Assembly (NCBI RefSeq): GCF_900156265.1
Contig: NZ_FTNE01000004.1
Span: 62,001-126,000 of the forward strand
Direction of reading: 5' to 3'
Length of the DNA: 64,000 nt
Source: Acidiphilium rubrum
Lineage (GTDB): Bacteria; Pseudomonadota; Alphaproteobacteria; Acetobacterales; Acetobacteraceae
The position numbers and the translations under genes were made by a program. This document shows, piece by piece, positions 1-64,000 of the stretch (positions within the stretch are counted from its first letter, which is position 1; each line of letters begins with the position of its first letter). The notes below the pieces were generated by a model that had not been told where the DNA came from, did no database searches, and saw only the letters and a program-made list of their open reading frames with translations.

Positions 1-65
1 GTTTCCCTTTGCGCGGTGCGGTTATAATCGGCTGCCCGGCTGAGACCGATATAGGCGGGGATTTT

Positions 66-98
66 TGGTAGCGCAACCAAAATCTGACAGCGCTACCA
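66..98. promoter_or_regulatory. Tandem LacI-family operator-like sites
   Basis: Two 14-bp sites stand 19 bp apart centre to centre. The second, TGACAGCGCTACCA (85-98), fits the LacI-family pattern TGNNANCGNTNNCA at every fixed position. The first, TGGTAGCGCAACCA (66-79), misses one. They lie just upstream of a LacI-type regulator gene, so autoregulation and control of the following sugar-acid genes is the likely role. A TATAAT-like hexamer at 23-28 may be a -10 box, but no good -35 goes with it. Confidence 0.5.
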
Positions 99-188
99 TC
101 TTGCGCGGCGAACAAAACTTCGCGATACTCGATGTTAATTGAAACAGCCGCGTTCAATCGCGGGACAGTTTGGAGAGACGCGCCGGTT

Positions 189-1238
189 ATGGACCCATCG
201 TCCGCCTCGTTGCGCCCGCGCGAACCGCGGCGCGGCCGCCGTACTGCCGTGACGCTGAGCGACGTGGCGGCGGCGGCCGGTGTTTCACCGATCACGGTAT
301 CCCGCGCGCTGAATACGCCTGAGACGGTTTCGGAGGTTTTGCGCGGGCGGATCAACGCGACGGTCGAGGCTTTGGGCTATGTGCCCAACCGGATGGCGGG
401 TGCGCTGGCCTCGGCCAAGACACGGGTGATTCCGGTGATCGTGCCGTCATTGTCGAACGTCGTGTTCGTCGAGGTGATCGAAGGGATTCAGGAGACGATC
501 GAGGCGGCAGGCTATCAGATGCTGCTGGGCAGCACCGATTATGATCTGGATCGTGAGGCGGCACTGGCTTCCACCTTGTTGGGTTGGGCGCCGCCAGGTG
601 TTTTGCTCGCGGGATTACGGCATCTGCCGCGCACGGCGACGCTGTTAAAGAACGCCGATGTGCCGGTGGTCGAGTTCATGGAATATGGCGCGCGCTGCAT
701 CGACATGAATGTTGGCTTGTCGCACGTGCGAGCCGGCGCGGTGATGGCGGCGCATCTGCTCGAGCGCGGGTATCGGCGGATTGGGTTCGTCGGCACGCGG
801 ATGCGCGATGATTATCGGGCACGACAGCGTTATGAAGGCATGCGCCGGCATATTGCCGAGGTCGGTGGGGCAAGCGATATTTTGTTTGAGTATCCATGGG
901 GACCAGGGCAGGAGGTTGGGTGGCATGCGCTGGCCGATGTTTTGGCGGCGGATCCGCAGGTCGATGCGCTGTTCTTTGCTAATGACGAGATGGCGGTGGG
1001 GGCGGTTTTGCGGGCGCAGCGCGATGGCATTGCGGTGCCGGGGCGGGTTGCGGTTGCGGGGTTCAATGGCTTGCCGATGAGCGCGTTGGTGACGCCGGCG
1101 CTGACCACGATTACTTCGCCGCGAAAAGAAATCGGCAAGCAGGCGGCGACCATGCTGCTATCCCGGATCAACGGCACCCCGCCCGTGCAACGCCGCATCG
1201 ACGTAGGTTTCGTGCTCGAAGCCCGCAGCAGCACATGA
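189..1238 (+). CDS. LacI-family transcriptional regulator
   Basis: DNA-binding repressor of the LacI/GntR (gluconate-type) group. Residues 20-45 form the helix-turn-helix with the family hallmark TLSDVAAAAGVSPITVSRAL, followed by a hinge and a periplasmic-binding-protein-like effector domain (IPVIVPSLSN onward, with the late DALFFANDEMAVGAV signature). The start at 189 is preferred because GGAGAG lies 11 nt upstream; an earlier in-frame ATG at 132 has no ribosome site. The protein is about 349 aa, normal for the family. It is followed in the same direction by ltnD, otnI and otnK, so it probably senses a four-carbon sugar acid or related metabolite. The effector is inferred from context only. 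Confidence 0.9.
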   Translation: MDPSSASLRPREPRRGRRTAVTLSDVAAAAGVSPITVSRALNTPETVSEVLRGRINATVEALGYVPNRMAGALASAKTRVIPVIVPSLSNVVFVEVIEGIQETIEAAGYQMLLGSTDYDLDREAALASTLLGWAPPGVLLAGLRHLPRTATLLKNADVPVVEFMEYGARCIDMNVGLSHVRAGAVMAAHLLERGYRRIGFVGTRMRDDYRARQRYEGMRRHIAEVGGASDILFEYPWGPGQEVGWHALADVLAADPQVDALFFANDEMAVGAVLRAQRDGIAVPGRVAVAGFNGLPMSALVTPALTTITSPRKEIGKQAATMLLSRINGTPPVQRRIDVGFVLEARSST

Positions 1239-1250
1239 TCGAAATGAATA

Positions 1251-1284
1251 AAAGTTTTTTGGTTCTTTTTTTCAAAAAAGAACT
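1251..1284 (+). repeat. Interspersed AAGTTTTTT-GTTC palindrome, copy 1
   Basis: An AAAGTTTTTTG arm is followed by a hairpin GTTCTTTTTT/AAAAAAGAAC. It lies between the LacI-type gene and ltnD. Similar copies occur at 2228, 4322, 4404 and 37807. It is probably a mobile or terminator-like intergenic repeat. Confidence 0.75.
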
Positions 1285-1317
1285 GTCTTCTTTCCTTTTT
1301 GATTTGGAGTTCACCCC

Positions 1318-2220
1318 ATGACTACGCCCCGCATCGCCGTAATCGGCCTAGGTTCGATGGGTTTCGGCATGGCGGTATCGCTGGTACGTGCGGGGTTCGA
1401 TGTGGCCGGCTACGATGTGGTTGCGGCGAATGCGCAGCGCCTTGCCGACGCCGGTGGGTATGTGGCGGCAACGCCGGCGGCCGCCGCTGTGGGTGCGGAT
1501 GCGGTTGTGTGCGTGGTGGTGAATGCGGCGCAGACCGAGGCGATCCTGTTTGGCGCGGATGGTTGTGCTGCCGCGATGGCGCCGGGTTCGGTGTTCATCT
1601 CCTGTGCGACGATGGCGCCGGATGTGGTGCGGGCTCTGGCGGCGCGGTTGGAAGGGCAGGGGCTGCATTATCTGGATGCGCCGATCAGTGGCGGCGCGGC
1701 GCGGGCGGCGGAAGGCAAGCTGACGGTTCTGGCCTCCGGCAGTGCGGCGGCGTTCGAGCGGGCGCGACCGGTGTTGGGGGCGCTCGCGGCGACGCTGCAT
1801 GAGCTTGGCGATGCGCCGGGCATTGGCGCAGGCTTCAAGATGGTCAACCAGTTGCTGGCCGGGGTGCATATTGCGGCGGCGTGCGAGGCGGTGGCGTTCG
1901 GCGCTTCACTCGGGCTGGATTTGCGGAAACTCTATGAGGTGATCACCGGTTCGGCCGGCAATAGCTGGATGTTCGAGAACCGGGTGCCGCATATTCTGGA
2001 CGCGGATTATGCGCCGCGTAGTGCGGTCAATATTTTTACCAAGGATCTGGGAATCGTGCTCGACATGGCGCGGACAGCGCCGCTTGCGGTGCCGATGGCG
2101 GGGTCGGCGTTGCAGTTGTTTCTGATGACGGCGGCGGCGGGGATGGGGCGGGATGATGATGCTTCGGTGGCGCGGTTGTTTGCGATGATTTCCGGGGTGC
2201 AGTTGCCGGAGGGGCAGTAA
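1318..2220 (+). CDS. ltnD: NAD-dependent 2-hydroxyacid (L-threonate-type) dehydrogenase
   Basis: A 300-aa member of the beta-hydroxyacid dehydrogenase family (3-hydroxyisobutyrate / tartronate semialdehyde / L-threonate dehydrogenases). The N-terminal Rossmann motif is IAVIGLGSMGFGMA, the substrate-binding signature is YLDAPISGGAARA near residues 120-133, and the catalytic-lysine region GAGFKMVNQLLAGVHI is near 170. A GGAG ribosome site precedes the ATG. With the isomerase and kinase downstream it fits step 1 of the LtnD-OtnI-OtnK-OtnC route, oxidising L-threonate (or D-erythronate) to a 2-oxo-tetronate. The assignment to L-threonate rests on gene neighbourhood; a tartronate-type substrate is possible. 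Confidence 0.82.
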   Translation: MTTPRIAVIGLGSMGFGMAVSLVRAGFDVAGYDVVAANAQRLADAGGYVAATPAAAAVGADAVVCVVVNAAQTEAILFGADGCAAAMAPGSVFISCATMAPDVVRALAARLEGQGLHYLDAPISGGAARAAEGKLTVLASGSAAAFERARPVLGALAATLHELGDAPGIGAGFKMVNQLLAGVHIAAACEAVAFGASLGLDLRKLYEVITGSAGNSWMFENRVPHILDADYAPRSAVNIFTKDLGIVLDMARTAPLAVPMAGSALQLFLMTAAAGMGRDDDASVARLFAMISGVQLPEGQ

Positions 2221-2227
2221 GTCCGTC

Positions 2228-2259
2228 GTTCTTTTTTGTAAAAAAGAACCAAAAAACTT
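2228..2259 (-). repeat. Interspersed palindrome, copy 2 (inverted)
   Basis: The hairpin GTTCTTTTTT/AAAAAAGAAC is followed by CAAAAAACTT, i.e. the reverse orientation of copy 1. It lies between ltnD and otnI. Confidence 0.75.
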
Positions 2260-2278
2260 CTATTATGGGATTACAGAT

Positions 2279-3052
2279 ATGGTTCGGTTTGCGGCGAATT
2301 TGACGATGATGTTTACTGAGCATGCATTTCTCGATCGGTTCGCTGCGGCGGCCGATGCGGGGTTTGATGCTGTGGAGTTCCTGTTTCCGTATGAGCACCC
2401 GCCCGAGGCGATCGGCACGCGCCTCGCGCAGCACGGGCTGACGCAGGCGCTGTTCAATCTGCCGCCGGGCAATTGGGCGTCGGGCGAGCGGGGGCTGGCA
2501 TCGTTGACGGGACGTATCGATGAAATGGTCGATGGGACCGCGCGGGCGCTTGAGTATGCGGCGGCGACCGGGGTGACGCGGCTGCATCTGATGGCCGGCA
2601 TCGGTGACCGGCACGATCCGGCGGCGATGGCGCGCTATCGGGATGCGGTGGTGCGGACGGCGGAGACGCTCGCCGCGCATGGAATCGATCTGTTGCTGGA
2701 GCCGATCAATGCGCGTGATATGCCCGGGTATTTTCTCAATGATATCGATGCGGCGGCGGCGATGATCGCTGAGCTTGGGATCGGCAATGTGCGTTTGCAG
2801 TTCGATATGTATCACTGCCAGATCATTCACGGCGACATCACGATGCGGTTACGCAACCATATCAAGATGATCGGCCATGTGCAGGTTGCCAGCGTGCCTT
2901 CGCGCAACGAACCGGATGGCGAGGAGGTGAATTACCCGTTCTTGTTCGATGAACTAGACCGGCTGGGCTATGCCGGCATCGTCGGTTGCGAATACCGGCC
3001 GCGTGGGGCGACGCGCGAGGGACTCGGCTGGTTCGAAAGTCTGCAGCGGTGA
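2279..3052 (+). CDS. otnI: 2-oxo-tetronate isomerase (hydroxypyruvate isomerase family)
   Basis: A 257-aa AP-endonuclease-family-2 TIM-barrel protein, typical in length for Hyi/OtnI. Metal and substrate residues are visible in LLLEPINARDMPGYFL (Glu near 141), LQFDMYHCQIIHGD (Asp/His near 178-181), IGHVQVASVPSRNEPD (His near 202) and the late GCEYRPRG (Glu near 239). The N-terminus FAANLTMMFTEHAFLDRF is typical of the family. It should interconvert 2-oxo- and 3-oxo-tetronate between LtnD and OtnK. Its stop overlaps the GTG start of otnK (GTGA), so the two are probably translationally coupled. No clear ribosome site precedes the ATG. Confidence 0.85.
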   Translation: MVRFAANLTMMFTEHAFLDRFAAAADAGFDAVEFLFPYEHPPEAIGTRLAQHGLTQALFNLPPGNWASGERGLASLTGRIDEMVDGTARALEYAAATGVTRLHLMAGIGDRHDPAAMARYRDAVVRTAETLAAHGIDLLLEPINARDMPGYFLNDIDAAAAMIAELGIGNVRLQFDMYHCQIIHGDITMRLRNHIKMIGHVQVASVPSRNEPDGEEVNYPFLFDELDRLGYAGIVGCEYRPRGATREGLGWFESLQR

Positions 3053-4314
3053 GCCTGAAGCTGGGTTGCATTGCCGATGATTATACCGGTGCGTCCGATC
3101 TGGCGAACACGCTGACGCGGCAGGGGCTGCGCACGATCCAGACGATCGGCGTGCCGGAGGCGGGGTTGGCGTTGGGTGAAGTCGATGCCGTGGTGGTCGC
3201 ACTCAAGACGCGCTCGGTGCCGGCGGCGGATGCAGTGGCACGGTCGCTGGGAGCGCTGGCCTGGCTACGGGGCGAGGGCGCTGGGCATATCATGTTCAAG
3301 GTCTGCTCGACCTTCGATTCGACGGATGCCGGCAATATCGGGCCGGTGACCGAAGCGCTGGCGGCGGCGCTGGATGCATCGGTGGTTCCGGTGACGCCGG
3401 CGTTTCCCGAAACCGGGCGCACCGTGTTTCAGGGGCATTTGTTCGTGGGCTCGCGGCCGCTGCACGAAAGTCCGTTGAAGGATCACCCGCTGAACCCGAT
3501 GCGGGATTCCGATTTGGTGCGGGTGCTGGCGCGGCAGTCGGCGCAGGCTGTCGGGTTGGTTGCGCTCGACTGCGTCGAGCGCGGCGCGGCGGCGATTACT
3601 GCGCGACTGGCGGCGTTGGGCGACATCGGCGTCCGGAGTGCAATTGTCGATGCTGTAGCGGAACGGAATCTGGTGTCTTTGGGTGAAGCGGCGTTTGCGA
3701 TGAGGCTTTCGACCGGGGCGTCTGGCCTGGGATTGGGACTGGCACGGGCAGCGGTGGGTGCGGGGCAGGCGGCTGCGGTGCCGGCCTGGCCTGATGTTGA
3801 CGGTCACGCCGCGATCATTGCCGGCAGTTGTTCGGCCGCGACGTTGGAACAGATCGATGCGGTGGAGGGCACTTTGCCGGTGGCACGGCTCGATATCGAT
3901 CGGCTGCTGGGTGATGCGGGGTATGCGGCTGGGATGCTGGCGTGGGCCGCGGAGCGCCTGGCGGATGGGCCGGTGCTGCTTGGGAGCAGCGCGACGCCTG
4001 CTGTGGTCGGCCGGTTGCAATCGGTGCATGGCGCTGGTGCGGGCGCGCGGATTGAGGCGGCGCTGGCGGAATTGGCGGCGGGCCTGGTTGGGCTCGGGGT
4101 TCGGCGGTTGATTGTTGCGGGGGGTGAAACCTCGGGTGCGGTGATCGATCGGCTTGGAGTGACGGCGTTTGAAATCGGCGGCGAGATTGCGCCGGGGGTG
4201 CCGCTGCTGCGCAGCCTGGGCGGTGAGATGATGCTGTTCGCGCTGAAATCGGGCAATTTCGGCGGTCCTGGGTTTTTTCGTGCGGCGTTGGGGGCTATGA
4301 GAACAAGAAAGTAA
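3049..4314 (+). CDS. otnK: 3-oxo-tetronate kinase (four-carbon acid sugar kinase)
   Basis: DUF1537/four-carbon acid sugar kinase family, 421 aa from the GTG at 3049, matching usual OtnK length. The N-terminal motif LGCIADDYTGASDLANTL is the family hallmark. The substrate region FKVCSTFDSTDAGNIGPVTEAL and the C-terminal nucleotide-binding part VAGGETSGAVIDRLGV are clear. An upstream in-frame ATG at 2986 lies inside otnI and is unlikely. The enzyme phosphorylates 3-oxo-tetronate to its 4-phosphate, which OtnC aldolase normally decarboxylates to dihydroxyacetone phosphate. No otnC follows here; the next gene is on the other strand and unrelated. Confidence 0.88.
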   Translation: MSLKLGCIADDYTGASDLANTLTRQGLRTIQTIGVPEAGLALGEVDAVVVALKTRSVPAADAVARSLGALAWLRGEGAGHIMFKVCSTFDSTDAGNIGPVTEALAAALDASVVPVTPAFPETGRTVFQGHLFVGSRPLHESPLKDHPLNPMRDSDLVRVLARQSAQAVGLVALDCVERGAAAITARLAALGDIGVRSAIVDAVAERNLVSLGEAAFAMRLSTGASGLGLGLARAAVGAGQAAAVPAWPDVDGHAAIIAGSCSAATLEQIDAVEGTLPVARLDIDRLLGDAGYAAGMLAWAAERLADGPVLLGSSATPAVVGRLQSVHGAGAGARIEAALAELAAGLVGLGVRRLIVAGGETSGAVIDRLGVTAFEIGGEIAPGVPLLRSLGGEMMLFALKSGNFGGPGFFRAALGAMRTRK

Positions 4315-4321
4315 GAAAAGC

Positions 4322-4356
4322 GCTTCTTTTTTGTTAAAAAGAAGCAAAAAACTTTT
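4322..4356 (-). repeat. Interspersed palindrome, copy 3 (inverted)
   Basis: The hairpin GCTTCTTTTT/AAAAAGAAGC is followed by AAAAAACTTTTTT. It lies 8 nt after the otnK stop and could act as a rho-independent terminator. Confidence 0.75.
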
Positions 4357-4403
4357 TTATTAATCCAGGCGCGAGTGTTTTCACCGATACAGACCAAATT
4401 AAC

Positions 4404-4440
4404 AAAGTTTTTTTGATTCTTTTTTTCACAAAAAAGAAGA
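4404..4440 (+). repeat. Interspersed palindrome, copy 4
   Basis: AAAGTTTTTTTGATTC is followed by a T-run and AAAAAAGAAG. It lies in the convergent gap between otnK and the dsrE-like gene, facing copy 3, so the two copies form a head-to-head pair. Confidence 0.7.
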
Positions 4441-4459
4441 TTCTTTTTGTACTGCCTTT

Positions 4460-4954
4460 TTACGGCTTGATATAGCTGAATCCATGCGACTCAAGCTGCA
4501 CGATCCGCACGATTCCGGCGGGCACGATCATGGCCTGCGGCACCAGTTTGGGAACGTGGCCGAGTGCGCGGGCCATGGCTTGGAGCGTGTTGTTGCAGGC
4601 ATCGAACTCGACCCCAGACTTATTGAGCGCGTTGATCCGGTCGGCGACCGGTGAGTTCGCCAGCAGCATGTGCAGACCGGGGCCGAAGGCTACCAGGACG
4701 ATCTGTGTCTGGTCATTTCCCAGCAGTTTCAGCGCGTTTTCGGCGTTGTTCAGGGCGAGCGACCAGATTGCCGGATCGTTCCCGCTGATCTGGATGACCA
4801 TGTGGCTGGTGGCGAAAGGGTGCGGGTGCTGGAAGATGGGGTGGTCGAACTGGAATGTTTTCAGCATCGAAGGGTTCGCGTAGGCGGCGCCGGTGATTGT
4901 GAGGCTTGTGGCCAAGGCGATGCCGGTGATGGTGCGGCTGATTGAGCTGAACAT
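4460..4954 (-). CDS. Secreted DsrE/DsrF-like protein
   Basis: 164 aa with an N-terminal signal peptide (hydrophobic core ITGIALATSLTITGAAYA, cleavage probably after AYA). The mature part has the DsrE/DsrF fold pattern: HMVIQISGNDPAIWSLALNN, IVLVAFGPGLHMLL, then a segment with a single Cys (VEFDACNNTLQAM), the position where the family carries a sulfur-relay cysteine. GGAGATG precedes the start. The family includes sulfur-transfer proteins and uncharacterised periplasmic members; the exact role here is unknown. It has no operon partner: otnK converges from one side and an SDR gene lies upstream on the same strand after an 85-nt gap. Confidence 0.8.
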   Translation of the reverse strand: MFSSISRTITGIALATSLTITGAAYANPSMLKTFQFDHPIFQHPHPFATSHMVIQISGNDPAIWSLALNNAENALKLLGNDQTQIVLVAFGPGLHMLLANSPVADRINALNKSGVEFDACNNTLQAMARALGHVPKLVPQAMIVPAGIVRIVQLESHGFSYIKP

Positions 4955-5039
4955 GACATCTCCGTTGCCGACCCCGCGCCTATGCGACGTCTGGCACAGT
5001 ATAGGCGGGCACCTGGCGGGGGGGGAAGTGCGGCGGTTG

Positions 5040-5879
5040 CTACGATTTGACGAAGACCTCGAAGGCGGCTTGGTAATCCGGGTGCCAGCGCGAGAGTGCC
5101 GGGCGGTTGTGGATGATGTCGCCGGCGGCCCAGTCGATGCGCTTGTGGTCGATGGCTTGAGTTACCGCGTTGTCCGGGCAAAGGATGTAAAAATCGCCCT
5201 GCGCGAGGCGTTCGGCCATGAAGGCGACCACTTGTTCCGGTGTCCATGCGGCATCGGGTTTTTCGGCGACGCGTTTTTTGGTGAAGCCGGTGAAGGTGAA
5301 GCCGGGGATCAGGAGATGGGCGGTGACCGGTGATCCGGCTTCGCGCAGATCGTGCGCCAGGGCTTCGGTGACGGCTTTGATGCCGGCCTTGGAGACATTG
5401 TAGGCGGTATCGCCGGGCGGCATGGTGATGCCCTGTTTCGATCCCGTATTGATGATCGCGGCAGGGATGCCTTGCGCCATCAAGGTCGGCATGAAAACCT
5501 GCACGCCGTTGATGACGCCCCATAGATTGGTGTCGATGATGCTGTGCCAGCGGGCGGCATCGGCGGTGAGGCCGCCACCACCTTCGACGCCGGCATTGTT
5601 CATCAGCAGGCCGATCGGGCCGGATCGCGCGGCGATGTCGTGCAGACGCTGGACGTCGGCACGGTTTCCGACATCGGTGACGATGTTTTCGATCGTGGTG
5701 CCTGGATGGTCGGTGAGGATGGCGGCGCGGGCAGATTCGAGCGCGGTTTGGTCGATATCCGCAAGGAACAGGCTCATGCCATTTGCGGCGCAATGTTGCG
5801 CGGTGGCGAGGCCGATGCCGCTGGCGCCGCCCGTGATGATGGCGCCGCGACCGGCGGTGAATGCGGGGTGTTGGCTCAT
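5040..5879 (-). CDS. Short-chain dehydrogenase/reductase (SDR)
   Basis: A 279-aa classical SDR with cofactor motif IITGGASGIGLATA near residue 15, the structural motif LLMNNAGVEGG and the catalytic YNVSKAGIK (Tyr and Lys), with an upstream Ser in INTGSKQGI. The acidic residue after beta-2 (FLADID) suggests NAD(H). A GGAG ribosome site precedes the ATG. It lies 40 nt downstream of the M20 amidohydrolase gene on the same strand, so the two may be co-transcribed. The substrate cannot be deduced. Confidence 0.85.
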   Translation of the reverse strand: MSQHPAFTAGRGAIITGGASGIGLATAQHCAANGMSLFLADIDQTALESARAAILTDHPGTTIENIVTDVGNRADVQRLHDIAARSGPIGLLMNNAGVEGGGGLTADAARWHSIIDTNLWGVINGVQVFMPTLMAQGIPAAIINTGSKQGITMPPGDTAYNVSKAGIKAVTEALAHDLREAGSPVTAHLLIPGFTFTGFTKKRVAEKPDAAWTPEQVVAFMAERLAQGDFYILCPDNAVTQAIDHKRIDWAAGDIIHNRPALSRWHPDYQAAFEVFVKS

Positions 5880-5918
5880 TGGGGTTCTCCGAAAGGGGCT
5901 GCGCGCTGCGCTGCCGGT

Positions 5919-7166
5919 TCAACCCATACGATTGGCACGCGCGAGCACCACGTCAAGCAGGATCTGGGTGCCGGCTTCCGCTTCGTCCGGCGTGATCGAT
6001 TCCGCTTCGTTGTGGGAGAGACCGTCCTTGCACGGGGTGAAGATCATGGCGGTGGGGATGACGGTGGCAACGTGTACGGCATCGTGCCCGGCGCCGGAGA
6101 CCATTTCGCGGGCGGGGTAGCCAAGGCGGGCGCAGGCCTGGCGGACCAGATCGATGCAGTCTGCATCGAACGGGGTGGCGGCAACGCGGAACACCGGGGT
6201 GATGCGGAGCGCGAGGCCGCGGGCGGCGGCAAGATCGGCCGCCCGCTTCGGGAAATCATCGACGATGGTGGCGATCACCGCATCGTCCGGATGGCGGAAT
6301 TCGCAGCCGAAGCGGATTTCACCAGGGACGACATTGGGCGAATTGGGGTGTACGGTCAGGCGGCCGACCGTGCCGCGTCCGGCATTGCCCTGCGCGCGCA
6401 TGATGCGTTCGACCAGCAGAATGATTTCGGCGGCGCCTGCGAGCGCATCGCGCCTGGCGTCGGGCGGGGTGGTGCCGGCGTGGGAATCCTGGCCGGTCAG
6501 TGTGGCGTCGAACCAGACCTGTGCTTGTGCGCCTGTGACGATGCCGATGGTTTTGGCCTCGCGCTCGAGGATGGGCCCTTGTTCTATGTGCAGTTCAAAA
6601 TAGGAATCGGCCGGCGTGTGCGTGGCTGGTTCCGCGCCTTCGGCACCGATGGCGGTGAGCGCTTCGGCGACTGTGATGCCTTCGGCATCGCGCAGGGATT
6701 TGATGGTGGCTTCGGGATGGACGCCGGCCCAGACGGCGCTGCCCATCATGGCGCGGCCGAAGCGCGATCCTTCCTCGTCGGTCCAGTTGATCAGTTCGAC
6801 CGGGGCTTCAGTGACGATGCCGAGATCGTCGAGCGTGCGCATCACTTCGAGCCCGGCGATGACGCCGAGCGCGCCGTCGAACTTGCCGCCTGTCGGTTGG
6901 CTGTCGAGATGGCTGCCGAATAGGACGGGCGGGCGTGAATTGTCACGCCCGGGGCGGCGGGCGAACATGTTGCCCATGCTGTCGGACCGGAGGGTGAGGC
7001 CGGCCTGTTTGCACCAAAGGGCAAACTGGGCGCGGCCGCTGCGATCGACCTCGGTGAGGGTGACGCGGTTGACGCCGCCTTTCGGCGTGGCACCGATCGT
7101 CGCCATTGCCATCAAAGTGTCCCAAAGGCGTTTGCCGTCGATCCGATAATTGCTGCTTTGCACCAT
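5919..7166 (-). CDS. Zn-dependent M20 amidohydrolase (N-carbamoyl-amino-acid hydrolase / ureidopropionase type)
   Basis: A 415-aa M20-family hydrolase of the hydantoinase/carbamoylase group. Metal-ligand motifs are FGSHLDSQPTGGKFDGALG (His and Asp near residues 83-94), WTDEEGSRFG (Glu pair near 130), FELHIEQGPILE (His near 196) and the C-terminal SGAGHDAVHVA and GLSHNEAE. These match beta-ureidopropionase, allantoate amidohydrolase and L-N-carbamoylase enzymes. The neighbouring divergent gene is a methylmalonate-semialdehyde dehydrogenase, which favours a role in reductive pyrimidine or beta-amino-acid breakdown, but this is inference. GGGGGC precedes the start. Confidence 0.85.
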   Translation of the reverse strand: MVQSSNYRIDGKRLWDTLMAMATIGATPKGGVNRVTLTEVDRSGRAQFALWCKQAGLTLRSDSMGNMFARRPGRDNSRPPVLFGSHLDSQPTGGKFDGALGVIAGLEVMRTLDDLGIVTEAPVELINWTDEEGSRFGRAMMGSAVWAGVHPEATIKSLRDAEGITVAEALTAIGAEGAEPATHTPADSYFELHIEQGPILEREAKTIGIVTGAQAQVWFDATLTGQDSHAGTTPPDARRDALAGAAEIILLVERIMRAQGNAGRGTVGRLTVHPNSPNVVPGEIRFGCEFRHPDDAVIATIVDDFPKRAADLAAARGLALRITPVFRVAATPFDADCIDLVRQACARLGYPAREMVSGAGHDAVHVATVIPTAMIFTPCKDGLSHNEAESITPDEAEAGTQILLDVVLARANRMG

Positions 7167-7210
7167 GATGCCCCCGCGTGGTTCAAGTTGGGCGCAAAAT
7201 CGCGCGGCGT

Positions 7211-7231
7211 GGCGCGCAATGCAAGCGCGCC
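7211..7231. promoter_or_regulatory. Dyad in divergent control region
   Basis: A 7-bp perfect inverted repeat GGCGCGC-N7-GCGCGCC lies in the 131-bp gap between the divergent amidohydrolase and mmsA genes. It is a possible operator; in such GC-rich DNA, chance is a real alternative. Confidence 0.25.
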
Positions 7232-7297
7232 GTGGCGGGGGTTGCCCTGGGGCGGTCGGGGCGACAATATGTGCGCAGGAAATATTGAGGGTACGCC

Positions 7298-8791
7298 ATG
7301 AAATCGCGCGGTCATTTCATCGACAATCAACATATTGATGGCGAGGGAACACGGCACCTGCCGGTGTTCGACCCAGCCCTGGGGACGCAAACCGGCGTGG
7401 TCGCGGTGGCGACGCCTGCTGAGGTCGAGCGCGCGATTGCCGGCGCTGTCGCTGCGTTTCCGGCCTGGGCGGCTACCCCGCCGCTGCGGCGCGCGCGGGT
7501 GATGTTCAAGTTCAAGGAACTGATCGAGACGCACAAGGGCGAGTTGGCCGCGCTGATCACCAACGAGCACGGCAAGGTGCTGTCGGATGCGGCGGGCGAG
7601 GTGGTCCGCGGCATGGAGGTGGTGGAATTCGCCTGCGGCATTCCCGACGTGCTGAAGGGGGAATATTCGCGCAACGTGGGCACCAACGTCGATAGCTACA
7701 CGATCCGCGCGCCGCTGGGCGTGGTGGCGGGAATTACGCCGTTCAATTTCCCGGCGATGGTGCCGCTGTGGATGTTTCCGGTCGCGATTGCGTGCGGCAA
7801 TTGCTTTATTCTGAAGGTTTCTGAGAAAGTACCCTCGGCCGCGCTGCGACTGGCGGAATTGTTGAAAGAAGCCGGCTTGCCCGCGGGCGTGTTCAGCGTG
7901 GTCAATGGTGATCGTGACGTGGTGGATACGCTGCTGACCGACAAGCGGATTGCCGCGATCAGCTTTGTCGGCTCGACGCCGATCGCCGAGCATATTTTCA
8001 CCACCGCTTCGGCGCATGGCAAGCGGGTGCAGGCGCTGGGTGGGGCGAAGAACCACATGGTGGTGATGCCGGACGCGGATTTGGATCAGACCGTCGATGC
8101 GCTGATGGGGGCGGCCTATGGCTCCGCCGGAGAGCGCTGCATGGCGATTTCGGTTGCCGTCGCGGTGGGTGATATTGCCGACGCGTTAGTGGACCGGCTC
8201 GCGAAAGGTGCAAGGGCACTCAAGATCGGGCCGGGGACCGATCATGAAGCGGAGATGGGGCCGTTAGTTTCTAAGGAGCATATGGCCAAGGTCCGGTCAT
8301 ATATCGATATCGGTATCGCGGAGGGGGCGAAACTGGTGGTCGATGGCCGCGGGTTGAAACTGCAGGGGCATGAGGACGGGTATTTCGTCGGGCCGACCCT
8401 GTTCGACCATGTGCGCCCGGGCATGCGGATTCATTCCGAGGAAATATTCGGGCCGGTGCTGTCGGTGGTGCGGGAAAAGACGTTCGATGATGCGGTTTCG
8501 ATTATCAATGCGCATGAGTTCGGTAATGGCACGTCGATTTTCACGCGCGACGGCGATGCGGCGCGCAGTTTTGCCGATCAGATCGAGGTCGGCATGGTCG
8601 GGATCAACGTGCCGATTCCGGTGCCGATGGCGTTTCATTCGTTCGGCGGGTGGAAGCGGTCGAGCTTTGGCGATCACGGCATGCACGGGCGCGAGGGTGT
8701 GCATTTCTATACCAAGCTCAAAACCATGACGTCGCGCTGGCCGACCGGTATTCGCGCCGGTGCCGAGTTCGCCATGCCGACGATGCGGTAA
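7298..8791 (+). CDS. mmsA: CoA-acylating methylmalonate-semialdehyde dehydrogenase
   Basis: A 497-aa aldehyde-dehydrogenase-superfamily protein of the MmsA/IolA branch. Signature stretches are [19 protein letters not shown], the NAD loop [14 protein letters not shown], the general-base region [17 protein letters not shown], where Asn-His replaces the usual Glu of hydrolytic ALDHs, and the catalytic Cys in [14 protein letters not shown] near residue 285. It should convert methylmalonate or malonate semialdehyde plus CoA to propionyl- or acetyl-CoA. A GAGGG ribosome site precedes the ATG. Eleven nt downstream begins an HpcH/HpaI aldolase, so the two form an operon. Confidence 0.93.
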
Positions 8792-8802
8792 AGGGGATTA
8801 TC

Positions 8803-9558
8803 ATGTCACTCACGAAAATCTGGGGTGAAAATCGCGCGGTGTTGAATGGCTGGCTGGCGATTCCTGATGGATTTGCCAGCGAGATCATGGCGCATCAGGG
8901 CTGGGATAGCCTGACCGTCGATTTGCAGCACGGCGTGGTCGATTACGGTGCCGCGGTGCGGATGCTGACGGCGATCAGCACGACGGATGTTGTGCCGATC
9001 GTGCGGGTGCCTTGGGTCGATCCCGGGATCATCATGAAATCGCTCGATGCCGGCGCACTCGGCGTGATCTGCCCGATGATCAACTCGGTCGAGGACGCAA
9101 AGGTGTTTGCCAACGCGATGCGCTATGCTCCGCAGGGCGGGCGGAGCTATGGGCCGATTCGTGCCGGTTTCGTATACGGTGCCGATTACGCCAAACGGGC
9201 GAACGATCTGGTCACCGGGTTTGCGATGATCGAGACCAAACGGGCGGTCGGCGTGCTCGATGATATTCTGGCGGTGCCCGGGATCGATGCGGTGTATATC
9301 GGGCCAAACGATCTGGCGCTGACACTCGGTATGGCACCGCAGTTCGACCCGACGCATCCCACCATGATGGAGGCGATCGAACATATCCTGGCGCGCGCGA
9401 AACATCACAACAAGCGGGCCGCGATTCACACCGGATCGGCGGGGTACGCGAAAATGATGGTGGGCAAAGGCTTCGATCTGGTCACGGTCGGGTCGGACTC
9501 GCGGTTCATTGCGCAGGGTGCGGCAGAAGCGGTCGCAGCGTTTCGCGCGACGACCTGA
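8803..9558 (+). CDS. HpcH/HpaI-family aldolase
   Basis: 251 aa from the ATG at 8803, preceded by AAGGGGA; upstream in-frame ATGs lie within mmsA. A class II pyruvate-type aldolase barrel with LTVDLQHGVVDYGA, a conserved Arg (VPIVRVPWVDPG), metal-site region GVICPMINSVEDA and AMIETKRAVGVLDDILAVPGIDAVYIGPNDLALTLG, all typical of HpcH/HpaI and 2-keto-3-deoxy sugar-acid aldolases. It could cleave or form 2-oxo-4-hydroxy acids. Lying next to mmsA it may supply or use semialdehydes. It may also be a stand-in for the missing aldolase of the otn pathway 4.5 kb upstream, which is speculative because OtnC belongs to another fold. Confidence 0.88.
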   Translation: MSLTKIWGENRAVLNGWLAIPDGFASEIMAHQGWDSLTVDLQHGVVDYGAAVRMLTAISTTDVVPIVRVPWVDPGIIMKSLDAGALGVICPMINSVEDAKVFANAMRYAPQGGRSYGPIRAGFVYGADYAKRANDLVTGFAMIETKRAVGVLDDILAVPGIDAVYIGPNDLALTLGMAPQFDPTHPTMMEAIEHILARAKHHNKRAAIHTGSAGYAKMMVGKGFDLVTVGSDSRFIAQGAAEAVAAFRATT

Positions 9559-9564
9559 CCGCAT

Positions 9565-11034
9565 ATGGCAGGCGGTGCGCATTTCGATGTTGTCGTGGTG
9601 GGTGGCGGCCTGTCCGGTATTGGCGCGGCCTGCCATCTGACGCGCGAGACGCCGGAGCGCAGCTACGTCGTGCTGGAGGGGCGCGATGCGATCGGCGGGA
9701 CGTGGGATTTGTTCCGCTATCCCGGAATTCGATCTGATTCGGATATGTATACGCTGGGGTACTCGTTTCGTCCCTGGACCGACTCCAAAGCGATCGCGCC
9801 AGGCCCCGCGATCCTGAACTACGTGCGCGAGACGGCGCGGGAATTCGGCGTCGATCGGCACATCCGGTTCGGGCACCATGTCAAAAGCGCTGCGTGGGAC
9901 AGTGCACGCGCGCTGTGGACTGTGACCGCAACCACTGAGGCTGATGGCAAGACGGTCGAATTTACCTGCAATTTTCTGTTTATGTGCAGCGGCTATTACG
10001 ATTATGACGGCGGTCATTTGCCTGCGTTTCCGGATGCCGCTTCGTTTGGCGGCCGCATCGTTCATCCACAGTCCTGGCCGGCTGATCTTGATTATGTCGG
10101 CAAGCGCATCGTGGTGATCGGCAGCGGCGCCACCGCCGTGACGCTGGTGCCGGAACTTGCGAAAACCGCAGCACATGTGACGATGCTGCAACGCTCGCCG
10201 ACGTATATCGTTTCTCGCCCGTCCGAAGATGCGTTCGCCAACCGGATGCGCCGGCGCCTGCCCGCCCAGCTTGCCTATGGTGTCACGCGCTGGCGGAACG
10301 TGCTGCTTGGGATGTTTTTCTACAACCTCGCCCGCCGCAAGCCCGAACGCGTCAAAGCCGGGATCATCGGCCTCGCGCGCCAGGCGCTTGGGCCGGATTA
10401 CGACGTCGCGACCCATTTTACGCCACGCTACAAGCCCTGGGATCAGCGCCTCTGTCTGGTGCCCGACGGTGATTTGTTCACCGCTTTGAAATCGGGCGCT
10501 GCAAGCATCGTCACCGATCAGATCGAGCGGTTCACCAGCACCGGTATCGCTCTCCGCTCCGGCGCAACACTCGCCGCTGATATTATCGTCGCTGCCACCG
10601 GCTTGAAACTGAAACTTCTCGGCGGACTCGACGTCATGGTTGATGGCAAGACAGTCGATTTTGCAAAAACGCTGAGCTACAAAGGTATGATGATCAGCAA
10701 CGTACCGAACTTCGCGGTCTCGTTCGGCTATACCAACGCCTCCTGGACCCTGAAATCGGACCTGACCGCAGCCTACGTCTGCCGCCTGCTCAATCACATG
10801 AAGCGCCATAACTACACAAAATGCACGCCGCTCCGTAACGATCCATCAGTCACCGAAGAACCATTCCTCGACTTCACCTCGGGCTACGTGCAACGCGCCA
10901 TTGCACTGTTCCCCCGCCAAGGTTCGAAAAAACCCTGGCGCCTCTACCAGAATTACGTCCGCGACCTGCTCATGATGCGCTGGGGTAAACTCGCCGACGG
11001 CACCATGGCATTCACCCGCCATCCGCGGGGGTGA
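9565..11034 (+). CDS. Flavin monooxygenase, Baeyer-Villiger type
   Basis: 489 aa. An N-terminal FAD Rossmann motif (VVVGGGLSGIGAACHL), the IGGTWDLFRYPGIRSDSDMYT stretch of class B monooxygenases, and the complete type I Baeyer-Villiger fingerprint FGGRIVHPQSWP at residues 161-172. The second NADPH Rossmann motif VIGSGATAVTLVPEL follows near 185. BVMOs insert oxygen next to a ketone to give esters or lactones using NADPH and O2. It starts 6 nt after the aldolase stop, so it is probably co-transcribed with mmsA. The substrate is unknown; a ketone produced by the mim monooxygenase at 33-38 kb (for example acetone from propane) is a possibility. Confidence 0.9.
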   Translation: MAGGAHFDVVVVGGGLSGIGAACHLTRETPERSYVVLEGRDAIGGTWDLFRYPGIRSDSDMYTLGYSFRPWTDSKAIAPGPAILNYVRETAREFGVDRHIRFGHHVKSAAWDSARALWTVTATTEADGKTVEFTCNFLFMCSGYYDYDGGHLPAFPDAASFGGRIVHPQSWPADLDYVGKRIVVIGSGATAVTLVPELAKTAAHVTMLQRSPTYIVSRPSEDAFANRMRRRLPAQLAYGVTRWRNVLLGMFFYNLARRKPERVKAGIIGLARQALGPDYDVATHFTPRYKPWDQRLCLVPDGDLFTALKSGAASIVTDQIERFTSTGIALRSGATLAADIIVAATGLKLKLLGGLDVMVDGKTVDFAKTLSYKGMMISNVPNFAVSFGYTNASWTLKSDLTAAYVCRLLNHMKRHNYTKCTPLRNDPSVTEEPFLDFTSGYVQRAIALFPRQGSKKPWRLYQNYVRDLLMMRWGKLADGTMAFTRHPRG

Positions 11035-11078
11035 TGTTGCGATCGCAACCAAAGCGGGAGACTTTCCCTCCAGAGCCA

Positions 11079-11105
11079 TTCCAGCGATGAAGAGCATCGC
11101 TGGAA
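11079..11105 (+). terminator. Hairpin after the flavin monooxygenase gene
   Basis: An 11-bp perfect stem TTCCAGCGATG/CATCGCTGGAA with a 5-nt loop lies 45 nt after the stop. No long T-run follows, so it may be a transcript-stabilising or rho-assisted end rather than a classic terminator. Confidence 0.45.
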
Positions 11106-11151
11106 CCTTCGGCTCCTCCGCCCCCTCGACCCCCTTTAGGGTCTGATGACA

Positions 11152-11375
11152 TTAAGTTGACGTATACTGTGCATTGGCCAGGTAATTTTTGCACTCGTGC
11201 GGCGTAAACGCATCCAGGAGCGACCCAATACGCTGCCAGGTTGCCTCCTTGGTGCGCTCTGCGGCTTTCCCGAGCAAGTGTTTGAGTTTGGCGAAGACTT
11301 GCTCGATGGGATTGAGGTCGGGGCTGTAGGGCGGCAAGAATAGCAGCCCGGCACCTTGGGCGCGAATGGCGGGAG
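11152..11375 (-). pseudogene. IS630-family transposase, C-terminal fragment
   Basis: Only the last 70 or so residues remain: AIRAQGAGLLFLPPYSPDLN, then PIEQVFAKLKHLL with the third catalytic acidic residue (Glu of NPIE), then a C-terminal helix ending shortly after KNYLANAQYTS. The first two catalytic Asp residues and the N-terminal HTH are absent, so it cannot transpose. Sequence beyond about 11375 no longer matches the family. The 3' flank ATGACATTAAGTTGACGTAT may be the old terminal inverted repeat. It is the first of three truncated transposases in a row. Confidence 0.75.
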
Positions 11376-11480
11376 TCGATGGGGTAACGATATCGGATTA
11401 CGAGCAGAACCTGGATCTCCGGGACGTCTGCTCACGCGTCCATAGCTAGTGTCCGCGCTCGTGGTGGAAATTGTTTGAAT

Positions 11481-11542
11481 GATGCGGGTGGGGTTGGGCC
11501 AGGAAGTCGGCGTAGCCGGCCGGAAGGGCCAACCCCACCCGC
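11481..11542. repeat. Large inverted repeat upstream of the IS256-type gene
   Basis: GCGGGTGGGGTTGG (11484-11497) pairs with CCAACCCCACCCGC (11529-11542) around a spacer of about 31 nt. It lies in the 246-nt stretch between the IS630 fragment and the IS256-type gene and may be part of the element's left-end region. No gene is seen in this stretch. Confidence 0.55.
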
Positions 11543-11621
11543 AGACCGGGTTGAGGTGGCCATCGGATCGTTCGGCTAAGGTGGAGTTGCGAAGCTTCAA
11601 CCCGAACCGAATGAGGACCCG

Positions 11622-12301
11622 ATGACCGACGACAGATTACCCCTGGCCGAGCTTCTTTCCAAAGCCGGCGATGGCGATTTCCTGCGCGGTGTGGCGGAGG
11701 CGGTGGTGCAACTATTGATGGCGACCGATGTGGAAGGTGTGATCGGCGCCGGGCGGCATGAACGCTCCGGTGAGCGCACCACCTATCGCAATGGCTATCG
11801 CGACCGTACCCTCGATACCCGCCTCGGCAGCCTGCAACTCCGCATCCCAAAGCTTCGGCAAGGCAGCTACTTTCCGCCGTTCCTCGAACCCCGCAAAACT
11901 TCCGAGAAAGCGCTCGTTGCGGTGATCCAAGAAGCCTGGGTGAGCGGCGTGTCCACCCGGCGCGTCGATGATCTGGTGCAAGCCATGGGGCTCACTGGGA
12001 TCAGCAAGAGCACCGTCAGCAAGCTCTGCAAAGATATCGACGACCGCGTCAACGCCTTCCTCGACCGCCCCCTTATCGGCGACTGGCCCTATCTCTGGCT
12101 CGATGCCACCTATCTCAAGCAACGCGAAGGGAGTCGCATCGTCTCAGTCGCGGCAATAATCGCTGTGGCCGCCAATACCGATGGCAAGCGCGAGATCGTC
12201 GGCCTGCACATCGGACCGTCCGAAGCCGAAACCTTCTGGGCAACCTTCCTCAAGAGCCTGGTGCGCCGCGGCCTGCACGGCACCAAGCTCGTCATCTCCG
12301 A
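11622..12301 (+). pseudogene. IS256-family (mutator) transposase, N-terminal part
   Basis: About 226 residues of a transposase that is normally near 400 aa. The N-terminal DNA-binding part (GRHERSGERTTYRNGYRDR, LRIPKLRQGSYFPPFLEPRK) and the first catalytic Asp (WPYLWLDATYLKQREG) are intact. At LVIS, where the family continues with the second catalytic Asp region, the sequence switches in frame to an unrelated transposase end. The second Asp and the final Glu are therefore missing and the protein should be inactive. The reading frame stays open to 12386 through the foreign segment. Confidence 0.85.
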
Positions 12302-12480
12302 GTTGGCCAAAATCGGTTGCACGACACTCCAAATCGTCAAACGCCCCCAAGCCAAGGTCGGCGTCTCGGTCTTGCCAAAAGGTTAGATCGTCGCGTAAAC
12401 CTTCGCCTGGGTCAGCGACTGCAGACGCCTCGCCAAGGACTACGAACGCCATACCAGCAGCGTCCTCCCTTACCTAAAAC
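12302..12480 (+). pseudogene. IS5-family transposase, decayed C-terminal fragment
   Basis: In the same frame as the preceding IS256 part, the residues LAKIGCTTLQIVKR and VSVLPK, then (after stops) TFAWVSDCRRLAKDYERHTS, match the C-terminus of IS5/IS427-type transposases (usual form LPKRWIVERTFAW..CRRLAKDYE). Two stop codons, TAG at 12384 and TAA at 12396, interrupt the WIVER segment. The join with the IS256 part is abrupt and leaves no terminal repeats, which suggests deletion between two nested elements. Confidence 0.7.
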
Positions 12481-12509
12481 TACGGATTTTAAATGCTCCG
12501 CCTTTAAAC

Positions 12510-12529
12510 GGGGCTAGCGGCAGAGCCCC
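12510..12529 (-). terminator. Short GC hairpin beyond pdxJ
   Basis: A 6-bp stem GGGGCT/AGCCCC with an 8-nt loop lies about 50 nt past the pdxJ stop. On the pdxJ strand no proper T-run follows, so a terminator role is only tentative. Confidence 0.25.
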
Positions 12530-12579
12530 TGGTCTTGCTCATCCTTAGCGCCCCCACCCTAGCCCTACAGTTCCCCCGA

Positions 12580-13293
12580 TCAGCGCCGGGCGGCTTCCAT
12601 GATAGCGCGCATGCGGCGGACGGTTTCGGTGAGCCCGATGAAGACGGCTTCGCCGACGATGAAGTGGCCGATGTTGAGTTCGCGTATCTGGGGAATGGCG
12701 GCGACTTGGGCGACGTTGGTGAAGGTCAGGCCGTGGCCGGCGTGGACTTCGAGACCGAGGGACGTGGCGATTTTGGCGGCTTCGATCAGGCGGTCGAGTT
12801 CGCCGGGTTTGCCGTCGGCGTAGGCTCCGGTGTGGAGCTCGACGACGGGCGCGCCGAGCGATGCTGCGGCTTGGAGTTGGCGTTCATCGGGGTCGATGAA
12901 CAGGGAGACGCGGATACCGGCGTCGCGCAGGTGGGCGATGCGGGGTGCGAGGGAGCCGTTGTTGCCAGCGACATCGAGCCCGCCTTCGGTGGTGATTTCG
13001 GCGCGGCGTTCCGGGACGAGACATGCGGCGTGTGGGCGTTCGCGGCAGGCGATGGCGACCATTTCATCAGTCGCGGCCATTTCCATGTTGAGCGGTACTG
13101 GCAAGCTGCGGGCGCGGGTGATGTCGGCGTCGCGGATATGGCGGCGGTCTTCGCGAAGGTGCAGCGTGATACCATCGGCGCCGGCTTCGATGGCGAGGTG
13201 GGCGGCGCGGATCGGGTCGGGGTAATCGACGCCGCGGGCGTTGCGCAGGGTGGCGACGTGATCGAGGTTGACGCCGAGTCGTTGGCGGGTCAT
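12580..13293 (-). CDS. pdxJ: Pyridoxine 5'-phosphate synthase
   Basis: A 237-aa TIM-barrel enzyme, the usual PdxJ length. Hallmarks: [16 protein letters not shown] at the N-terminus (catalytic His near 12), [16 protein letters not shown] with phosphate-binding Arg residues, the catalytic Glu in [16 protein letters not shown], and [15 protein letters not shown] near residue 190. It condenses 1-deoxyxylulose 5-phosphate with 3-amino-2-oxopropyl phosphate, the last step of de novo vitamin B6 synthesis. The start overlaps the pdxA stop (ATGA), so pdxA-pdxJ are coupled in the order of the pathway. Confidence 0.96.
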
Positions 13294-14273
13294 GCGCGTT
13301 GCCCGGCCATGATCGAGGCCATGCGGAGGGCGGCGATCAGGCTGGCGGGGCGGGCGAGGCCTTTGCCAGCGATATCGAAAGCGGTGCCGTGGTCGGGCGA
13401 GGTGCGGATGATGGGCAAGCCGAGCGTGATGTTCACGCTGTTCTCCATGTCGATGGTTTTGAGCGGAATGAGAGCTTGGTCATGATACATACAAATCGCC
13501 GCATCGTAACCCTGCAGCGCGATCGGGGTGAACATGGTGTCGGGCGGCAGGGGGCCGAACGCGTCGATTTCGGCGGCGCGCAGGCCAGCGATGGCGGGGG
13601 CGATGATGCGGGTTTCGTCGTCGCCCATGGCGCCGGATTCGCCGGCGTGGGGGTTGAGCCCGGCGATGGCGAGGCGGGGGGTTGGGATGGCGAAATCGCG
13701 GATCAAGGCAGCGTGGGTGATGGTCGCGGCGGTGATGATCGCTTCGGTGGTGAGGGTTTCGATCGCGCGGCGGAGCGAGACATGCACGGTGACCGGCACG
13801 ACGCGCAGGGCGGGGCCGGCGAGCATCATGATCGGGGTAGGGGTGTTGGTGAGGGCGCCGATGAATTCGGTATGGCCGGGGTGTTTGAAGCCGGCGGCGT
13901 AGAGCACGGATTTGGCGATCGGGTTGGTGACCATGGCGCTCGTGGTACCGGACATGGCGAGGCTGGTGGCGCGTTCGATCGCGCCGATGATGGCGGCGGC
14001 GTTGGCGGGGTCAGGCTGGCCCGGGATTGCGGGGGTGGCGAGCGGGTGTGCGAGCACCGGCAGAGCGCGGGCGAAGGCGGTGGCGGCGGCGGCGGGATCG
14101 TCGATGACTTCGATCGGGATGCCGAAGCCGCCGGCCCAGCGGACATCGCCGATCAGACAGAACGGGTGGATGCCGAGCCCCGGGTTCTGCCGTGACGCGA
14201 GCCAGGCGCCGGCTGCGATTTCCCCGCCGATGCCGGCGGGGTCGCCCATGGTGAGGGCGAGCGGGGCGGTCAC
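13290..14273 (-). CDS. pdxA: 4-hydroxythreonine-4-phosphate dehydrogenase
   Basis: A 327-aa Pdx[17 protein letters not shown] opens the protein, [23 protein letters not shown] contains substrate and metal contacts, and [25 protein letters not shown] holds the metal-binding Asp/His. The C-terminus [22 protein letters not shown] is canonical. It uses a GTG start overlapping the stop of the upstream DUF3857 gene by 4 nt. It acts just before PdxJ in B6 synthesis. The genuine pdxJ partner argues against the PdxA2 (threonate-4-phosphate) paralogue, although a threonate-type cluster lies 9 kb away. Confidence 0.95.
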
Positions 14274-16162
14274 GCCTGCGGTTTCGGGTTGGTGCGTTCC
14301 AGCACCAGTTGCTGGCGATCGAGGCGGTAGGCTTTGTTGAACAGGGTTTTCAGCGCGGCGCGGTCTTTGACCGGATACCAGATGCGGTCGAGCGACAGGG
14401 TCTGGTCGAGCTGCAGGGTGGTGCCGTGCAGTGTGGCGGTCTGGATGAAGCTGCCGGCATCGGTCTTGATCGTGCCGCTTTCCGGGGTGGCGAGCACTTT
14501 ATAGCCTTTCGGCAGGGTCAGGCTGGTGGTGAAATGCAGTGTGCCGAGTTCGCGTTTCACCGGGTAGAGATGGCTCGGTGAGGCGTTGGTGGCGAGGTAG
14601 TGGCCGAGGTCGGTGAAGGCGAAGCCTTTGTGGACTCGTAGCACCACGATATGGCCGGGATCGTAATAGCCTGGCGCAGTCCAGTGATCGGTCACGGTGA
14701 AGGGCTTGGTGAGGTCATCGGCGTGGTCGGCGGTGAAGTGGCCGGTGCCGACCAGGCCTTCGTTCGAGAGCACTTGTTCGACCACGTGCGGGTAGGCGGC
14801 TTTCGGCAATTGGTCGAGAATGTCGCGCATCATCCAGTCGGTGTAGCCGGTGGCGTGGATGGTGCCGCTGCCTTGCAGGGCGCCGTCCGGCCCGATGGTT
14901 TCGGCGGTGTTTTGCACGTAGGACGCCGGGCCGGCGGGCGTGCGGGCGAGGGTCGAATGGGTCGAGGCCAGGATCACCGGCTTGTCGGCATCGCCGGCCG
15001 GCAGTTCGCCCGGGGTGGCGAAGCCGGAGGTCGGGTCGAGGAACAGTTTGTATTGCGGCACGTAGACGATGACGTGATCGATGATGCCGAGGTTGACCAG
15101 ATGGGTGAATTGGTAATCGGCGCTGCCGCCATCGATCAGGGCGGGTTCGGCATCGATGCCTTTGGCCTTGAGCAGCGCGACCAGCAGGGTTTCCGAGGCT
15201 TTGCAATCGCCGTAGCGCCGGGTGACGGTGTGGTCGGCGGCGGCGGGAATCCAGCCCGACAGGCCGGGTTCGATGCCGACCCAGCGGATATGGGTGGTCG
15301 CCCAGTCGTAAAGCGCGTCCATCGCGGCGCGGCCGGTTTTGGTACCGGCGATCTGATCGGCGAGGGTTTTGATGTCGGGGGTGACGGTGGTTTTCGCCGC
15401 CGCGCGGCGCCAATAGGCATCGCCCAGCGCCTGCCAGTTGGGGAAGGTGGTGGCGACGAACATCGGTTCGAACTGGGTGGCATCGACCGCATCGCCGGGT
15501 ACCGCGTGGTAGGGCGGGTTTTCGAGCGTGGCGGTGATGATCTGGGTATCGCCCTCGACTTTTCTGGTCATGGTGTAGCCGCCGCGCACCGAGGTGAGCA
15601 GGTGCAGGCTGGCGGGGGCGCGCACTTGGACCTGTTCGTGCCCGGTGAACTGGTTGGGCGGTACGGCATCGATGCCGGAGAATTCGTTGGGGAAATAGGG
15701 TTCGAACCGGTGCATGGTGTAGGTGATGTCGAGTTTGCTGTCGCGTTCGACGTGCGGGAACTCGACGCTGACAATTTTGGCGTCGCTGAAGCTGGGGGCA
15801 TCGACCGCGGAGGGGGCGGTCTGGATATGCACGTCCTTGGCGGTGACGGGGTAGATTTTGCCATCGGGGGCGATGGTCTTGGCTGAGACGAGGTGGAAAT
15901 GCTCCATCGCAGTGGCGACGAGTTCCTGGATCTGGCCATTGCTCTGCACGCCGTTTTTGGTCAGCGGTTCGATGATCTTGTGGACCGTGCGGGTGTAGGT
16001 GCCGTTGGCGGCGAGGTCGAAGGTGTCGCTGTAGGAGAGCATTTTGAACGGCGCGCCGGCGGCGTTCGGGGTGGGCGGCGGGTTTGCGGCGGCGGCCGCG
16101 ATAATGCTCATGCCTGCCATCAACGCGGCCAGTGCTGCGCCGGTTCGGAGCTTCGGAATCAT
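14270..16162 (-). CDS. DUF3857 / transglutaminase-like exported protein
   Basis: 630 aa with a signal peptide ([17 protein letters not shown]). A DUF3857 beta-rich domain covers roughly residues 40-230. A transglutaminase-like core follows, with [19 protein letters not shown] and the catalytic-Cys segment [22 protein letters not shown] near residue 320, then [17 protein letters not shown] with the His/Asp region. A C-terminal beta domain completes the usual architecture. Such proteins sit in the periplasm or at the outer membrane and are of unclear function. It overlaps pdxA by 4 nt, so it is the first gene of a DUF3857-pdxA-pdxJ unit. Confidence 0.85.
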
Positions 16163-16229
16163 GTGGGGAGCCCTTTCAGATCATCGAGCGACCAGGTTAC
16201 GTGCTCATCCAGCGGAACAGGTAGAGGCG

Positions 16230-16481
16230 TCAGTGCGGGTTCCGCAGGAAGGCCATGTTATAAAGGCCCAATGTGGCCATCAGTGCGGAACCGGCAATCA
16301 CGACGGCATGGACGATCACCGAAAGATGATCGCCGGACGTGGGGGATCGAGCCGCCCAGTGCCATTGCAGCCACGCTTGCTCACCGCAGAAGAGCGTGTA
16401 GCAGAACAGGAACGTCTGCCGCATTTTTGTCAGTAGAGGGCTCGGTGCGTCCGCTTGGGGGACGTGCTTAGCTTGTGCCAT
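16230..16481 (-). CDS. Small membrane protein, unknown
   Basis: 83 aa. One clear membrane segment at the C-terminal half (VIVHAVVIAGSALMATLGLYNM) and a weaker aromatic-rich stretch before it (TFLFCYTLFCGEQAWLQWHW). It starts 3 nt after the stop of the 79-aa membrane protein gene upstream on the same strand, so the two look like an operon. No family is recognised. The gene is real if the tight spacing is taken as evidence; otherwise support is modest. Confidence 0.5.
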   Translation of the reverse strand: MAQAKHVPQADAPSPLLTKMRQTFLFCYTLFCGEQAWLQWHWAARSPTSGDHLSVIVHAVVIAGSALMATLGLYNMAFLRNPH

Positions 16482-16484
16482 CGG

Positions 16485-16724
16485 TTAGTCCAGCATCCAG
16501 CGGAGTTCGGGAAACCGATCCAAGGCTGCGGGGTTGAACAGGGCGCAGAGGCATTGCACCGCGGTGAACACGCTGGGCACCAGCAGCATGCCATCAAGGA
16601 ACAGCCAGACACCGTGGGGGCGTGCTGCGGGTTCGAACAGCATCACGGCGAGGCCGACTAGAAAGACCAACGCCAACATCAGCCGGCCGATGATAAAGTA
16701 GCGACGCATGCGCGGTAGCAACAT
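16485..16724 (-). CDS. Small two-helix membrane protein, unknown
   Basis: 79 aa from the ATG at 16724, preceded by GGAAGG at good spacing; longer upstream readings overlap the flavin reductase gene and lack support. Two membrane helices are visible (IIGRLMLALVFLVGLAVMLF and WLFLDGMLLVPSVFTAVQCL). It is followed 3 nt later by another small membrane protein gene. Function unknown. Confidence 0.55.
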   Translation of the reverse strand: MLLPRMRRYFIIGRLMLALVFLVGLAVMLFEPAARPHGVWLFLDGMLLVPSVFTAVQCLCALFNPAALDRFPELRWMLD

Positions 16725-16834
16725 GAGACCTTCCGTCGATCCAACGTGATTGAACGTAACGGATTCGCGGCGGAGGTTCAATCGCCGTTGGGGCTCGTGA
16801 TTGATGCCCCACGCCTCAAGATCGCGCGAGCGGC

Positions 16835-17464
16835 CTAGCCGGTCTGCCAATCTTCGACCGGGATGCGCGGCATGTCGAACCGGTCGTTCGTGCTGGAATA
16901 CCACCCGCCGCCATGCATGCGCCCGATCAGGTCGAGTTTGGGCGTGTCGATGTGGCAGCGTTTCGCGTCCAGCACGGCGTCGTCGCGCACGTGCATGGCG
17001 AGGACTTCGCCGATCACCATGGCGCGGTCGGGGCCGAATTCGACGATGGAGTGCAGTTTGCATTCCAGCGCGACCGGGCTTTCCGCAATCCGCGGGGGCT
17101 TGATTTTCAGCGAGGGCATGGTGGTCAGCCCGGCTTGGGCGAGTTCGTCGATCTCCGGGCCGAATTCGATGGCGGTGATATTCATGGCCTGCGCGTTGGC
17201 GAGGGCGACGAGGTTGACCACGAATTCACCCGTGCTGCGGATGTTCTCGCCGGTATCCTTCAGATCGCCTGGTTTGCGGGCACCGATGCCGATGCACAGG
17301 ACCGGCGGGCCGGCGCCGAACACGTTGAAGAAGGAAAACGGCGCGGCGTTCAGCCGGCCATCGGGGCTCATGGTGACGACCCAGGCGATCGGCCGGGGAA
17401 CCACGGTCGAGGCGAGGAGTTTGTATTGGTTGAGCGGCGGCAACGCTGTCAGGTCGAAGATCAT
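16835..17464 (-). CDS. Flavin reductase-like, FMN-binding split-barrel protein
   Basis: 209 aa, typical of the flavin reductase-like/DIM6 family. The N-terminal VVPRPIAWVVTMSPDGRLN and NAAPFSFFNVFGAGPPVL form the FMN phosphate and isoalloxazine contacts. TGEFVVNLV and the late LDLIGRMHGGGWYSST complete the signature. It may supply reduced flavin to a monooxygenase or reduce a flavin-linked substrate; no obvious partner lies beside it. A 132-bp divergent gap separates it from the TPR gene. Confidence 0.85.
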   Translation of the reverse strand: MIFDLTALPPLNQYKLLASTVVPRPIAWVVTMSPDGRLNAAPFSFFNVFGAGPPVLCIGIGARKPGDLKDTGENIRSTGEFVVNLVALANAQAMNITAIEFGPEIDELAQAGLTTMPSLKIKPPRIAESPVALECKLHSIVEFGPDRAMVIGEVLAMHVRDDAVLDAKRCHIDTPKLDLIGRMHGGGWYSSTNDRFDMPRIPVEDWQTG

Positions 17465-17596
17465 GTCGCATCATCGCTGGTCGGCCGTGCACTGTCTATG
17501 GTGCCATCCGCCCGGCAGGTTGCGAAATCGTCCTGAAACGAGTGTTAGGCTGGTGGTGTTAACCGTCTGTTCATTTTGAGCGGCTAGTTTGTACGG

Positions 17597-19156
17597 ATGA
17601 ACCAGAGCTTGCGCGTCGCGATGCCAGTGCCTGAAAATCAGCCGGCCGATCCGGTGCGGAACTATCGGGCCTTGCTGGCGGCCGAGGGTGATTCAGCGGT
17701 GGTCCAGGCACTGCTGGCGCAGGCGCTCTACGACACGGGGGATTACACCGGTGCGGTTGCCGCGGCCGATGCCGCCTTGCGCGGGCATCCGACGGATGGC
17801 GTTGCGCGCATCACGCGGGCGTCGGCGTTGAACGCGCTCTGCCGGTTCGAGGCGGCGGCGGCCGATTTCGCTGTGCTGGCGCAGGCGCATCCGGGCCGGG
17901 CGGCGATCCTGATCGGGCTGGGGACGGCCTATGCCGAGGCCGGCCAACCCCGCGAGGCGATTGCGGCGCTGATGCAGGCGATTGCGGCTGAGCCAGGCAA
18001 TGCGGAGGCGGCAGCGGCGCTGGGTGCGGTCTGCGCGCGGACCGGCAATGCGGCGGCGGCGATCACCGCCTGTCGCTATGCGCTGACGCTCGATCCAGAT
18101 CAGGTGATCGCGCATCAGAATCTGGCGGCGCTGCTGGCGGCGGATGATCCGGCGGTGGCGGTGCATCGGGATGCCGCGTATCGGCGAAAGCAGATCGTCA
18201 CGATTGCCGGGCCACCCGCCGCACCGGCGGTGCTCGTGCTGACTTGCGCGGCGGCGGCCAATATTCCACTGGACCATCTGCTGCCTCGGAGGCGCTTTAC
18301 CCAGATCCGTTGGTTCATCGATTATGCCTGTCCCGATCAGGATCGTGAATTGCCGCCGCATGATTTGGTGTTCAACGCGATTGGTGATCCCGACCTGATG
18401 CCGGATTTGAGGGCGCCGGTCGAGCGGATGTTGCGGGAGACCGACCGGCCGGTGCTCAACCATCCCGCGCGGATCCGTGACATTCATCGCGCCGCGCTGC
18501 CCGAGCTGCTGGGTGGGTTGCCCGATGTCGTGGTGCCGCCGGTCACCCGGGTTGCACGTGATCGGCACGACGAAAATTTGTGGCTTGTGGCGCATTGTTT
18601 GCCGGTGATCGTGCGGCCGGCCGGGTCGCACGGCGGTGAAAATCTGGTCTGCGCCGCGACCGAGGCGGAGGCGACGGCAGCGATCGCCCGCGCTCCGCAT
18701 AGCTATGTGACTGATTTTTATGATTATCGTGCGGCCGCCGATGGGTTGCATCGGAAATATCGGGTTATCTTCGTCGATCGCGTGGCTTATCCGTATCATC
18801 TCGCCATCGGACCCGACTGGCTCGTGCATTACTGGACCGCGGGCATGGCGGAGGCGCCGGCACGCCGCGCGGAGGAAGCGCGGTTTCTGCGCGATCCGGC
18901 CCGCGCGATCGGCGCGCGTGCGATGGCGGCGCTGGGGGCGATCGCGGCGCGGCTTGATCTCGATTACGCCGGCATTGATTTTTCGGTCCTACCGGATGGG
19001 CGTGTGCTGGTGTTCGAGGCCAATGCGACGATGTTGGTGCATCCGGAGACCGATGCGATGTTCGCTTACAAGAACGAGGCGGTGGCGGTGATCCTGGCCG
19101 CGGTCGATCGGATGATCGCGCAGCGCAGCGGGCGTATCGGATCGGTCAGTGGTTGA
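17597..19156 (+). CDS. TPR-repeat protein with ATP-grasp-like C-terminus
   Basis: 519 aa. Residues about 20-190 hold at least four tetratricopeptide-type repeats (ALLAQALYDTGDYTGAVAAA, GLGTAYAEAGQPREAIAALM, ALGAVCARTGNAAAAITACR). The rest resembles an ATP-grasp ligase half: IVRPAGSHGGENLV near 340 and the metal-binding end AGIDFSVLPDGRVLVFEANA near 465. Tail residues TMLVHPETD also fit. Proteins of this layout are found in Acetobacteraceae and relatives but their substrate is unknown. A start 24 nt further in is possible. Its end overlaps the convergent pqiC gene by 11 nt. Confidence 0.75.
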   Translation: MNQSLRVAMPVPENQPADPVRNYRALLAAEGDSAVVQALLAQALYDTGDYTGAVAAADAALRGHPTDGVARITRASALNALCRFEAAAADFAVLAQAHPGRAAILIGLGTAYAEAGQPREAIAALMQAIAAEPGNAEAAAALGAVCARTGNAAAAITACRYALTLDPDQVIAHQNLAALLAADDPAVAVHRDAAYRRKQIVTIAGPPAAPAVLVLTCAAAANIPLDHLLPRRRFTQIRWFIDYACPDQDRELPPHDLVFNAIGDPDLMPDLRAPVERMLRETDRPVLNHPARIRDIHRAALPELLGGLPDVVVPPVTRVARDRHDENLWLVAHCLPVIVRPAGSHGGENLVCAATEAEATAAIARAPHSYVTDFYDYRAAADGLHRKYRVIFVDRVAYPYHLAIGPDWLVHYWTAGMAEAPARRAEEARFLRDPARAIGARAMAALGAIAARLDLDYAGIDFSVLPDGRVLVFEANATMLVHPETDAMFAYKNEAVAVILAAVDRMIAQRSGRIGSVSG

Positions 19157-19703
19157 GTCGGGCGACCATGTGATCGGCGAGGTGGCTCAGAGCCGCGCTC
19201 ATGGCGCTCGCGCGGGCGGCTGGTGTGTCGGCCGACGGGATGACGATATGGTCCCGTCCTGCGGCGATGGTTCGATGATGGTGGCGCGCCGCGATCCGCC
19301 AATCCGCGTTCAGGACGACCTGGCTGTGTTCGGGCAAAAACCGGGTCACGTTGACCGAAACCAGGCGCGTGCCGCGCGGCGGTGTAGCGTCGCCGGGGTG
19401 AAGCACGGTGGTGTCGGGCAGGCGTTGCGCCAGATCATCGGCGAGGGTGTTCTGCGCCTCGCCATCAAGCGGTGCGGCCCAGCGGGCGTGATCGGCGACG
19501 TGCAGCGTGGTCTGCCCGGTCGCGCTGGTCAGGTAGAGCCGGTCGATTGCCGCGGGCATCATGACTTTGGCGATGGCGAGCGGGGGCGAAGCGATCGGCT
19601 TGGTGGGACCCGGCATCGGCGCCAGGGTGAGATAGGTGGTCGGTGTGGGGGCGCACCCGGTCAGTACCAGCGCAACGCCAAAAAGGCAGAGCCATCGGTT
19701 CAT
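19146..19703 (-). CDS. pqiC: PqiC-type lipoprotein
   Basis: 185 aa with a lipoprotein signal: hydrophobic segment then the lipobox LTGC (Cys 17). The body (LAIAKVMMPAAIDRLYLT, WAAPLDGEAQNTLADDLAQRL, VSVNVTRF) matches the ABC-type transport auxiliary lipoprotein/PqiC family (DUF330). In the intermembrane transport system it is the outer-membrane-anchored partner of PqiB. The stop of pqiB lies 3 nt upstream, which supports the assignment. Confidence 0.88.
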   Translation of the reverse strand: MNRWLCLFGVALVLTGCAPTPTTYLTLAPMPGPTKPIASPPLAIAKVMMPAAIDRLYLTSATGQTTLHVADHARWAAPLDGEAQNTLADDLAQRLPDTTVLHPGDATPPRGTRLVSVNVTRFLPEHSQVVLNADWRIAARHHHRTIAAGRDHIVIPSADTPAARASAMSAALSHLADHMVARLNH

Positions 19704-19706
19704 CGT

Positions 19707-21359
19707 TCAGCGTCCTTTGCCGAGAATGATCGAATTCGGATGACCCGACAGATAATCGGTCAGTTCGCGCAGCGATTGCGCGGCGCGGGTGAGCTCATAA
19801 AGCGCGTGCGGCAGGGATTCGGACTCTGGCGCGTTGGCCGCAGTGCCGTGCTGCGCCAGCAAGCCCCGGGCAGTGCGCAGTGAGGCATCGGCGGCCTGGG
19901 TGGTCCGGCGCAGCGCGGCCAGCAACTGCGGCAATCGCGCATCGGTGGTGCGGGTGATCGCATCGATATGCGTGATCGTTCGGTCGAGCCGTTCGAGTGT
20001 ACGGCGGGTGCGCGGCGAGCGGCTGACGGCGGCGATCCGGCTGGTTGCGTCATGAACATTGGCGAGAATTCCGCTCACCTGATCCATGATCTGATCGATC
20101 GAGGTGGCGCTGGTGGAGGGGATCGTCGGCGGTTCGCCCGGCACGCCGGCGAGGCTCAGGACGGCTTTCGGTGCCGCCTTGACGATGTCGAGCGCGATGG
20201 TCTGCGTGCCGATCACCGGCGTGGATTGCACGCGGTGGGCACGCAGACCGTGTCCGATCAGGGACGACAGCATGGCGTTCATTTGCGGTGCGGGATTGGC
20301 CAGATTCCATCGGTCGGGCGGGTCGAGCGGAATGTCGCGCGGTTCGAGCACCAGTTGCACCGTGGTGGTGAGCGCGCCCGCGTTGGCATCGTAGCCAAGA
20401 GCGATGTTTGTCACCACGCCGGCATCGGCACCTTCGAGCGTCACCTTGGCATGTCTGGCCAGACCGTGCGGGCCGCCGGCGAGTACGATCCGGTACGGCA
20501 CGGCGTGCGGGCCGGGCGCCGCACGGGCGGCGGACGCCGTTCCGTAGAGATGAAACGTCGTACCATTGTCGATCGGATGGCCGCCGCCGGGCGTTGCTAC
20601 GCCGATCGCGCCGGAGACGAGGGCCGGGATCGATTGCAGCATCAGCCTAGGCCCATTGCCGTTGCTGCTGACCGAAACGCCGCCAGCGTTCCAGAATCGG
20701 CTTGCCGAGGTTATCAGATTTTCACGCTTCTGTTCGATGAAGGCGGTGATCACGAATTCCTTGCCGTCCCGCTGCATAACCAGGCTCAGAACCTTTCCGA
20801 TCTTGAAATGGTTGAAATAGATCGCGGCACCACGGGACAGGTTGCCGGGATGCGCTGTGGTGAGAGCAATGGTTTCACCTTGGTCGCCGCTCTCGATCAC
20901 CGGTGCCTGGGTCAGGCCAGTGAAATGATCCGCCACCGGGCCGGGGTGCGGTGCGATGCCGATGTAGGGGCCGGCGATCACGGATTTGATCGATGCAAGA
21001 TTGCTGAAACTGACGCTGCGGCCGGCGATCCAGAAGCGCGTGCCCTTGCCGAGATGGTGCTGCATCTCGCCGGTGAACTGCATCGAGACTTTCATGGTGT
21101 TGAGGGTTTTGTCCAGCCGGACGGCTTCGACATGGCCGACTGTGACACCGCGATATTTCACGGTCGTCGATCCGGCCTTGATGCCGCCCGCCGTTGGAAA
21201 CGAGACAGTCACCTCGGGGCCGCGCTTGGCGATCGCTTCCAGCCCGAGCCAGATCACGATGCCGGCCGCCGCGACCGGCACCGCCCAGATCAACCCCGGC
21301 CAACGGGTGCTGCGAAACCTGGCGTTGGGCGGTTCTGGCTTATCAGGTTTATCGATCAT
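19707..21359 (-). CDS. pqiB: Intermembrane transport protein PqiB (MCE domains)
   Basis: 550 aa, the PqiB length. One N-terminal membrane helix (LIWAVPVAAAGIVIWLGL) anchors it in the inner membrane. Three MCE/MlaD domains follow, beginning near VTVSFPTAGGIKAGSTTVKY, IALTTAHPGNLSRGAAIYF and RIVLAGGPHGLARHAKVTLE. The C-terminal part is helical and probably forms the needle across the periplasm. It should help move lipids between membranes. Its start overlaps pqiA by 11 nt, so pqiA-pqiB-pqiC is one operon. Confidence 0.92.
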   Translation of the reverse strand: MIDKPDKPEPPNARFRSTRWPGLIWAVPVAAAGIVIWLGLEAIAKRGPEVTVSFPTAGGIKAGSTTVKYRGVTVGHVEAVRLDKTLNTMKVSMQFTGEMQHHLGKGTRFWIAGRSVSFSNLASIKSVIAGPYIGIAPHPGPVADHFTGLTQAPVIESGDQGETIALTTAHPGNLSRGAAIYFNHFKIGKVLSLVMQRDGKEFVITAFIEQKRENLITSASRFWNAGGVSVSSNGNGPRLMLQSIPALVSGAIGVATPGGGHPIDNGTTFHLYGTASAARAAPGPHAVPYRIVLAGGPHGLARHAKVTLEGADAGVVTNIALGYDANAGALTTTVQLVLEPRDIPLDPPDRWNLANPAPQMNAMLSSLIGHGLRAHRVQSTPVIGTQTIALDIVKAAPKAVLSLAGVPGEPPTIPSTSATSIDQIMDQVSGILANVHDATSRIAAVSRSPRTRRTLERLDRTITHIDAITRTTDARLPQLLAALRRTTQAADASLRTARGLLAQHGTAANAPESESLPHALYELTRAAQSLRELTDYLSGHPNSIILGKGR

Positions 21360-22641
21360 GGGCGTATTTCGGGGCTTCGTGCGCCGCGATCCAGATATGT
21401 CGCGGGTCGAGCACGCGTGCCGCCATCATCGTCAGCACGACGACTCCAAGAAATGCCGGCATGCCGTCAGCAACATCGACGCTGAGCAGGCCGGGCAGGC
21501 GCATCAGCGGCAGGAACACCGCGACGGTATACACATCGATATGCGACCATCGCCCGGCCGCAACGATGGCCCGGTAGAGTTTGCCCTTCAGGCGCAGCCG
21601 GCTCGTCGAATGTTGATAGGATGACAGGATGATCCACGAGATGCCAAACAGCTTGAACAGTGGAATGCCGACGCTGGCGGTAAAAATGACCAGGGCCAAC
21701 GGCCAGAGTCCGGCCTGCAGCAACTGAAAAATGCCGCTGACAATCGAATGGGCGTGGGCCTTGCCTGCTTCCACGTCGATTTCCATCGGAAACAGATAGG
21801 CGATCGGGTAGAAGATGAATCCGGCCAGCGTGAAGGCGAGTGCACGCATTGTCGCGTTCGGTCGCTGGCGCCAGAGATGCGTGTTGCAGCGCGGACAATG
21901 TTCACCTTCCGCGCTCGCCGGCGCGATGTGGTCGCACGCACCGCAGGCGATCGCATGGGCGGAATTCTCGCTCGCATCCGGCCCGATCATACGCCAGATC
22001 GCGCGGCGCTCGAGCGTGGCACGGGTGATCATGGTCATGAAGGCGGCGGCAAGAACGCACCAGCCGCCCGGACCGATATGGACCGGCAGGAACGGTTCGA
22101 CCCGCGAATAGCCTATGACGCAGCCGACCAGAAACACATCGAGCGTCGCCCATTCGTCGAGCCGTTCGGTGATCCGGAATGCGCTCCCCAACCAATGCGG
22201 CCGCCACCCCAGGCGGAGGACCATCAAGACGATCGTGAGCAAACCGAAGCGGATCAGTGGCACGGCGATCAATTCGGCTCCCACGACCAGGGCCATGATC
22301 GGCCAGCCTTGCTGCCAGATACCTGCAACGCCGGAGCCCACAGTGCTCTGGTTGATGGCGCCGAGAATCGAAACCTGCATCAGCGGCATGACGATCGCGG
22401 GGATGAGCAGGACCATCATGGTGATCGAGCAGGCCAGTGCCGCATCGATACTTCGGCCCGCGGTACGTTCGAGCGGCGCATCGCAGCGCCGGCAATGGAT
22501 GACACCGCGCCCGGTGATTGCCGGGAGGCGCTGTACCAGCCCACACCAAGAGCAGCCGATGATGCCGTGCGGCGGATCGATTTCGGCATCCGGCGTACCG
22601 GAAATCAGCGCGGTCAGCTTCATGGGCTGGCGTTTCATCAT
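21349..22641 (-). CDS. pqiA: Paraquat-inducible protein A-type membrane protein
   Basis: 430 aa with two PqiA domains of four membrane helices each. Each domain is preceded by a rubredoxin-like zinc ribbon: CSWCGLVQ...CRRCDAPL near residues 30-56, and CGACDHIAPA...CPRCNTHL near 234-258. Helical stretches include ACSITMMVLLIPAIVMPLMQ and LAFTLAGFIFYPIAYLFPME. It is the inner-membrane partner of the PqiB MCE protein. An alternative start 15 nt in (MKLTAL) is possible. First gene of the pqi operon. Confidence 0.92.
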   Translation of the reverse strand: MMKRQPMKLTALISGTPDAEIDPPHGIIGCSWCGLVQRLPAITGRGVIHCRRCDAPLERTAGRSIDAALACSITMMVLLIPAIVMPLMQVSILGAINQSTVGSGVAGIWQQGWPIMALVVGAELIAVPLIRFGLLTIVLMVLRLGWRPHWLGSAFRITERLDEWATLDVFLVGCVIGYSRVEPFLPVHIGPGGWCVLAAAFMTMITRATLERRAIWRMIGPDASENSAHAIACGACDHIAPASAEGEHCPRCNTHLWRQRPNATMRALAFTLAGFIFYPIAYLFPMEIDVEAGKAHAHSIVSGIFQLLQAGLWPLALVIFTASVGIPLFKLFGISWIILSSYQHSTSRLRLKGKLYRAIVAAGRWSHIDVYTVAVFLPLMRLPGLLSVDVADGMPAFLGVVVLTMMAARVLDPRHIWIAAHEAPKYAHDR

Positions 22642-22718
22642 CCAGACGGAGATAGGCGCTGCGCCCTTGTGTCGACATAAAAATCACGTAACCGTGATAA
22701 CGACGATGCCGAAACCGA

Positions 22719-23336
22719 TCACGATTTCGCCCCGCGCGCGAGGGCCAGACCGAGGCCGGCGCCGATCAGCACGGAGCCGCCGACCCGGTTTGCGAGACGG
22801 CCGCCCAGATGGCCGCGAATTTTGCCAGCGAGCAGGCACCAGCCAGTATCGACAATTAAGGCGATGACTACGCAGGTGATCGCTAGAGCCGCCATCTGGT
22901 GAGCGAAACTTCCTGCCGGGCTGATGAACTGCGGCAGCAAAGCGCCGTAGAAAAAGAGCGTTTTCGGGTTGGTCAAGGATACGAGGAATGCCCTTACCAC
23001 CAACCCCCGGCGCGAGGCGGGCCGAACGCTCGTGCCCATTGCGGCCGCCGGCGGGGCGCGCCACGATTTGATGCCCAGATAGATCAAATACAAAACGCCG
23101 ATCCACCGGATCCAGCCGAACCAGATGCCGGCATGACCGAGCAGGGAGGCAAGACCGAGCGATGTCAACCCGAGTTGCACCGCCATGGCGGTGCTGGTGC
23201 CGGCAATTGTGAGCAGACCATAGCTGGTGCCGTGGCGCACGGTGTTGCCCACGATCAACCCGACGTTGGGACCCGGTAGCAGCATCAACAGAGTCACCGT
23301 TACGACGAACAACGAGAACAAATGTAATTCAGGCAT
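22719..23336 (-). CDS. LysE-family amino-acid exporter
   Basis: 205 aa with about six membrane helices, normal for LysE/RhtB translocators. The N-terminal LLPGPNVGLIVGNTVRHG is the family signature, and the middle GWIRWIGVLYLIYLGIKSWR and LVRAFLVSLTNPKTLFFYGA stretches are typical. The start at 23336 is chosen because GGGAGTGAG lies just upstream; an earlier in-frame ATG at 23387 has no site. The exported compound is unknown. It stands alone, divergent from the ABC transporter genes. Confidence 0.88.
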   Translation of the reverse strand: MPELHLFSLFVVTVTLLMLLPGPNVGLIVGNTVRHGTSYGLLTIAGTSTAMAVQLGLTSLGLASLLGHAGIWFGWIRWIGVLYLIYLGIKSWRAPPAAAMGTSVRPASRRGLVVRAFLVSLTNPKTLFFYGALLPQFISPAGSFAHQMAALAITCVVIALIVDTGWCLLAGKIRGHLGGRLANRVGGSVLIGAGLGLALARGAKS

Positions 23337-23531
23337 TCCACTCACTCCCGGAGCCGGCGTGACAGGGTCGCGAAAAGACGTCAGCATACGTAAAATTGCG
23401 TATTATATTCAACGGACAAGTCATAGTCAGGCCGTTCGCGGTGTGGCGATAAAATTTTCTTGCGTTCCGCTGTGGCCCCGCTAGTCTGCTCACGGTTTCG
23501 TAACACAAAAACAAGATGAATGGGGCTTCTG

Positions 23532-24767
23532 ATGATTTCTCGACGCCATGCGTTGTGCGGTACGGCCGCGACTGCTGCTCTTCTTACCGCTGGAGCGACT
23601 TCAGCTTTTGCAGCCGACAAGGTTTATCGCATCGGGATTACGTTGCCGCTAACCGGTGCCGATGCCGAGGCGGCGCATCTGATTTTGAACGGTGCCCTGC
23701 TCGCCATCAAGCTTGCCAATTCCAGCGGCGAGTTGAAAGGGATCACGCTCGAGCCGATGGTGCTGAACAATGCAACGGCCACGGCCGGTCAGTATGATCC
23801 GGCGCAGGCAGCGACCAACGCGCGCAAACTGGTGGGCGACAAGAAGGTTCTGGCCAACGTCGGCCCGGAAATGAGCGGCTCGGGCAAGGCGATGGCGCCG
23901 ATTTTGTCGATGGCTGATCTGGCGACGATTACGCCGAGTTCCACTGCTCCGGCCCTGACCGATCCGCAGTTCGCAGGCGAATTCGTACCGGGCGGCAAGC
24001 CGATTTATTTCCGGACGGTGACGACGGATGCCTATCAAGGGCCCAATATGGCGAATTTCTATGCCGAGACCCTGAAGGTGCCGAGCGTTTATGTGCTCGA
24101 CGACAGCGGCGCCTATGGCGTTGGTCTGGCGGATGCGTTCGCGGCGCAGGCGAAGGTCAAGGGCATCAAGGTGCTTGGCCGCGACCGGCTCGACCCGAAA
24201 GCCGCTGACTATTCCGCGGTTCTGACCAAAATCAAGGCGACCAACGCAGCATCGCTTTACTATGGCGGCACCATGCAGGCCGCGGTCAAGCTCGTTAAAC
24301 AATCCTACCAGATCGTGCCCGATATCAAAAAGGGCGGCGGCGATGGGATTTTGAGCCCGGAGATGATGACGGCAGCGGGCTTCCCGGCCGCCGAGGGCTG
24401 GTATGCCACCAATGCGTCGCCGCATGTCGTCGATGATCCGAAGCTTGCAAGCTGGGTGGCACTCTATTCCAAAACCTACGGCGTGCAGCCGGATGATTAC
24501 GCCATCACATCGTACGACGCGGCATTGGTGGCGATCGCCGCGATCAAGGCGGTGATCAAAAGCGGCAAGCCGTTGACGGCCTCAAATGTACGCAACGCGG
24601 TGCAGACGGTGAAGATCAATGGGCTGCAAGGTCCGATTTCGTTCGACAAATATGGCGATCTGAGCACGCGTGTGGTTGCGGTGTTTCAGTTCAAGCAGAA
24701 CAAGGCGGCACCTTTGGCGGATATGGACAAACAAAGCATCTATATCGGGGTGGCACCGCAGAGCTAG
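23532..24767 (+). CDS. Branched-chain amino-acid-type ABC transporter, substrate-binding protein
   Basis: A 411-aa periplasmic-binding protein of the Leu/Ile/Val (type I) family. The signal peptide begins SRRHALCG, a twin-arginine-like motif, with cleavage near AFAADK. The mature protein opens YRIGITLPLTGADAEAAH and has the typical NARKLVGDKKVLANVGPEMS and GGGDGILSPEMMTAAGFPAA stretches. The ATG at 23532 has GGGG 7 nt upstream. It is followed by the membrane and ATPase genes in one operon. The family also carries amides, urea and aromatic acids, so the substrate is open. Confidence 0.9.
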   Translation: MISRRHALCGTAATAALLTAGATSAFAADKVYRIGITLPLTGADAEAAHLILNGALLAIKLANSSGELKGITLEPMVLNNATATAGQYDPAQAATNARKLVGDKKVLANVGPEMSGSGKAMAPILSMADLATITPSSTAPALTDPQFAGEFVPGGKPIYFRTVTTDAYQGPNMANFYAETLKVPSVYVLDDSGAYGVGLADAFAAQAKVKGIKVLGRDRLDPKAADYSAVLTKIKATNAASLYYGGTMQAAVKLVKQSYQIVPDIKKGGGDGILSPEMMTAAGFPAAEGWYATNASPHVVDDPKLASWVALYSKTYGVQPDDYAITSYDAALVAIAAIKAVIKSGKPLTASNVRNAVQTVKINGLQGPISFDKYGDLSTRVVAVFQFKQNKAAPLADMDKQSIYIGVAPQS

Positions 24768-24775
24768 GGCGCCCT

Positions 24776-25705
24776 ATGACCGGCTCTGCGATTTTTCTGC
24801 AGCAAATCATCAATGGTGTCAGTCTCGGGGCGGTCTATGCGTTGCTCGCCCTGGGCTTCACCCTGGTCTATGGCATTCTGGAACTGATCAACTTCGCGCA
24901 TTTCAGCGTGTTCATGGTCGGTGCGTTCGTGGCGCTGGTCGTGTTGGAGGCGTTTGGATTGCAGGGGCAGTCGGTGGTCATGCACGGTGCGCCGCTGGTG
25001 CTGGTTTTGCTGGTGGCGCTGGTGGTGACCATGGTTGCCTCGGGCGCGCTGGGCGTGGCGATCGAGCGTTATACCCTGAGGCCGATGCGCAATGTCAAAG
25101 GACCGATGGCGATGATTACGACCATCGGCGTCTCGTATATTTTGTTCAATCTGGTGTTGCTGGCCACCAACGCGCAGGCGATCAATTTTCCTGACCCGAT
25201 GCCGCAGGCAAGCTATCATGTCGGCGGCGTGGTGATCCGGCTGAAGGAAATCCTGATCTGGATCGTCTCGGCGGTGCTGATGATCGGGCTCAACCTGTTC
25301 GTCAAACGGACCAAACTGGGCAAGGCGATGCGGGCAGTGGCTCAGGATGCCGAGGCGGCGCGGATGATGGGTGTCGATGTCGATAATGTGGTGATGATCG
25401 CGTTTTTTGCCGGCTCCGCGCTGGCAGGCGCGGCGGGTATGATCTTCGGTCTGTACTATAATTTCGCGCAATACAGCATCGGTTACACGGCGGGTCTGCG
25501 CGCCTTTACCGCCGCCGTGCTCGGCGGCATCGGCAACGTGCCGGGCGCCATGTTGGGCGGCATCGTGATCGGGCTGATCGAAACCCTCGGCAGCCAGTAT
25601 ATTGCGGCGCGCTGGGCGGATGTGATCATTTTTTCCATCCTGATCGGTACCTTGGTGTTTCGCCCAGCCGGGTTGCTCGGCATGCTGGCACCGAACCGGT
25701 CATGA
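24776..25705 (+). CDS. livH: Branched-chain amino-acid ABC transporter permease (LivH-type)
   Basis: 309 aa, about eight membrane helices. Signatures are IINGVSLGAVYALLALGFTL, VYGILELINFAHFSVFMVGA and the late LRAFTAAVLGGIGNVPGAML with the EAA-like loop for contact with the ATPase. It starts 8 nt after the binding-protein stop and its own stop overlaps the next permease gene (ATGA). It forms the channel with the LivM half of the downstream fusion. Confidence 0.92.
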   Translation: MTGSAIFLQQIINGVSLGAVYALLALGFTLVYGILELINFAHFSVFMVGAFVALVVLEAFGLQGQSVVMHGAPLVLVLLVALVVTMVASGALGVAIERYTLRPMRNVKGPMAMITTIGVSYILFNLVLLATNAQAINFPDPMPQASYHVGGVVIRLKEILIWIVSAVLMIGLNLFVKRTKLGKAMRAVAQDAEAARMMGVDVDNVVMIAFFAGSALAGAAGMIFGLYYNFAQYSIGYTAGLRAFTAAVLGGIGNVPGAMLGGIVIGLIETLGSQYIAARWADVIIFSILIGTLVFRPAGLLGMLAPNRS

Positions 25706-27684
25706 AGCGTCTCGCGAATCTGCCGCCGCGCACCAAACGGATACTTTTTTCAGTCCTGTTGGCGTTTTTGCTGGTGTTTCCGTTTCTCGATACCGGCCAG
25801 GCGAATATCGATATCGCGGCGAACTGCGCCGCTTATGCCGCTCTGGCGCTTGGGCTGAACATCGTGGTCGGCTTCACCGGGTTGCTCGATCTGGGTTATG
25901 CGGCGTTTTTCGCGATTGGCGCCTATGCTTACGGCATCCTGAATTCGTATCAGCTGCACCCGGCATGGAGCAACGGCTGGGCGCCGCTGGCCGCGATCGG
26001 GTTTGTTGCGAAACTTGGCGCCGGGGCTGCCGCGACGGTGCATTTCACCTTTCCGTTCTGGGTGATGCTGCCGGTCTCGGCCGTCATCGCGGCCGGGTTC
26101 GGTGTGGCGTTCGGTGCGCCGACGTTGCGGCTGAAGGGTGATTATCTCGCCATCGTCACGCTCGGCTTTGGTGAGATCGTGCCGATCGTGGTGCGCAACT
26201 GGTCATCGCTCACCAACGGCGCCGAGGGATTGAACGGCGTGGCGCCCCCTTCGGTATTCGGTCACAGTTTCGGGATCGATTCGACGCCGTATTATTATGT
26301 CGGGCTCGGCATCGTGCTCCTCTTGCTGTTCATCAGCCAGCGTCTGAAGCCATCGCGCATCGGCCGCGCCTGGATGGCAATCCGCGAGGATGAAATTGCG
26401 GCGGGTGCGATGGGCATTCATACGACGCGGCTGAAACTTCTGGCGTTTGCCATGGGGGCCGGTTTCGCGGGGCTGACGGGTACGTTTTATATCGCGAAGC
26501 TGCAGACCGCGACGCCCGATATGTTCGACCTGCCGGTGTCGATCATGGTGTTGGTGATGATCGTGCTCGGCGGTCTCGGCAGCGTGTGGGGTGCGATTAT
26601 CGGGGCCGTGCTGCTGCAATTGCTGCAGGCGTGGTTTCTACCGGAACTCAGCGCGATGGTGCAGGCGCTCGGCAATGCGGTGCATTCGCCGTTTCTGTCG
26701 AACCTGGAACTCACATCGGCGTCCGAGCTGATTTTCGGCATCATTCTGGTGACCATGATGCTGTACCGGCGTGACGGCATCGTCCCCGCCAGTCGAAACG
26801 AGGTGCGGTTGAGTTTCGCCCAGCAGGATGCCGCAGTGTCGCGCGGGTCGTTGCCGGCGGTCGAGCGGTTGAGCCGCGCTTCCGCGCAGGCCGCGGCCGC
26901 CGGGGCACCAGCGGCGTTGGCGGTGCGGGATCTGACCGTGAAATTCGGTGGTTTGACCGCGTTGAAATCCGTCTCGCTCGATGTGCCGGCGGGTGGCATC
27001 GTCGCGGTGATCGGGCCGAATGGCAGCGGCAAATCGACGCTGTTTAACAGTATTACCGGGCTGGTGACACCCTCGGGCGGGTCGATCGACTTTGCCGGGC
27101 ATGAGCTGATCGGCCAGCGACCCGACCAGATACTGCGGTACGGTGTGGCCCGGACGTTTCAGAACATCCGGTTGTTCCCCAATCTGACCGTGATGGAGAA
27201 CGTGCTGATCGGGCAGCATACCCATCTGAAGGCGGGGCCGGCGGGCATCGTGCTCGGGCTGGGCGGTGTGCGGGCGGAAGAGCGCGAGGCGCGGGAGTTC
27301 GTGCTGGAACTGCTCGCGATGTTCGGCAACCGGTTGATCCCGCGGATCGATCAGGGGGTGGCGCAATTATCATACGCCAATCGCCGGCGCGTCGAGATTG
27401 CGCGCGCCTTGGCGACCAGACCGCGCCTGCTAATGCTCGATGAACCGACCGCGGGGATGAATCCGGCCGAGAGCCTCGAACTCGCCGAGCAGATCGCCGG
27501 GTTTCGCGATCTGGGCCTGACCGTATTGCTGGTGGAGCACAAGCTCGATGTGGTCACGCGGCTCGCCGACAACGTGATCGTGCTCGATTACGGCGAGAAA
27601 CTCGCCGAAGGGCCGGCCGATGTGGTGCGGCGCGATGAAGCGGTGATCGAGGCCTATATCGGGCGGGGTGCGGTCAATGCGTGA
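25702..27684 (+). CDS. Fused LivM-LivG: ABC permease plus ATPase
   Basis: 660 aa combining two proteins that are normally separate. Residues 1 to about 375 are a LivM permease (CAAYAALALGLNIVVGFTGL, LRLKGDYLAIVTLGFGEIVP, MVLGG-type region VLGGLGSVWGAIIGAVLLQL). A linker rich in Ala follows. Residues about 410-660 are a LivG ATPase with Walker A GPNGSGKST near 438, the signature-region QLSYANRRRVEIARAL, Walker B LLMLDEPTAGMNP and the His-loop VLLVEHKLD. The fusion fixes one permease to one ATPase; the second ATPase LivF is encoded next and overlaps by 8 nt. Confidence 0.93.
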   Translation: MKRLANLPPRTKRILFSVLLAFLLVFPFLDTGQANIDIAANCAAYAALALGLNIVVGFTGLLDLGYAAFFAIGAYAYGILNSYQLHPAWSNGWAPLAAIGFVAKLGAGAAATVHFTFPFWVMLPVSAVIAAGFGVAFGAPTLRLKGDYLAIVTLGFGEIVPIVVRNWSSLTNGAEGLNGVAPPSVFGHSFGIDSTPYYYVGLGIVLLLLFISQRLKPSRIGRAWMAIREDEIAAGAMGIHTTRLKLLAFAMGAGFAGLTGTFYIAKLQTATPDMFDLPVSIMVLVMIVLGGLGSVWGAIIGAVLLQLLQAWFLPELSAMVQALGNAVHSPFLSNLELTSASELIFGIILVTMMLYRRDGIVPASRNEVRLSFAQQDAAVSRGSLPAVERLSRASAQAAAAGAPAALAVRDLTVKFGGLTALKSVSLDVPAGGIVAVIGPNGSGKSTLFNSITGLVTPSGGSIDFAGHELIGQRPDQILRYGVARTFQNIRLFPNLTVMENVLIGQHTHLKAGPAGIVLGLGGVRAEEREAREFVLELLAMFGNRLIPRIDQGVAQLSYANRRRVEIARALATRPRLLMLDEPTAGMNPAESLELAEQIAGFRDLGLTVLLVEHKLDVVTRLADNVIVLDYGEKLAEGPADVVRRDEAVIEAYIGRGAVNA

Positions 27685-28414
27685 GGACGCCCCGTTGCTC
27701 GAATTCGATGCGGTTCACACGCATTACGGCGATCTGCACGTGCTCAAAGGCGTCGATTACACCATGAGCAGTACCGATATCATCGTGCTGCTCGGAGGCA
27801 ACGCCAGCGGCAAATCGACCACGATGAAGACCATCATGGGGACGGTGACGCCGACCGCCGGCGAAGTGCGCTATCGCGGCGACATCATCAACCGGTTGAG
27901 CACCGCCGAGCGGGTCAAGCGCGGAATCGCGCCCGTGCTGGAGGCGCGGCGGCTGTTTCCGCGCATGACGGTGTTCGAAAATCTGGAAATGGGGGCTTAC
28001 ACGCAAAAGCGCGGCGCCGAGTTCGACGCCGATCTGGAGCGGGTTTATGAATTGTTCCCGCGCGTCAAGGAGCGGCGGACTCAGCTGGCCGGCACGCTGT
28101 CGGGCGGTGAGCAGCAGATGGTCGCGATCGGCCGCGCGCTGATGGCAAGGCCTCGGCTGATCTGTATGGATGAGCCATCGATGGGCCTGTCGCCGCGCTT
28201 CGTCGAGATCGTGTTCGGTATCATTCAGACAATCAACCGCCAGGGTGTGGCGATTTTCATGGTCGAACAGAACGCCAATATGGCGTTGCAGATCGCCGAT
28301 CGGGGGTATGTGCTGCAAACCGGGCAGGTGGTGTTGTCCGGACCGGCGGCAGCGCTTGCCGCCAATCCCGCGATTCGCGAGGCCTATCTGGGTGAACTGC
28401 AAGTCGAGGCGTGA
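27677..28414 (+). CDS. livF: Branched-chain amino-acid ABC transporter ATPase (LivF-type)
   Basis: 245 aa from the ATG at 27677, overlapping the fusion gene by 8 nt. Walker A GGNASGKST (an Ala-Ser variant of GxNGxGKS), signature TLSGGEQQMVAIGRAL, Walker B LICMDEPSMGLSP and the terminal FMVEQNANMALQIADRGYVL are all typical of LivF. It pairs with the LivG half encoded upstream to drive import. Last gene of the operon; the convergent cbpM gene ends 10 nt beyond. Confidence 0.93.
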   Translation: MREDAPLLEFDAVHTHYGDLHVLKGVDYTMSSTDIIVLLGGNASGKSTTMKTIMGTVTPTAGEVRYRGDIINRLSTAERVKRGIAPVLEARRLFPRMTVFENLEMGAYTQKRGAEFDADLERVYELFPRVKERRTQLAGTLSGGEQQMVAIGRALMARPRLICMDEPSMGLSPRFVEIVFGIIQTINRQGVAIFMVEQNANMALQIADRGYVLQTGQVVLSGPAAALAANPAIREAYLGELQVEA

Positions 28415-28424
28415 GGCGGTTTGA

Positions 28425-28757
28425 TCAGCCGATCAGCCGGGCAATCATGTCGGCGCGGATGTTCGGCGGTGCCGTCTGGTCGATCGCCGCGCCGACCTGG
28501 CGTAGGCGTCGACGCAGGTCGTAGATCTGGTCGAGCAGGCAGAGCACGATCGGCATGGTGTCATCATTGACCTGCAGATCGTTCATCAACTCATGGATCA
28601 GACGGACCCGTGCCATGTCGATTTCGGTAAAGACGTAGCCGGTCGGCGCGGCATCCGGGCGGACCCATTGGTTTTCGATCCACCGGTCGAGATCGGGCCG
28701 TTTGATGCCGTCGATGTCGCGGATGACGATATCGATGGTGACGGTGCGGGTCGTCAT
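28425..28757 (-). CDS. cbpM: Chaperone modulator CbpM
   Basis: A 110-aa member of the CbpM/MerR-like family. The middle region VFTEIDMARVRLIHELMNDL and the tail LCLLDQIYDLRRRLRQVGAA fit the family, which binds the J-domain of CbpA and inhibits its DnaK co-chaperone activity. Its start overlaps the stop of the cbpA-type gene (ATGA), which strongly supports the pairing. Confidence 0.85.
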   Translation of the reverse strand: MTTRTVTIDIVIRDIDGIKRPDLDRWIENQWVRPDAAPTGYVFTEIDMARVRLIHELMNDLQVNDDTMPIVLCLLDQIYDLRRRLRQVGAAIDQTAPPNIRADMIARLIG

Positions 28758-29689
28758 GGGTTGGTTTCCATGGTCTGGCGCGGGTCGGCCGCGGTAGAGG
28801 GTTTCCAGTTCCGCAGGAATGCTTCGAGTGCTTCATCCGGCGTGCCGATGGTGACGCGCAGGGTCGCGTACAGATCGCCGGCCGGCGTGGTGCCGTTGCC
28901 CGGCACGCCGCGGCCGCGCAGGCGCAGGATGGTGCCGTTGTCGGAATGCGGCGGCACGCGCATGCGCACCGCACCGCCTGGGGTCGGCACCTCGATCGGG
29001 CCGCCGAGCACGGCCTCCGGCAGGGTGATCGGCAGATCGAGCCGGATGTCCTGACCATCGCGGGCAAAATATTTATGCGGTGCGACGGTGATGGCGATCA
29101 GCGCGTCGCCCGCGGGTCCGCCGTTGCGGCCCGGGTTGCCCTTGCCGCGCAGGCGCAGGATGTGGCCATCTTCCGTTGCGGGGGGAATTTTGACGTCGAG
29201 CGTGCTGCCGTCGGGCAGGGTCAGACGGGTCGTGGTGCCATTGACGGCATCGAGAAAGCTGGTGGTGAGGCTGTAATGTGCGTCGGGCCCGCGCGCCGGG
29301 CCTTGGTTGCGCGGGCGGTTCGCTTCGTTGAACATCGACCCGAAGATCGATTCGAGATCTTCGGGGTCCCAGTTGCCGGCCTGGCCGCCCGCCGCTCCGC
29401 CGCTGTAGCGCTGCCCGGCGGCGGCTTCGGCGTATTCGCGATAACTGGGGCGGCGTGGCGCCGCCTCATGCCCTTCCGCATCGATCTCGCCGCGATCGAA
29501 TTTGCCGCGTTTTTCGGGATCGGAGAGCAGGGCGTGCGCCGAGGCGATGTCCTTGAACCGGGCTTCGGCGGCGGCGTTGCCTGGGTTGAGATCGGGATGA
29601 TGGGTCTTCGCGAGCTTACGATAGGCGCGCCGGATGGTATCGGCGCTCGCATCGCGCGCGACGCCGAGTGTTTCATAGGGGTTTGGCAC
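28754..29689 (-). CDS. cbpA: CbpA-type DnaJ co-chaperone
   Basis: 311 aa. An N-terminal J-domain (NPYETLGVARDASADTIRRA with the HPD triad in AKTHHPDLNPGN near residue 33), a Gly/Ala-rich linker, then the two substrate-binding DnaJ C-terminal domains (LRLRGKGNPGRNGGPAGDAL and LRLRGRGVPGNG). There is no zinc-finger CxxCxGxG, which separates it from DnaJ and places it with CbpA. It stimulates DnaK and is controlled by the coupled CbpM. Confidence 0.92.
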   Translation of the reverse strand: MPNPYETLGVARDASADTIRRAYRKLAKTHHPDLNPGNAAAEARFKDIASAHALLSDPEKRGKFDRGEIDAEGHEAAPRRPSYREYAEAAAGQRYSGGAAGGQAGNWDPEDLESIFGSMFNEANRPRNQGPARGPDAHYSLTTSFLDAVNGTTTRLTLPDGSTLDVKIPPATEDGHILRLRGKGNPGRNGGPAGDALIAITVAPHKYFARDGQDIRLDLPITLPEAVLGGPIEVPTPGGAVRMRVPPHSDNGTILRLRGRGVPGNGTTPAGDLYATLRVTIGTPDEALEAFLRNWKPSTAADPRQTMETNP

Positions 29690-29783
29690 GGTCGGTATCC
29701 TTGGCAGCGACAGGCATAGCCTAGATCAAAGCACGCGGCGACGTGGCTTGATAGCCCTGCGGGCCGGCGCCTGGTCTAGGACA

Positions 29784-31688
29784 TCAGTGTTCCCTGTTGA
29801 CCGCGACGCCGTCGAGGCCACGATAGACCGTGTTGCGCGAGACGCCGAGGCTGCGGGCGGTGGCGCTGATGTTGCCGCCGTTCTCGCGAAAGGTGGCGCG
29901 AATCCGCGCGCGAACGATATCGCGTAGGTCGTGCGGGTCGTCGGACTCCGCGCGCTGCATGGCACGCTGGCCGACGAAGGTTTCCGCAGCCATTTGGTCG
30001 ATCACCCCGCCCTCCTGCTGCAATGCGAGGCGAAGCAGGGCGCTCTTCAACTCGCGAATATTGCCGCACCAGGCATGACCGGCGAGCACGCGCGCCCCAT
30101 CATCGGTGATCGTGGTATCCGGCGCGAAACGGGCGAGCAGGTGGCGCGCAATCGTTGCGAAGTCCGCCCGATCGTTCAGTGCGGGCAACCGCACTTCGGC
30201 GGTGTTGAGGCGGTAGAGCAGATCGGCACGGAAGTGCCCGGCAGCGACCGCCGCATCGAGGTCGGCATTGGTGGCCGCGATCAGACGAACATCGACCGTC
30301 CGGTTGCGGGTGCTGCCGACTGGACGGATCGTCCAATCGTCGAGGAGGCGGAGCAGCACGGCCTGCAACGGGCGTTTCATGTCACCGATTTCATCGAGGA
30401 ACAGCGTGCCGCCATCGGCTTCGGCGACCAGGCCCGGCGCGCCGCCGCGCCTCGCGCCAGTGTAGGCGCCATCGGCATAGCCGAACAACTCCGCCTCGAT
30501 CAGGGTCTCCGCCAGGGCCGCGCAATTGACGGGTACGAAAGCACCACGCCGTCCGCTGGCCGCATGGGCGTAGCGGGCAAGCAATTCCTTCCCCGTGCCG
30601 GTCGCGCCACGGATCAGGAGGGGCAGGTTGCGTGCGGCGGCCGAGGCGGCGAGGCGGAGACCGGCGGCGACCGCAGGATCGTCGGCCACGAAATCTGGTT
30701 TGACGACGTCTGGTTTCGCCTGCGGGCCGGCAATCGCCGGGCGGGCCGCGACCGCGACCGCGACCGCGACGCCGCGGGCGGCTTTCGGTGTTTCCAGCGT
30801 CGCGACATAGATGCTACCGACCCGGTCTTCCAACGTGCCGATGTCGCCGCGCGCGCAGGCGTCATGGAACACGCCGAAGCCCGTTCGGAAAATCGCATCG
30901 AAACTGCGCCCCATCACGACCGGCAGTCCGGCGAGCAGGAATCGCGCCTGGCGGTTGGCGGCGAGTACGCGCCCGCTCTCGGAAAACACCAGTATGCCGG
31001 CGCTGAGCGTTGAAAGATATTCGGGCCGGCTGTGGAACGCGATGATCCGGTGGCGCGCGTGGGTTTCGCGCAGCAGGAGGTTCTCGATCTGTACCGCGGC
31101 CATGCCGACCAGGGCGCGGGTGTGGCTCTGGCGCGATCCGCAGTCCGACGAGGCATCAAGCACGCAGGCGAGCGCACCATCCGGCCCGAATACCGGTGCC
31201 GCGATGCAGGTGATGGCATTATGGCGGCGAAAGAAATGCTCGCCACCATGAATGCTCTGCGCCGTCCCGGTCGCGATGGTGGTGCCGAGCGCGTTAGTGC
31301 CGCAATGGATTTCATCCCAGATGGTGCCGGGTTCGATCGAGGCAGCCTGCGCTTCACGCGCGAAACTGGGGTCTGCGATGGCATCGAGCAGCAGCCCATC
31401 GGGTGCTGCGAGGGCAACCATGAAGTTGCTGCCGGCGATCTGCTGGTACAATGCCCGCAACTCCGCCGAGGCAAGGCGGTGGACCATCGCGCGCTGATCG
31501 CGGGCGCGGCGGAGATGATCGGCCCCGACATTTTCAATGCGCGGCGCGGCCGTGGGATCGAGCCCGGATGACAGGCATCGCTGCCAGCTATCGCGGATAT
31601 CGGCGGACAGCAGGTCGGCGACGACCAGACCGTTCGATTCGAGCGCGGCCCGCGCGTGACCCACCCGGTCTTCGGCATGCAGCAACAT
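29784..31688 (-). CDS. AcoR-type sigma-54-dependent activator
   Basis: 634 aa from the ATG at 31688, which has GGAGG at 6 nt; an in-frame ATG 12 nt earlier contains that ribosome site and is unlikely. The N-terminal GAF-type sensor (SNFMVALAAPDGLLLDAIAD, DEIHCGTNALGTTIATG) is followed by a PAS-like part. The AAA+ domain follows with Walker A GATGTGKE near residue 360, a GAYTGA loop near 405 (Tyr for the usual Phe in the sigma-54-contact loop) and GGTLFLDEIGDM. A Fis-type HTH (GGNISATARSLGVSRNTVYR) ends it. It diverges from the beta-propeller gene. The target and effector are unknown. The domain plan matches MimR encoded 8 kb away. Confidence 0.9.
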   Translation of the reverse strand: MLLHAEDRVGHARAALESNGLVVADLLSADIRDSWQRCLSSGLDPTAAPRIENVGADHLRRARDQRAMVHRLASAELRALYQQIAGSNFMVALAAPDGLLLDAIADPSFAREAQAASIEPGTIWDEIHCGTNALGTTIATGTAQSIHGGEHFFRRHNAITCIAAPVFGPDGALACVLDASSDCGSRQSHTRALVGMAAVQIENLLLRETHARHRIIAFHSRPEYLSTLSAGILVFSESGRVLAANRQARFLLAGLPVVMGRSFDAIFRTGFGVFHDACARGDIGTLEDRVGSIYVATLETPKAARGVAVAVAVAARPAIAGPQAKPDVVKPDFVADDPAVAAGLRLAASAAARNLPLLIRGATGTGKELLARYAHAASGRRGAFVPVNCAALAETLIEAELFGYADGAYTGARRGGAPGLVAEADGGTLFLDEIGDMKRPLQAVLLRLLDDWTIRPVGSTRNRTVDVRLIAATNADLDAAVAAGHFRADLLYRLNTAEVRLPALNDRADFATIARHLLARFAPDTTITDDGARVLAGHAWCGNIRELKSALLRLALQQEGGVIDQMAAETFVGQRAMQRAESDDPHDLRDIVRARIRATFRENGGNISATARSLGVSRNTVYRGLDGVAVNREH

Positions 31689-31948
31689 GGGTTCCTCCAT
31701 TCAGCTTCGTTGGTCCGAGCTGTTTTGGCAGGGGCTCAGCACCCCGGATGTTGATCGTAGTGCATGGGAGTTCAAAACCCTAGCAAAATCCGCTGTCGAA
31801 GCTGGCATTGTTCAGAAACGGAGCGGTCCCTCCATCCTCTGTTCATGCCGACAACAACGGACATGTCGTTTTGCATTGCAGCAACCGACATAAAGACTTG
31901 ATATTCACTGCCTCCAAACCGTGGCACGGCAATTGCTATTTGGGTTTC

Positions 31949-33046
31949 ATGGATGTCGCAGCCGCTCAAGCCCCGCCGCCCCTGCACGATCTGCTCGGGG
32001 TCAGCTTTGTCTTCAACACCACCGTCAACGCGCTCGTCTGGGATGGTGATGTGGCGTGTTTCGGCCTTGCCGACGGGGCAGTCGCGCGGCTGACCTCGCA
32101 ATGGCCGGGCGCACCGCGCCTGGTACCGCGGCCGGGTGGGGGTATCGAAATCATCGCCTCCGCCGCGCCGCCGCCGCCGCCGGTGATCATCGGCGCCCAT
32201 CGCACCCCGACATTATCGCTCGCTGCGGATCCGCTCGGCGGGGTTGTGTCTGGTGGTGCCGATGGCAGGTTTCTGCGCCTCGCCGATGGCAGTGTGATGC
32301 AGCTTGCTGAGCGGGCGCGCCGGCGGATCAACGCGGTTGCTGCCGGACGCGGCGGGCGGCGGGCATTCGCCGGTGGCCGGCAGGTCGACCAGCTCGGGCC
32401 GGATCAGAAGCGCCTGACCATGCCGGGTCCGGTCGCCTCGCTGTGTTACGATCCATCCGGTCTGCATCTCGCGATCGGTTACGATGGTGGCGTGTCGCTC
32501 GAAGCGTGCGCGATCCGCCAGGCGCCGCGATTCGAGGCGCCGGGGCCGTTCCGCCTGATCTGTTGGGATGCGGATGGCGCGCGCGTGGCGGCCGCCGCGC
32601 CGGGCGGGTGTGTGGCCGTGCGTAGCCGGGCGGAGGATGTGTGGCGCACCATCGATGTGCCGATCCGCGCCACGGCGATGGGTTTCACCAGCGATGGTGT
32701 TCTGGTGATCGCTGGCGCCGAGGGTGTTTACCTGTGGGATGCCCCCGGCGGCGCGCGCCCGTTCGCGATCGGGTTCGATGGTCGCCAGGCGGTCGGGCCG
32801 ATTGCGTGCCATCCACGGCTAGGCCTGGTGGCCTGCGCCGATCGTGCGGGTGGCGTCGTGCTCGGGCGGCCCGGGCTGCGCGACGTCATGCTGATCCGCG
32901 ACGCCGGCAGTGCCCCGGTTGCGCTGGCTTTCGCGCGGAACGGCGAGGCACTGGCATTTGCGACCATGGATGGCGAGGCTGGCACGGTGCTGTTGCCCGA
33001 TCTGTTGTTCCGCCCCGCCCAGGGCGGCCGAGGAGACATGAAATGA
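31949..33046 (+). CDS. WD40/beta-propeller-like protein, unknown
   Basis: About 365 aa from the ATG at 31949; a longer form starting at 31808 is possible but its first 47 residues look like untranslated sequence and neither has a good ribosome site. Repeated short beta-type blocks such as VNALVWDGDVACFGLADGAV, SLAADPLGGVVSGGADGRFL, LCYDPSGLHLAIGYDGGVSL and ALAFARNGEALAFATMDGEA fit a seven-bladed propeller, probably a protein-binding scaffold. No catalytic motif is seen. The stop overlaps the start of a 65-aa gene (ATGA), and both lie just before the sigma-54 promoter of the mim genes. Confidence 0.7.
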   Translation: MDVAAAQAPPPLHDLLGVSFVFNTTVNALVWDGDVACFGLADGAVARLTSQWPGAPRLVPRPGGGIEIIASAAPPPPPVIIGAHRTPTLSLAADPLGGVVSGGADGRFLRLADGSVMQLAERARRRINAVAAGRGGRRAFAGGRQVDQLGPDQKRLTMPGPVASLCYDPSGLHLAIGYDGGVSLEACAIRQAPRFEAPGPFRLICWDADGARVAAAAPGGCVAVRSRAEDVWRTIDVPIRATAMGFTSDGVLVIAGAEGVYLWDAPGGARPFAIGFDGRQAVGPIACHPRLGLVACADRAGGVVLGRPGLRDVMLIRDAGSAPVALAFARNGEALAFATMDGEAGTVLLPDLLFRPAQGGRGDMK

Positions 33047-33240
33047 CCGACCCGATGACCGATGAAGAAGCTTCGAAAGATCGGTTTTTCAAGGAACTGG
33101 GCATGATCGCCGAACGCATGATTGCAGCGCACGGCAAGGATTTTGCCATGGGCGTGCTGGTGCTGGCGGCCCGCTGGATCGCCGAAGGCAAGAGCTTTGC
33201 CGAACATCGTGGTGCATCCGATGACAGGGCCGCGTCGTGA
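33043..33240 (+). CDS. 65-aa protein coupled to the propeller gene, unknown
   Basis: Starts inside the stop of the previous gene (ATGA) with AGGAG 6-10 nt upstream. The sequence is acidic at the N-terminus, then amphipathic helical (FFKELGMIAERMIAAHGKDF, AMGVLVLAARWIAEGKSF). No family is recognised. Tight coupling suggests it works with the propeller protein. It ends about 106 nt upstream of the mimA sigma-54 promoter. Confidence 0.65.
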   Translation: MTDPMTDEEASKDRFFKELGMIAERMIAAHGKDFAMGVLVLAARWIAEGKSFAEHRGASDDRAAS

Positions 33241-33256
33241 CCGTCTGTCGCAATCT

Positions 33257-33281
33257 GCCACAGCATTCACGGTGGTGTGGC
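33257..33281. promoter_or_regulatory. Candidate upstream activator site for the mim promoter
   Basis: A 25-bp imperfect dyad GCCACAGCA-N7-TGGTGTGGC (8 of 9 arm pairs match). Its centre is about 104 nt upstream of the predicted start of transcription from the sigma-54 promoter, a normal distance for a MimR/AcoR-type enhancer site. A second weaker dyad GACAG-N17-CTGTC lies at 33223-33249. Confidence 0.45.
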
Positions 33282-33346
33282 GCGGTCTGGAACAGTCTCG
33301 CGCTGCTATCGTACGGGAACCGGCTGATTTCAATGGATGCAGATCC

Positions 33347-33362
33347 TGGCACCGAACTTGCA
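33347..33362 (+). promoter_or_regulatory. Sigma-54 promoter of mimABCD
   Basis: TGGCACCGAACTTGCA matches the -24/-12 consensus TGGCAC-N5-TTGCA at every fixed position. It lies 117 nt before the mimA start, leaving an untranslated leader of about 107 nt. A sigma-54 activator gene (mimR) at the far end of the cluster supports it. Confidence 0.88.
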
Positions 33363-33479
33363 ATTCCATCCCTTGCGATCTCTGGCTGCCGGACATCCTA
33401 TGACGTGAACCGGCACAACAGACGACCGCTCGATGCGTGACGATACTTTGAGATCAACATCATTCGGGAGAAAACCAAG

Positions 33480-35150
33480 ATGCCTGATAGCTTAACGCTC
33501 AACAAAATTACCGCCCAGAAGGGGATGAGCATCAGTGATGCGACCCGTCGGGTCGCGGATCTCGGCTGGACGCCGAGCTATGTTCAGGAAGCGATGACCT
33601 TCCCGACCGACTACAAGATCAAGAAGACCCCACGCGATCCGATGAAGCAGGTGCTTCGCTCCTACTTCCCGATGCAGGAAGAAAAGGACAACCGGGTCTA
33701 TGGCGCGCTCGATGCGGCGCTGCGCGGCGACATGTTCCGCAATGTCCAGCCGCGCTGGGTCGAGTGGATGAAACTGTTTCTCGCGATCATTCCGTTCCCG
33801 GAAATCTCGGCCGCGCGCTCGATGGCGATGGTCGGGCGCCTGGCGCCGGGCGAGGAATTGCGCACCGGCTTTGCGATGCAGATGGTCGATGAATTCCGCC
33901 ACTCCACGATTCAGATGAACCTGAAGAAATGGTACATGGAAAACTACATCGATCCGGCGGGCTTTGACATCACTGAAGCGGCGTTCGGCAAATGCTATGC
34001 CTCGACGATCGGGCGGCAGTTCGCCGAGGGCTTCGTGACGGGCGATGCGATCACCTCGGCCAACATCTATCTGACCGTGGTCGCGGAAACCGCTTTCACC
34101 AACACCCTGTTCGTTGCCATGCCATCGGAAGCGGCGCGCAACGGCGACTATGCGCTGCCGACCGTGTTCCTGTCGGTGCAGTCCGACGAGAGCCGCCATA
34201 TCGGCAACGGCCATTCGCTGCTGATGTCGCTGATCAACGACCCGGACAACCACCTGCTGCTCGAGCGCGACATCAAATACGCGTTCTGGCAGAATCACGC
34301 GATCGTCGATGCCGCGATCGGCACATTTGTCGAATACGGCACGACCGATCGCAACAAGAACAAGGAGAGCTATGCCGAATTGTGGCATCGCTGGATCTAT
34401 GAGGATTACTACCGCACGTACATGCTGCCGCTCGAGAAATACGGCATCAAGATCCATCATGATGATGTCGCGGCGGCCTGGGACCGGATCGTCAAGAAGA
34501 ATTACGTGCACAAGACGGCGCAGTTCTTCTCGGTTGGCTGGTCGGTCAATTTCTGGCGCATCGAGGCGCAGACCGAGAGAGACTTCGAGTGGTTCGAGCA
34601 CAAATATCCAGGCTGGTACGCCGAGTTCGGCAATTACTGGAAATGGTATGAGAAGCTCAGCCACAAGGGCGAGACGCAGGTGCTGTTCAACGCCGACGTG
34701 GGGTATGTGTATCCGCATCGTTGCTGGTCCTGCATGGTGCCTTGCCTGATCCGCGAAGATTTCACCTATGATGAAGTGGACGGGCAGACCTACACCTACT
34801 GCTCGGAAACCTGCCGCTGGACCCACAAGGTCGCGTTCGCCGCTGAATATGAAGGGCGCCCGACGCCGGCGATGGGCCGCTTCAGCGGTCGTCGCGAGTG
34901 GGAGACCTGCTACGATGGTTGGGACATCGCCGATGCGATCACCGACCTCGGCTTCGTTCGCAACGACGGCAAGACGCTGGTGCCGCAACCGCATCTGCAT
35001 TTCGACGACAGCAAGATGTGGACGCTCGACGACGTGCGCGGCCATCAGCTGGGCAGCCCGCTGCTCAATTTCCGCAGCCTTTCGGCGGAAGGCAAGGCGG
35101 CGGCGGCGGCGGAATACCGCAAGGGTTTCGTGATCAATCCGCTGAACTGA
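33480..35150 (+). CDS. mimA: Binuclear iron monooxygenase, hydroxylase large (alpha) subunit
   Basis: 556 aa, close in length to propane-2-monooxygenase/MimA alpha subunits. The di-iron carboxylate motifs are clear: MVDEFRHST (Glu138, His141) and SDESRHIGN (Glu237, His240), the two ExxH pairs of soluble di-iron monooxygenases. The later CWSCMVPCL and YCSETCRWTH Cys clusters are typical of phenol/propane-type members. It holds the site where O2 is activated to hydroxylate an alkane, phenol or ketone. GGGAGA precedes the ATG. Order mimA-B-C-D and the following mimG favour the propane/phenol (MimABCD/PrmABCD) type. Substrate not certain. Confidence 0.93.
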   Translation: MPDSLTLNKITAQKGMSISDATRRVADLGWTPSYVQEAMTFPTDYKIKKTPRDPMKQVLRSYFPMQEEKDNRVYGALDAALRGDMFRNVQPRWVEWMKLFLAIIPFPEISAARSMAMVGRLAPGEELRTGFAMQMVDEFRHSTIQMNLKKWYMENYIDPAGFDITEAAFGKCYASTIGRQFAEGFVTGDAITSANIYLTVVAETAFTNTLFVAMPSEAARNGDYALPTVFLSVQSDESRHIGNGHSLLMSLINDPDNHLLLERDIKYAFWQNHAIVDAAIGTFVEYGTTDRNKNKESYAELWHRWIYEDYYRTYMLPLEKYGIKIHHDDVAAAWDRIVKKNYVHKTAQFFSVGWSVNFWRIEAQTERDFEWFEHKYPGWYAEFGNYWKWYEKLSHKGETQVLFNADVGYVYPHRCWSCMVPCLIREDFTYDEVDGQTYTYCSETCRWTHKVAFAAEYEGRPTPAMGRFSGRREWETCYDGWDIADAITDLGFVRNDGKTLVPQPHLHFDDSKMWTLDDVRGHQLGSPLLNFRSLSAEGKAAAAAEYRKGFVINPLN

Positions 35151-35161
35151 CCTGTTTCGTT

Positions 35162-35197
35162 CCGCCGGGCACGATTGCTGTGCCCGGCGGCTTTTTT
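35162..35197 (+). terminator. Strong intrinsic terminator between mimA and mimB
   Basis: A perfect 11-bp GC-rich stem CCGCCGGGCAC/GTGCCCGGCGG with a 7-nt loop is followed by C and six T. It lies 11 nt past the mimA stop and 30 nt before mimB. By rule it is a rho-independent terminator, yet the operon must continue; partial termination would give extra mimA message. Confidence 0.85.
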
Positions 35198-35226
35198 CCG
35201 AACGATAAAAACCAACGGGAAACGTC

Positions 35227-36264
35227 ATGACTGTGATTACGACGCATAAGGTCCGGTTCGAACCTGTCGGCATCGAAATGGAGGTCGAGGAAGGCGAGAC
35301 CGTTCTGGATGCCGCGTTCCGACAGGGTATTTCCGTGATGCACGGGTGCAAGGAAGGCCAGTGCAGCTCCTGTAAATCGAAGCTGATCGACGGCGACATC
35401 GAACTGCTCAAATATTCGACCTTCGCATTGCCCGATTACGAGCGTGATACCGGGCATATTCTTCTGTGCAAGACGCACGCTTACAGCGATCTCGAGATCG
35501 AACTGTTGAACTATGACGAGGATCTGCTGCGCCGCTCGATTCCGGTGCGCGCTTACGACGCGGTTCTTACCGGCATCGAACATCTGACGCACGACATCCG
35601 CCGCATGACCGTGGCGCTTGGCGCACCCATGAAGTTCTGGGCCGGCCAGTATGTCGACATCACGTTGGCGGATGGTGTGACGCGGGCCTATTCGATGGGC
35701 AGCCCGCCGGGCGAGCCGGACCGGCTTGCCTTCATCATCAAGAAATACCCCGATGGCGCGTTTTCAGCTTCGCTCGATACCGTTCTGCAGCCGGGCGATC
35801 GGCTGAGCATCAAGGGCCCGTACGGCACGTGTTTCCGGCGCGAGGACCGGCCGGGGCCGATGCTGCTGATCGGGGGCGGGTCGGGCATGTCGCCCTTGTG
35901 GTCCATCCTGCAGGATCATGTGGCGTCGGGCGAGCATCGGGCGGTGCGGTTTTTCTATGGGGCGCGCACCAGGGCCGATCTGTTCTATCTCGATGAATTC
36001 GCGCGGCTGGAAGCGGCATTGCCGGATTTCCGGTTCATTCCGGCCCTGTCGCACGCCGAGGATGGCGATAGCTGGACCGGCGAGCGCGGTTTCATTCACG
36101 AGGTGCTGGCACGACGATTGCGCGCCGAAGGGCTCGAAGGCGAGATGGACGCCTATTCCTGCGGACCGCCACCGATGATCGATGCCGTTCTGCCGGTTCT
36201 GCAGATGGCCGGGGTCGAGCCGGATCATATCTATTTCGACAAATTCACCACCGCCGTTCGCTGA
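35227..36264 (+). CDS. mimB: Monooxygenase reductase component (2Fe-2S, FAD, NADH)
   Basis: 345 aa. The N-terminal plant-type ferredoxin has cysteines C41, C46, C49 (HGCKEGQCSSCKSKL) and C81 (LLCKTHA). A ferredoxin-NADP-reductase-type module follows with FAD-binding TRAYSMGSPP (RxYS) near 156 and NAD-binding LLIGGGSGMSPLWSI near 216. The C-terminus CGPPPMIDAVLPVL is normal. It passes electrons from NADH to the di-iron hydroxylase. GGGAAA precedes the ATG. Confidence 0.94.
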   Translation: MTVITTHKVRFEPVGIEMEVEEGETVLDAAFRQGISVMHGCKEGQCSSCKSKLIDGDIELLKYSTFALPDYERDTGHILLCKTHAYSDLEIELLNYDEDLLRRSIPVRAYDAVLTGIEHLTHDIRRMTVALGAPMKFWAGQYVDITLADGVTRAYSMGSPPGEPDRLAFIIKKYPDGAFSASLDTVLQPGDRLSIKGPYGTCFRREDRPGPMLLIGGGSGMSPLWSILQDHVASGEHRAVRFFYGARTRADLFYLDEFARLEAALPDFRFIPALSHAEDGDSWTGERGFIHEVLARRLRAEGLEGEMDAYSCGPPPMIDAVLPVLQMAGVEPDHIYFDKFTTAVR

Positions 36265-36290
36265 GATCAACGATAATCAGGAGAGACACG

Positions 36291-37373
36291 ATGAGCGTCA
36301 CCGAGACACCGTCACCCCAGAAATCCGGCGCCGCCGGGTCCGCCACCTTCGCCGGTTCGGACAGCCGCAAATACAATTATTTCGAGCCGAAGGGCCGCAA
36401 GGCGAGCCATTACGAGGATATGACGGTCGATGTGCAGCCCGATCCGGAGCGTTATCTGCTGCAGGACTGGATCATCAGCTTCGCCGATGGCACGCCGACC
36501 TATGACAAGACCTGGACGGCGCTGAAATCGTCCAACTGGCATCAGTTCCGCGCGGTCGATCAGGAGTGGGAACGCACCCATTACCAGCGCCAGTCCACCA
36601 TTGTCGGCATGATCAGCAACCTGATCGAAAACGGCCGTCGCTCCGGTGCGCCGAAGCGGTTCGACCGGGCCTGGGTCAAGGTGCTGTCCGATCATCTCGG
36701 CGCGTACAAACATGCCGAATTCGGCCTGGGCACGGCGACGATGCAGGCGCAGCGCTACGGCTATACGCAGATGATCAATAACGCGATCCTGACGAATTCC
36801 TCGTACAAACTGCGGTTCTCGCAGGATCTGACGCTGTATCTGGGCGAACTCGCGCTCGATATCGAGGGCATCGATCTTGATGCGGGCAAGCAGCATTGGC
36901 TCGAAGACCCGATCTGGCAGGGGACGCGCCACGCGACCGAGGCGGTGATGGGGGCGACCGACTATCTGGAGCAGTATTTCGCCACCAACATCGTGTTCGA
37001 GCCCCTGGTCGGTGAATTGTTCCGCAGCGGCTTCGTCATGCAGATGGCGGCGGCGCAGAACGATTTCATGACACCGGCGGTGGTGGCGGCGGCCGAGGGT
37101 GATTACGAGCGCAACCTCGCCAATGCGGTCGAGCTGTTTCACATCCTGGTGCTCGACCCGGACCATGGCGACAGTAACCGGGCCATCCTGGTGCAATGGA
37201 TGCACAAGCACGGCTCGCTCGCGCTCGATGCGGCGCATCATCTGCAGCCGATCTGGTCGCAACCGCGGGTCAAGGTCGCTCAGTTCGCCGATGCGCTCGA
37301 TCTCGCGAAAAACCGGGTGCGCGCGATCGCGGCTGAGATCGGCTTCGATGTTCGTGCCACGCTGGATCAGTAA
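36291..37373 (+). CDS. mimC: Monooxygenase hydroxylase small (beta) subunit
   Basis: 360 aa, usual for the beta subunit of propane/phenol/alkene monooxygenases. Typical stretches are RKASHYEDMTVDVQPDPERY, LQDWIISFADGTPTYDKTWT and YKHAEFGLGTATMQAQRYGY, and VFEPLVGELFRSGFVMQMAA. It has the ferritin-like fold but lacks the metal ligands of the alpha subunit and gives structure to the hydroxylase. AGGAGAG precedes the start; 26 nt after mimB. Confidence 0.93.
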   Translation: MSVTETPSPQKSGAAGSATFAGSDSRKYNYFEPKGRKASHYEDMTVDVQPDPERYLLQDWIISFADGTPTYDKTWTALKSSNWHQFRAVDQEWERTHYQRQSTIVGMISNLIENGRRSGAPKRFDRAWVKVLSDHLGAYKHAEFGLGTATMQAQRYGYTQMINNAILTNSSYKLRFSQDLTLYLGELALDIEGIDLDAGKQHWLEDPIWQGTRHATEAVMGATDYLEQYFATNIVFEPLVGELFRSGFVMQMAAAQNDFMTPAVVAAAEGDYERNLANAVELFHILVLDPDHGDSNRAILVQWMHKHGSLALDAAHHLQPIWSQPRVKVAQFADALDLAKNRVRAIAAEIGFDVRATLDQ

Positions 37374-37397
37374 TCGTTATAATAAAGGATAGACCCC

Positions 37398-37763
37398 ATG
37401 GCTCAAGCTCATACCGCGACGATCTTCAAATCGATGAAGGACATGCAGTTCGAGGGCACGATTTCGCACCAGTGCGGCGTGACCATGAACGACAGTGTCG
37501 AAGCCCGCGCGATTGCCGATGTGATGGCTGAAAAGCCGGGCATTTCGGTGACCTACCAGCCGGCGCTCATCCGCATCGATGGCGAAGGCAAGATGACGTT
37601 CAAGATGGACGAGATTTCCGAAGCACTCGGCCGTGTCATGACGCCTTATCTGTTCGAGATTTCCACCTCGACCCATTATGGCCGCATGGTGATGGTCGAT
37701 GACAACACCGTTGTGTTGTTCGGCGACATGGACGAGGCGATGGAATACATCAAATACGACTGA
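37398..37763 (+). CDS. mimD: Monooxygenase coupling (effector) protein
   Basis: 121 aa, MmoB/DmpM family. HQCGVTMNDSVEARAIADVM and the middle PGISVTYQPALIRIDGEGKM with FKMDEISEALGRVMTPYLFE are the family core. It binds the hydroxylase and tunes O2 activation and specificity; it has no cofactor. AAGGAT precedes the ATG, 24 nt after mimC. Confidence 0.93.
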   Translation: MAQAHTATIFKSMKDMQFEGTISHQCGVTMNDSVEARAIADVMAEKPGISVTYQPALIRIDGEGKMTFKMDEISEALGRVMTPYLFEISTSTHYGRMVMVDDNTVVLFGDMDEAMEYIKYD

Positions 37764-37771
37764 TCCCCGGC

Positions 37772-37799
37772 CCGGTGCCGTTTTCAACGACGGCACCGG
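37772..37799 (+). terminator. Hairpin between mimD and mimG
   Basis: A 10-bp perfect stem CCGGTGCCGT/ACGGCACCGG with an 8-nt loop lies 8 nt after the mimD stop. No immediate T-run follows, but the repeat copy at 37807 adds one downstream. Confidence 0.6.
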
Positions 37800-37806
37800 A
37801 TTGATC

Positions 37807-37842
37807 TAAAAAATTTTTGCTTCTTTTTTACAAAAAAGAAGT
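37807..37842 (+). repeat. Interspersed palindrome, copy 5
   Basis: AAAAAATTTTTG is followed by the hairpin CTTCTTTTTT/AAAAAAGAAG. Same orientation as copies 1 and 4; lies between mimD and mimG, 33 kb from the other copies. Confidence 0.75.
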
Positions 37843-37872
37843 GCTTTCCACCAATAATAAAAAGGGAAACGC

Positions 37873-39504
37873 ATGGCCAAGATGATGCTCCACGACGATG
37901 AAGCTCGCGCCGCGCTGGGGCGTGGCGTCGCGCAACTGGCCCGGGCCGTGCGCGGCACCATGGGGCCGCGCGGCATGAACGCCATCATCGACCGGCCAAT
38001 CGGCACGCCGATGGTCTCGCGTGATGGCGTGTCGATCGCCGCCGAGGTTGAACTGGCATGCCGGTTCGAGAATATGGGTGCGCAGATCCTGCGTGAGGTT
38101 TCCGCCCAGACCAATCTGGAGGCGGGCGATGGCACCACGACCGCGACGGTCCTGGCCGATGCGCTGGTGCAGAAAGGGCTGGCGCGGATGGCGGCGGGCG
38201 ATAATGCCGTGGAACTCGTCGCCGGGATCGAGGCGGCGGCCGATGAGGTGATCGCCGCCTTGCGCGCCCGTGCCCGGCCGCTGCGCGATGCGGCGGAAAT
38301 GCGCGCGGTTGCGACGATCGCCGCGAACGATGCCGCGACAGGCGCACTGGTGGCCGAGGCGATCGAGCGGGCCGGGCCGCAGGGTATCGTCACCGTCGAG
38401 AATAGCGCCACGGTAGAGACCATGCTCGACGTGATAGACGGCATGGGCTTCGACCGCGGCTATATTTCGCATCACATGGTCACCGATGTGGAGCGCATGC
38501 AGGCGGTGCTCGATAATCCGCTGATCCTGATGACCGATCTGAAAATCACCACCGCCGCCGAGATCGAACAGATCCGCGCACTGGTGGGTGCAAGCAACCA
38601 GCCGCTGCTGGTGATCGCCGAGGAGGTGGCGCCGGCCGCGGTAATGGCGCTGCTGGCGGACCGTGCGGGTGGCGTGCCGGTCGCTGCGATTCATCCGCCT
38701 GAATATGGGCATTGGCGCAAGGCGATGCTTGAGGATATCGCGATCATCACCGGTGGGCGCGTCATTGCGCGCGAATTGGGCGGCACGATCGCCAATGCCA
38801 CCCGCGCCGATCTGGGCAGTGCGCGCCAGGTGCGCGTCGGCTCGGGCATGACCGTGATTTCCGGCGGCGGCGGCGACCTTGCCGCGATCGCCGCGCGGCG
38901 CGAGCAGGTGCGCCGCCAGGTCGATCTGGCACCCAACGATATCGATCGCGATAAGCTCGAACAGCGCCTTGCCAAGCTGTCGGGCGGCACCGCGACGATC
39001 ATGGCCGGCGGTGCGACGCCGGTGGCGCAGAAGCGCCATGCCCAGCTGATCGAGGATTCATTGGCGGCCGCGCGCGCCGCGATTGCCGAAGGCGTGGTGG
39101 CCGGTGGCGGCACGGCGTTGGCGCAGATCGCGCCGAGCCTGAACACCAACGCGAAGCTGTTGAACGGTGCGCGGGCCGGCGCGCTGCTGCTGCGCGATGC
39201 GCTGACCGCGCCGCTGGCCGCGATTGCGACCAACAGCGGCTTCAACCCCGAGGAAATGGTGGCGCAGGTGATGGCCGCGATCCAGGGCACCGGACTCGAT
39301 GCGCGGACCGGCAAAATGGTCGCCATGGAGGCGGCCGGCATCATCGATCCGGTGCGGGTCAGCATCAGCGCGCTGCGCAATGCGGTTTCGGTGGCGTCCT
39401 TGATCCTGACCACGCATACTCTGATCGCGGATAAACCCGACTACGACGACCCGACCGCCGGCCCGGCCCTGGGCGGCGGTGCCGAGTTGCTCGGGAGGGC
39501 ATAA
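37873..39504 (+). CDS. mimG: GroEL-like chaperonin dedicated to the monooxygenase
   Basis: A 543-aa group I chaperonin with the ATP motif GDGTTTATVLADAL near residue 86 and the usual KVTKDGV-like region (here PMVSRDGVSIAAEVEL). It lacks the GGM-rich tail of housekeeping GroEL (ends GPALGGGAELLGRA) and has no groES beside it. Conserved positions are more diverged than in GroEL1. In mycobacterial mim clusters a GroEL-like MimG is known to be needed to fold the hydroxylase, and the position here suggests the same. AAGGGA precedes the ATG. Confidence 0.92.
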   Translation: MAKMMLHDDEARAALGRGVAQLARAVRGTMGPRGMNAIIDRPIGTPMVSRDGVSIAAEVELACRFENMGAQILREVSAQTNLEAGDGTTTATVLADALVQKGLARMAAGDNAVELVAGIEAAADEVIAALRARARPLRDAAEMRAVATIAANDAATGALVAEAIERAGPQGIVTVENSATVETMLDVIDGMGFDRGYISHHMVTDVERMQAVLDNPLILMTDLKITTAAEIEQIRALVGASNQPLLVIAEEVAPAAVMALLADRAGGVPVAAIHPPEYGHWRKAMLEDIAIITGGRVIARELGGTIANATRADLGSARQVRVGSGMTVISGGGGDLAAIAARREQVRRQVDLAPNDIDRDKLEQRLAKLSGGTATIMAGGATPVAQKRHAQLIEDSLAAARAAIAEGVVAGGGTALAQIAPSLNTNAKLLNGARAGALLLRDALTAPLAAIATNSGFNPEEMVAQVMAAIQGTGLDARTGKMVAMEAAGIIDPVRVSISALRNAVSVASLILTTHTLIADKPDYDDPTAGPALGGGAELLGRA

Positions 39505-39516
39505 CCGGAGGCCGGA

Positions 39517-41481
39517 TTGTCGAAGCGGCGGATCAACGGGCCGATCGACCATGACCGGGCACGCCCGCGCACCGAGCTGGTGACGCGCACCGAAGCGCTG
39601 CCGGACCAGGAGGCGATGTGGGCGTGGGAGCGGTTTCTGACCGGCGAACCTGAAGCCGCGATTCCGCTCGGCAATGTCGTGGTGTCGTCCTGGCAGCGCA
39701 GCCTTGCCCTCGGCGTCAATCCGACCGGCCGGGCCGCACCGATCGCCGCACAGGGCGACTCGATCCTGACCCTGCGCCATCGCAACCGCGACCTGATCGC
39801 GGCCTCGCGCGATCTGTTTCAGCGCATCGCCGATGTGTTCGCCGGTTCGAACTGCATGATGCTGCTGACCGACCCGGATGGCGTGGTGCTCGAAGCGGTG
39901 GGCGACCACCGCACGCTGGGGCAGGGCGAACGCATTCATCTGGTCGCAGGCGGTCATTGGCGTGAAGACGTGATCGGCACCAACGGCATCGGCACCGCCC
40001 TCGCCACCGGTCAGCCGGCACAGGTGCATGCCACGGAACATTTCTGCGAAGGCATCAAAAGCTGGACCTGTGCGGCCGCCCCGGTGCGCGAACCGGGAAC
40101 CGGGCGCATTCTCGGCGTGGTCGATATTTCGGGCCCGCCATCGACTTACCAACGCGGCAATCTCTCGCTCGCGGTCGCGACGGCCCGCCAGATCGAGACC
40201 GCGCTGGCGGAACGCACCGGGCGCGAGCGGGTGCGCCTGCTGGAACGCTGCCTGCAACGCATGCCGACGATCGGTAACTCCGAACTGCTCGCGATCGATC
40301 GCGCCGGCCGGATCGTCTATTCCAACGGCAAAGGCGCGCTGCCGGGTCTTGGTGAAACCCTTGCCGGTTTCGATCCCGATCAGCCGGTGGAGCGGTGGTT
40401 CGACCGGATGCCCGAGCCGCTGCGCGCGGACGGCGCGTTCGACCCGGTATTGCTCGATGATCGTACCGTGGGGGCGATGATCGTGGTACCGGCCCGCAAC
40501 CGACCCGCCAAACGAGATGCACCGCCCGCCGGGTCCGAAGCGGATGCCAGCCGCAATGCGTTTCATCACATCATCGGGGCCAGCGCCGCCATGCTGCAGG
40601 CCACCAAACGCGCCGAGCAGCTCGCGCGGCACCGCGTGCCGGTGTTGATCCATGGCGAGACCGGCGTCGGCAAGGAATTGCTCGCCCGGGCCATGCACGG
40701 CAGTCTTGATTTTTCGGCGCCGTTCGTCGTGTTCAACTGCGGTGCTGCCTCGAAAGACCTGATCGGTGCCGAATTGTTCGGCCATGTCAAAGGCGCTTTT
40801 ACCGGTGCGACGGCCGATGGCCGGCCAGGCCGGTTCGAACTCGCCGATGGCGGCACTTTGTGCCTCGATGAAATCGGCGAACTGCCGCTCGATTTGCAAC
40901 CACTGCTGCTGCGCGCCCTCGAGGAAGGCGTGATCTATCGGCTCGGCGATACCACGCCGCGCAAGGTCGCCGTCCGGCTGGTCGCCATGACCAACCGGGA
41001 CCTGCGCGATGAGGTGGCGGCGGGGCGGTTTCGGCGGGATCTGTTCTATCGGATCAACGTGACCGCAATCACCGTGCCGCCCTTGCGCGCGCGGAACGGC
41101 GATGTCGATCTGCTGATCGCGCATTTCAATACCAGCGTGGCCGCGCGCCACGGCGTGCCGCCGCGCCGGTTCGGCGCCGATCTGCTGGCGGTGCTGCGGG
41201 CGTATCATTGGCCGGGCAACGTGCGTGAACTGCGCAATCTGGTCGAATCGTTACTGCTGGCGGGGGAATCCGAGAATGTCATGATCGATGAAATTCCGCT
41301 CGACATGCGCGGTGCCCCTGCCGCCGATGCGCCACCCTCGGGTCGGCTGGTCGATATCGAGGCCGAGGCGATGCATCGCGCGATCGAGGCCGCCGGCGGC
41401 AACATCTCCGAGGCCGCGCGCCTGCTTGGCGTGTCGCGCAGCACGCTGCACCGCAGGCTGGGGCGGGCAGGTTCACGCTGA
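39517..41481 (+). CDS. mimR: Sigma-54-dependent activator of the mim genes (AcoR-type)
   Basis: 654 aa with a TTG start; GGAGG lies 5 nt upstream, and it begins 12 nt after mimG. An N-terminal GAF-type sensor (SNCMMLLTDPDGVVLEAVGD, EDVIGTNGIGTALATGQPAQ) and a PAS-like part lead to the AAA+ domain: Walker A GETGVGKE near 381, the sigma-54 loop GAFTGA near 425, Walker B GGTLCLDEIGEL. A Fis-type HTH closes it (GGNISEAARLLGVSRSTLHR). It should activate the consensus sigma-54 promoter before mimA in response to substrate. No other candidate regulator is within the cluster. Confidence 0.92.
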   Translation: MSKRRINGPIDHDRARPRTELVTRTEALPDQEAMWAWERFLTGEPEAAIPLGNVVVSSWQRSLALGVNPTGRAAPIAAQGDSILTLRHRNRDLIAASRDLFQRIADVFAGSNCMMLLTDPDGVVLEAVGDHRTLGQGERIHLVAGGHWREDVIGTNGIGTALATGQPAQVHATEHFCEGIKSWTCAAAPVREPGTGRILGVVDISGPPSTYQRGNLSLAVATARQIETALAERTGRERVRLLERCLQRMPTIGNSELLAIDRAGRIVYSNGKGALPGLGETLAGFDPDQPVERWFDRMPEPLRADGAFDPVLLDDRTVGAMIVVPARNRPAKRDAPPAGSEADASRNAFHHIIGASAAMLQATKRAEQLARHRVPVLIHGETGVGKELLARAMHGSLDFSAPFVVFNCGAASKDLIGAELFGHVKGAFTGATADGRPGRFELADGGTLCLDEIGELPLDLQPLLLRALEEGVIYRLGDTTPRKVAVRLVAMTNRDLRDEVAAGRFRRDLFYRINVTAITVPPLRARNGDVDLLIAHFNTSVAARHGVPPRRFGADLLAVLRAYHWPGNVRELRNLVESLLLAGESENVMIDEIPLDMRGAPAADAPPSGRLVDIEAEAMHRAIEAAGGNISEAARLLGVSRSTLHRRLGRAGSR

Positions 41482-41605
41482 TCGACAAGCGGGGGTGACC
41501 TGCATTATAATGGGGACGCTCAACAACCCAAGACTAGGCAAAAACGGTCGCCGTCCACCCGATTGAATGCCTCCCCCCTCTTCACCCTCATGTATCGAAC
41601 AGCCC

Positions 41606-42583
41606 ATGTCATCAGATGTCTCCTGGCGCGCGATGATCGCGCCATACCTGAAACCGGATACACGTCTCGCGTTGCTTCAACTGGCGACCACCCTGATCCC
41701 GTTCATCGCGGTGATGGGGCTGATGCTGGTGGCGCTGGATCATGGGTACTGGGCGGGTATGCTGCTGTTTCCGATCGGCGGCGTCTTGCTGGTGCGTCTG
41801 TTCATGTTCCAGCATGACTGCGGCCATGGCTCGTTCTTTTCGCGTCGCTGGGCCAATGATGCGGTCGGCCTGCTGCTCGGGGTGCTGACGCTGACGCCCT
41901 ATACCGCGTGGCGCGCATCGCACGCAGTTCACCATGCCCATACCGGCAATCTGGACCGTCGCGGCGTTGGTGATGTCACGACCCTGACAATTGCGGAATA
42001 TCGGGCGCTGCCGCGCTGGCGACGGCTGCAATACCGGCTGTATCGCCATCCGGCCGTGCTGTTCGGCCTTGGGCCGGTGTGGCTGTTTCTGATCAGTAAC
42101 CGCATCCCCACCGGCAATCCGCGCCGCCGCTGGCGCGACTGGCTGAGCGTCCTTGGTACCAACGCAGCCCTCGCGGCCATGCTGGTCACCCTGATCGTAA
42201 CATTGGGTCCCATCGCCGTGCTGTGCGGGTGGCTGCCGGTCACGTTGCTGGCCGCGACCATCGGGGTCTGGCTGTTCTATATCCAGCATCAGTTCGAAGA
42301 CACGTATTGGGAGTCCCGGCCGCAATGGGATTTTCAAACTGCGGCGCTGGCGGGCGCCTCGTTTTACGATCTACCCCGCGTGCTGCACTGGATGACCGGC
42401 AATATCGGGTTTCACCACATCCATCATTTGTCGAGCCGCATTCCCAACTACCGGCTGCGCGCCTGTCACGAGGCGAACCCGGCGTTTCAGCAAGCGCCAC
42501 GGCTGACCTTCTGGGCCAGCCTGAAATGCGCGCGCCTCGCGCTCTGGGATACCGAACGGCGCAAGCTGGTGCCGTTCGGGTAA
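41606..42583 (+). CDS. Membrane fatty-acid desaturase-family protein
   Basis: 325 aa. Three histidine boxes of membrane di-iron desaturases are intact: HDCGH (near residue 73), HAVHH (near 110) and HHIHH (near 271). About four membrane helices surround them, e.g. LATTLIPFIAVMGLMLVAL and MLVTLIVTLGPIAVLCGWLP. It should introduce a double bond or hydroxyl in an acyl chain. The start at 41606 is preferred; 41567 is an alternative in the same frame and neither has a clear ribosome site. Convergent with kdpD. Confidence 0.88.
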   Translation: MSSDVSWRAMIAPYLKPDTRLALLQLATTLIPFIAVMGLMLVALDHGYWAGMLLFPIGGVLLVRLFMFQHDCGHGSFFSRRWANDAVGLLLGVLTLTPYTAWRASHAVHHAHTGNLDRRGVGDVTTLTIAEYRALPRWRRLQYRLYRHPAVLFGLGPVWLFLISNRIPTGNPRRRWRDWLSVLGTNAALAAMLVTLIVTLGPIAVLCGWLPVTLLAATIGVWLFYIQHQFEDTYWESRPQWDFQTAALAGASFYDLPRVLHWMTGNIGFHHIHHLSSRIPNYRLRACHEANPAFQQAPRLTFWASLKCARLALWDTERRKLVPFG

Positions 42584-42609
42584 CCAGTTGGTCGCTCCGG
42601 GTGCTCGCG

Positions 42610-45210
42610 CTACAGCGCGGATAGGCGAAGCGTCACCACCGTACCCGGCAGGCCATCGCGCGGCAGGTCGGGACGAGGCGATGTTGCGATGATCGTGCCG
42701 CCCATGGCTTCCACGAAGGCGCGCGCGATTGCGAGGCCGAGTCCGGTACCCGGTGCGATGCGGTCGCCGCGAGCGGCGCGGAAAAAACTGTCGAACACGT
42801 GTGGCAGGTCGGCGGCATCGATGCCGATCCCTTCATCGGCGACCCATATGGCGATCATGCTGGAGTCGCGCTGGCTGCGGATGGTGATGGCCGAGCCGTC
42901 CGGCGCGTATTTGATCGCGTTTTCGAGCAGGTTGACCAACACTTGTTCGAGCAGCGCGGGGTCGGCGAGAACCGATCGCGCATTGCCCGGCAGATTGACC
43001 GCGGCGTGGAACGCCTCCGGCACGCGTGACACCGCAGCTTCGATCAACGCCATGAGGTCGATGGTTTCGCGCCGCGCGATGATCTCGCCGGTCTCGATCC
43101 GTGCCATGCCGGTGATGTTGGCGAGGAAGCGGGTCATCCGGCCGACGTCCTGCACGATGCTGGCGAGCAGGTCGGCGCGCACCGCCTCGGTCAGGCTGGT
43201 GCCCGAAGCCGCAAGCGTTTCCGCGGCCCCCCGGATGCCGGTGAGCGGCGTGCGCAGATCGTGCGACAGCGACGACAGCAGCGCTGTGCGCAGCTTCTGG
43301 GTGGATTCCTGAGCGTTGGCTTCGGCGGCGCGGGCGGCGAGGCGCAGCCGTTCGGTCGCCATGGCGGATTGGTCGGCCAAGGCGCCGAGCGCCTGGACCA
43401 GTGGTTCGGTGATCGGCGACTTCGGTTGTACGCCGAGCACGCCGATCACGCCCGCTTCGGTCGCAAGCGGCAGAAAGCGCCACGGCACGGAGGGCAGGGT
43501 GATGGTGCCGGCACCGGTGGCGACGCGGTTGACATAGGCGAATTCGGCGGCGGCCTGCGCCGGTTCATCGAGTTGCGGTGCCACGGCAAGCGTATTGCGC
43601 ACGGCCATCAGCACGACGGCGCGGTCGGCCAGGGCGGCAGCTTCGGTTTCGATCGCGGCGCGCAGGCTGGTTTCATCGATTGCCTGGGCCAGGGTGCGGC
43701 CGAACAGCGCGACGCGGCGGAGCGCATCGATCCGGCTACGCGCCGCTTCCGCCTCGATCCGCACGCGTCCGGCGAGCGTGCCGGTCAGCAGGCCGACCGC
43801 GAGGAACACGACGAGTGCCACCACGTCGCGCGGGTCGCCGACCGACAGGGTAAATACCGGCGGCAGGAAGAAGAAATTCCACAGCAGGAAGCTCGCAACG
43901 GCGGCAAACAGGCCGAGGCGCCGGCCATATCGGCTCGCGACGCCGACCACGATGCCGGTGAATACGAAGCCCATTGCGTCATGCGGCACATAGTCGCGCA
44001 GCAGAAATCCGAGCAGTGTGGCGAGCCCCATCCCGCCGAGGCTGATCGCGTAGGGTGCCAGACTCTCGCGCGGCCGTTCCAGCTTCGGTGCGGCCGGCCG
44101 GGCTGCGGGATCGGGCACGACATAGACGGAATAGGCGCGCGCCCGGCGGCCGAGCCGGGCGGCTAGGGGGCGTGGCCGCCAGAAGCCGACGGGCCCGCGC
44201 GCCACCACGATATGCGCGACGTTCTGGCGCGCGGCGACATCCAGCGCGGCGGTTGCTGCGTCGGCGTTGGTGCTGGTTTCAACCGTGCCGCCGAGCTGGA
44301 TCGTGAGGTCGAGAGCGGATTGGACGCCGCCGCCGGCTTGGGTTTCCGCGTGAAACGCAAGCAGCGGGGCGCGCAGCGCATCGGCCAGGCGGGCGGCGTA
44401 GCGCACGACCTGCTCGGCGGCCGGGCCGGTTTCGACCACCGCCATCACGCGCTCGGCGGCAGGCCACGGGCCGGCGATGGCGCGGGAGCGCATGTAGCTG
44501 GCGATGTCGCGATCGACGTGCTGGGCCACCCGCCGTAGCGCCATTTCGCGCAGCGACGCAAGGTTGCCCGGGCGGAAGAATCCATCGAGGGCGCGGCGGG
44601 CAAGATCCGGCCGGTAGATGCGGCCCTGTTCGAGGCGGACGCGCAACTCCGCCGGCGGCAAATCGATCAGTTCGATTTCGGACGCGAGGCCGAGCACCGT
44701 ATCCGGCAGCGTTTCTGCCACGCGCACGCCGGTGATGCGGGCGACCTGATCGTTCAGGCTTTCCAGATGCTGGACGTTCAGCGTGGTCCAGACATCGATG
44801 CCGGCTTCCAGCACGTCGGCAACATCCTGCCAGCGTTTGGTGTGGCGCAAGCCCGGCGCGTTGGTGTGGGCAAGTTCATCGACCAGCAGCAGACCCGGGC
44901 GCCGCGCGATCGCTGCTTCAAGGTCGAATTCCGCGAGCACATGCCCCCGATAGGGCACCTGCCGGCGCGGCAACACCGGCAGATCGCCCAGTTGCGCGGC
45001 GGTTTCGGCGCGCCCATGGGTTTCAATCAGCCCGGCCAGCACATCGACGCCTTCATGGCGTTTCTGCCGGGCGGCGGCGAGCATCTCCCACGTCTTGCCG
45101 ACGCCGGGGGCGGCACCGAGAAAGATTTTCAGCCTGCCGTGATGTTCGCTGGCGGCGGCCGCCAGCAGCGCATCAGGATCGGGCCGGTGCTCGGTATCCG
45201 GGGATGCCAT
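42610..45210 (-). CDS. kdpD: KdpD potassium/turgor sensor histidine kinase
   Basis: 866 aa. The N-terminal KdpD domain has Walker A GAAPGVGKTWEML near residue 35 and the family stretch LLVDELAHTNAPGLRHTKRW. A universal-stress-type domain follows, then four membrane helices near 400-490, a GAF-like part and a histidine kinase with phospho-acceptor SHDLRTPLTGIRG near 648 and N/G boxes (NLLENAIKYAPDG, GTGLGLAIARAF). It senses K+ limitation. The usual partner kdpE does not follow: the next gene is a convergent desaturase. Starts 9 nt after kdpC. Confidence 0.95.
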   Translation of the reverse strand: MASPDTEHRPDPDALLAAAASEHHGRLKIFLGAAPGVGKTWEMLAAARQKRHEGVDVLAGLIETHGRAETAAQLGDLPVLPRRQVPYRGHVLAEFDLEAAIARRPGLLLVDELAHTNAPGLRHTKRWQDVADVLEAGIDVWTTLNVQHLESLNDQVARITGVRVAETLPDTVLGLASEIELIDLPPAELRVRLEQGRIYRPDLARRALDGFFRPGNLASLREMALRRVAQHVDRDIASYMRSRAIAGPWPAAERVMAVVETGPAAEQVVRYAARLADALRAPLLAFHAETQAGGGVQSALDLTIQLGGTVETSTNADAATAALDVAARQNVAHIVVARGPVGFWRPRPLAARLGRRARAYSVYVVPDPAARPAAPKLERPRESLAPYAISLGGMGLATLLGFLLRDYVPHDAMGFVFTGIVVGVASRYGRRLGLFAAVASFLLWNFFFLPPVFTLSVGDPRDVVALVVFLAVGLLTGTLAGRVRIEAEAARSRIDALRRVALFGRTLAQAIDETSLRAAIETEAAALADRAVVLMAVRNTLAVAPQLDEPAQAAAEFAYVNRVATGAGTITLPSVPWRFLPLATEAGVIGVLGVQPKSPITEPLVQALGALADQSAMATERLRLAARAAEANAQESTQKLRTALLSSLSHDLRTPLTGIRGAAETLAASGTSLTEAVRADLLASIVQDVGRMTRFLANITGMARIETGEIIARRETIDLMALIEAAVSRVPEAFHAAVNLPGNARSVLADPALLEQVLVNLLENAIKYAPDGSAITIRSQRDSSMIAIWVADEGIGIDAADLPHVFDSFFRAARGDRIAPGTGLGLAIARAFVEAMGGTIIATSPRPDLPRDGLPGTVVTLRLSAL

Positions 45211-45219
45211 GGGACCCGA

Positions 45220-45819
45220 TCATGGCGCGCTCATGCGACTCAAGGCAAGGTTGAGCTTCAGGACGTTGACATGATCGGTGCCGATCACGCCGAGCAGGCG
45301 GTGCGCCGCAAGGCGATTGACCAGCGCGGTCACTGTGGCCGGGGGCAGTTTGCGCGCTATGGCGATTGCCGGGGCTTGCCGCAGAGCGTTTTCGAGCGAG
45401 ATGTCGGGATCGAGGCCGGAACCGCTGGTGGTCACCGCGTCATCGGGCACCGGGCCGGGGCCGTAGGCCTTCAGATAGGCGGCGATGCGGGATTTGACGT
45501 TGCCGAACATGCCGGCGTTGGTCGGGCCGGAGGATGAGCCCCCGGATTCCGACGCGTCGTATGGGGTGGCAATGGTTTTGCCCTTGGCATCGGTGCCGCT
45601 CAGTGCCGAGGGGCGCGGGGTGAACCAGGTCGGACCGGCAAAATTCTGGCCGATCAGCGCGGAGCCGATGATCTGGCCGTTGCGTTCGAGCAGGCTGCCG
45701 TTGGCCTGGAATGGAAACACCGCCTGGGCGAGACCGGTGAAGGCGGCGGGCAGCGCGACGCCGAGGATGAGGGTGAACAACAGGACGAGCGAAAGCGCGG
45801 GGCGAATTTCACGTAACAT
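45220..45819 (-). CDS. kdpC: K+-transporting ATPase subunit C
   Basis: 199 aa. One N-terminal membrane helix (LSLVLLFTLILGVALPAAFT), then the typical GSALIGQNFAGPTWFTPRPS and VTTSGSGLDPDISLENALRQ stretches. KdpC stabilises the KdpA-KdpB complex. Between kdpB and kdpD on the same strand. Confidence 0.96.
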   Translation of the reverse strand: MLREIRPALSLVLLFTLILGVALPAAFTGLAQAVFPFQANGSLLERNGQIIGSALIGQNFAGPTWFTPRPSALSGTDAKGKTIATPYDASESGGSSSGPTNAGMFGNVKSRIAAYLKAYGPGPVPDDAVTTSGSGLDPDISLENALRQAPAIAIARKLPPATVTALVNRLAAHRLLGVIGTDHVNVLKLNLALSRMSAP

Positions 45820-45832
45820 GGCGATGGTCCGA

Positions 45833-47869
45833 TCAGGTAAAGATATGAAATGCAGTGAGGATCATGTCGATCGCCTTGATCCCGACGAAGGGCGCGACGA
45901 TGCCGCCCAGCCCGTAGACCAGCAGGTTGCGCCGCAGCAGCGCGGCCGCGCCCACCGCGCGGAACTTCACGCCGCGCAACGCGAGCGGTACCAGCACCAC
46001 GATGATCAGCGCGTTGAAGATCACCGCCGATAAAATGGCGCTCCGCGGCGAGGTCAGGCCCATGACGTTGAGCGCCTGCAGACCCGGATAGGTGGCGACA
46101 AAAATTGCCGGCAGGATGGCGAAGTATTTCGAGATGTCGTTCGCGATCGAAAACGTCGTGAGCGCACCGCGGGTGATGAGCAATTGCTTGCCGATTTCGA
46201 CGATTTCGATCAGCTTGGTCGGATCGCTATCAAGGTCGACCATGTTGCCGGCCTCGCGCGCGGCCTGGGTGCCGGTCTGCATCGCGACGCCGACATCTGC
46301 TTGTGCCAGGGCCGGCGCATCGTTGGTGCCGTCGCCGCACATGGCGACCAGGCGGCCTTCCTCCTGCGCCTTGCGGATGTAGCCGAGCTTGTCCTGCGGC
46401 GTCGCTTCGGCGATCACGTCGTCCACCCCCGCTTCGGCGGCGATGGCGGCGGCGGTGATGCGGTTGTCGCCGGTGACCATGATGGTGCGAATGCCCATGC
46501 GGCGCAGATCGGCGAAGCGCTCCTTGATGCCGGGTTTGACGATGTCCTTCAGTTCAATCGCGCCGAGCAACTGGCCGTCCACCGCCAGGGCCAGCGGGGT
46601 CGAACCGGCGCGGGCGATGCGCGAGACCGCTTCGGTGAATGCCGCGGGCGGTATGCCGCCGGCGAGTTTCAGCACTGAGTCGACCGCACCCTTGCGCCAG
46701 GATCTGCCGCCGGAATCGATGCCGGAGACCCGCGTGTTGGCACTGAACGGCACCAGTGTTGCATTCGTCGGCAGTTTTGTTTCGATCTGGTAGCGGTCGC
46801 GCATCAGTGTCACGATCGAGCGGCCTTCCGGCGTTTCGTCACCCAGCGATGCGAAAGCCGCCGCTTCCGCCAGCAACCGCTCATCGACGCCCGGCACCGG
46901 ATAGATCGCTGAGGCCATGCGGTTGCCGAAGGTGATCGTGCCGGTCTTGTCGAGCAGCAGAGCATCGACATCGCCGGCAGCTTCGACGGCGCGGCCCGAT
47001 GTGGCGACCACGTTGAAGCGGATCAGACGATCCATCCCCGCGATGCCGATGGCGGAGAGCAGACCGCCGATCGTGGTCGGGATCAGGCAGACGAACAGCG
47101 CGGCGAGCACCGCGATCGACAGATGGGTGTGCGAATAGGCGGCGAACCCCGGCAGCGTCGCCACCGCGATCACGAAAATCAACGTGAGGCCGGCGAGCAG
47201 GATATCGAGCGCGATCTCGTTCGGCGTCTTGCGCCGCTCCGCCCCTTCGACCAGGGCGATCATCCGATCGAGGAAGGTCGAACCCGGTTCGGCGGTGATG
47301 CGGATGACCAGAAAATCCGACACCACCTGCGTGCCCCCCGTGACGGCCGAGCGATCGCCGCCGGCCTCGCGGATCACCGGGGCGGATTCGCCGGTGATGG
47401 CACTTTCGTTCACGCTCGCGATCCCTTCGATGATCTCGCCATCCGAGGGGATGATGTCGCCGGTCTCGACCAGGACGAGATCATCCTTGTGCAGCTCCGG
47501 CGCCGGGGTCGGCTTGAACAGGGTGCGGTCGCGCGGATCGAGGATAAGCTTGGCCATGGTGTCGGACCGGGCGCGCCGCAGCGCATCGGCCCGCACCCGC
47601 CCGCGGCCTTCGGCCACGGCTTCGGCGAAAGTTGCGAACAGCACGGTGATCCATAGCCAGATCGCGATGACGAGCGAGAAGGCGGCGGCCTGGCCGATGA
47701 CCACCTCATGCACACCGACCACCGTCACCAGCAGCGCGATGATTTCGGTCGTGAAGATCACCGGATTACGGATCAATTGGCGCGGGTTGAGTTTCAGCAC
47801 CGCATCGCCGGTGGCGCGGATCAGAATGGCGCGATCGAACAGGCCGATCGTATCGGCTTGATTGGACAT
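45833..47869 (-). CDS. kdpB: K+-transporting P-type ATPase subunit B
   Basis: 678 aa. The phosphorylation motif [11 protein letters not shown] near residue 307, the SESAxTGES-type loop ([16 protein letters not shown]) and the hinge [20 protein letters not shown] are intact. Seven or so membrane helices are visible. It hydrolyses ATP to drive K+ uptake through KdpA. Part of the kdpFABC operon. Confidence 0.97.
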
Positions 47870-47885
47870 GGTTTTGCTCTCTATC

Positions 47886-49583
47886 TCAGAAGGTCTTGCC
47901 GGCGAGCATCAGGTAATGCTCGGCGAGCGGACCCAGCGTGTCGGCCGGCATGAACTGCAAGCCACCCAGAATGATGATCACGCCGATCAGCAGGCCGACG
48001 AACAGCGGCCCATCGGTCGGGAAGGTGCCGGTCGATTGCGGCAGTTTCGGCTTCAGCGCGAGCGAACCCGCGATCGCCAGCACCGGGATCAACACCGCGA
48101 ATCTGCCGAACAGCATGGCCAGACCGAGCCCGTAATCGAGTAGCGGTGTATTGGCCGACAGGCCGGCGAAGGCGGAGCCGTTGTTTTCGGTGGCCGAGGT
48201 CCAGCCATAGAGCATCTCGGTCAGGCCATGCGGCCCGGCGTTGTCGAGCGAGCCGAGCCCGGATTTGGTCAACAGCGAAAATCCGGCACCGGCGAGGATG
48301 AACATCGTCTGGATCAGGACCGCCAGCATGGCGAGCTTGATCTCCCTGGATTGTACCTTCTTGCCGAGATATTCCGGCGTTCGCCCGACCATCAGCCCGG
48401 CGACGAACACCGCGAGCAGCGCGAACAGGACCATACCGTACAGACCCGAGCCGACGCCGCCTGGTGCGACTTCATCGAGTTGCATCAGAAACATCGGGAT
48501 CAGGCCGCCGAGCGGCGTGTAGCTGTCGGTCACGGAGTTGACCGCGCCGGTCGAGGTGCCGGTGGCGGCGGTGTTGAACGTGGTGGATTGCGCGATGCCG
48601 AAGCGCATCTCCTTGCCAACCATGTTACCCGGTTTGGCCATGACGCCGGCGTGGACCAGGATGGGGTTGTTGGCGGCTTCGGCGGCATAATCACCGACCA
48701 TCGCGAGACCGAGGATAAGCGCCATGGCCGCGAACAGCGCGATGCCCTCGCGTTTGCGGCCAACCATATGGCCGAAGGCGATCGGCAGGGCGAAGCCGAT
48801 CACCAGCAGCAGCCAGATTTCGAACAGGTTGGTAAGGGCGTTCGGATTTTCGAACGGATGGGACGAGTTGGCGTTAAAGAACCCGCCGCCATTGGTACCC
48901 AGTTCCTTGATCGCCTCCTGCAAAGCGAGGGGGCCGCGCCCAATGGTCTGCGTGCCGCCCGCCAAAGTGTGAACCGTGGGGAAGGCATCGAATGTCATCG
49001 GGATGCCGGCAATCAGCAGCACGACCGCGGCAACCAGCGCGACGGGTAGCAGAAGATACAGGGTGATCCGCACAATATCGACATAGACGTTGCCGAGTGT
49101 CTTGAGGCCGCCGCTGACGAAGGCGCGCATCAGCGCGGCCGCGACCGCAATGCCGGCGGCAGCGCTGATGAACATATGCACAACCAGGCCGAACATCTGC
49201 GCCCCGTTCGAGATCATGCTCTCTGGCGCATAGGCCTGCCAGTTGGTGTTCGTCGTGAAGCTGGCAGCCGTATTGAAGGCGAGCATCGGCGCCATGCCGG
49301 CGATGTGCTGCGGGTTGAACGGCAAATAATATTGCAGGCGCAGGATCGCATAGAGCAGCCCAAAATGAACAACGCTCAGCATCAGCAGCGCAATGGCATA
49401 GCTCGCCCAGCCCATCTGACGCGCAGGATCGATGCCGCAGATCCGATAAATGCCGGTCTCGACCGGCGCGAGCAGCCGGATTTTGCCCTCGAATAGCCGG
49501 GCCATGTAGGCGCCCAGCGGAAACGCCGAGCCCAGCACGAGGATCAGCGCGAGGCCGATATAGAGGATACCGTATGTGGTCAT
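47886..49583 (-). CDS. kdpA: K+-transporting ATPase subunit A (channel)
   Basis: 565 aa, about ten membrane helices. Selectivity-filter-type stretches are visible: [39 protein letters not shown] and [17 protein letters not shown] and [20 protein letters not shown]. It binds and conducts K+. Its start lies 1 nt after the kdpF stop. Confidence 0.97.
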
Positions 49584-49584
49584 G

Positions 49585-49671
49585 TCAAAAATCCTCCGGC
49601 CGGACGAGCGCCCAGACCAGATAGATCAGCAGGCCAATCGCCACGGCGCCGGCCAGCACCAGATCGAACAT
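49585..49671 (-). CDS. kdpF: K+-transporting ATPase subunit F
   Basis: A 28-aa single-helix peptide: MFDLVLAGAVAIGLLIYLVW then ALVRPEDF. The ending RPEDF and length match KdpF, which stabilises the Kdp complex. It ends one nt before kdpA starts. It is too short for ordinary gene prediction. Confidence 0.9.
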   Translation of the reverse strand: MFDLVLAGAVAIGLLIYLVWALVRPEDF

Positions 49672-49675
49672 GCAA

Positions 49676-49759
49676 TCAGACTTTCGCACAGATCGGAACG
49701 TAGACGAAGAGCAGCGCAAAGACGGCTGCAGCAATCAACATTGAAAGAATATCGGGCAC
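49676..49759 (-). CDS. 27-aa single-helix membrane peptide upstream of kdpF
   Basis: A GTG start at 49759 with GGAGG 6 nt upstream gives VPDILSMLIAAAVFALLFVY followed by VPICAKV and a stop, 4 nt before kdpF. One membrane helix fills it. Small peptides at this place occur in some other kdp operons; the function is unknown. It may be a second accessory subunit or a leader peptide. Confidence 0.6.
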   Translation of the reverse strand: MPDILSMLIAAAVFALLFVYVPICAKV

Positions 49760-49857
49760 GCTAGCCTCCGGGTTTTCATGCGATAGCCAGGGCGCGTGCG
49801 GCCACGATTTACGGGCGACAACGCTCATGGCCAGAGCATCCGTTATCGGCGGTGGCG

Positions 49858-49908
49858 CATAAAACCGAGACGGAGATTTTCGGCCCGGCGCATAAAAATC
49901 TCATAAAA
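49858..49908. promoter_or_regulatory. Phased CATAAAA repeats in the kdp upstream region
   Basis: Three copies of CATAAAA (TTTTATG on the kdp strand) begin at 49858, 49891 and 49902, i.e. 33 and 11 bp apart, about three and one helical turns. Two continue into the same GCGC flank. They lie about 100-150 nt upstream of the first kdp gene and are candidate regulator sites, possibly for KdpE. Confidence 0.45.
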
Positions 49909-50011
49909 TTTGGGATTATTGCGCTCTGGGACGTGCGCGTGCACCACACAATCGACAGAAATGGACTATTTTTAGGGATTATATTAAAAAGTTGAGGTGA
50001 TAAAATTTTTG

Positions 50012-50039
50012 TTGAACAAAATGTTCTTTTTGGTACAAC
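50012..50039 (+). promoter_or_regulatory. Promoter/operator-like site before the glycan cluster
   Basis: A perfect palindrome GAACAAAATGTTC (50014-50026) overlaps a TTGAAC-N16-TACAAC sigma-70-like pair. The region 49900-50040 is much more AT-rich than its surroundings and holds no gene. It lies 70 nt upstream of the giant glycosyltransferase start. Confidence 0.4.
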
Positions 50040-50108
50040 CTAGAGCGGCACATCCTTGAAGTGTGCCTCTGGCGTAGGCTCCCCTGGCATAGAAAGGTTT
50101 CCATCCTG

Positions 50109-53100
50109 ATGGCGCTTGCTGATCAAAGATCCGTGCCACCAACCGACCGTAACACTGTCAAAGGAACTTCCACCAAGGCAACGGACAGGCGATCGCTCGC
50201 CTTAGCTTGCGAAACGGCGTCGGACTTGAATGTCGCCGAACTGCCGGTTCGTTTCTCACCAGCGGCACCGCATGTGGCGGCGAATAAAATCCCCGAATTC
50301 GTGTTTCGTCGTCACTATTACGTCAATAAATACCCTGATATCAAAGACATCGTAAAATCGAATCCGCTGTTCGATGTCGAACGTCATTTCTGGGATTTTG
50401 GCGCGGCAGAAGGGCGGCTACCCTCGCTCGACTTCGACCTGCACTACGTGCGGCATCGCCTCGCCCGCTCATTTTCGGTCCAGGTTATCGGCGAAGCAGC
50501 GGTGCAAGCCTACTTCGATCTGCCCGACGGCGAACGCTTCGTCCCGAACACATGGTTTAATCAGTGGGCGTTCGTCAAACTCTACAAATCCCGCTTTCCA
50601 CATATAATCAATCTAAGCGCCTATGATCTGTTCGTCTTCTACCTCGAGATCGTTAATACCGAGCAGGTTTCACCCAATGGCGTGTTCTCCGAAGCGGATT
50701 ACTGCGCCGCCAACCCCGACGTTGCCTCGGCGGTCGCGGCGGGTCGGATCGCTTCAGGGTTCGCCCACTTCGCCGAGACCGACGAAACCGTACGCCCGGG
50801 GACGCTACCTGATTTCGACGTTGCGAATCCGAACCTAGAGGAAGCCTATCGGGCTGAGCGGAGTTTCGTCCTAGCGGGTAATCAGGCGATTGGCGATCGG
50901 CTGTGGTGGTTCGACGAACATTTTTATCTGACGGTCTACCCCGATGTTCACGCCTTGAAACGTCATGGGGTCATTAGGTCCGGCCTGGAGCATTTCCTCG
51001 TCGTCGGAGATGCGGAAGGTCGCCTGCCTCATCCGTCTCTCGCCGATATGGCAACCCGCCCGCGCGACGTCTCCCTGCGAATCGCTCTGGCGGGCCGGCC
51101 ACGTGCAGCGCGGCAGGTCAGCTTGGCGATTGCGGCACAGACCGCATCGCTGCTTTATCAGCAGGCGGACGCTGCGGGCCGCCCGATCATCGATGAAGCC
51201 CTGTGGCGGGTTACGGCTCAGGCGAAGGTCAATGCGCAGTTCGATGCCGAAGGCTATCGTCGCGCCAATCCTGATCTGCACGGCTATCAAACCGATGCAG
51301 CCCTGGAGGGGCATTGGCGCGACCACGGCCTGCGGGAACAACGTTTGGCACCGGGCACCAATTTATTTGCAGCACGGCCGCTGCATCTGGAGGATCTGGG
51401 ACGGTTTGCGGTCGGTGGGGTCAATTTGTTCGGTGCCCTTTCGGCACCGAGCGGCCTTGGCGCTGCCGCACGCGGTTATCGCGACGCCATGCGCGCTGCG
51501 GGCATCACGGTCGATGAATACGATGTCACCGGGGCGACGCGGCCAGGCGGTGCATTCGATCTGTTCGACCCCGAGAAATTGCGATTCGGTCATAATTTCA
51601 TCTGTCTGAATCCGGATCATATCGCAACGCTGCTCGACAGCTACGGCAGCGCGCTGTTCGATCACAAGGTCAATATTGGCGCTTGGGTGTGGGAAATGCC
51701 GGTCGCCCGTCCCGAGTGGAATGCCGTGTTGGGCGCGTTCGACCTGATCGTAACCCCTAGTGCGTTCTGCAAGGACGCCTTCGCGGCTGTCACGGCGCGG
51801 AGCATCGAGATCGTTCCCTACGTGGTTGATCGTTCCGCGTTGCTGGCCGAACTCGGTCGAGCTGAACCCTCGCATTGGTTGAAGACAATTGAAAGCGCCA
51901 AAAAACCCCGGCGCCAGTCCGACCGCGCACGGACGGTCGTCTTGTTCGTCATGGACGCGTCTTCCTACACCGCGCGCAAGGGCATCGATGTCTTTCGTGA
52001 AGTCGTCCAGCGTGTCACGGCCCAGGCGCCTGGCTCATTTCTGTTTGTGTTGAAAACCCATTCACGTGATACCGGCGGCACCGGACTCGATGATATGCCC
52101 GCGGATACCATGGTGATCGATGCCGTGCTCGACACACCCAATCTCCTGATGCTTAAATCGGCAGCAGACCTTTATATCTCCCCCCACCGCAGCGAGGGCT
52201 TCGGTCTTAATATATTTGAGTCTCTCGTACTTGGGGTGCCAGCATTGGTCTCGGATTATGCCGGCGCCACGGAGTTGCTCGGCACGGACTATCCGCTGCT
52301 CATTCCGGGAAGAAAGGCTGAAGTTGGTACCGAACGTGGACCATACCGGTCTCACGCGATTTGGTTCGAGCCGGATGTCGATGCGATTGTCTCGACATTG
52401 CTGAAATTTCCGAAACGAGACGCTCAAGCACGCGCTGCCCTCGCTGAAACCTGCCGAAATGTCGCCGAGACATTATCGGCACAGACGGTTGGCAAAGCAT
52501 TGCGCGATCTGCTGGAACAGCGCTGTGCTTTCGGCCTCGACGTCAGTCGTTTCCTGCCGGTCATTACTTCGCCGCGCGACGAAACCGTTGCATTGCCTCA
52601 CATCATGCCCGGTCGCACCTCGCCGCGCAACGTTGCCGAAGACCTGGTACGTCCACAATTTTCAGTCATCACGCCCACTTACAACACCAACCCGCTCTGG
52701 CTTGAAGACCTTTACGCCGATCTTTGCGCTCAGACGGTCACAAATTGGGAATGGTGCATCACCGACGATAATTCGACCGACCCGAAAACCCTCGCCATCC
52801 TGCATGCTCTCCGCCGTCGCGATACGCGCATCAGAGTGCTCTTCGCCGAGCACAACACGGGCATATCGGCGGCGACCAATCAGGCTGTCATGCTATCATC
52901 CGCGCCATACATCGTGATGGTCGATCACGACGACCGCATCGCCCCACGTCTGCTGGAGTTTTATGCTGCCCATATCGCGGCACCGACGCCGCCGGACATA
53001 CTTTATTGCGACGAAGATAAGATTCTGCCGGATGGCCGGTGCGGCGACCATTATTACAAACCCGATTATGCACCCGAGCATCTGATGAGCGTGATGTACG

Positions 53101-54248
53101 TGCTTCATTGCTTGTGCGTACGCAAATCGCGATTCCTGGAGCTCGGCGGCTACCGCAGCGCCTTCGACGGTGCACAGGACCATGATTTTGCCTTGCGCGC
53201 CGCTAGCGCGGGGGCACAATTCGCTCATGTTCCGGCACCATTGTATCACTGGCGTGTAGTGGAGGGTTCCACCTCAGCAACGTCCGCGGCCAAACCGCAG
53301 GCTGAATCCGCGGGGCGTCGGGCGGTTGCGGAACATCTTGAACGACTGGGTGTGCGTGGCACCGTCGAGCCGGGTGTCTTTACCGGCAGCTATCGAGTGC
53401 GCCCGGCGCTGCCGAGCGAACAAGTCACATTGCTCATACTGACCCGCTTTGTGCAGCAAACAGTCGCGGTCGGATCCAAACGCCGCTGCTACGCCGAACA
53501 TTTTGTCGATACGATTCTACAACACAAAACGTGTACCGACTTCCGGCTCGTCCTGGTGATTGATGAAGGTGGCGAGGCAATGGCGCAGGTCCTGGCAAAG
53601 CGAGACCGCCGGATCGACGTGTTGGTACACCGCCGTGGCAGCGCGCCGTTCAATTTTGCAGCCAAGGCAAATTTTGCGGTGGCATCGGCCGCTACCGAAC
53701 GGGTGGTATTACTGAACGATGATATGGAGGCGTTGGACGACGGCTGGCTCGACAGTATTCTGGAGCCATTGGAACTTCCAGGCGTCGGCATTGTCGGTGG
53801 GCGTCTGCTCTACGCCGATAACACCGTGCAGCATGCCGGCATCGTACTCGGCCTGCACGGCGCAGCGGGCCATGTGTTCTGTGGTACCGACGATGCTTAT
53901 ATCGGCTACAATGGCTTTACCCATGTGATGCGCAACTATGCCGCAGTAACTGGCGCTTTCATGGCCTTCCGGCGCAGGCTGTTCAACCGGATCGGGGGGT
54001 TCGACGAGCGCTATCCGATCGATTTCAACGACGTGGATTTCTGTCTGCGCGCGCTCGAAACCGGCCAACGGGTCGTCTACACACCGTTCGCGCGTCTGCG
54101 TCATTTTGAATCACGCAGCGCACCCCGCAGCGCGGCCGATTCAGTGGACACGGAACGGTTCTCCCATCGCTGGCAGGCCATTATTGCGCGCGACCCGTAT
54201 TACAATCCCAATCTTTCACGCCACTCCAATCTCTGCGAACCGGCATGA
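50109..54248 (+). CDS. Giant multidomain glycosyltransferase (GT4 + two GT2 modules)
   Basis: 1379 aa from the ATG at 50109. Residues about 60-415 hold four copies of a loose repeat of the form Y-x-PDV...H(F)xxxGxxEGR (e.g. YYVNKYPDIKDI...DFGAAEGRLPS; YLTVYPDVHALK...VGDAEGRLPH). Residues about 436-807 are a GT-B/GT4 module (SAPSGLGAAARGYRDAM; ISPHRSEGFGLNIFESLVLG). Residues about 848-1054 are a GT2 module (FSVITPTYNTNPLWLEDLYA, IVMVDHDDRIAPRLLEF) and about 1106-1334 a second GT2-like module (VVLLNDDMEALDDGWLDSI, GAFMAFRRRLFNRIGGFDER). It probably builds several linkages of a surface glycan. Overlaps the next gene by 4 nt. Confidence 0.88.
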   Translation: MALADQRSVPPTDRNTVKGTSTKATDRRSLALACETASDLNVAELPVRFSPAAPHVAANKIPEFVFRRHYYVNKYPDIKDIVKSNPLFDVERHFWDFGAAEGRLPSLDFDLHYVRHRLARSFSVQVIGEAAVQAYFDLPDGERFVPNTWFNQWAFVKLYKSRFPHIINLSAYDLFVFYLEIVNTEQVSPNGVFSEADYCAANPDVASAVAAGRIASGFAHFAETDETVRPGTLPDFDVANPNLEEAYRAERSFVLAGNQAIGDRLWWFDEHFYLTVYPDVHALKRHGVIRSGLEHFLVVGDAEGRLPHPSLADMATRPRDVSLRIALAGRPRAARQVSLAIAAQTASLLYQQADAAGRPIIDEALWRVTAQAKVNAQFDAEGYRRANPDLHGYQTDAALEGHWRDHGLREQRLAPGTNLFAARPLHLEDLGRFAVGGVNLFGALSAPSGLGAAARGYRDAMRAAGITVDEYDVTGATRPGGAFDLFDPEKLRFGHNFICLNPDHIATLLDSYGSALFDHKVNIGAWVWEMPVARPEWNAVLGAFDLIVTPSAFCKDAFAAVTARSIEIVPYVVDRSALLAELGRAEPSHWLKTIESAKKPRRQSDRARTVVLFVMDASSYTARKGIDVFREVVQRVTAQAPGSFLFVLKTHSRDTGGTGLDDMPADTMVIDAVLDTPNLLMLKSAADLYISPHRSEGFGLNIFESLVLGVPALVSDYAGATELLGTDYPLLIPGRKAEVGTERGPYRSHAIWFEPDVDAIVSTLLKFPKRDAQARAALAETCRNVAETLSAQTVGKALRDLLEQRCAFGLDVSRFLPVITSPRDETVALPHIMPGRTSPRNVAEDLVRPQFSVITPTYNTNPLWLEDLYADLCAQTVTNWEWCITDDNSTDPKTLAILHALRRRDTRIRVLFAEHNTGISAATNQAVMLSSAPYIVMVDHDDRIAPRLLEFYAAHIAAPTPPDILYCDEDKILPDGRCGDHYYKPDYAPEHLMSVMYVLHCLCVRKSRFLELGGYRSAFDGAQDHDFALRAASAGAQFAHVPAPLYHWRVVEGSTSATSAAKPQAESAGRRAVAEHLERLGVRGTVEPGVFTGSYRVRPALPSEQVTLLILTRFVQQTVAVGSKRRCYAEHFVDTILQHKTCTDFRLVLVIDEGGEAMAQVLAKRDRRIDVLVHRRGSAPFNFAAKANFAVASAATERVVLLNDDMEALDDGWLDSILEPLELPGVGIVGGRLLYADNTVQHAGIVLGLHGAAGHVFCGTDDAYIGYNGFTHVMRNYAAVTGAFMAFRRRLFNRIGGFDERYPIDFNDVDFCLRALETGQRVVYTPFARLRHFESRSAPRSAADSVDTERFSHRWQAIIARDPYYNPNLSRHSNLCEPA

Positions 54249-55936
54249 CATCGATGGCCGATATTCTGACCTGCCACAAAACTCTGGTGGAGCGTTTCGG
54301 TGCTGTCGCGACCGCCTGCGCCGATGAACCCTTTATTGTGCTCGTCAACGATCCGGCCAACCCTGTCACGTTTGGCGAATCGTATGCGCGCGCACAGCAA
54401 TTCGCCGCGTTATTCGCCTCACGCGGTGTGCGGTCTCGCGATGTGATTGCCGTGCTGCTACCGACTCATCGTGATGCGGCTGCCGTGTTTTTTGGTGCCA
54501 TGATAATCGGCGCGATTCCAAGCTTCTTTCCGCCGCTAAGTCCGAAGCAGGACGCCACGATTTTCTGGGCCTCCCACGGCGCGTTGTTCGCCCGGATCGA
54601 TGTCGCACTGATTGTCACTGATGATTTCAATATCCCGCTGATTATTGAGCATCTTCCTGCCTATGCGCATCGCTGTGTCGACATTGAAGCCGATTTGCCG
54701 GGTCCGGACCGCACCCTGCAGATTGCGGCAGATCGCCGCGACATCGCGTTCCTACAGCACAGCTCAGGCACAACAGGCTTGAAAAAAGGTGTTGCACTGA
54801 CCCACGGCATGGTGCTCGACCACATCGATGCAATGGTCGATTGTCTAGCGATCACCGAGCGCGACGTCATCGCCTCCTGGCTGCCGATCTATCACGACAT
54901 GGGGTTGATCGCCTGCTTCGTAGCACCCGCTCTGCTCGGCATTCCAGTCGTCACGCTCGACCCGTTCGCGTGGGTGCGCAGGCCGGCGAGCCTGTTGGAT
55001 GCAATTGCCGATTTCGGCGCGACGCTCTGCTGGCTGCCTAATTTTGCATTCCACCATATCATGCGCATGGCGGATCCCCGTGCCACATACGATCTGTCGT
55101 CCCTTCGCGCAATCATCGATTGTTCGGAGCCCTGCAAACCATCGACGCTGGATGCGTTCCGCGTGCATTTCGCAGCGCACGGGCTCAATCCAATCGCACC
55201 ACAGGTCTCCTACGCGATGGCCGAAGCCGTATTCCTGGTCACCCAGACGCGGCTTGGCGCGATGCCCCGCAGCATGGATGTCGATGCTGAAACCCTTGAT
55301 CGCGACGGTACTGCCGTGATCGTCAGCGATCCTCAATCGCGTCGCGCCATTTTATCCTGCGGTGTCCCGATGCGGGGTGTGCGTCTTCGCATTCTTGATG
55401 CCGATGGCGCACCGTGCCCGGATCGTCAGGTCGGGGCGGTCATGGTCTCGAGCGACTCCCTGTTCGAGGGTTATTTCCGTTTGCCGATGCCGCCCGGCAA
55501 ACTCGAGGCAGGCTGGTATCATACCGGCGATCGTGGCTTCCTCGATGCGGGTGAATTATTCATCACGGGCCGCTCTGATGATCTGCTGATCGTTCACGGC
55601 AAGAATATTTATGCCCATGACGTTGAGTTCTGTATCAATACCCATTGCAACGTGAAGCCAGGCCGCACGGTTGCGATCGCACCGTTCAATGCGGCAACGG
55701 GCAGCCAGTCGCTGGTCGTCATCGCCGAGACCGAGGCGAGCGATCCGATCGTTCGACGCGCCCTTGCCCGATCAATCAAATCGGCGGTCCACGCGGAATT
55801 TGCCGCGACTTTATATGAGGCCATGATCGTACCGCCTGGATGGCTGGTGAAGACGACCAGCGGAAAATTATCACGTGCAGAGAACCTTGCTCGCTATGTC
55901 GCTGCCCGACCTGCTTTCCAGGCGGCGGCATCATGA
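54245..55936 (+). CDS. Stand-alone fatty-acyl-AMP ligase-type enzyme
   Basis: 563 aa, ANL superfamily. The P-loop-like motif is FLQHSSGTTGLKKGVALTHG near residue 177, then WLPIYHDMGLIACF, a typical FAAL stretch, YAMAEAVFLVTQT, and the hinge/ATP-binding TGDRGFLDAGELFITGRSDD with a catalytic Lys in TTSGKLSR near the end. Such FAAL-type enzymes activate a fatty acid as acyl-AMP and load it on an acyl carrier protein. No polyketide or peptide synthetase is present; the carrier protein encoded 1.2 kb downstream on the opposite strand is the obvious acceptor. Starts inside the stop of the giant glycosyltransferase. Confidence 0.9.
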   Translation: MTSMADILTCHKTLVERFGAVATACADEPFIVLVNDPANPVTFGESYARAQQFAALFASRGVRSRDVIAVLLPTHRDAAAVFFGAMIIGAIPSFFPPLSPKQDATIFWASHGALFARIDVALIVTDDFNIPLIIEHLPAYAHRCVDIEADLPGPDRTLQIAADRRDIAFLQHSSGTTGLKKGVALTHGMVLDHIDAMVDCLAITERDVIASWLPIYHDMGLIACFVAPALLGIPVVTLDPFAWVRRPASLLDAIADFGATLCWLPNFAFHHIMRMADPRATYDLSSLRAIIDCSEPCKPSTLDAFRVHFAAHGLNPIAPQVSYAMAEAVFLVTQTRLGAMPRSMDVDAETLDRDGTAVIVSDPQSRRAILSCGVPMRGVRLRILDADGAPCPDRQVGAVMVSSDSLFEGYFRLPMPPGKLEAGWYHTGDRGFLDAGELFITGRSDDLLIVHGKNIYAHDVEFCINTHCNVKPGRTVAIAPFNAATGSQSLVVIAETEASDPIVRRALARSIKSAVHAEFAATLYEAMIVPPGWLVKTTSGKLSRAENLARYVAARPAFQAAAS

Positions 55937-57114
55937 GCCCGAAGCCGATCCCGCTTCGACCGTCACCTCCGCCGATTGGTTCAGCTTCCAAGATCGACCC
56001 GATTTTGCTCCATCGTTTTGAATTCGCAGTTCCGACGTCTGCGCTTCGCCTGGGCGAAGGTTGGGGATTGCCCGAGGTTGTGATGCGCTGGTCGCTCGGA
56101 GTCACCAGTGACATGATCGTCATGATTTCCGGTGCTCAGCAAAAGAATATCGACCGCCGAATTATCGGGGTGATCGAGGCGGCTCCGTATCTCGGACAGA
56201 ATCCGCGTGCGTCGCAACGGATCTCCGTATACGTGAACGGGACCATCCAATGCGAAAGCGCTTTGAGTCGTCCAGGTCTGATTGCGTTTTTCATCCCGGA
56301 TGAGGCGCTCGGCCAACCAATCAGCATCAGCCTCGACCATCCTGACGCCCTCTCGCCTGCCGCAGCCGGTCAGGTAGAAGATCGGCGAAGACTCGCTTTT
56401 GCGTGTCGTCGTCTGCACATCTGGTCAGTGGCCCGTTATCCACAGAGCACGCAGCCGTCCTTGTGCCCGGTACTCGGAACCCCCGCCGAATTGCTCAGTG
56501 CTTTCGAGAGCCTCGGTGATAATTGCGAATTCGGCATCGCACAACGCCTGAGCGGTTGCGAACCGTTGGGCCTGCTTCGCTTCACTGCAACACCATTGCC
56601 TTCGCTCATCGATCTGCTGCTGCATGAAGGTGGCGGAATCGGTGATCCCACGACGATCGAGCTTGATCTGCGCGGCGAGCCGCAGGAATACATTCTGACA
56701 GAAAAACGATACAATCTGACGTATCATACTTTTATCTATGCCGATCAAATGCCCGCGGCCCGGGTACGCCACCGCGAATCGCAGAAATTAACGCTGTTAC
56801 GTCGGCGGATGCTCGATGATCTAAAGTCGGCGCGCCGCATTTATGTTGTCAAACATAACGTCGCCCTACGCGAGGAGGACGTTATTTCGCTGTTCCTGTT
56901 GTTACGCCACTACGGTGCAAACCGACTGCTCTACGTCGCCCCGGCGGAAATCGATAATCCACCTGGGTCGGTTGAACTGCTGATGCCGGGTCTCGCTCGT
57001 GGCTATATCGATCGGTTTGCCCCATACGATAACGCTGCCGATGTCTCGCTTGAGTGCTGGCTCGCGATCTGCCGTCAAGCCGAGCGCCTTCTGGCGGGGG
57101 ACACACCGTGTTGA
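55933..57114 (+). CDS. Unknown protein with SLGDNCEFG motif
   Basis: 393 aa from the ATG overlapping the ligase stop (ATGA). The N-terminal part is a beta-rich region of unknown type. From about residue 190 comes FESLGDNCEFGIAQRLSG, then EPLGLLRF, YNLTYHTFIYADQ and RRIYVVKHNVALREEDVIS. This resembles a family of uncharacterised papain-like/DUF1796-type proteins often beside glycosyltransferases. The conserved Cys (NCEFG) and His (YHTF) could be catalytic; transfer of the activated acyl group is an attractive but unproven role. Confidence 0.65.
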   Translation: MSPKPIPLRPSPPPIGSASKIDPILLHRFEFAVPTSALRLGEGWGLPEVVMRWSLGVTSDMIVMISGAQQKNIDRRIIGVIEAAPYLGQNPRASQRISVYVNGTIQCESALSRPGLIAFFIPDEALGQPISISLDHPDALSPAAAGQVEDRRRLAFACRRLHIWSVARYPQSTQPSLCPVLGTPAELLSAFESLGDNCEFGIAQRLSGCEPLGLLRFTATPLPSLIDLLLHEGGGIGDPTTIELDLRGEPQEYILTEKRYNLTYHTFIYADQMPAARVRHRESQKLTLLRRRMLDDLKSARRIYVVKHNVALREEDVISLFLLLRHYGANRLLYVAPAEIDNPPGSVELLMPGLARGYIDRFAPYDNAADVSLECWLAICRQAERLLAGDTPC

Positions 57115-57119
57115 TGCGC

Positions 57120-57365
57120 TCAGGATGCAGCTTTGCTGCCCGACTCTATAACAGTCAAAAAATCAGCGACGGTTTCCAGATGATCCATTTGCGCCGGCGT
57201 GAACACGATACCGAATTTCGTTTCGACGCCAAGAATAACGCAGGACAGATTGACCGAATCCCAGCCCGGGATATCCGCCAAAGCTGTGTCTGGTGTCAGG
57301 TCGAGCGTCGGATCGGCCAACTCCGTCGCAAAGATGTCGTGCAGAATCTTGAAGTCAGCGTTCAT
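57120..57365 (-). CDS. Stand-alone acyl carrier protein
   Basis: 81 aa from the ATG at 57365, preceded by GAAGGAG at 6 nt; longer starts would cover that site. The phosphopantetheine attachment Ser is in IPGWDSVNLSCVILGVETKF near residue 38 (DSV in place of the common DSL). The acidic helical outline (ATELADPTLDLTPDTALADI) is typical of small ACPs. It is on the opposite strand, its end 5 nt from the end of the preceding gene and divergent from the methyltransferase gene. Probably takes the acyl group from the neighbouring ligase. Confidence 0.85.
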   Translation of the reverse strand: MNADFKILHDIFATELADPTLDLTPDTALADIPGWDSVNLSCVILGVETKFGIVFTPAQMDHLETVADFLTVIESGSKAAS

Positions 57366-57480
57366 TGTCATCTCCTTCAATCACAATCGCCTGTTAGTCT
57401 ATTTTCCGAGACAAGGCCAATGGTTATTCCGATATCCTCCCCGGCAATACGCGGTAACAGACTGTGAAAGGTCACCATTC

Positions 57481-58317
57481 ATGGATCAACACGCATTCGA
57501 CCTTGCCACCTACTTTCGCAAGGAGTCAGTTCGGCGTCGCCCGTATGGCGGCCAGCTGACACCTTCGTTCCAACACGCATTGGCGGCCTATCATAACGAT
57601 ATCGAGGAGCCAGACTGCGAGTTCTACCACAGCATCACACTGCCGGATGGTCGCGTGATGGACGGTGCCTGGGATCTGCGGGGTCACGAGGCGGACTATC
57701 TCGGCGGGATCCCCCTTGCCGGCAAGACGGTACTCGAATACGGGCCCGCCAGCGGCTTTCTCTCTCGCGCCATCGTCGAGGCCGGCGCCGACCTCACGGT
57801 GTTCGACCTGCCGATTGGCCACGGCCCCGAGATCATGCCATTCGGCGACATCACGATCGGTGAGGCCGCCATCAGCGGCGCCCATTCGGCGGGCCGGTTG
57901 CGCAACAGTTGGTGGTACGTCAAGCGTGCGTTTGGATTCGAAGCGCGCGCCGTCTATGCCGACATCTTTCATCAACCCGATGACCTTGGGACTTATGATA
58001 TCGCCATTTTTGGTGCGATTCTGGTTCACCTTTCAAACCCGTTCCAGGCCCTGCGTGAGGCAGCCGCGGTGACCCGCGATACCATGATCATCACCGATTT
58101 GGTGTCCCTGCCTCCGATCCCCCAACTGCCCGGCCTTATGCAGATCGGCACCTCCGCGCCACCGATCGGCCATATTCACTGGTGGAACTATTCAACCAGC
58201 GCGTTTGAAGTCATGCTGAGTCGCCTGGGTTTTGCCAATCAGACCGTGACACTCCATTCACCCAGAGCCATGGCGGATCAGCCGCCCATGGTAACAATTG
58301 TTGCTCATCGGAACTGA
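57481..58317 (+). CDS. Class I SAM-dependent methyltransferase
   Basis: 278 aa from the ATG at 57481, with AAAGGT upstream; longer readings run back over the divergent ACP gene. The SAM-binding motif I is LAGKTVLEYGPASGFLSRAI near residue 79, motif II TVFDLPIG, and later YDIAIFGAILVHLSNPFQAL and ITDLVSLPPIPQ. Likely methylates a sugar or glycan in the cluster's product; the acceptor is unknown. Confidence 0.85.
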   Translation: MDQHAFDLATYFRKESVRRRPYGGQLTPSFQHALAAYHNDIEEPDCEFYHSITLPDGRVMDGAWDLRGHEADYLGGIPLAGKTVLEYGPASGFLSRAIVEAGADLTVFDLPIGHGPEIMPFGDITIGEAAISGAHSAGRLRNSWWYVKRAFGFEARAVYADIFHQPDDLGTYDIAIFGAILVHLSNPFQALREAAAVTRDTMIITDLVSLPPIPQLPGLMQIGTSAPPIGHIHWWNYSTSAFEVMLSRLGFANQTVTLHSPRAMADQPPMVTIVAHRN

Positions 58318-58374
58318 AACATGATTCCGCCGTTCACCTACTGGACTGTTAGTTGGCTTTGAACAGGATCGCCC

Positions 58375-60045
58375 ATGACAAAACTCGTCAGATCAAACCA
58401 TAGTATGGCGACACCCAAATCGCTCACGCGGTTGGCGGACTCGTTCGTGGCTCAGGAAACGCTCGTCCAACCGATCGAGACAGTGTTGCCTGCATCGGTG
58501 GTGTTCACTAACGCGGGCCGGATCGGGTTTGATGCCTTCGAGCGCAAGATGTTGAATACCACGTACCGTTCACGCTTGGCCGCATTCGATCCGGTTGTGC
58601 TCGGGCGACTTCCGCGTGGCACCACAATGCTGGGTGGCGATTCCTACTGGATTTGGCACGAAGATTGTCTCGTCAGTGATCAGATCAATCCATTGACCAG
58701 CGATCGGCTGCAATCATTTGAAGCCCTGAGTTCGATGCCGTTCAAAACTGAGACCATCGAAGAGCCGTGCCTGCTCGTGGCCCGGTATGGCGACGTAACC
58801 TGGGGCCATTGGGTCGGTGAAATCCTGCCGCGCGCTGTCATGGCCGAACGCGCCCATCCCGGCCGGTTTCGTTTCGTACTGGGTCAATCGATCACGACCG
58901 CGCCCGAAACGCGAGGCTATGCCACAGTAATCCTGGAATCGCTCGCCGCGTTCGGGATTGGTGAAGAGCGGATCCTGAAAGTACGCCCCGATCGCCATTA
59001 CCGGTTCAAATCTCTGCATGCCGTCAGCGGCATCTGGTCGATCGCGGGGATGAATCCGATCGTGATGGATGCCATGCGCGAGGCGATGCGTAAGAGCGTG
59101 AGGCCCGCCAAGCACCAACGCATCGCGATCTTGCGGCGCAATAACCACACCCGTGGCTTTCACAATGGCGAGGCCGTGCACGCCCTGCTGGCGGAAAGCG
59201 GGTTCCACGTCCCCACGATTGAAACGCTGCCGTTCAGGGAGCAGGTCAGCCTGTTCCTCGGTGCCGAGATGGTTTTCGGGGTTCAGGGGTCGGGTCTGAT
59301 CAATCTGATCTTTGCGCCGCAAGGCGTCAGGGTAATCTCGATGGCGCCGGCCGCGTGGCAGGATTCGTACTTCCATCCGCTGATCCAGGCGCGCGACGGT
59401 TGGCACGCCGACTTGCGCGGCCCGACGCTGTGGACCGGCGAAGGATTGCAGCGCGACGCACCGTTCCTCGCCATCGAACCTGATATCACGGCGGCGATCA
59501 CACATCTAGAGCAGGCACCGGCGGTTGTGGCACGGTCAGGAGTAATCGAGCTTGCCGGCAGTACGTTGCCCAGGCGGTTGGGCAGCCAGCTCAAGGAGGT
59601 CGCCTTCGGTGCGGCGGGCAACGCGTCTGACTACACACAGTTCGGCTGGTCGCATCCCGAGCAGACTCATACTTGGGCAGTCGGTCCGTTCAGCACGATG
59701 CGGCTGATGACGCCACAGAGCCATGGCCAAATCGTGCTCGAACTCGATGTCGTCGCTCTCGTGCTTGATCGCGGACTAATCGGGCGCCCGCTCGATGTCG
59801 TGGTGAACGGCGTGCCGGTCGGCGGAACCGTGGTCGATTCGTTCACCACGCTTGCCGTCGTGTTGCCCCATGCGTGTCTCGCGCGCCACGACAGGCTCGA
59901 CATCGTGTTTATCCACCCGGTCTGCCTGTCGCCCCGCAGAACCGGCCATGGTGACGATGACCGCGATACCGCAATCAGTTTCCTGGCGTTACGCCTGATG
60001 GCAATCGAAGGTCTGCCGAACAGCGAACAGAAGGCCGCAGCCTGA
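58375..60045 (+). CDS. Glycosyltransferase family 61 protein
   Basis: 556 aa. The first 400 or so residues are a GT61/DUF563 domain: EPCLLVARYGDVTWGHWVGE, ILRRNNHTRGFHNGEAVHAL, VFGVQGSGLINLIFAPQGVR are characteristic. The C-terminal 150 residues are a beta-sandwich-like extension (HTWAVGPFSTMRLMTPQSHG) of unknown role, perhaps carbohydrate binding. AGGAT precedes the ATG. Overlaps the next gene by 1 nt (TGATG). Confidence 0.88.
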   Translation: MTKLVRSNHSMATPKSLTRLADSFVAQETLVQPIETVLPASVVFTNAGRIGFDAFERKMLNTTYRSRLAAFDPVVLGRLPRGTTMLGGDSYWIWHEDCLVSDQINPLTSDRLQSFEALSSMPFKTETIEEPCLLVARYGDVTWGHWVGEILPRAVMAERAHPGRFRFVLGQSITTAPETRGYATVILESLAAFGIGEERILKVRPDRHYRFKSLHAVSGIWSIAGMNPIVMDAMREAMRKSVRPAKHQRIAILRRNNHTRGFHNGEAVHALLAESGFHVPTIETLPFREQVSLFLGAEMVFGVQGSGLINLIFAPQGVRVISMAPAAWQDSYFHPLIQARDGWHADLRGPTLWTGEGLQRDAPFLAIEPDITAAITHLEQAPAVVARSGVIELAGSTLPRRLGSQLKEVAFGAAGNASDYTQFGWSHPEQTHTWAVGPFSTMRLMTPQSHGQIVLELDVVALVLDRGLIGRPLDVVVNGVPVGGTVVDSFTTLAVVLPHACLARHDRLDIVFIHPVCLSPRRTGHGDDDRDTAISFLALRLMAIEGLPNSEQKAAA

Positions 60046-60884
60046 TGCGCTTGCAGATATTTAACTGTCACCACGCGGTGCCCGATCGTCCATTGACGAT
60101 CGGCCCTTTTACCACGCTGGTGTCTGGTTTGCACTCCGATCCTGCGGGGCGGTACCTGGGCGATCTCGACGGCGCGAATATCGCACATCGGCTCGAACAT
60201 TCGGAGATGCGCCAGCAATACCATGTTTGGAAGGATCATCTCTGGAAATATGATTATGTTGGTTTCGAACACTACCGCCGGCTGTTCTGCCTCGATCCGT
60301 TGCCCGGCTCCGAGATCGCGAGCCGCTACAAGGACTGGCGGCCGATCCGCCAACGCCTGCTGAGCGACCAGACGGCCTGCCGCCACGATCTGTGCTCATC
60401 GATGTTCGACCGTTATCTGGACATGCGGCGTGGCTTTGATCCCGGCGCAATCAGCCGGCTCACACAATGGATCGGTGCACACGACGTCATCGTACTGCGC
60501 GCGATTCTTCCCGACCCGATCGATACCCAATGGGCGACCACCCACATGGCCGAATACTGGCCTATCCTGGTGGGGGCCGTGATCAGCAGTTCATATTTCA
60601 AGGATCGGTCGGTGGAGATCGATTTTGCGATGAATCAGCCCGCCTATTGCAATATGTATATTCTGCGGGCCGAGATATTCGATGACTATATGAGGTTCTG
60701 GCACGAAGCCGTCGGGTTCATCGCCAGCCACATCACGGTCTATCCCCGTCTGGTCGGGCATTTCGCCGAGCGATTGTTCAACTTCTATCTGATGCAGAAA
60801 CGCATGGAAGATCCGCTGCTGAAGGTCGGCCGGCTGCCCTATCTGTTTTTGAACACCGAGCTCGATGCGCACGCCGCGGCCTGA
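60045..60884 (+). CDS. DUF4422 glycosyltransferase-like protein
   Basis: 279 aa with the DUF4422 core: LWKYDYVGFEHYRRLFCLDP near residue 66 and NQPAYCNMYILRAEIFDDYM near 197. Proteins of this family are encoded in polysaccharide loci and are thought to be glycosyltransferases. Translationally coupled to the GT61 gene. The last 46 nt overlap the convergent hydrolase-like gene. Confidence 0.87.
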   Translation: MRLQIFNCHHAVPDRPLTIGPFTTLVSGLHSDPAGRYLGDLDGANIAHRLEHSEMRQQYHVWKDHLWKYDYVGFEHYRRLFCLDPLPGSEIASRYKDWRPIRQRLLSDQTACRHDLCSSMFDRYLDMRRGFDPGAISRLTQWIGAHDVIVLRAILPDPIDTQWATTHMAEYWPILVGAVISSSYFKDRSVEIDFAMNQPAYCNMYILRAEIFDDYMRFWHEAVGFIASHITVYPRLVGHFAERLFNFYLMQKRMEDPLLKVGRLPYLFLNTELDAHAAA

Positions 60885-61921
60885 TCGGCCGCCAGCATAT
60901 CCATGATCGCATCGTGCACCACGCCCCGCTCCATCAGCGCGAGGCACCCGGACATGTGGCCGACCCCGAACCGGTAGGGGGTCGCAACCACCTGATCAAA
61001 ACGGCGGATGAGATCGACATAATATCGTTCGGCGGGATTGTCGTGATCATAGAACACATGATGCGTCAGCCGGGCGGTCCGCGGCAGGGCCTCGAGCAAC
61101 TCTGAAATCTCGTCCCCCCGACCAGCGTATGCCGTATAGGTCGCATCATCCATTACTGCCGGCGGTATCGCAGGCGGCAAGCCGGCCATCACCGCTCGAT
61201 GGGCCGGCGCATGCCCAGTCTGGGGGTTGATGGTAAAGCTGTCGACCGCCAGTTCCGGGTGGCGCTGGCTCAGCATCGTGCCGATCATCAGGCTCGCGAA
61301 ACCGCCTGAACTCAATCCGGACAGAACAACCCGCCGATACCCGCACCGAATGATCGGCGCCAGCATCGCGCAGATGGTATCGGCCTGATCGACATACCAA
61401 CGGGCCGGGTCGACCCGTTCGGCGAACCGCACATGGTCAAGTGCCAGGCAGCGCGGGAGATCATAAAACTCCCAGCGCGTGTCTCGCCCATCGAACGGCC
61501 TGCCGATCGAGTTGAACAGCACGAGGAGAGCATCGAGCGAGCCCCCCAGACTCATCGCAACATTCAGTCGTTGCGGTGCCGGCGGTGCAGTTGCGCTGGC
61601 GCGCATCGAATCCAGAATAAAGCGCAGTTCGAGTTCAGGTGCCAACATAAAATCACCCGCAATCACGATCCGGCCGTTGTCATGGCGTGTTACTTCCGTG
61701 AACCGCGTCGTCGCGACGCCGTTCGACGCGTGAAACGTCACTATGCCATCCTCAAGGGTCCAAAGCGCCTCGAACGCGCCGTCGTGGCCGGCAACTGCGC
61801 CGTCACTAATCAAGCGAACGCGCTCAGCGAACACGGGGCCGTCGCTGCGACGGTACTGCCAGGTCCGGCCGAGCAGGTCAGCGTGAGTTATAGGCGCTGA
61901 ATGTGCAGCGTGTTCAGGCAT
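60839..61921 (-). CDS. Alpha/beta-hydrolase-like protein
   Basis: 360 aa. An N-terminal beta-type region of about 110 residues (EALWTLEDGIVTFHASNGVA) is followed by an alpha/beta-hydrolase fold with nucleophile elbow VVLSGLSSGGFASLMIGTML (GxSxG) near residue 199 and a late His (FGVGHMSGCL). It may be an esterase or acyltransferase acting on the acylated glycan; that role is inferred from the cluster. Its start overlaps the upstream methyltransferase-like gene by 34 nt. Confidence 0.7.
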   Translation of the reverse strand: MPEHAAHSAPITHADLLGRTWQYRRSDGPVFAERVRLISDGAVAGHDGAFEALWTLEDGIVTFHASNGVATTRFTEVTRHDNGRIVIAGDFMLAPELELRFILDSMRASATAPPAPQRLNVAMSLGGSLDALLVLFNSIGRPFDGRDTRWEFYDLPRCLALDHVRFAERVDPARWYVDQADTICAMLAPIIRCGYRRVVLSGLSSGGFASLMIGTMLSQRHPELAVDSFTINPQTGHAPAHRAVMAGLPPAIPPAVMDDATYTAYAGRGDEISELLEALPRTARLTHHVFYDHDNPAERYYVDLIRRFDQVVATPYRFGVGHMSGCLALMERGVVHDAIMDMLAADQAAACASSSVFKNR

Positions 61922-63039
61922 GCGATCGGCGATTGGGTTTCCTGACTCAAGGTATGGGCGCGGGCATCCGCCAGGAACGCCGGCGCGTTGAGTGCGACAA
62001 GGTCATCGACCGTCATGGCGCCGAAAGCAGTCGCGACGTCGCCCGGCAGCCCCGCCAGATAATCGCGTAACAGCCACTGCACCCCAAAAATCGGATGGCC
62101 GTGCGGCGGCACCGTGCAACTCAGTACATCGGCCTTGCCGGCAAACAAATTGGTCAGTCCTTGTGCCGTCATGTTATAATAGTGATGGGGAAAGCCGTGC
62201 ACCGGCTGCAAAAACGGAACGTCGATCAACAATTCGCCGCCCGGCCTCACCACCCGCAGCAACTCCTGAGCGCATTTGAACGGGTCGCGCACGTGTTCCA
62301 GCACCGCAAGCGACAACGCGGCATCGAAACTGTTGTCTTCAAACGGAAGCGCTTCGCCGATCGCGAGGACGTCGGTCGATGGGTAATCGACGATCTCGAC
62401 GTTTACAACACCTGTAGTGCGTTGCGGCCGCGAACCGGCGCCGCAATCGAGCACCACGCCCCCTCGGCCGGTTACCCGCTGGATCAGCGCCAGCGCCGCC
62501 GGGGTATACGGATTGGCGGATACGTTGGCGGTGCTGGCAAGATTAGCCTCGATCGCCAGCGGGACCGAAATCATATCGAACGCATTGCCGCGCTGCGGAA
62601 ACGCGACCCTGCACGCCCGGCAGGTGACCGCTGCCGGGGTAATGTCAAGGCCTGTCGCACCGCAGGCCGGGCAGCGGAGATGAACCTTGCAAAAGGCCCG
62701 ACTGGCCGCTCGCTTGGCGGCATCGTCGAGCCAGCGGTCATGCAGCGCATCTGTCACCTCGACTCGATGGCGCTCCCGATCCTGATTGATCGACACCATA
62801 ATATCCAGAGTGCGCGAGGGTTTGAAAGCGCGTAGGTCGGCCACCGCGGTCAGGCCAGCCGTGAACGGAAACTGCGGCATCGCCGCGCGTACGTCGGGCC
62901 GTTCATACGATTCATGGGCGATCGGCGTTCCGTTCACCGTTACCATCGCTGCGGTCGGGGTCGGCCCCGCGACCCAGCCCGTGACCACCAGAATTTCGGA
63001 ATCAACGACAGTGCGAGGTAGATCGATAAATGCCGGCAT
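61888..63039 (-). CDS. Methyltransferase with N-terminal zinc-ribbon-like domain
   Basis: 383 aa from the ATG at 63039 (AGGGA upstream); an earlier in-frame start at 63228 has a Lys/Arg/Cys-rich, unlikely leader. An N-terminal beta domain (LVVTGWVAGPTPTAAMVTVN) is followed by a Trm112-like zinc ribbon CPAC...CRAC near residues 137-157. Then comes a type-11 methyltransferase: GGVVLDCGAGSRPQRTTGVV, EALPFEDNSFDAALSLAVLE, VRPGGELLIDVPFL. Probably modifies a cluster glycan or lipid. Overlaps the hydrolase-like gene by 34 nt. Confidence 0.82.
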   Translation of the reverse strand: MPAFIDLPRTVVDSEILVVTGWVAGPTPTAAMVTVNGTPIAHESYERPDVRAAMPQFPFTAGLTAVADLRAFKPSRTLDIMVSINQDRERHRVEVTDALHDRWLDDAAKRAASRAFCKVHLRCPACGATGLDITPAAVTCRACRVAFPQRGNAFDMISVPLAIEANLASTANVSANPYTPAALALIQRVTGRGGVVLDCGAGSRPQRTTGVVNVEIVDYPSTDVLAIGEALPFEDNSFDAALSLAVLEHVRDPFKCAQELLRVVRPGGELLIDVPFLQPVHGFPHHYYNMTAQGLTNLFAGKADVLSCTVPPHGHPIFGVQWLLRDYLAGLPGDVATAFGAMTVDDLVALNAPAFLADARAHTLSQETQSPIACLNTLHIQRL

Positions 63040-63190
63040 TGCCGTGTCCCTGTTTTTTGAGTCGCTGCAGCTGTTAAAGCGACTTGTGTCTAAAAACTTA
63101 TATCTATGATGCATAATCGTGAACAGCAAATTATGTTGCGGCCGCACGTCAGACCGTTGGTTTAACCCCACCGCGCCCGGCCGTGCCCGC

Positions 63191-63219
63191 TTGACGCGAT
63201 AATCCCAGGGCGATATGTC
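63191..63219 (+). promoter_or_regulatory. Sigma-70 promoter of rpsT
   Basis: TTGACG and TATGTC hexamers 17 bp apart, 86 nt before the rpsT start. Confidence 0.55.
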
Positions 63220-63304
63220 CAAGCCCACGCCAATCGGGTCTCATGGCTCCCAAGCCGTGGTCCGATTTTTTCTATTCCGCTTTCCAAAAGAGATACCTGA
63301 GTTC

Positions 63305-63571
63305 ATGGCAAATATCGCATCCGCCCAGAAGCGCATCCGTCAAACCGTGGTTCGCACCGCCCGTAACAAGGCGCGCCGCTCACGGGTCCACAGTTTCGTC
63401 CGGAAACTGGAAGAGGCGATCGCCGGTGGTGACCACGCGCAGGCACGTGCAGCGTTCATCGCGGCCCAGCCGGAAATGCAGCGCGCGGTGACCAAGGGTG
63501 TGCTCAAGGCTAACACAGTATCACGGCGGATTTCGCGTCTCTCTGCGCGCGTCAAAGCCTTGGCGGCCTGA
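63305..63571 (+). CDS. rpsT: 30S ribosomal protein S20
   Basis: 88 aa from the ATG at 63305: [20 protein letters not shown], then the basic helical body typical of S20, with [18 protein letters not shown] near the end. It binds 16S rRNA early in 30S assembly. The longer reading frame upstream is leader sequence. In many alphaproteobacteria and Acetobacteraceae rpsT lies just before dnaA, which would be beyond the right edge here. Confidence 0.97.
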
Positions 63572-63629
63572 CAGGTCTCGGCACGGGCCTTCTAGGTCCC
63601 GGAGCGTCCAGCCCTCGTCTGAAATGGGG

Positions 63630-63667
63630 CTGATAAAGTCCTGAAAATCACTCTTTATCAGGTTTTT
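63630..63667 (+). terminator. Intrinsic terminator of rpsT
   Basis: A 9-bp stem CTGATAAAG/CTTTATCAG with a 14-nt loop is followed by GTTTTT, 58 nt after the rpsT stop. Confidence 0.65.
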
Positions 63668-64000
63668 GAGGCGGCCTGACCATGAGCCGCCCGCCTTCTG
63701 TCGTGCCCCGTGGGTCGCCGTACAATCAGACATGACCCGACGCGACAGGATTTTTTTACAGTTCGGAAACCCGTATCAATCGCCTGATTTCATGGAGAGA
63801 TTTCGAAACCTCGACTTCAGGCCTCAGTTTTTTCGAACATAACATCTCTTGCGTCCGGGCCGTCACTTGGCCTACCTTCTGCTCCTCAGACAAGGTTCCA
63901 GCAGTCGGACGCTGAATGCACGAATGGTTGACACAACCACAGCGTGTTTCCAATTTATGTGACGTCCAGGTGTGGCGTTGAAGGCTCGGGGCACGGTGGA
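63668..64000. other. Non-coding stretch up to window edge
   Basis: 333 nt with no supported gene. A TTGACA hexamer at 63929-63934, followed by AATTTAT about 18 nt on, looks like a promoter pointing out of the window, possibly for dnaA. No DnaA box of the TTATNCACA type was found, so an origin is not supported from this stretch. Confidence 0.4.

Follow-up and report, generated by a model that had tools for sequence, protein, structure and literature searches.

Among the closest described counterparts of the locus considered here are the sMMO operons of methanotrophs, which, according to the sections of PMC5874634 devoted to them, are under the control of sigma-54, MmoR and MmoG. The same sections give the sigma-54 motif as YTGGCACGrNNNTTGCW. 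Upstream sites of the form TGT-N(10-12)-ACA are described in part of PMC6615313 for FhlA, NifA and 15 groups of clostridial activators, where the similarity between motifs follows the similarity between the DNA-binding domains.

The window, a 64,000-nucleotide stretch of Acidiphilium rubrum DNA (contig NZ_FTNE01000004.1, positions 62,001 to 126,000), carries a putative propane/acetone-type monooxygenase operon, for which “mim” is a name given by similarity. It comprises, all on the forward strand, a mimA-like gene for the hydroxylase large subunit (33480-35150; Pfam Phenol_Hydrox, E 1.8e-62), a mimB-like reductase gene (35227-36264), a mimC-like gene for the hydroxylase small subunit (36291-37373), a mimD-like gene for a coupling protein (37398-37763; Pfam MmoB_DmpM), a gene for a GroEL-like chaperonin (37873-39504) and mimR (39517-41481). 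MimA of the nearest named relative, Acidiphilium sp. PA, is identical. No NCBIfam model matched MimA, and the coupling protein scores 114 bits with the curated NCBIfam MimD model, under its cut-off of 150, so that this model does not place the operon in the propane 2-monooxygenase MimABCD class. The chaperonin scores 530 with TIGR02348, against a GroEL equivalog cut-off of 582, and may be a paralogue with a specialised role, comparable to MmoG of the sMMO operons. Methylocella silvestris presumably carries a prmABCDGR cluster with the same gene order.

MimR contains a GAF domain, a sigma-54 activator AAA+ domain with a GAFTGA motif, and a Fis-type HTH with the recognition helix SRSTLHR. Its true start is likely the ATG at 39616, because the alignments to many relatives begin only near residue 30. 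Counted from the end of groEL, the mimR open frame follows after 12 nt, or after 111 nt with this start. As had been predicted, the cluster closes with the activator gene: no mim gene lies beyond mimR, which is followed, on the same strand, by a gene for a desaturase.

Two further forward-strand genes lie upstream of mimA. The first, at 31949-33046 (start codon predicted), is WD40-like, with a weak Pfam WD40 match under the cut-off, and has a relative in 51 of the 80 mim loci surveyed. The second (33043-33240) encodes a protein of 65 aa that matched neither Pfam nor NCBIfam at E 0.001. A relative of it occurs in 78 of the 80 loci, in 71 of these on the same strand and at most 900 nt upstream of mimA, and it is perhaps a conserved, unnamed accessory part of this monooxygenase.

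The sequence TGGCACCGAACTTGCA at 33347-33362 on the forward strand matches the sigma-54 -24/-12 pattern TGGCAC-N5-TTGCA exactly, with CGAAC as the spacer. The original prediction had reported this match, and it proves to be the sole exact one in the window (shuffle mean 0.05; 5 of 100 shuffles contained one). Across the 3.98-Mb genome the pattern matches exactly at six places and with no more than one mismatch at 72, compared with 46 for a reversed control pattern, so the sequence match by itself proves little. The promoter sequence alone is modest evidence, and the weight rests on position and conservation. The -24 GG and -12 GC have the spacing of the class, rpoN is present in the genome (384.9 bits against a cut-off of 277.35), an AAA+ activator with GAFTGA is encoded nearby, and 39 of the 42 relatives that have a MimR ortholog show a sigma-54 element no more than 500 nt from mimA (1.65 in shuffles). 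The element is thus very likely a real sigma-54 promoter. Transcripts from promoters of this class start about 11-13 nt downstream of the element; here the start is predicted near 33373, which would give a 5' leader of about 107 nt.

Neither a sigma-70-like promoter nor a terminator-like site was found in 33150-33500, and no Rfam family reached its gathering score in 31600-33600. An IHF site between the enhancer and the promoter was considered and dropped, since real and shuffled sequences are barely apart in their mean best scores (6.64 and 6.40, respectively, over 45 dereplicated regions); the best IHF score in the window is 8/9.

Alignment of the regions upstream of mimA in close relatives brought out a pair of tandem 17-bp palindromes with the consensus TGTCSCA-N3-TGSGACA. 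The first of these in the window, UAS1 (TGTCGCAATCTGCCACA, 33246-33262), matches 13 of the 14 consensus positions and is a proposed MimR site. UAS2 (TGGCGCGGTCTGGAACA, 33278-33294), which starts 32 bp past the start of UAS1 and 69 bp ahead of the -24 element, matches 11 of 14 and is weak by itself; its palindromic pairs number 3 of 7, which is a point against the model. If one mismatch at most to TGTCSCANNNTGSGACA is allowed, the genome contains just two such sites: UAS1 and one (C25:16714) inside an open reading frame that reads as glycosyltransferase-like. The sites resemble the TGT-N11-ACA enhancer class in being palindromic, upstream, multiple and conserved, with the second copy weak in the window. 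When the letters of the half-site were permuted, the true half-site ranked first of all 1260 permutations, with 45 of the 84 dereplicated regions containing it. Behind it come three near-copies, in 40 (TSTCGCA), 29 and 28 regions, and 12 permutations, the true half-site included, reach at least 10 regions.

The survey covered the best 80 of 451 confirmed relatives, chosen by MimA similarity. By tblastn, these were sorted into 42 loci whose MimR ortholog reaches at least 50% identity, 5 that have a relative of 43-50% identity, 21 without MimR on a contig long enough to judge, and 12 that were cut by the end of a contig. The full arrangement was defined as two sites of at least 10/14 that are 31-35 bp apart, together with a sigma-54 element of at least 9/11 located 50-110 nt downstream of the sites, all at most 500 nt from mimA. 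It was present in 33 of the 42 loci with a MimR ortholog, in none of the 5 with a more distant relative, in none of the 21 without MimR, and in 6 of the 12 contig-cut loci; the shuffle mean was 0.0 in every group. Nine loci with a MimR ortholog fall short of the full arrangement: seven have no scored tandem and three no scored promoter, with one of them lacking both. The loci share descent, and the shuffle counts and the phasing p-values given below therefore overstate independence.

Because these first 80 loci had served to define the motif, further loci were tested. A held-out set of 48 was reduced to 31 by removing 17: 14 that nearly duplicated loci used before (8-mer Jaccard above 0.2), L106 and L115, whose clipped flanks shifted the coordinates, and L139, a partial match. 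The full arrangement was found in all 17 loci from genus g318 and in both new loci from the window’s own family, in 1 of 6 loci from genus g501, which belongs to the same family as g318, in none of 5 loci with MimR relatives of 46-48% identity, and not in the one locus without MimR. Five of the six g501 loci lack the tandem, even though they carry a sigma-54 element and a MimR relative of 52-54% identity. The g318 regulators, which do have the tandem, are no closer to the MimR of the window, at 49-52% identity (47-49% for four that were read separately). Overall MimR identity is therefore no predictor of the motif, and the g501 result speaks against a simple rule that MimR means this motif. 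One g318 genome, G1213, yielded no MimR match at E 1e-130, though the tandem precedes its mimA; another, G1217, has a stop codon within mimA.

The presence of the tandem sites, as read from these genomes, tracks the recognition helix of MimR. Of 38 MimR-family regulators with SRST, 31 are accompanied by the full arrangement: 26 of 33 from the main survey and five fetched separately, for which the arrangement was seen at their mimA loci. Regulators with SRPT (5), SRAT (2) or SRTT (1) lack it in all eight cases; each of the two SRAT loci has a single site of 12/14. Seven SRST loci are exceptions: in L023 the sites are 30 bp apart, in L066 no promoter was scored next to the pair, and L033, L047, L069, L075 and L082 have no pair at the accepted spacing. 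The one g501 regulator that was read has SRTT.

Seven loci (L084, L085, L087, L089 and L101-L103) have a sigma-54 element 305-323 nt before mimA and no TGTCSCA pair. Wherever the helix of their MimR relatives was read, it is SRPT; L084 yielded no such relative. Four of them, the Mesorhizobium loci L084, L085, L087 and L089, show, by eye, GTTACA/TGTAA-like repeats upstream of mimA, and have their WD40-like and 65-aa genes on the opposite strand, about 2.5-2.7 kb upstream of mimA.

When spacings from 17 to 120 bp were scanned, 31-34 bp accounted for 51 of the 65 site pairs. The distance from UAS2 to the -24 element, measured in 45 dereplicated regions, falls into groups at 58 (1 region), 67-71 (15), 80-82 (7) and 89-93 bp (22), and the 69 bp of the window belongs to the second of these. 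For phasing, R is 0.853 at 10.5 bp, with a peak of 0.858 at 10.75; the nominal p at 10.5 bp, 5.9e-15, takes the loci as unrelated. The distances advance in steps of roughly one helical turn, as looping activation on one face of the helix predicts.

A second activator and a second likely sigma-54 promoter, both upstream, went unmentioned in the original prediction. Reg2, encoded on the reverse strand at 29784-31700 and divergent from the WD40-like gene, is a predicted sigma-54 activator with GAYTGA, a variant that can function in such activators, and with the recognition helix SRNTVYR. A probable second sigma-54 promoter, TGGCACGGCAATTGCT, matching at 10 of 11 positions, lies upstream of the WD40-like gene on the forward strand (31922-31937), 1.4 kb upstream of the proximal one. 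It is preceded at 113 and 82 nt by two weak Reg2-type sites of 9/12 each, TGTTCAGAAACGGAGCG (31809-31825) and TGTTCATGCCGACAACA (31840-31856). Reg2-type promoters were scored among the relatives as TGTTCC-N5-GGAACA of at least 11/12 with a sigma-54 element 60-150 nt downstream, at most 8 kb upstream of mimA. As raw counts, they are found in 32 of 42 loci with Reg2 and in none of the 38 others, four of which have less than 4 kb of upstream DNA. The ten loci that have Reg2 and no strong promoter of this type include L010, the nearest relative of the window, in which the distal sigma-54 element is also present. In the Bradyrhizobium type, the distances of the Reg2-type sites are typically 104 and 71-72 nt, so that they are again paired, and relatives of this type without MimR have the Reg2-type promoter only. 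In one Bradyrhizobium relative, L032, this promoter is followed by a gene that reads as alcohol-dehydrogenase-like, the small gene and mimABCD, and no proximal promoter was scored at that locus. The end was read for 41 Reg2 proteins, and in each of them the recognition helix has SRN. There is, then, probably a second, similar sigma-54 switch upstream of the mimABCD one.

What comparison of the genomes establishes is the predicted promoter and the two tandem sites, how these are spaced and phased, and that they go together with MimR and its recognition helix. The claim that mimABCD has a sigma-54 promoter activated from upstream by MimR is well supported by such comparison, given rpoN, GAFTGA and the conserved element and sites, and the explanation as a whole, in which a promoter for mimABCD-groEL-mimR is switched on by MimR at the tandem palindromes, is highly probable. 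MimR, a GAF enhancer-binding protein encoded at the end of the operon, would bind 33246-33262 and 33278-33294 and contact the closed complex by looping, always from the same face of the helix. Once its GAF domain senses a small molecule, ATP hydrolysis by MimR would lead to the open complex. MimR is probably made from the very promoter that it activates, which would provide positive feedback, and the GroEL-like protein may aid the folding of MimR or of the hydroxylase. Reg2 probably acts at the separate promoter at 31922-31937, before the WD40-like gene. Read-through from there to mimA is possible, as 33150-33500 contains no terminator-like site, and could supply basal MimR.

Where MimR would bind was first sought in a 25-bp dyad, GCCACAGCA/TGGTGTGGC, at 33257-33281. 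This dyad is present and centred about 104 nt upstream of the predicted start, as claimed, and the 8 of 9 complementary positions of its arms (33257-33265 and 33273-33281, separated by a 7-nt gap) would suit its being bound as one site. It is one among eight inverted pairs reported within 451 nt, and it joins the right half of UAS1 to the left end of UAS2, thereby overlapping the conserved UAS1; the tandem pair begins 11 bp before it and finishes 13 bp beyond it. Against binding as one site, its arms pair at only 4 of 9 positions in L010, a close relative whose MimA is 100% identical, and at between 2 and 6 of the 9 in the 16 further relatives with 32-bp site spacing, and the exact string occurs in 2 of 148 loci, both of which are the window’s own DNA. 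The dyad is thus not kept in related clusters, the very outcome that the original prediction had named as counting against it, while the tandem sites that surround it are. For want of conservation it was rejected as the enhancer, and it is scarcely conceivable that MimR binds it as a single site. The original prediction appears to have been in the wrong register: the conserved unit is the two TGTCSCA-N3-TGSGACA palindromes, which are the better supported candidate MimR sites.

Nearly as hard to credit is the view that the proximal element is a chance match and that mimABCD is read from the upstream WD40-sml promoter. The six exact matches in the genome and the missing terminator-like site would allow for it, but the element is conserved at a fixed spacing across the relatives with MimR and has no other exact match in the window. 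It is somewhat easier to imagine, though still improbable, that the proximal promoter is real and that mimABCD is activated mainly by Reg2, acting at the distal promoter or by cross-binding. Reg2 is encoded next to the operon region and has a sigma-54 activator domain with GAYTGA, and among the 21 loci without MimR, 20 have Reg2, 20 have no scored proximal promoter and most have a distal Reg2-type promoter. However, the proximal tandem follows MimR, the full arrangement being found in 21 loci with MimR in which no Reg2 was detected and in none of the 21 without MimR, and the Reg2-type sites of the window are weak (9/12). Activation by MimR at the tandem palindromes is accordingly the preferred reading.

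Beyond activation by MimR at these sites, a more elaborate scenario can be put forward as a tentative possibility, and a doubtful one when its parts are taken jointly. Read-through from the distal, Reg2-driven promoter would yield the first MimR, which would then take over at the internal promoter through the two phased sites; the operon would have switched activators in the course of evolution; and the helix residue S (SRST), N (SRNT, SRNM) or P (SRPT) would pair with TGTCSCA, TGTTCC or neither, respectively. If this is true, the pairing of helix residue and enhancer would amount to a readable specificity code for Fis-type sigma-54 activators.

For a group of monooxygenases with an uncertain inducer and natural substrate, the tandem palindromes offer a concrete, conserved, predicted target on the DNA at which the activator would bind, and these sites are short. 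The natural set of spacings by helical turns and the pairing of helix residues with sites provide ready comparisons for the contact between sigma-54 activator and promoter. The mechanism class is already known, and these MimR/PrmR sites are apparently undescribed: no publication giving them for a MimR or PrmR was found in the open-licence literature, which is weak evidence of absence, and the words monooxygenase and propane are absent from the main text of a 2025 survey of sigma-54 regulons (PMC12316311).

The mycobacterial mimABCD, mimR and groEL genes resemble the present operon in gene names and gene set, and the section of PMC8394569 on them describes no sigma-54 promoter. The sMMO operons, as presented in the sections of PMC5874634 noted above, are likewise diiron monooxygenase operons with a sigma-54 motif before the large-subunit gene and with linked genes for an activator and a GroEL-like protein, and the MmoR of Methylocella and Methyloferula contains a GAF domain. 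They encode another group of monooxygenases, however, and whereas the Methylosinus chaperonin MmoG is reported there to be needed for activator binding, what is seen here is linkage of the genes. AdhR of Clostridium beijerinckii, in the part of PMC7017808 concerned with its binding sites, is likewise a GAF activator with several upstream sites that all contribute, for which a looping model is given; it differs in having three sites and alcohol dehydrogenase targets and in having been tested experimentally, while the present system is known from sequence. The sites of FhlA, NifA and the clostridial activators, as far as the cited part of PMC6615313 describes them, belong to other bacteria and other target genes, and the half-site here is specifically TGTCSCA, but they share with the present locus the TGT-N11-ACA palindrome, its occurrence in several copies upstream of a sigma-54 promoter, and an activator with a Fis-type HTH.
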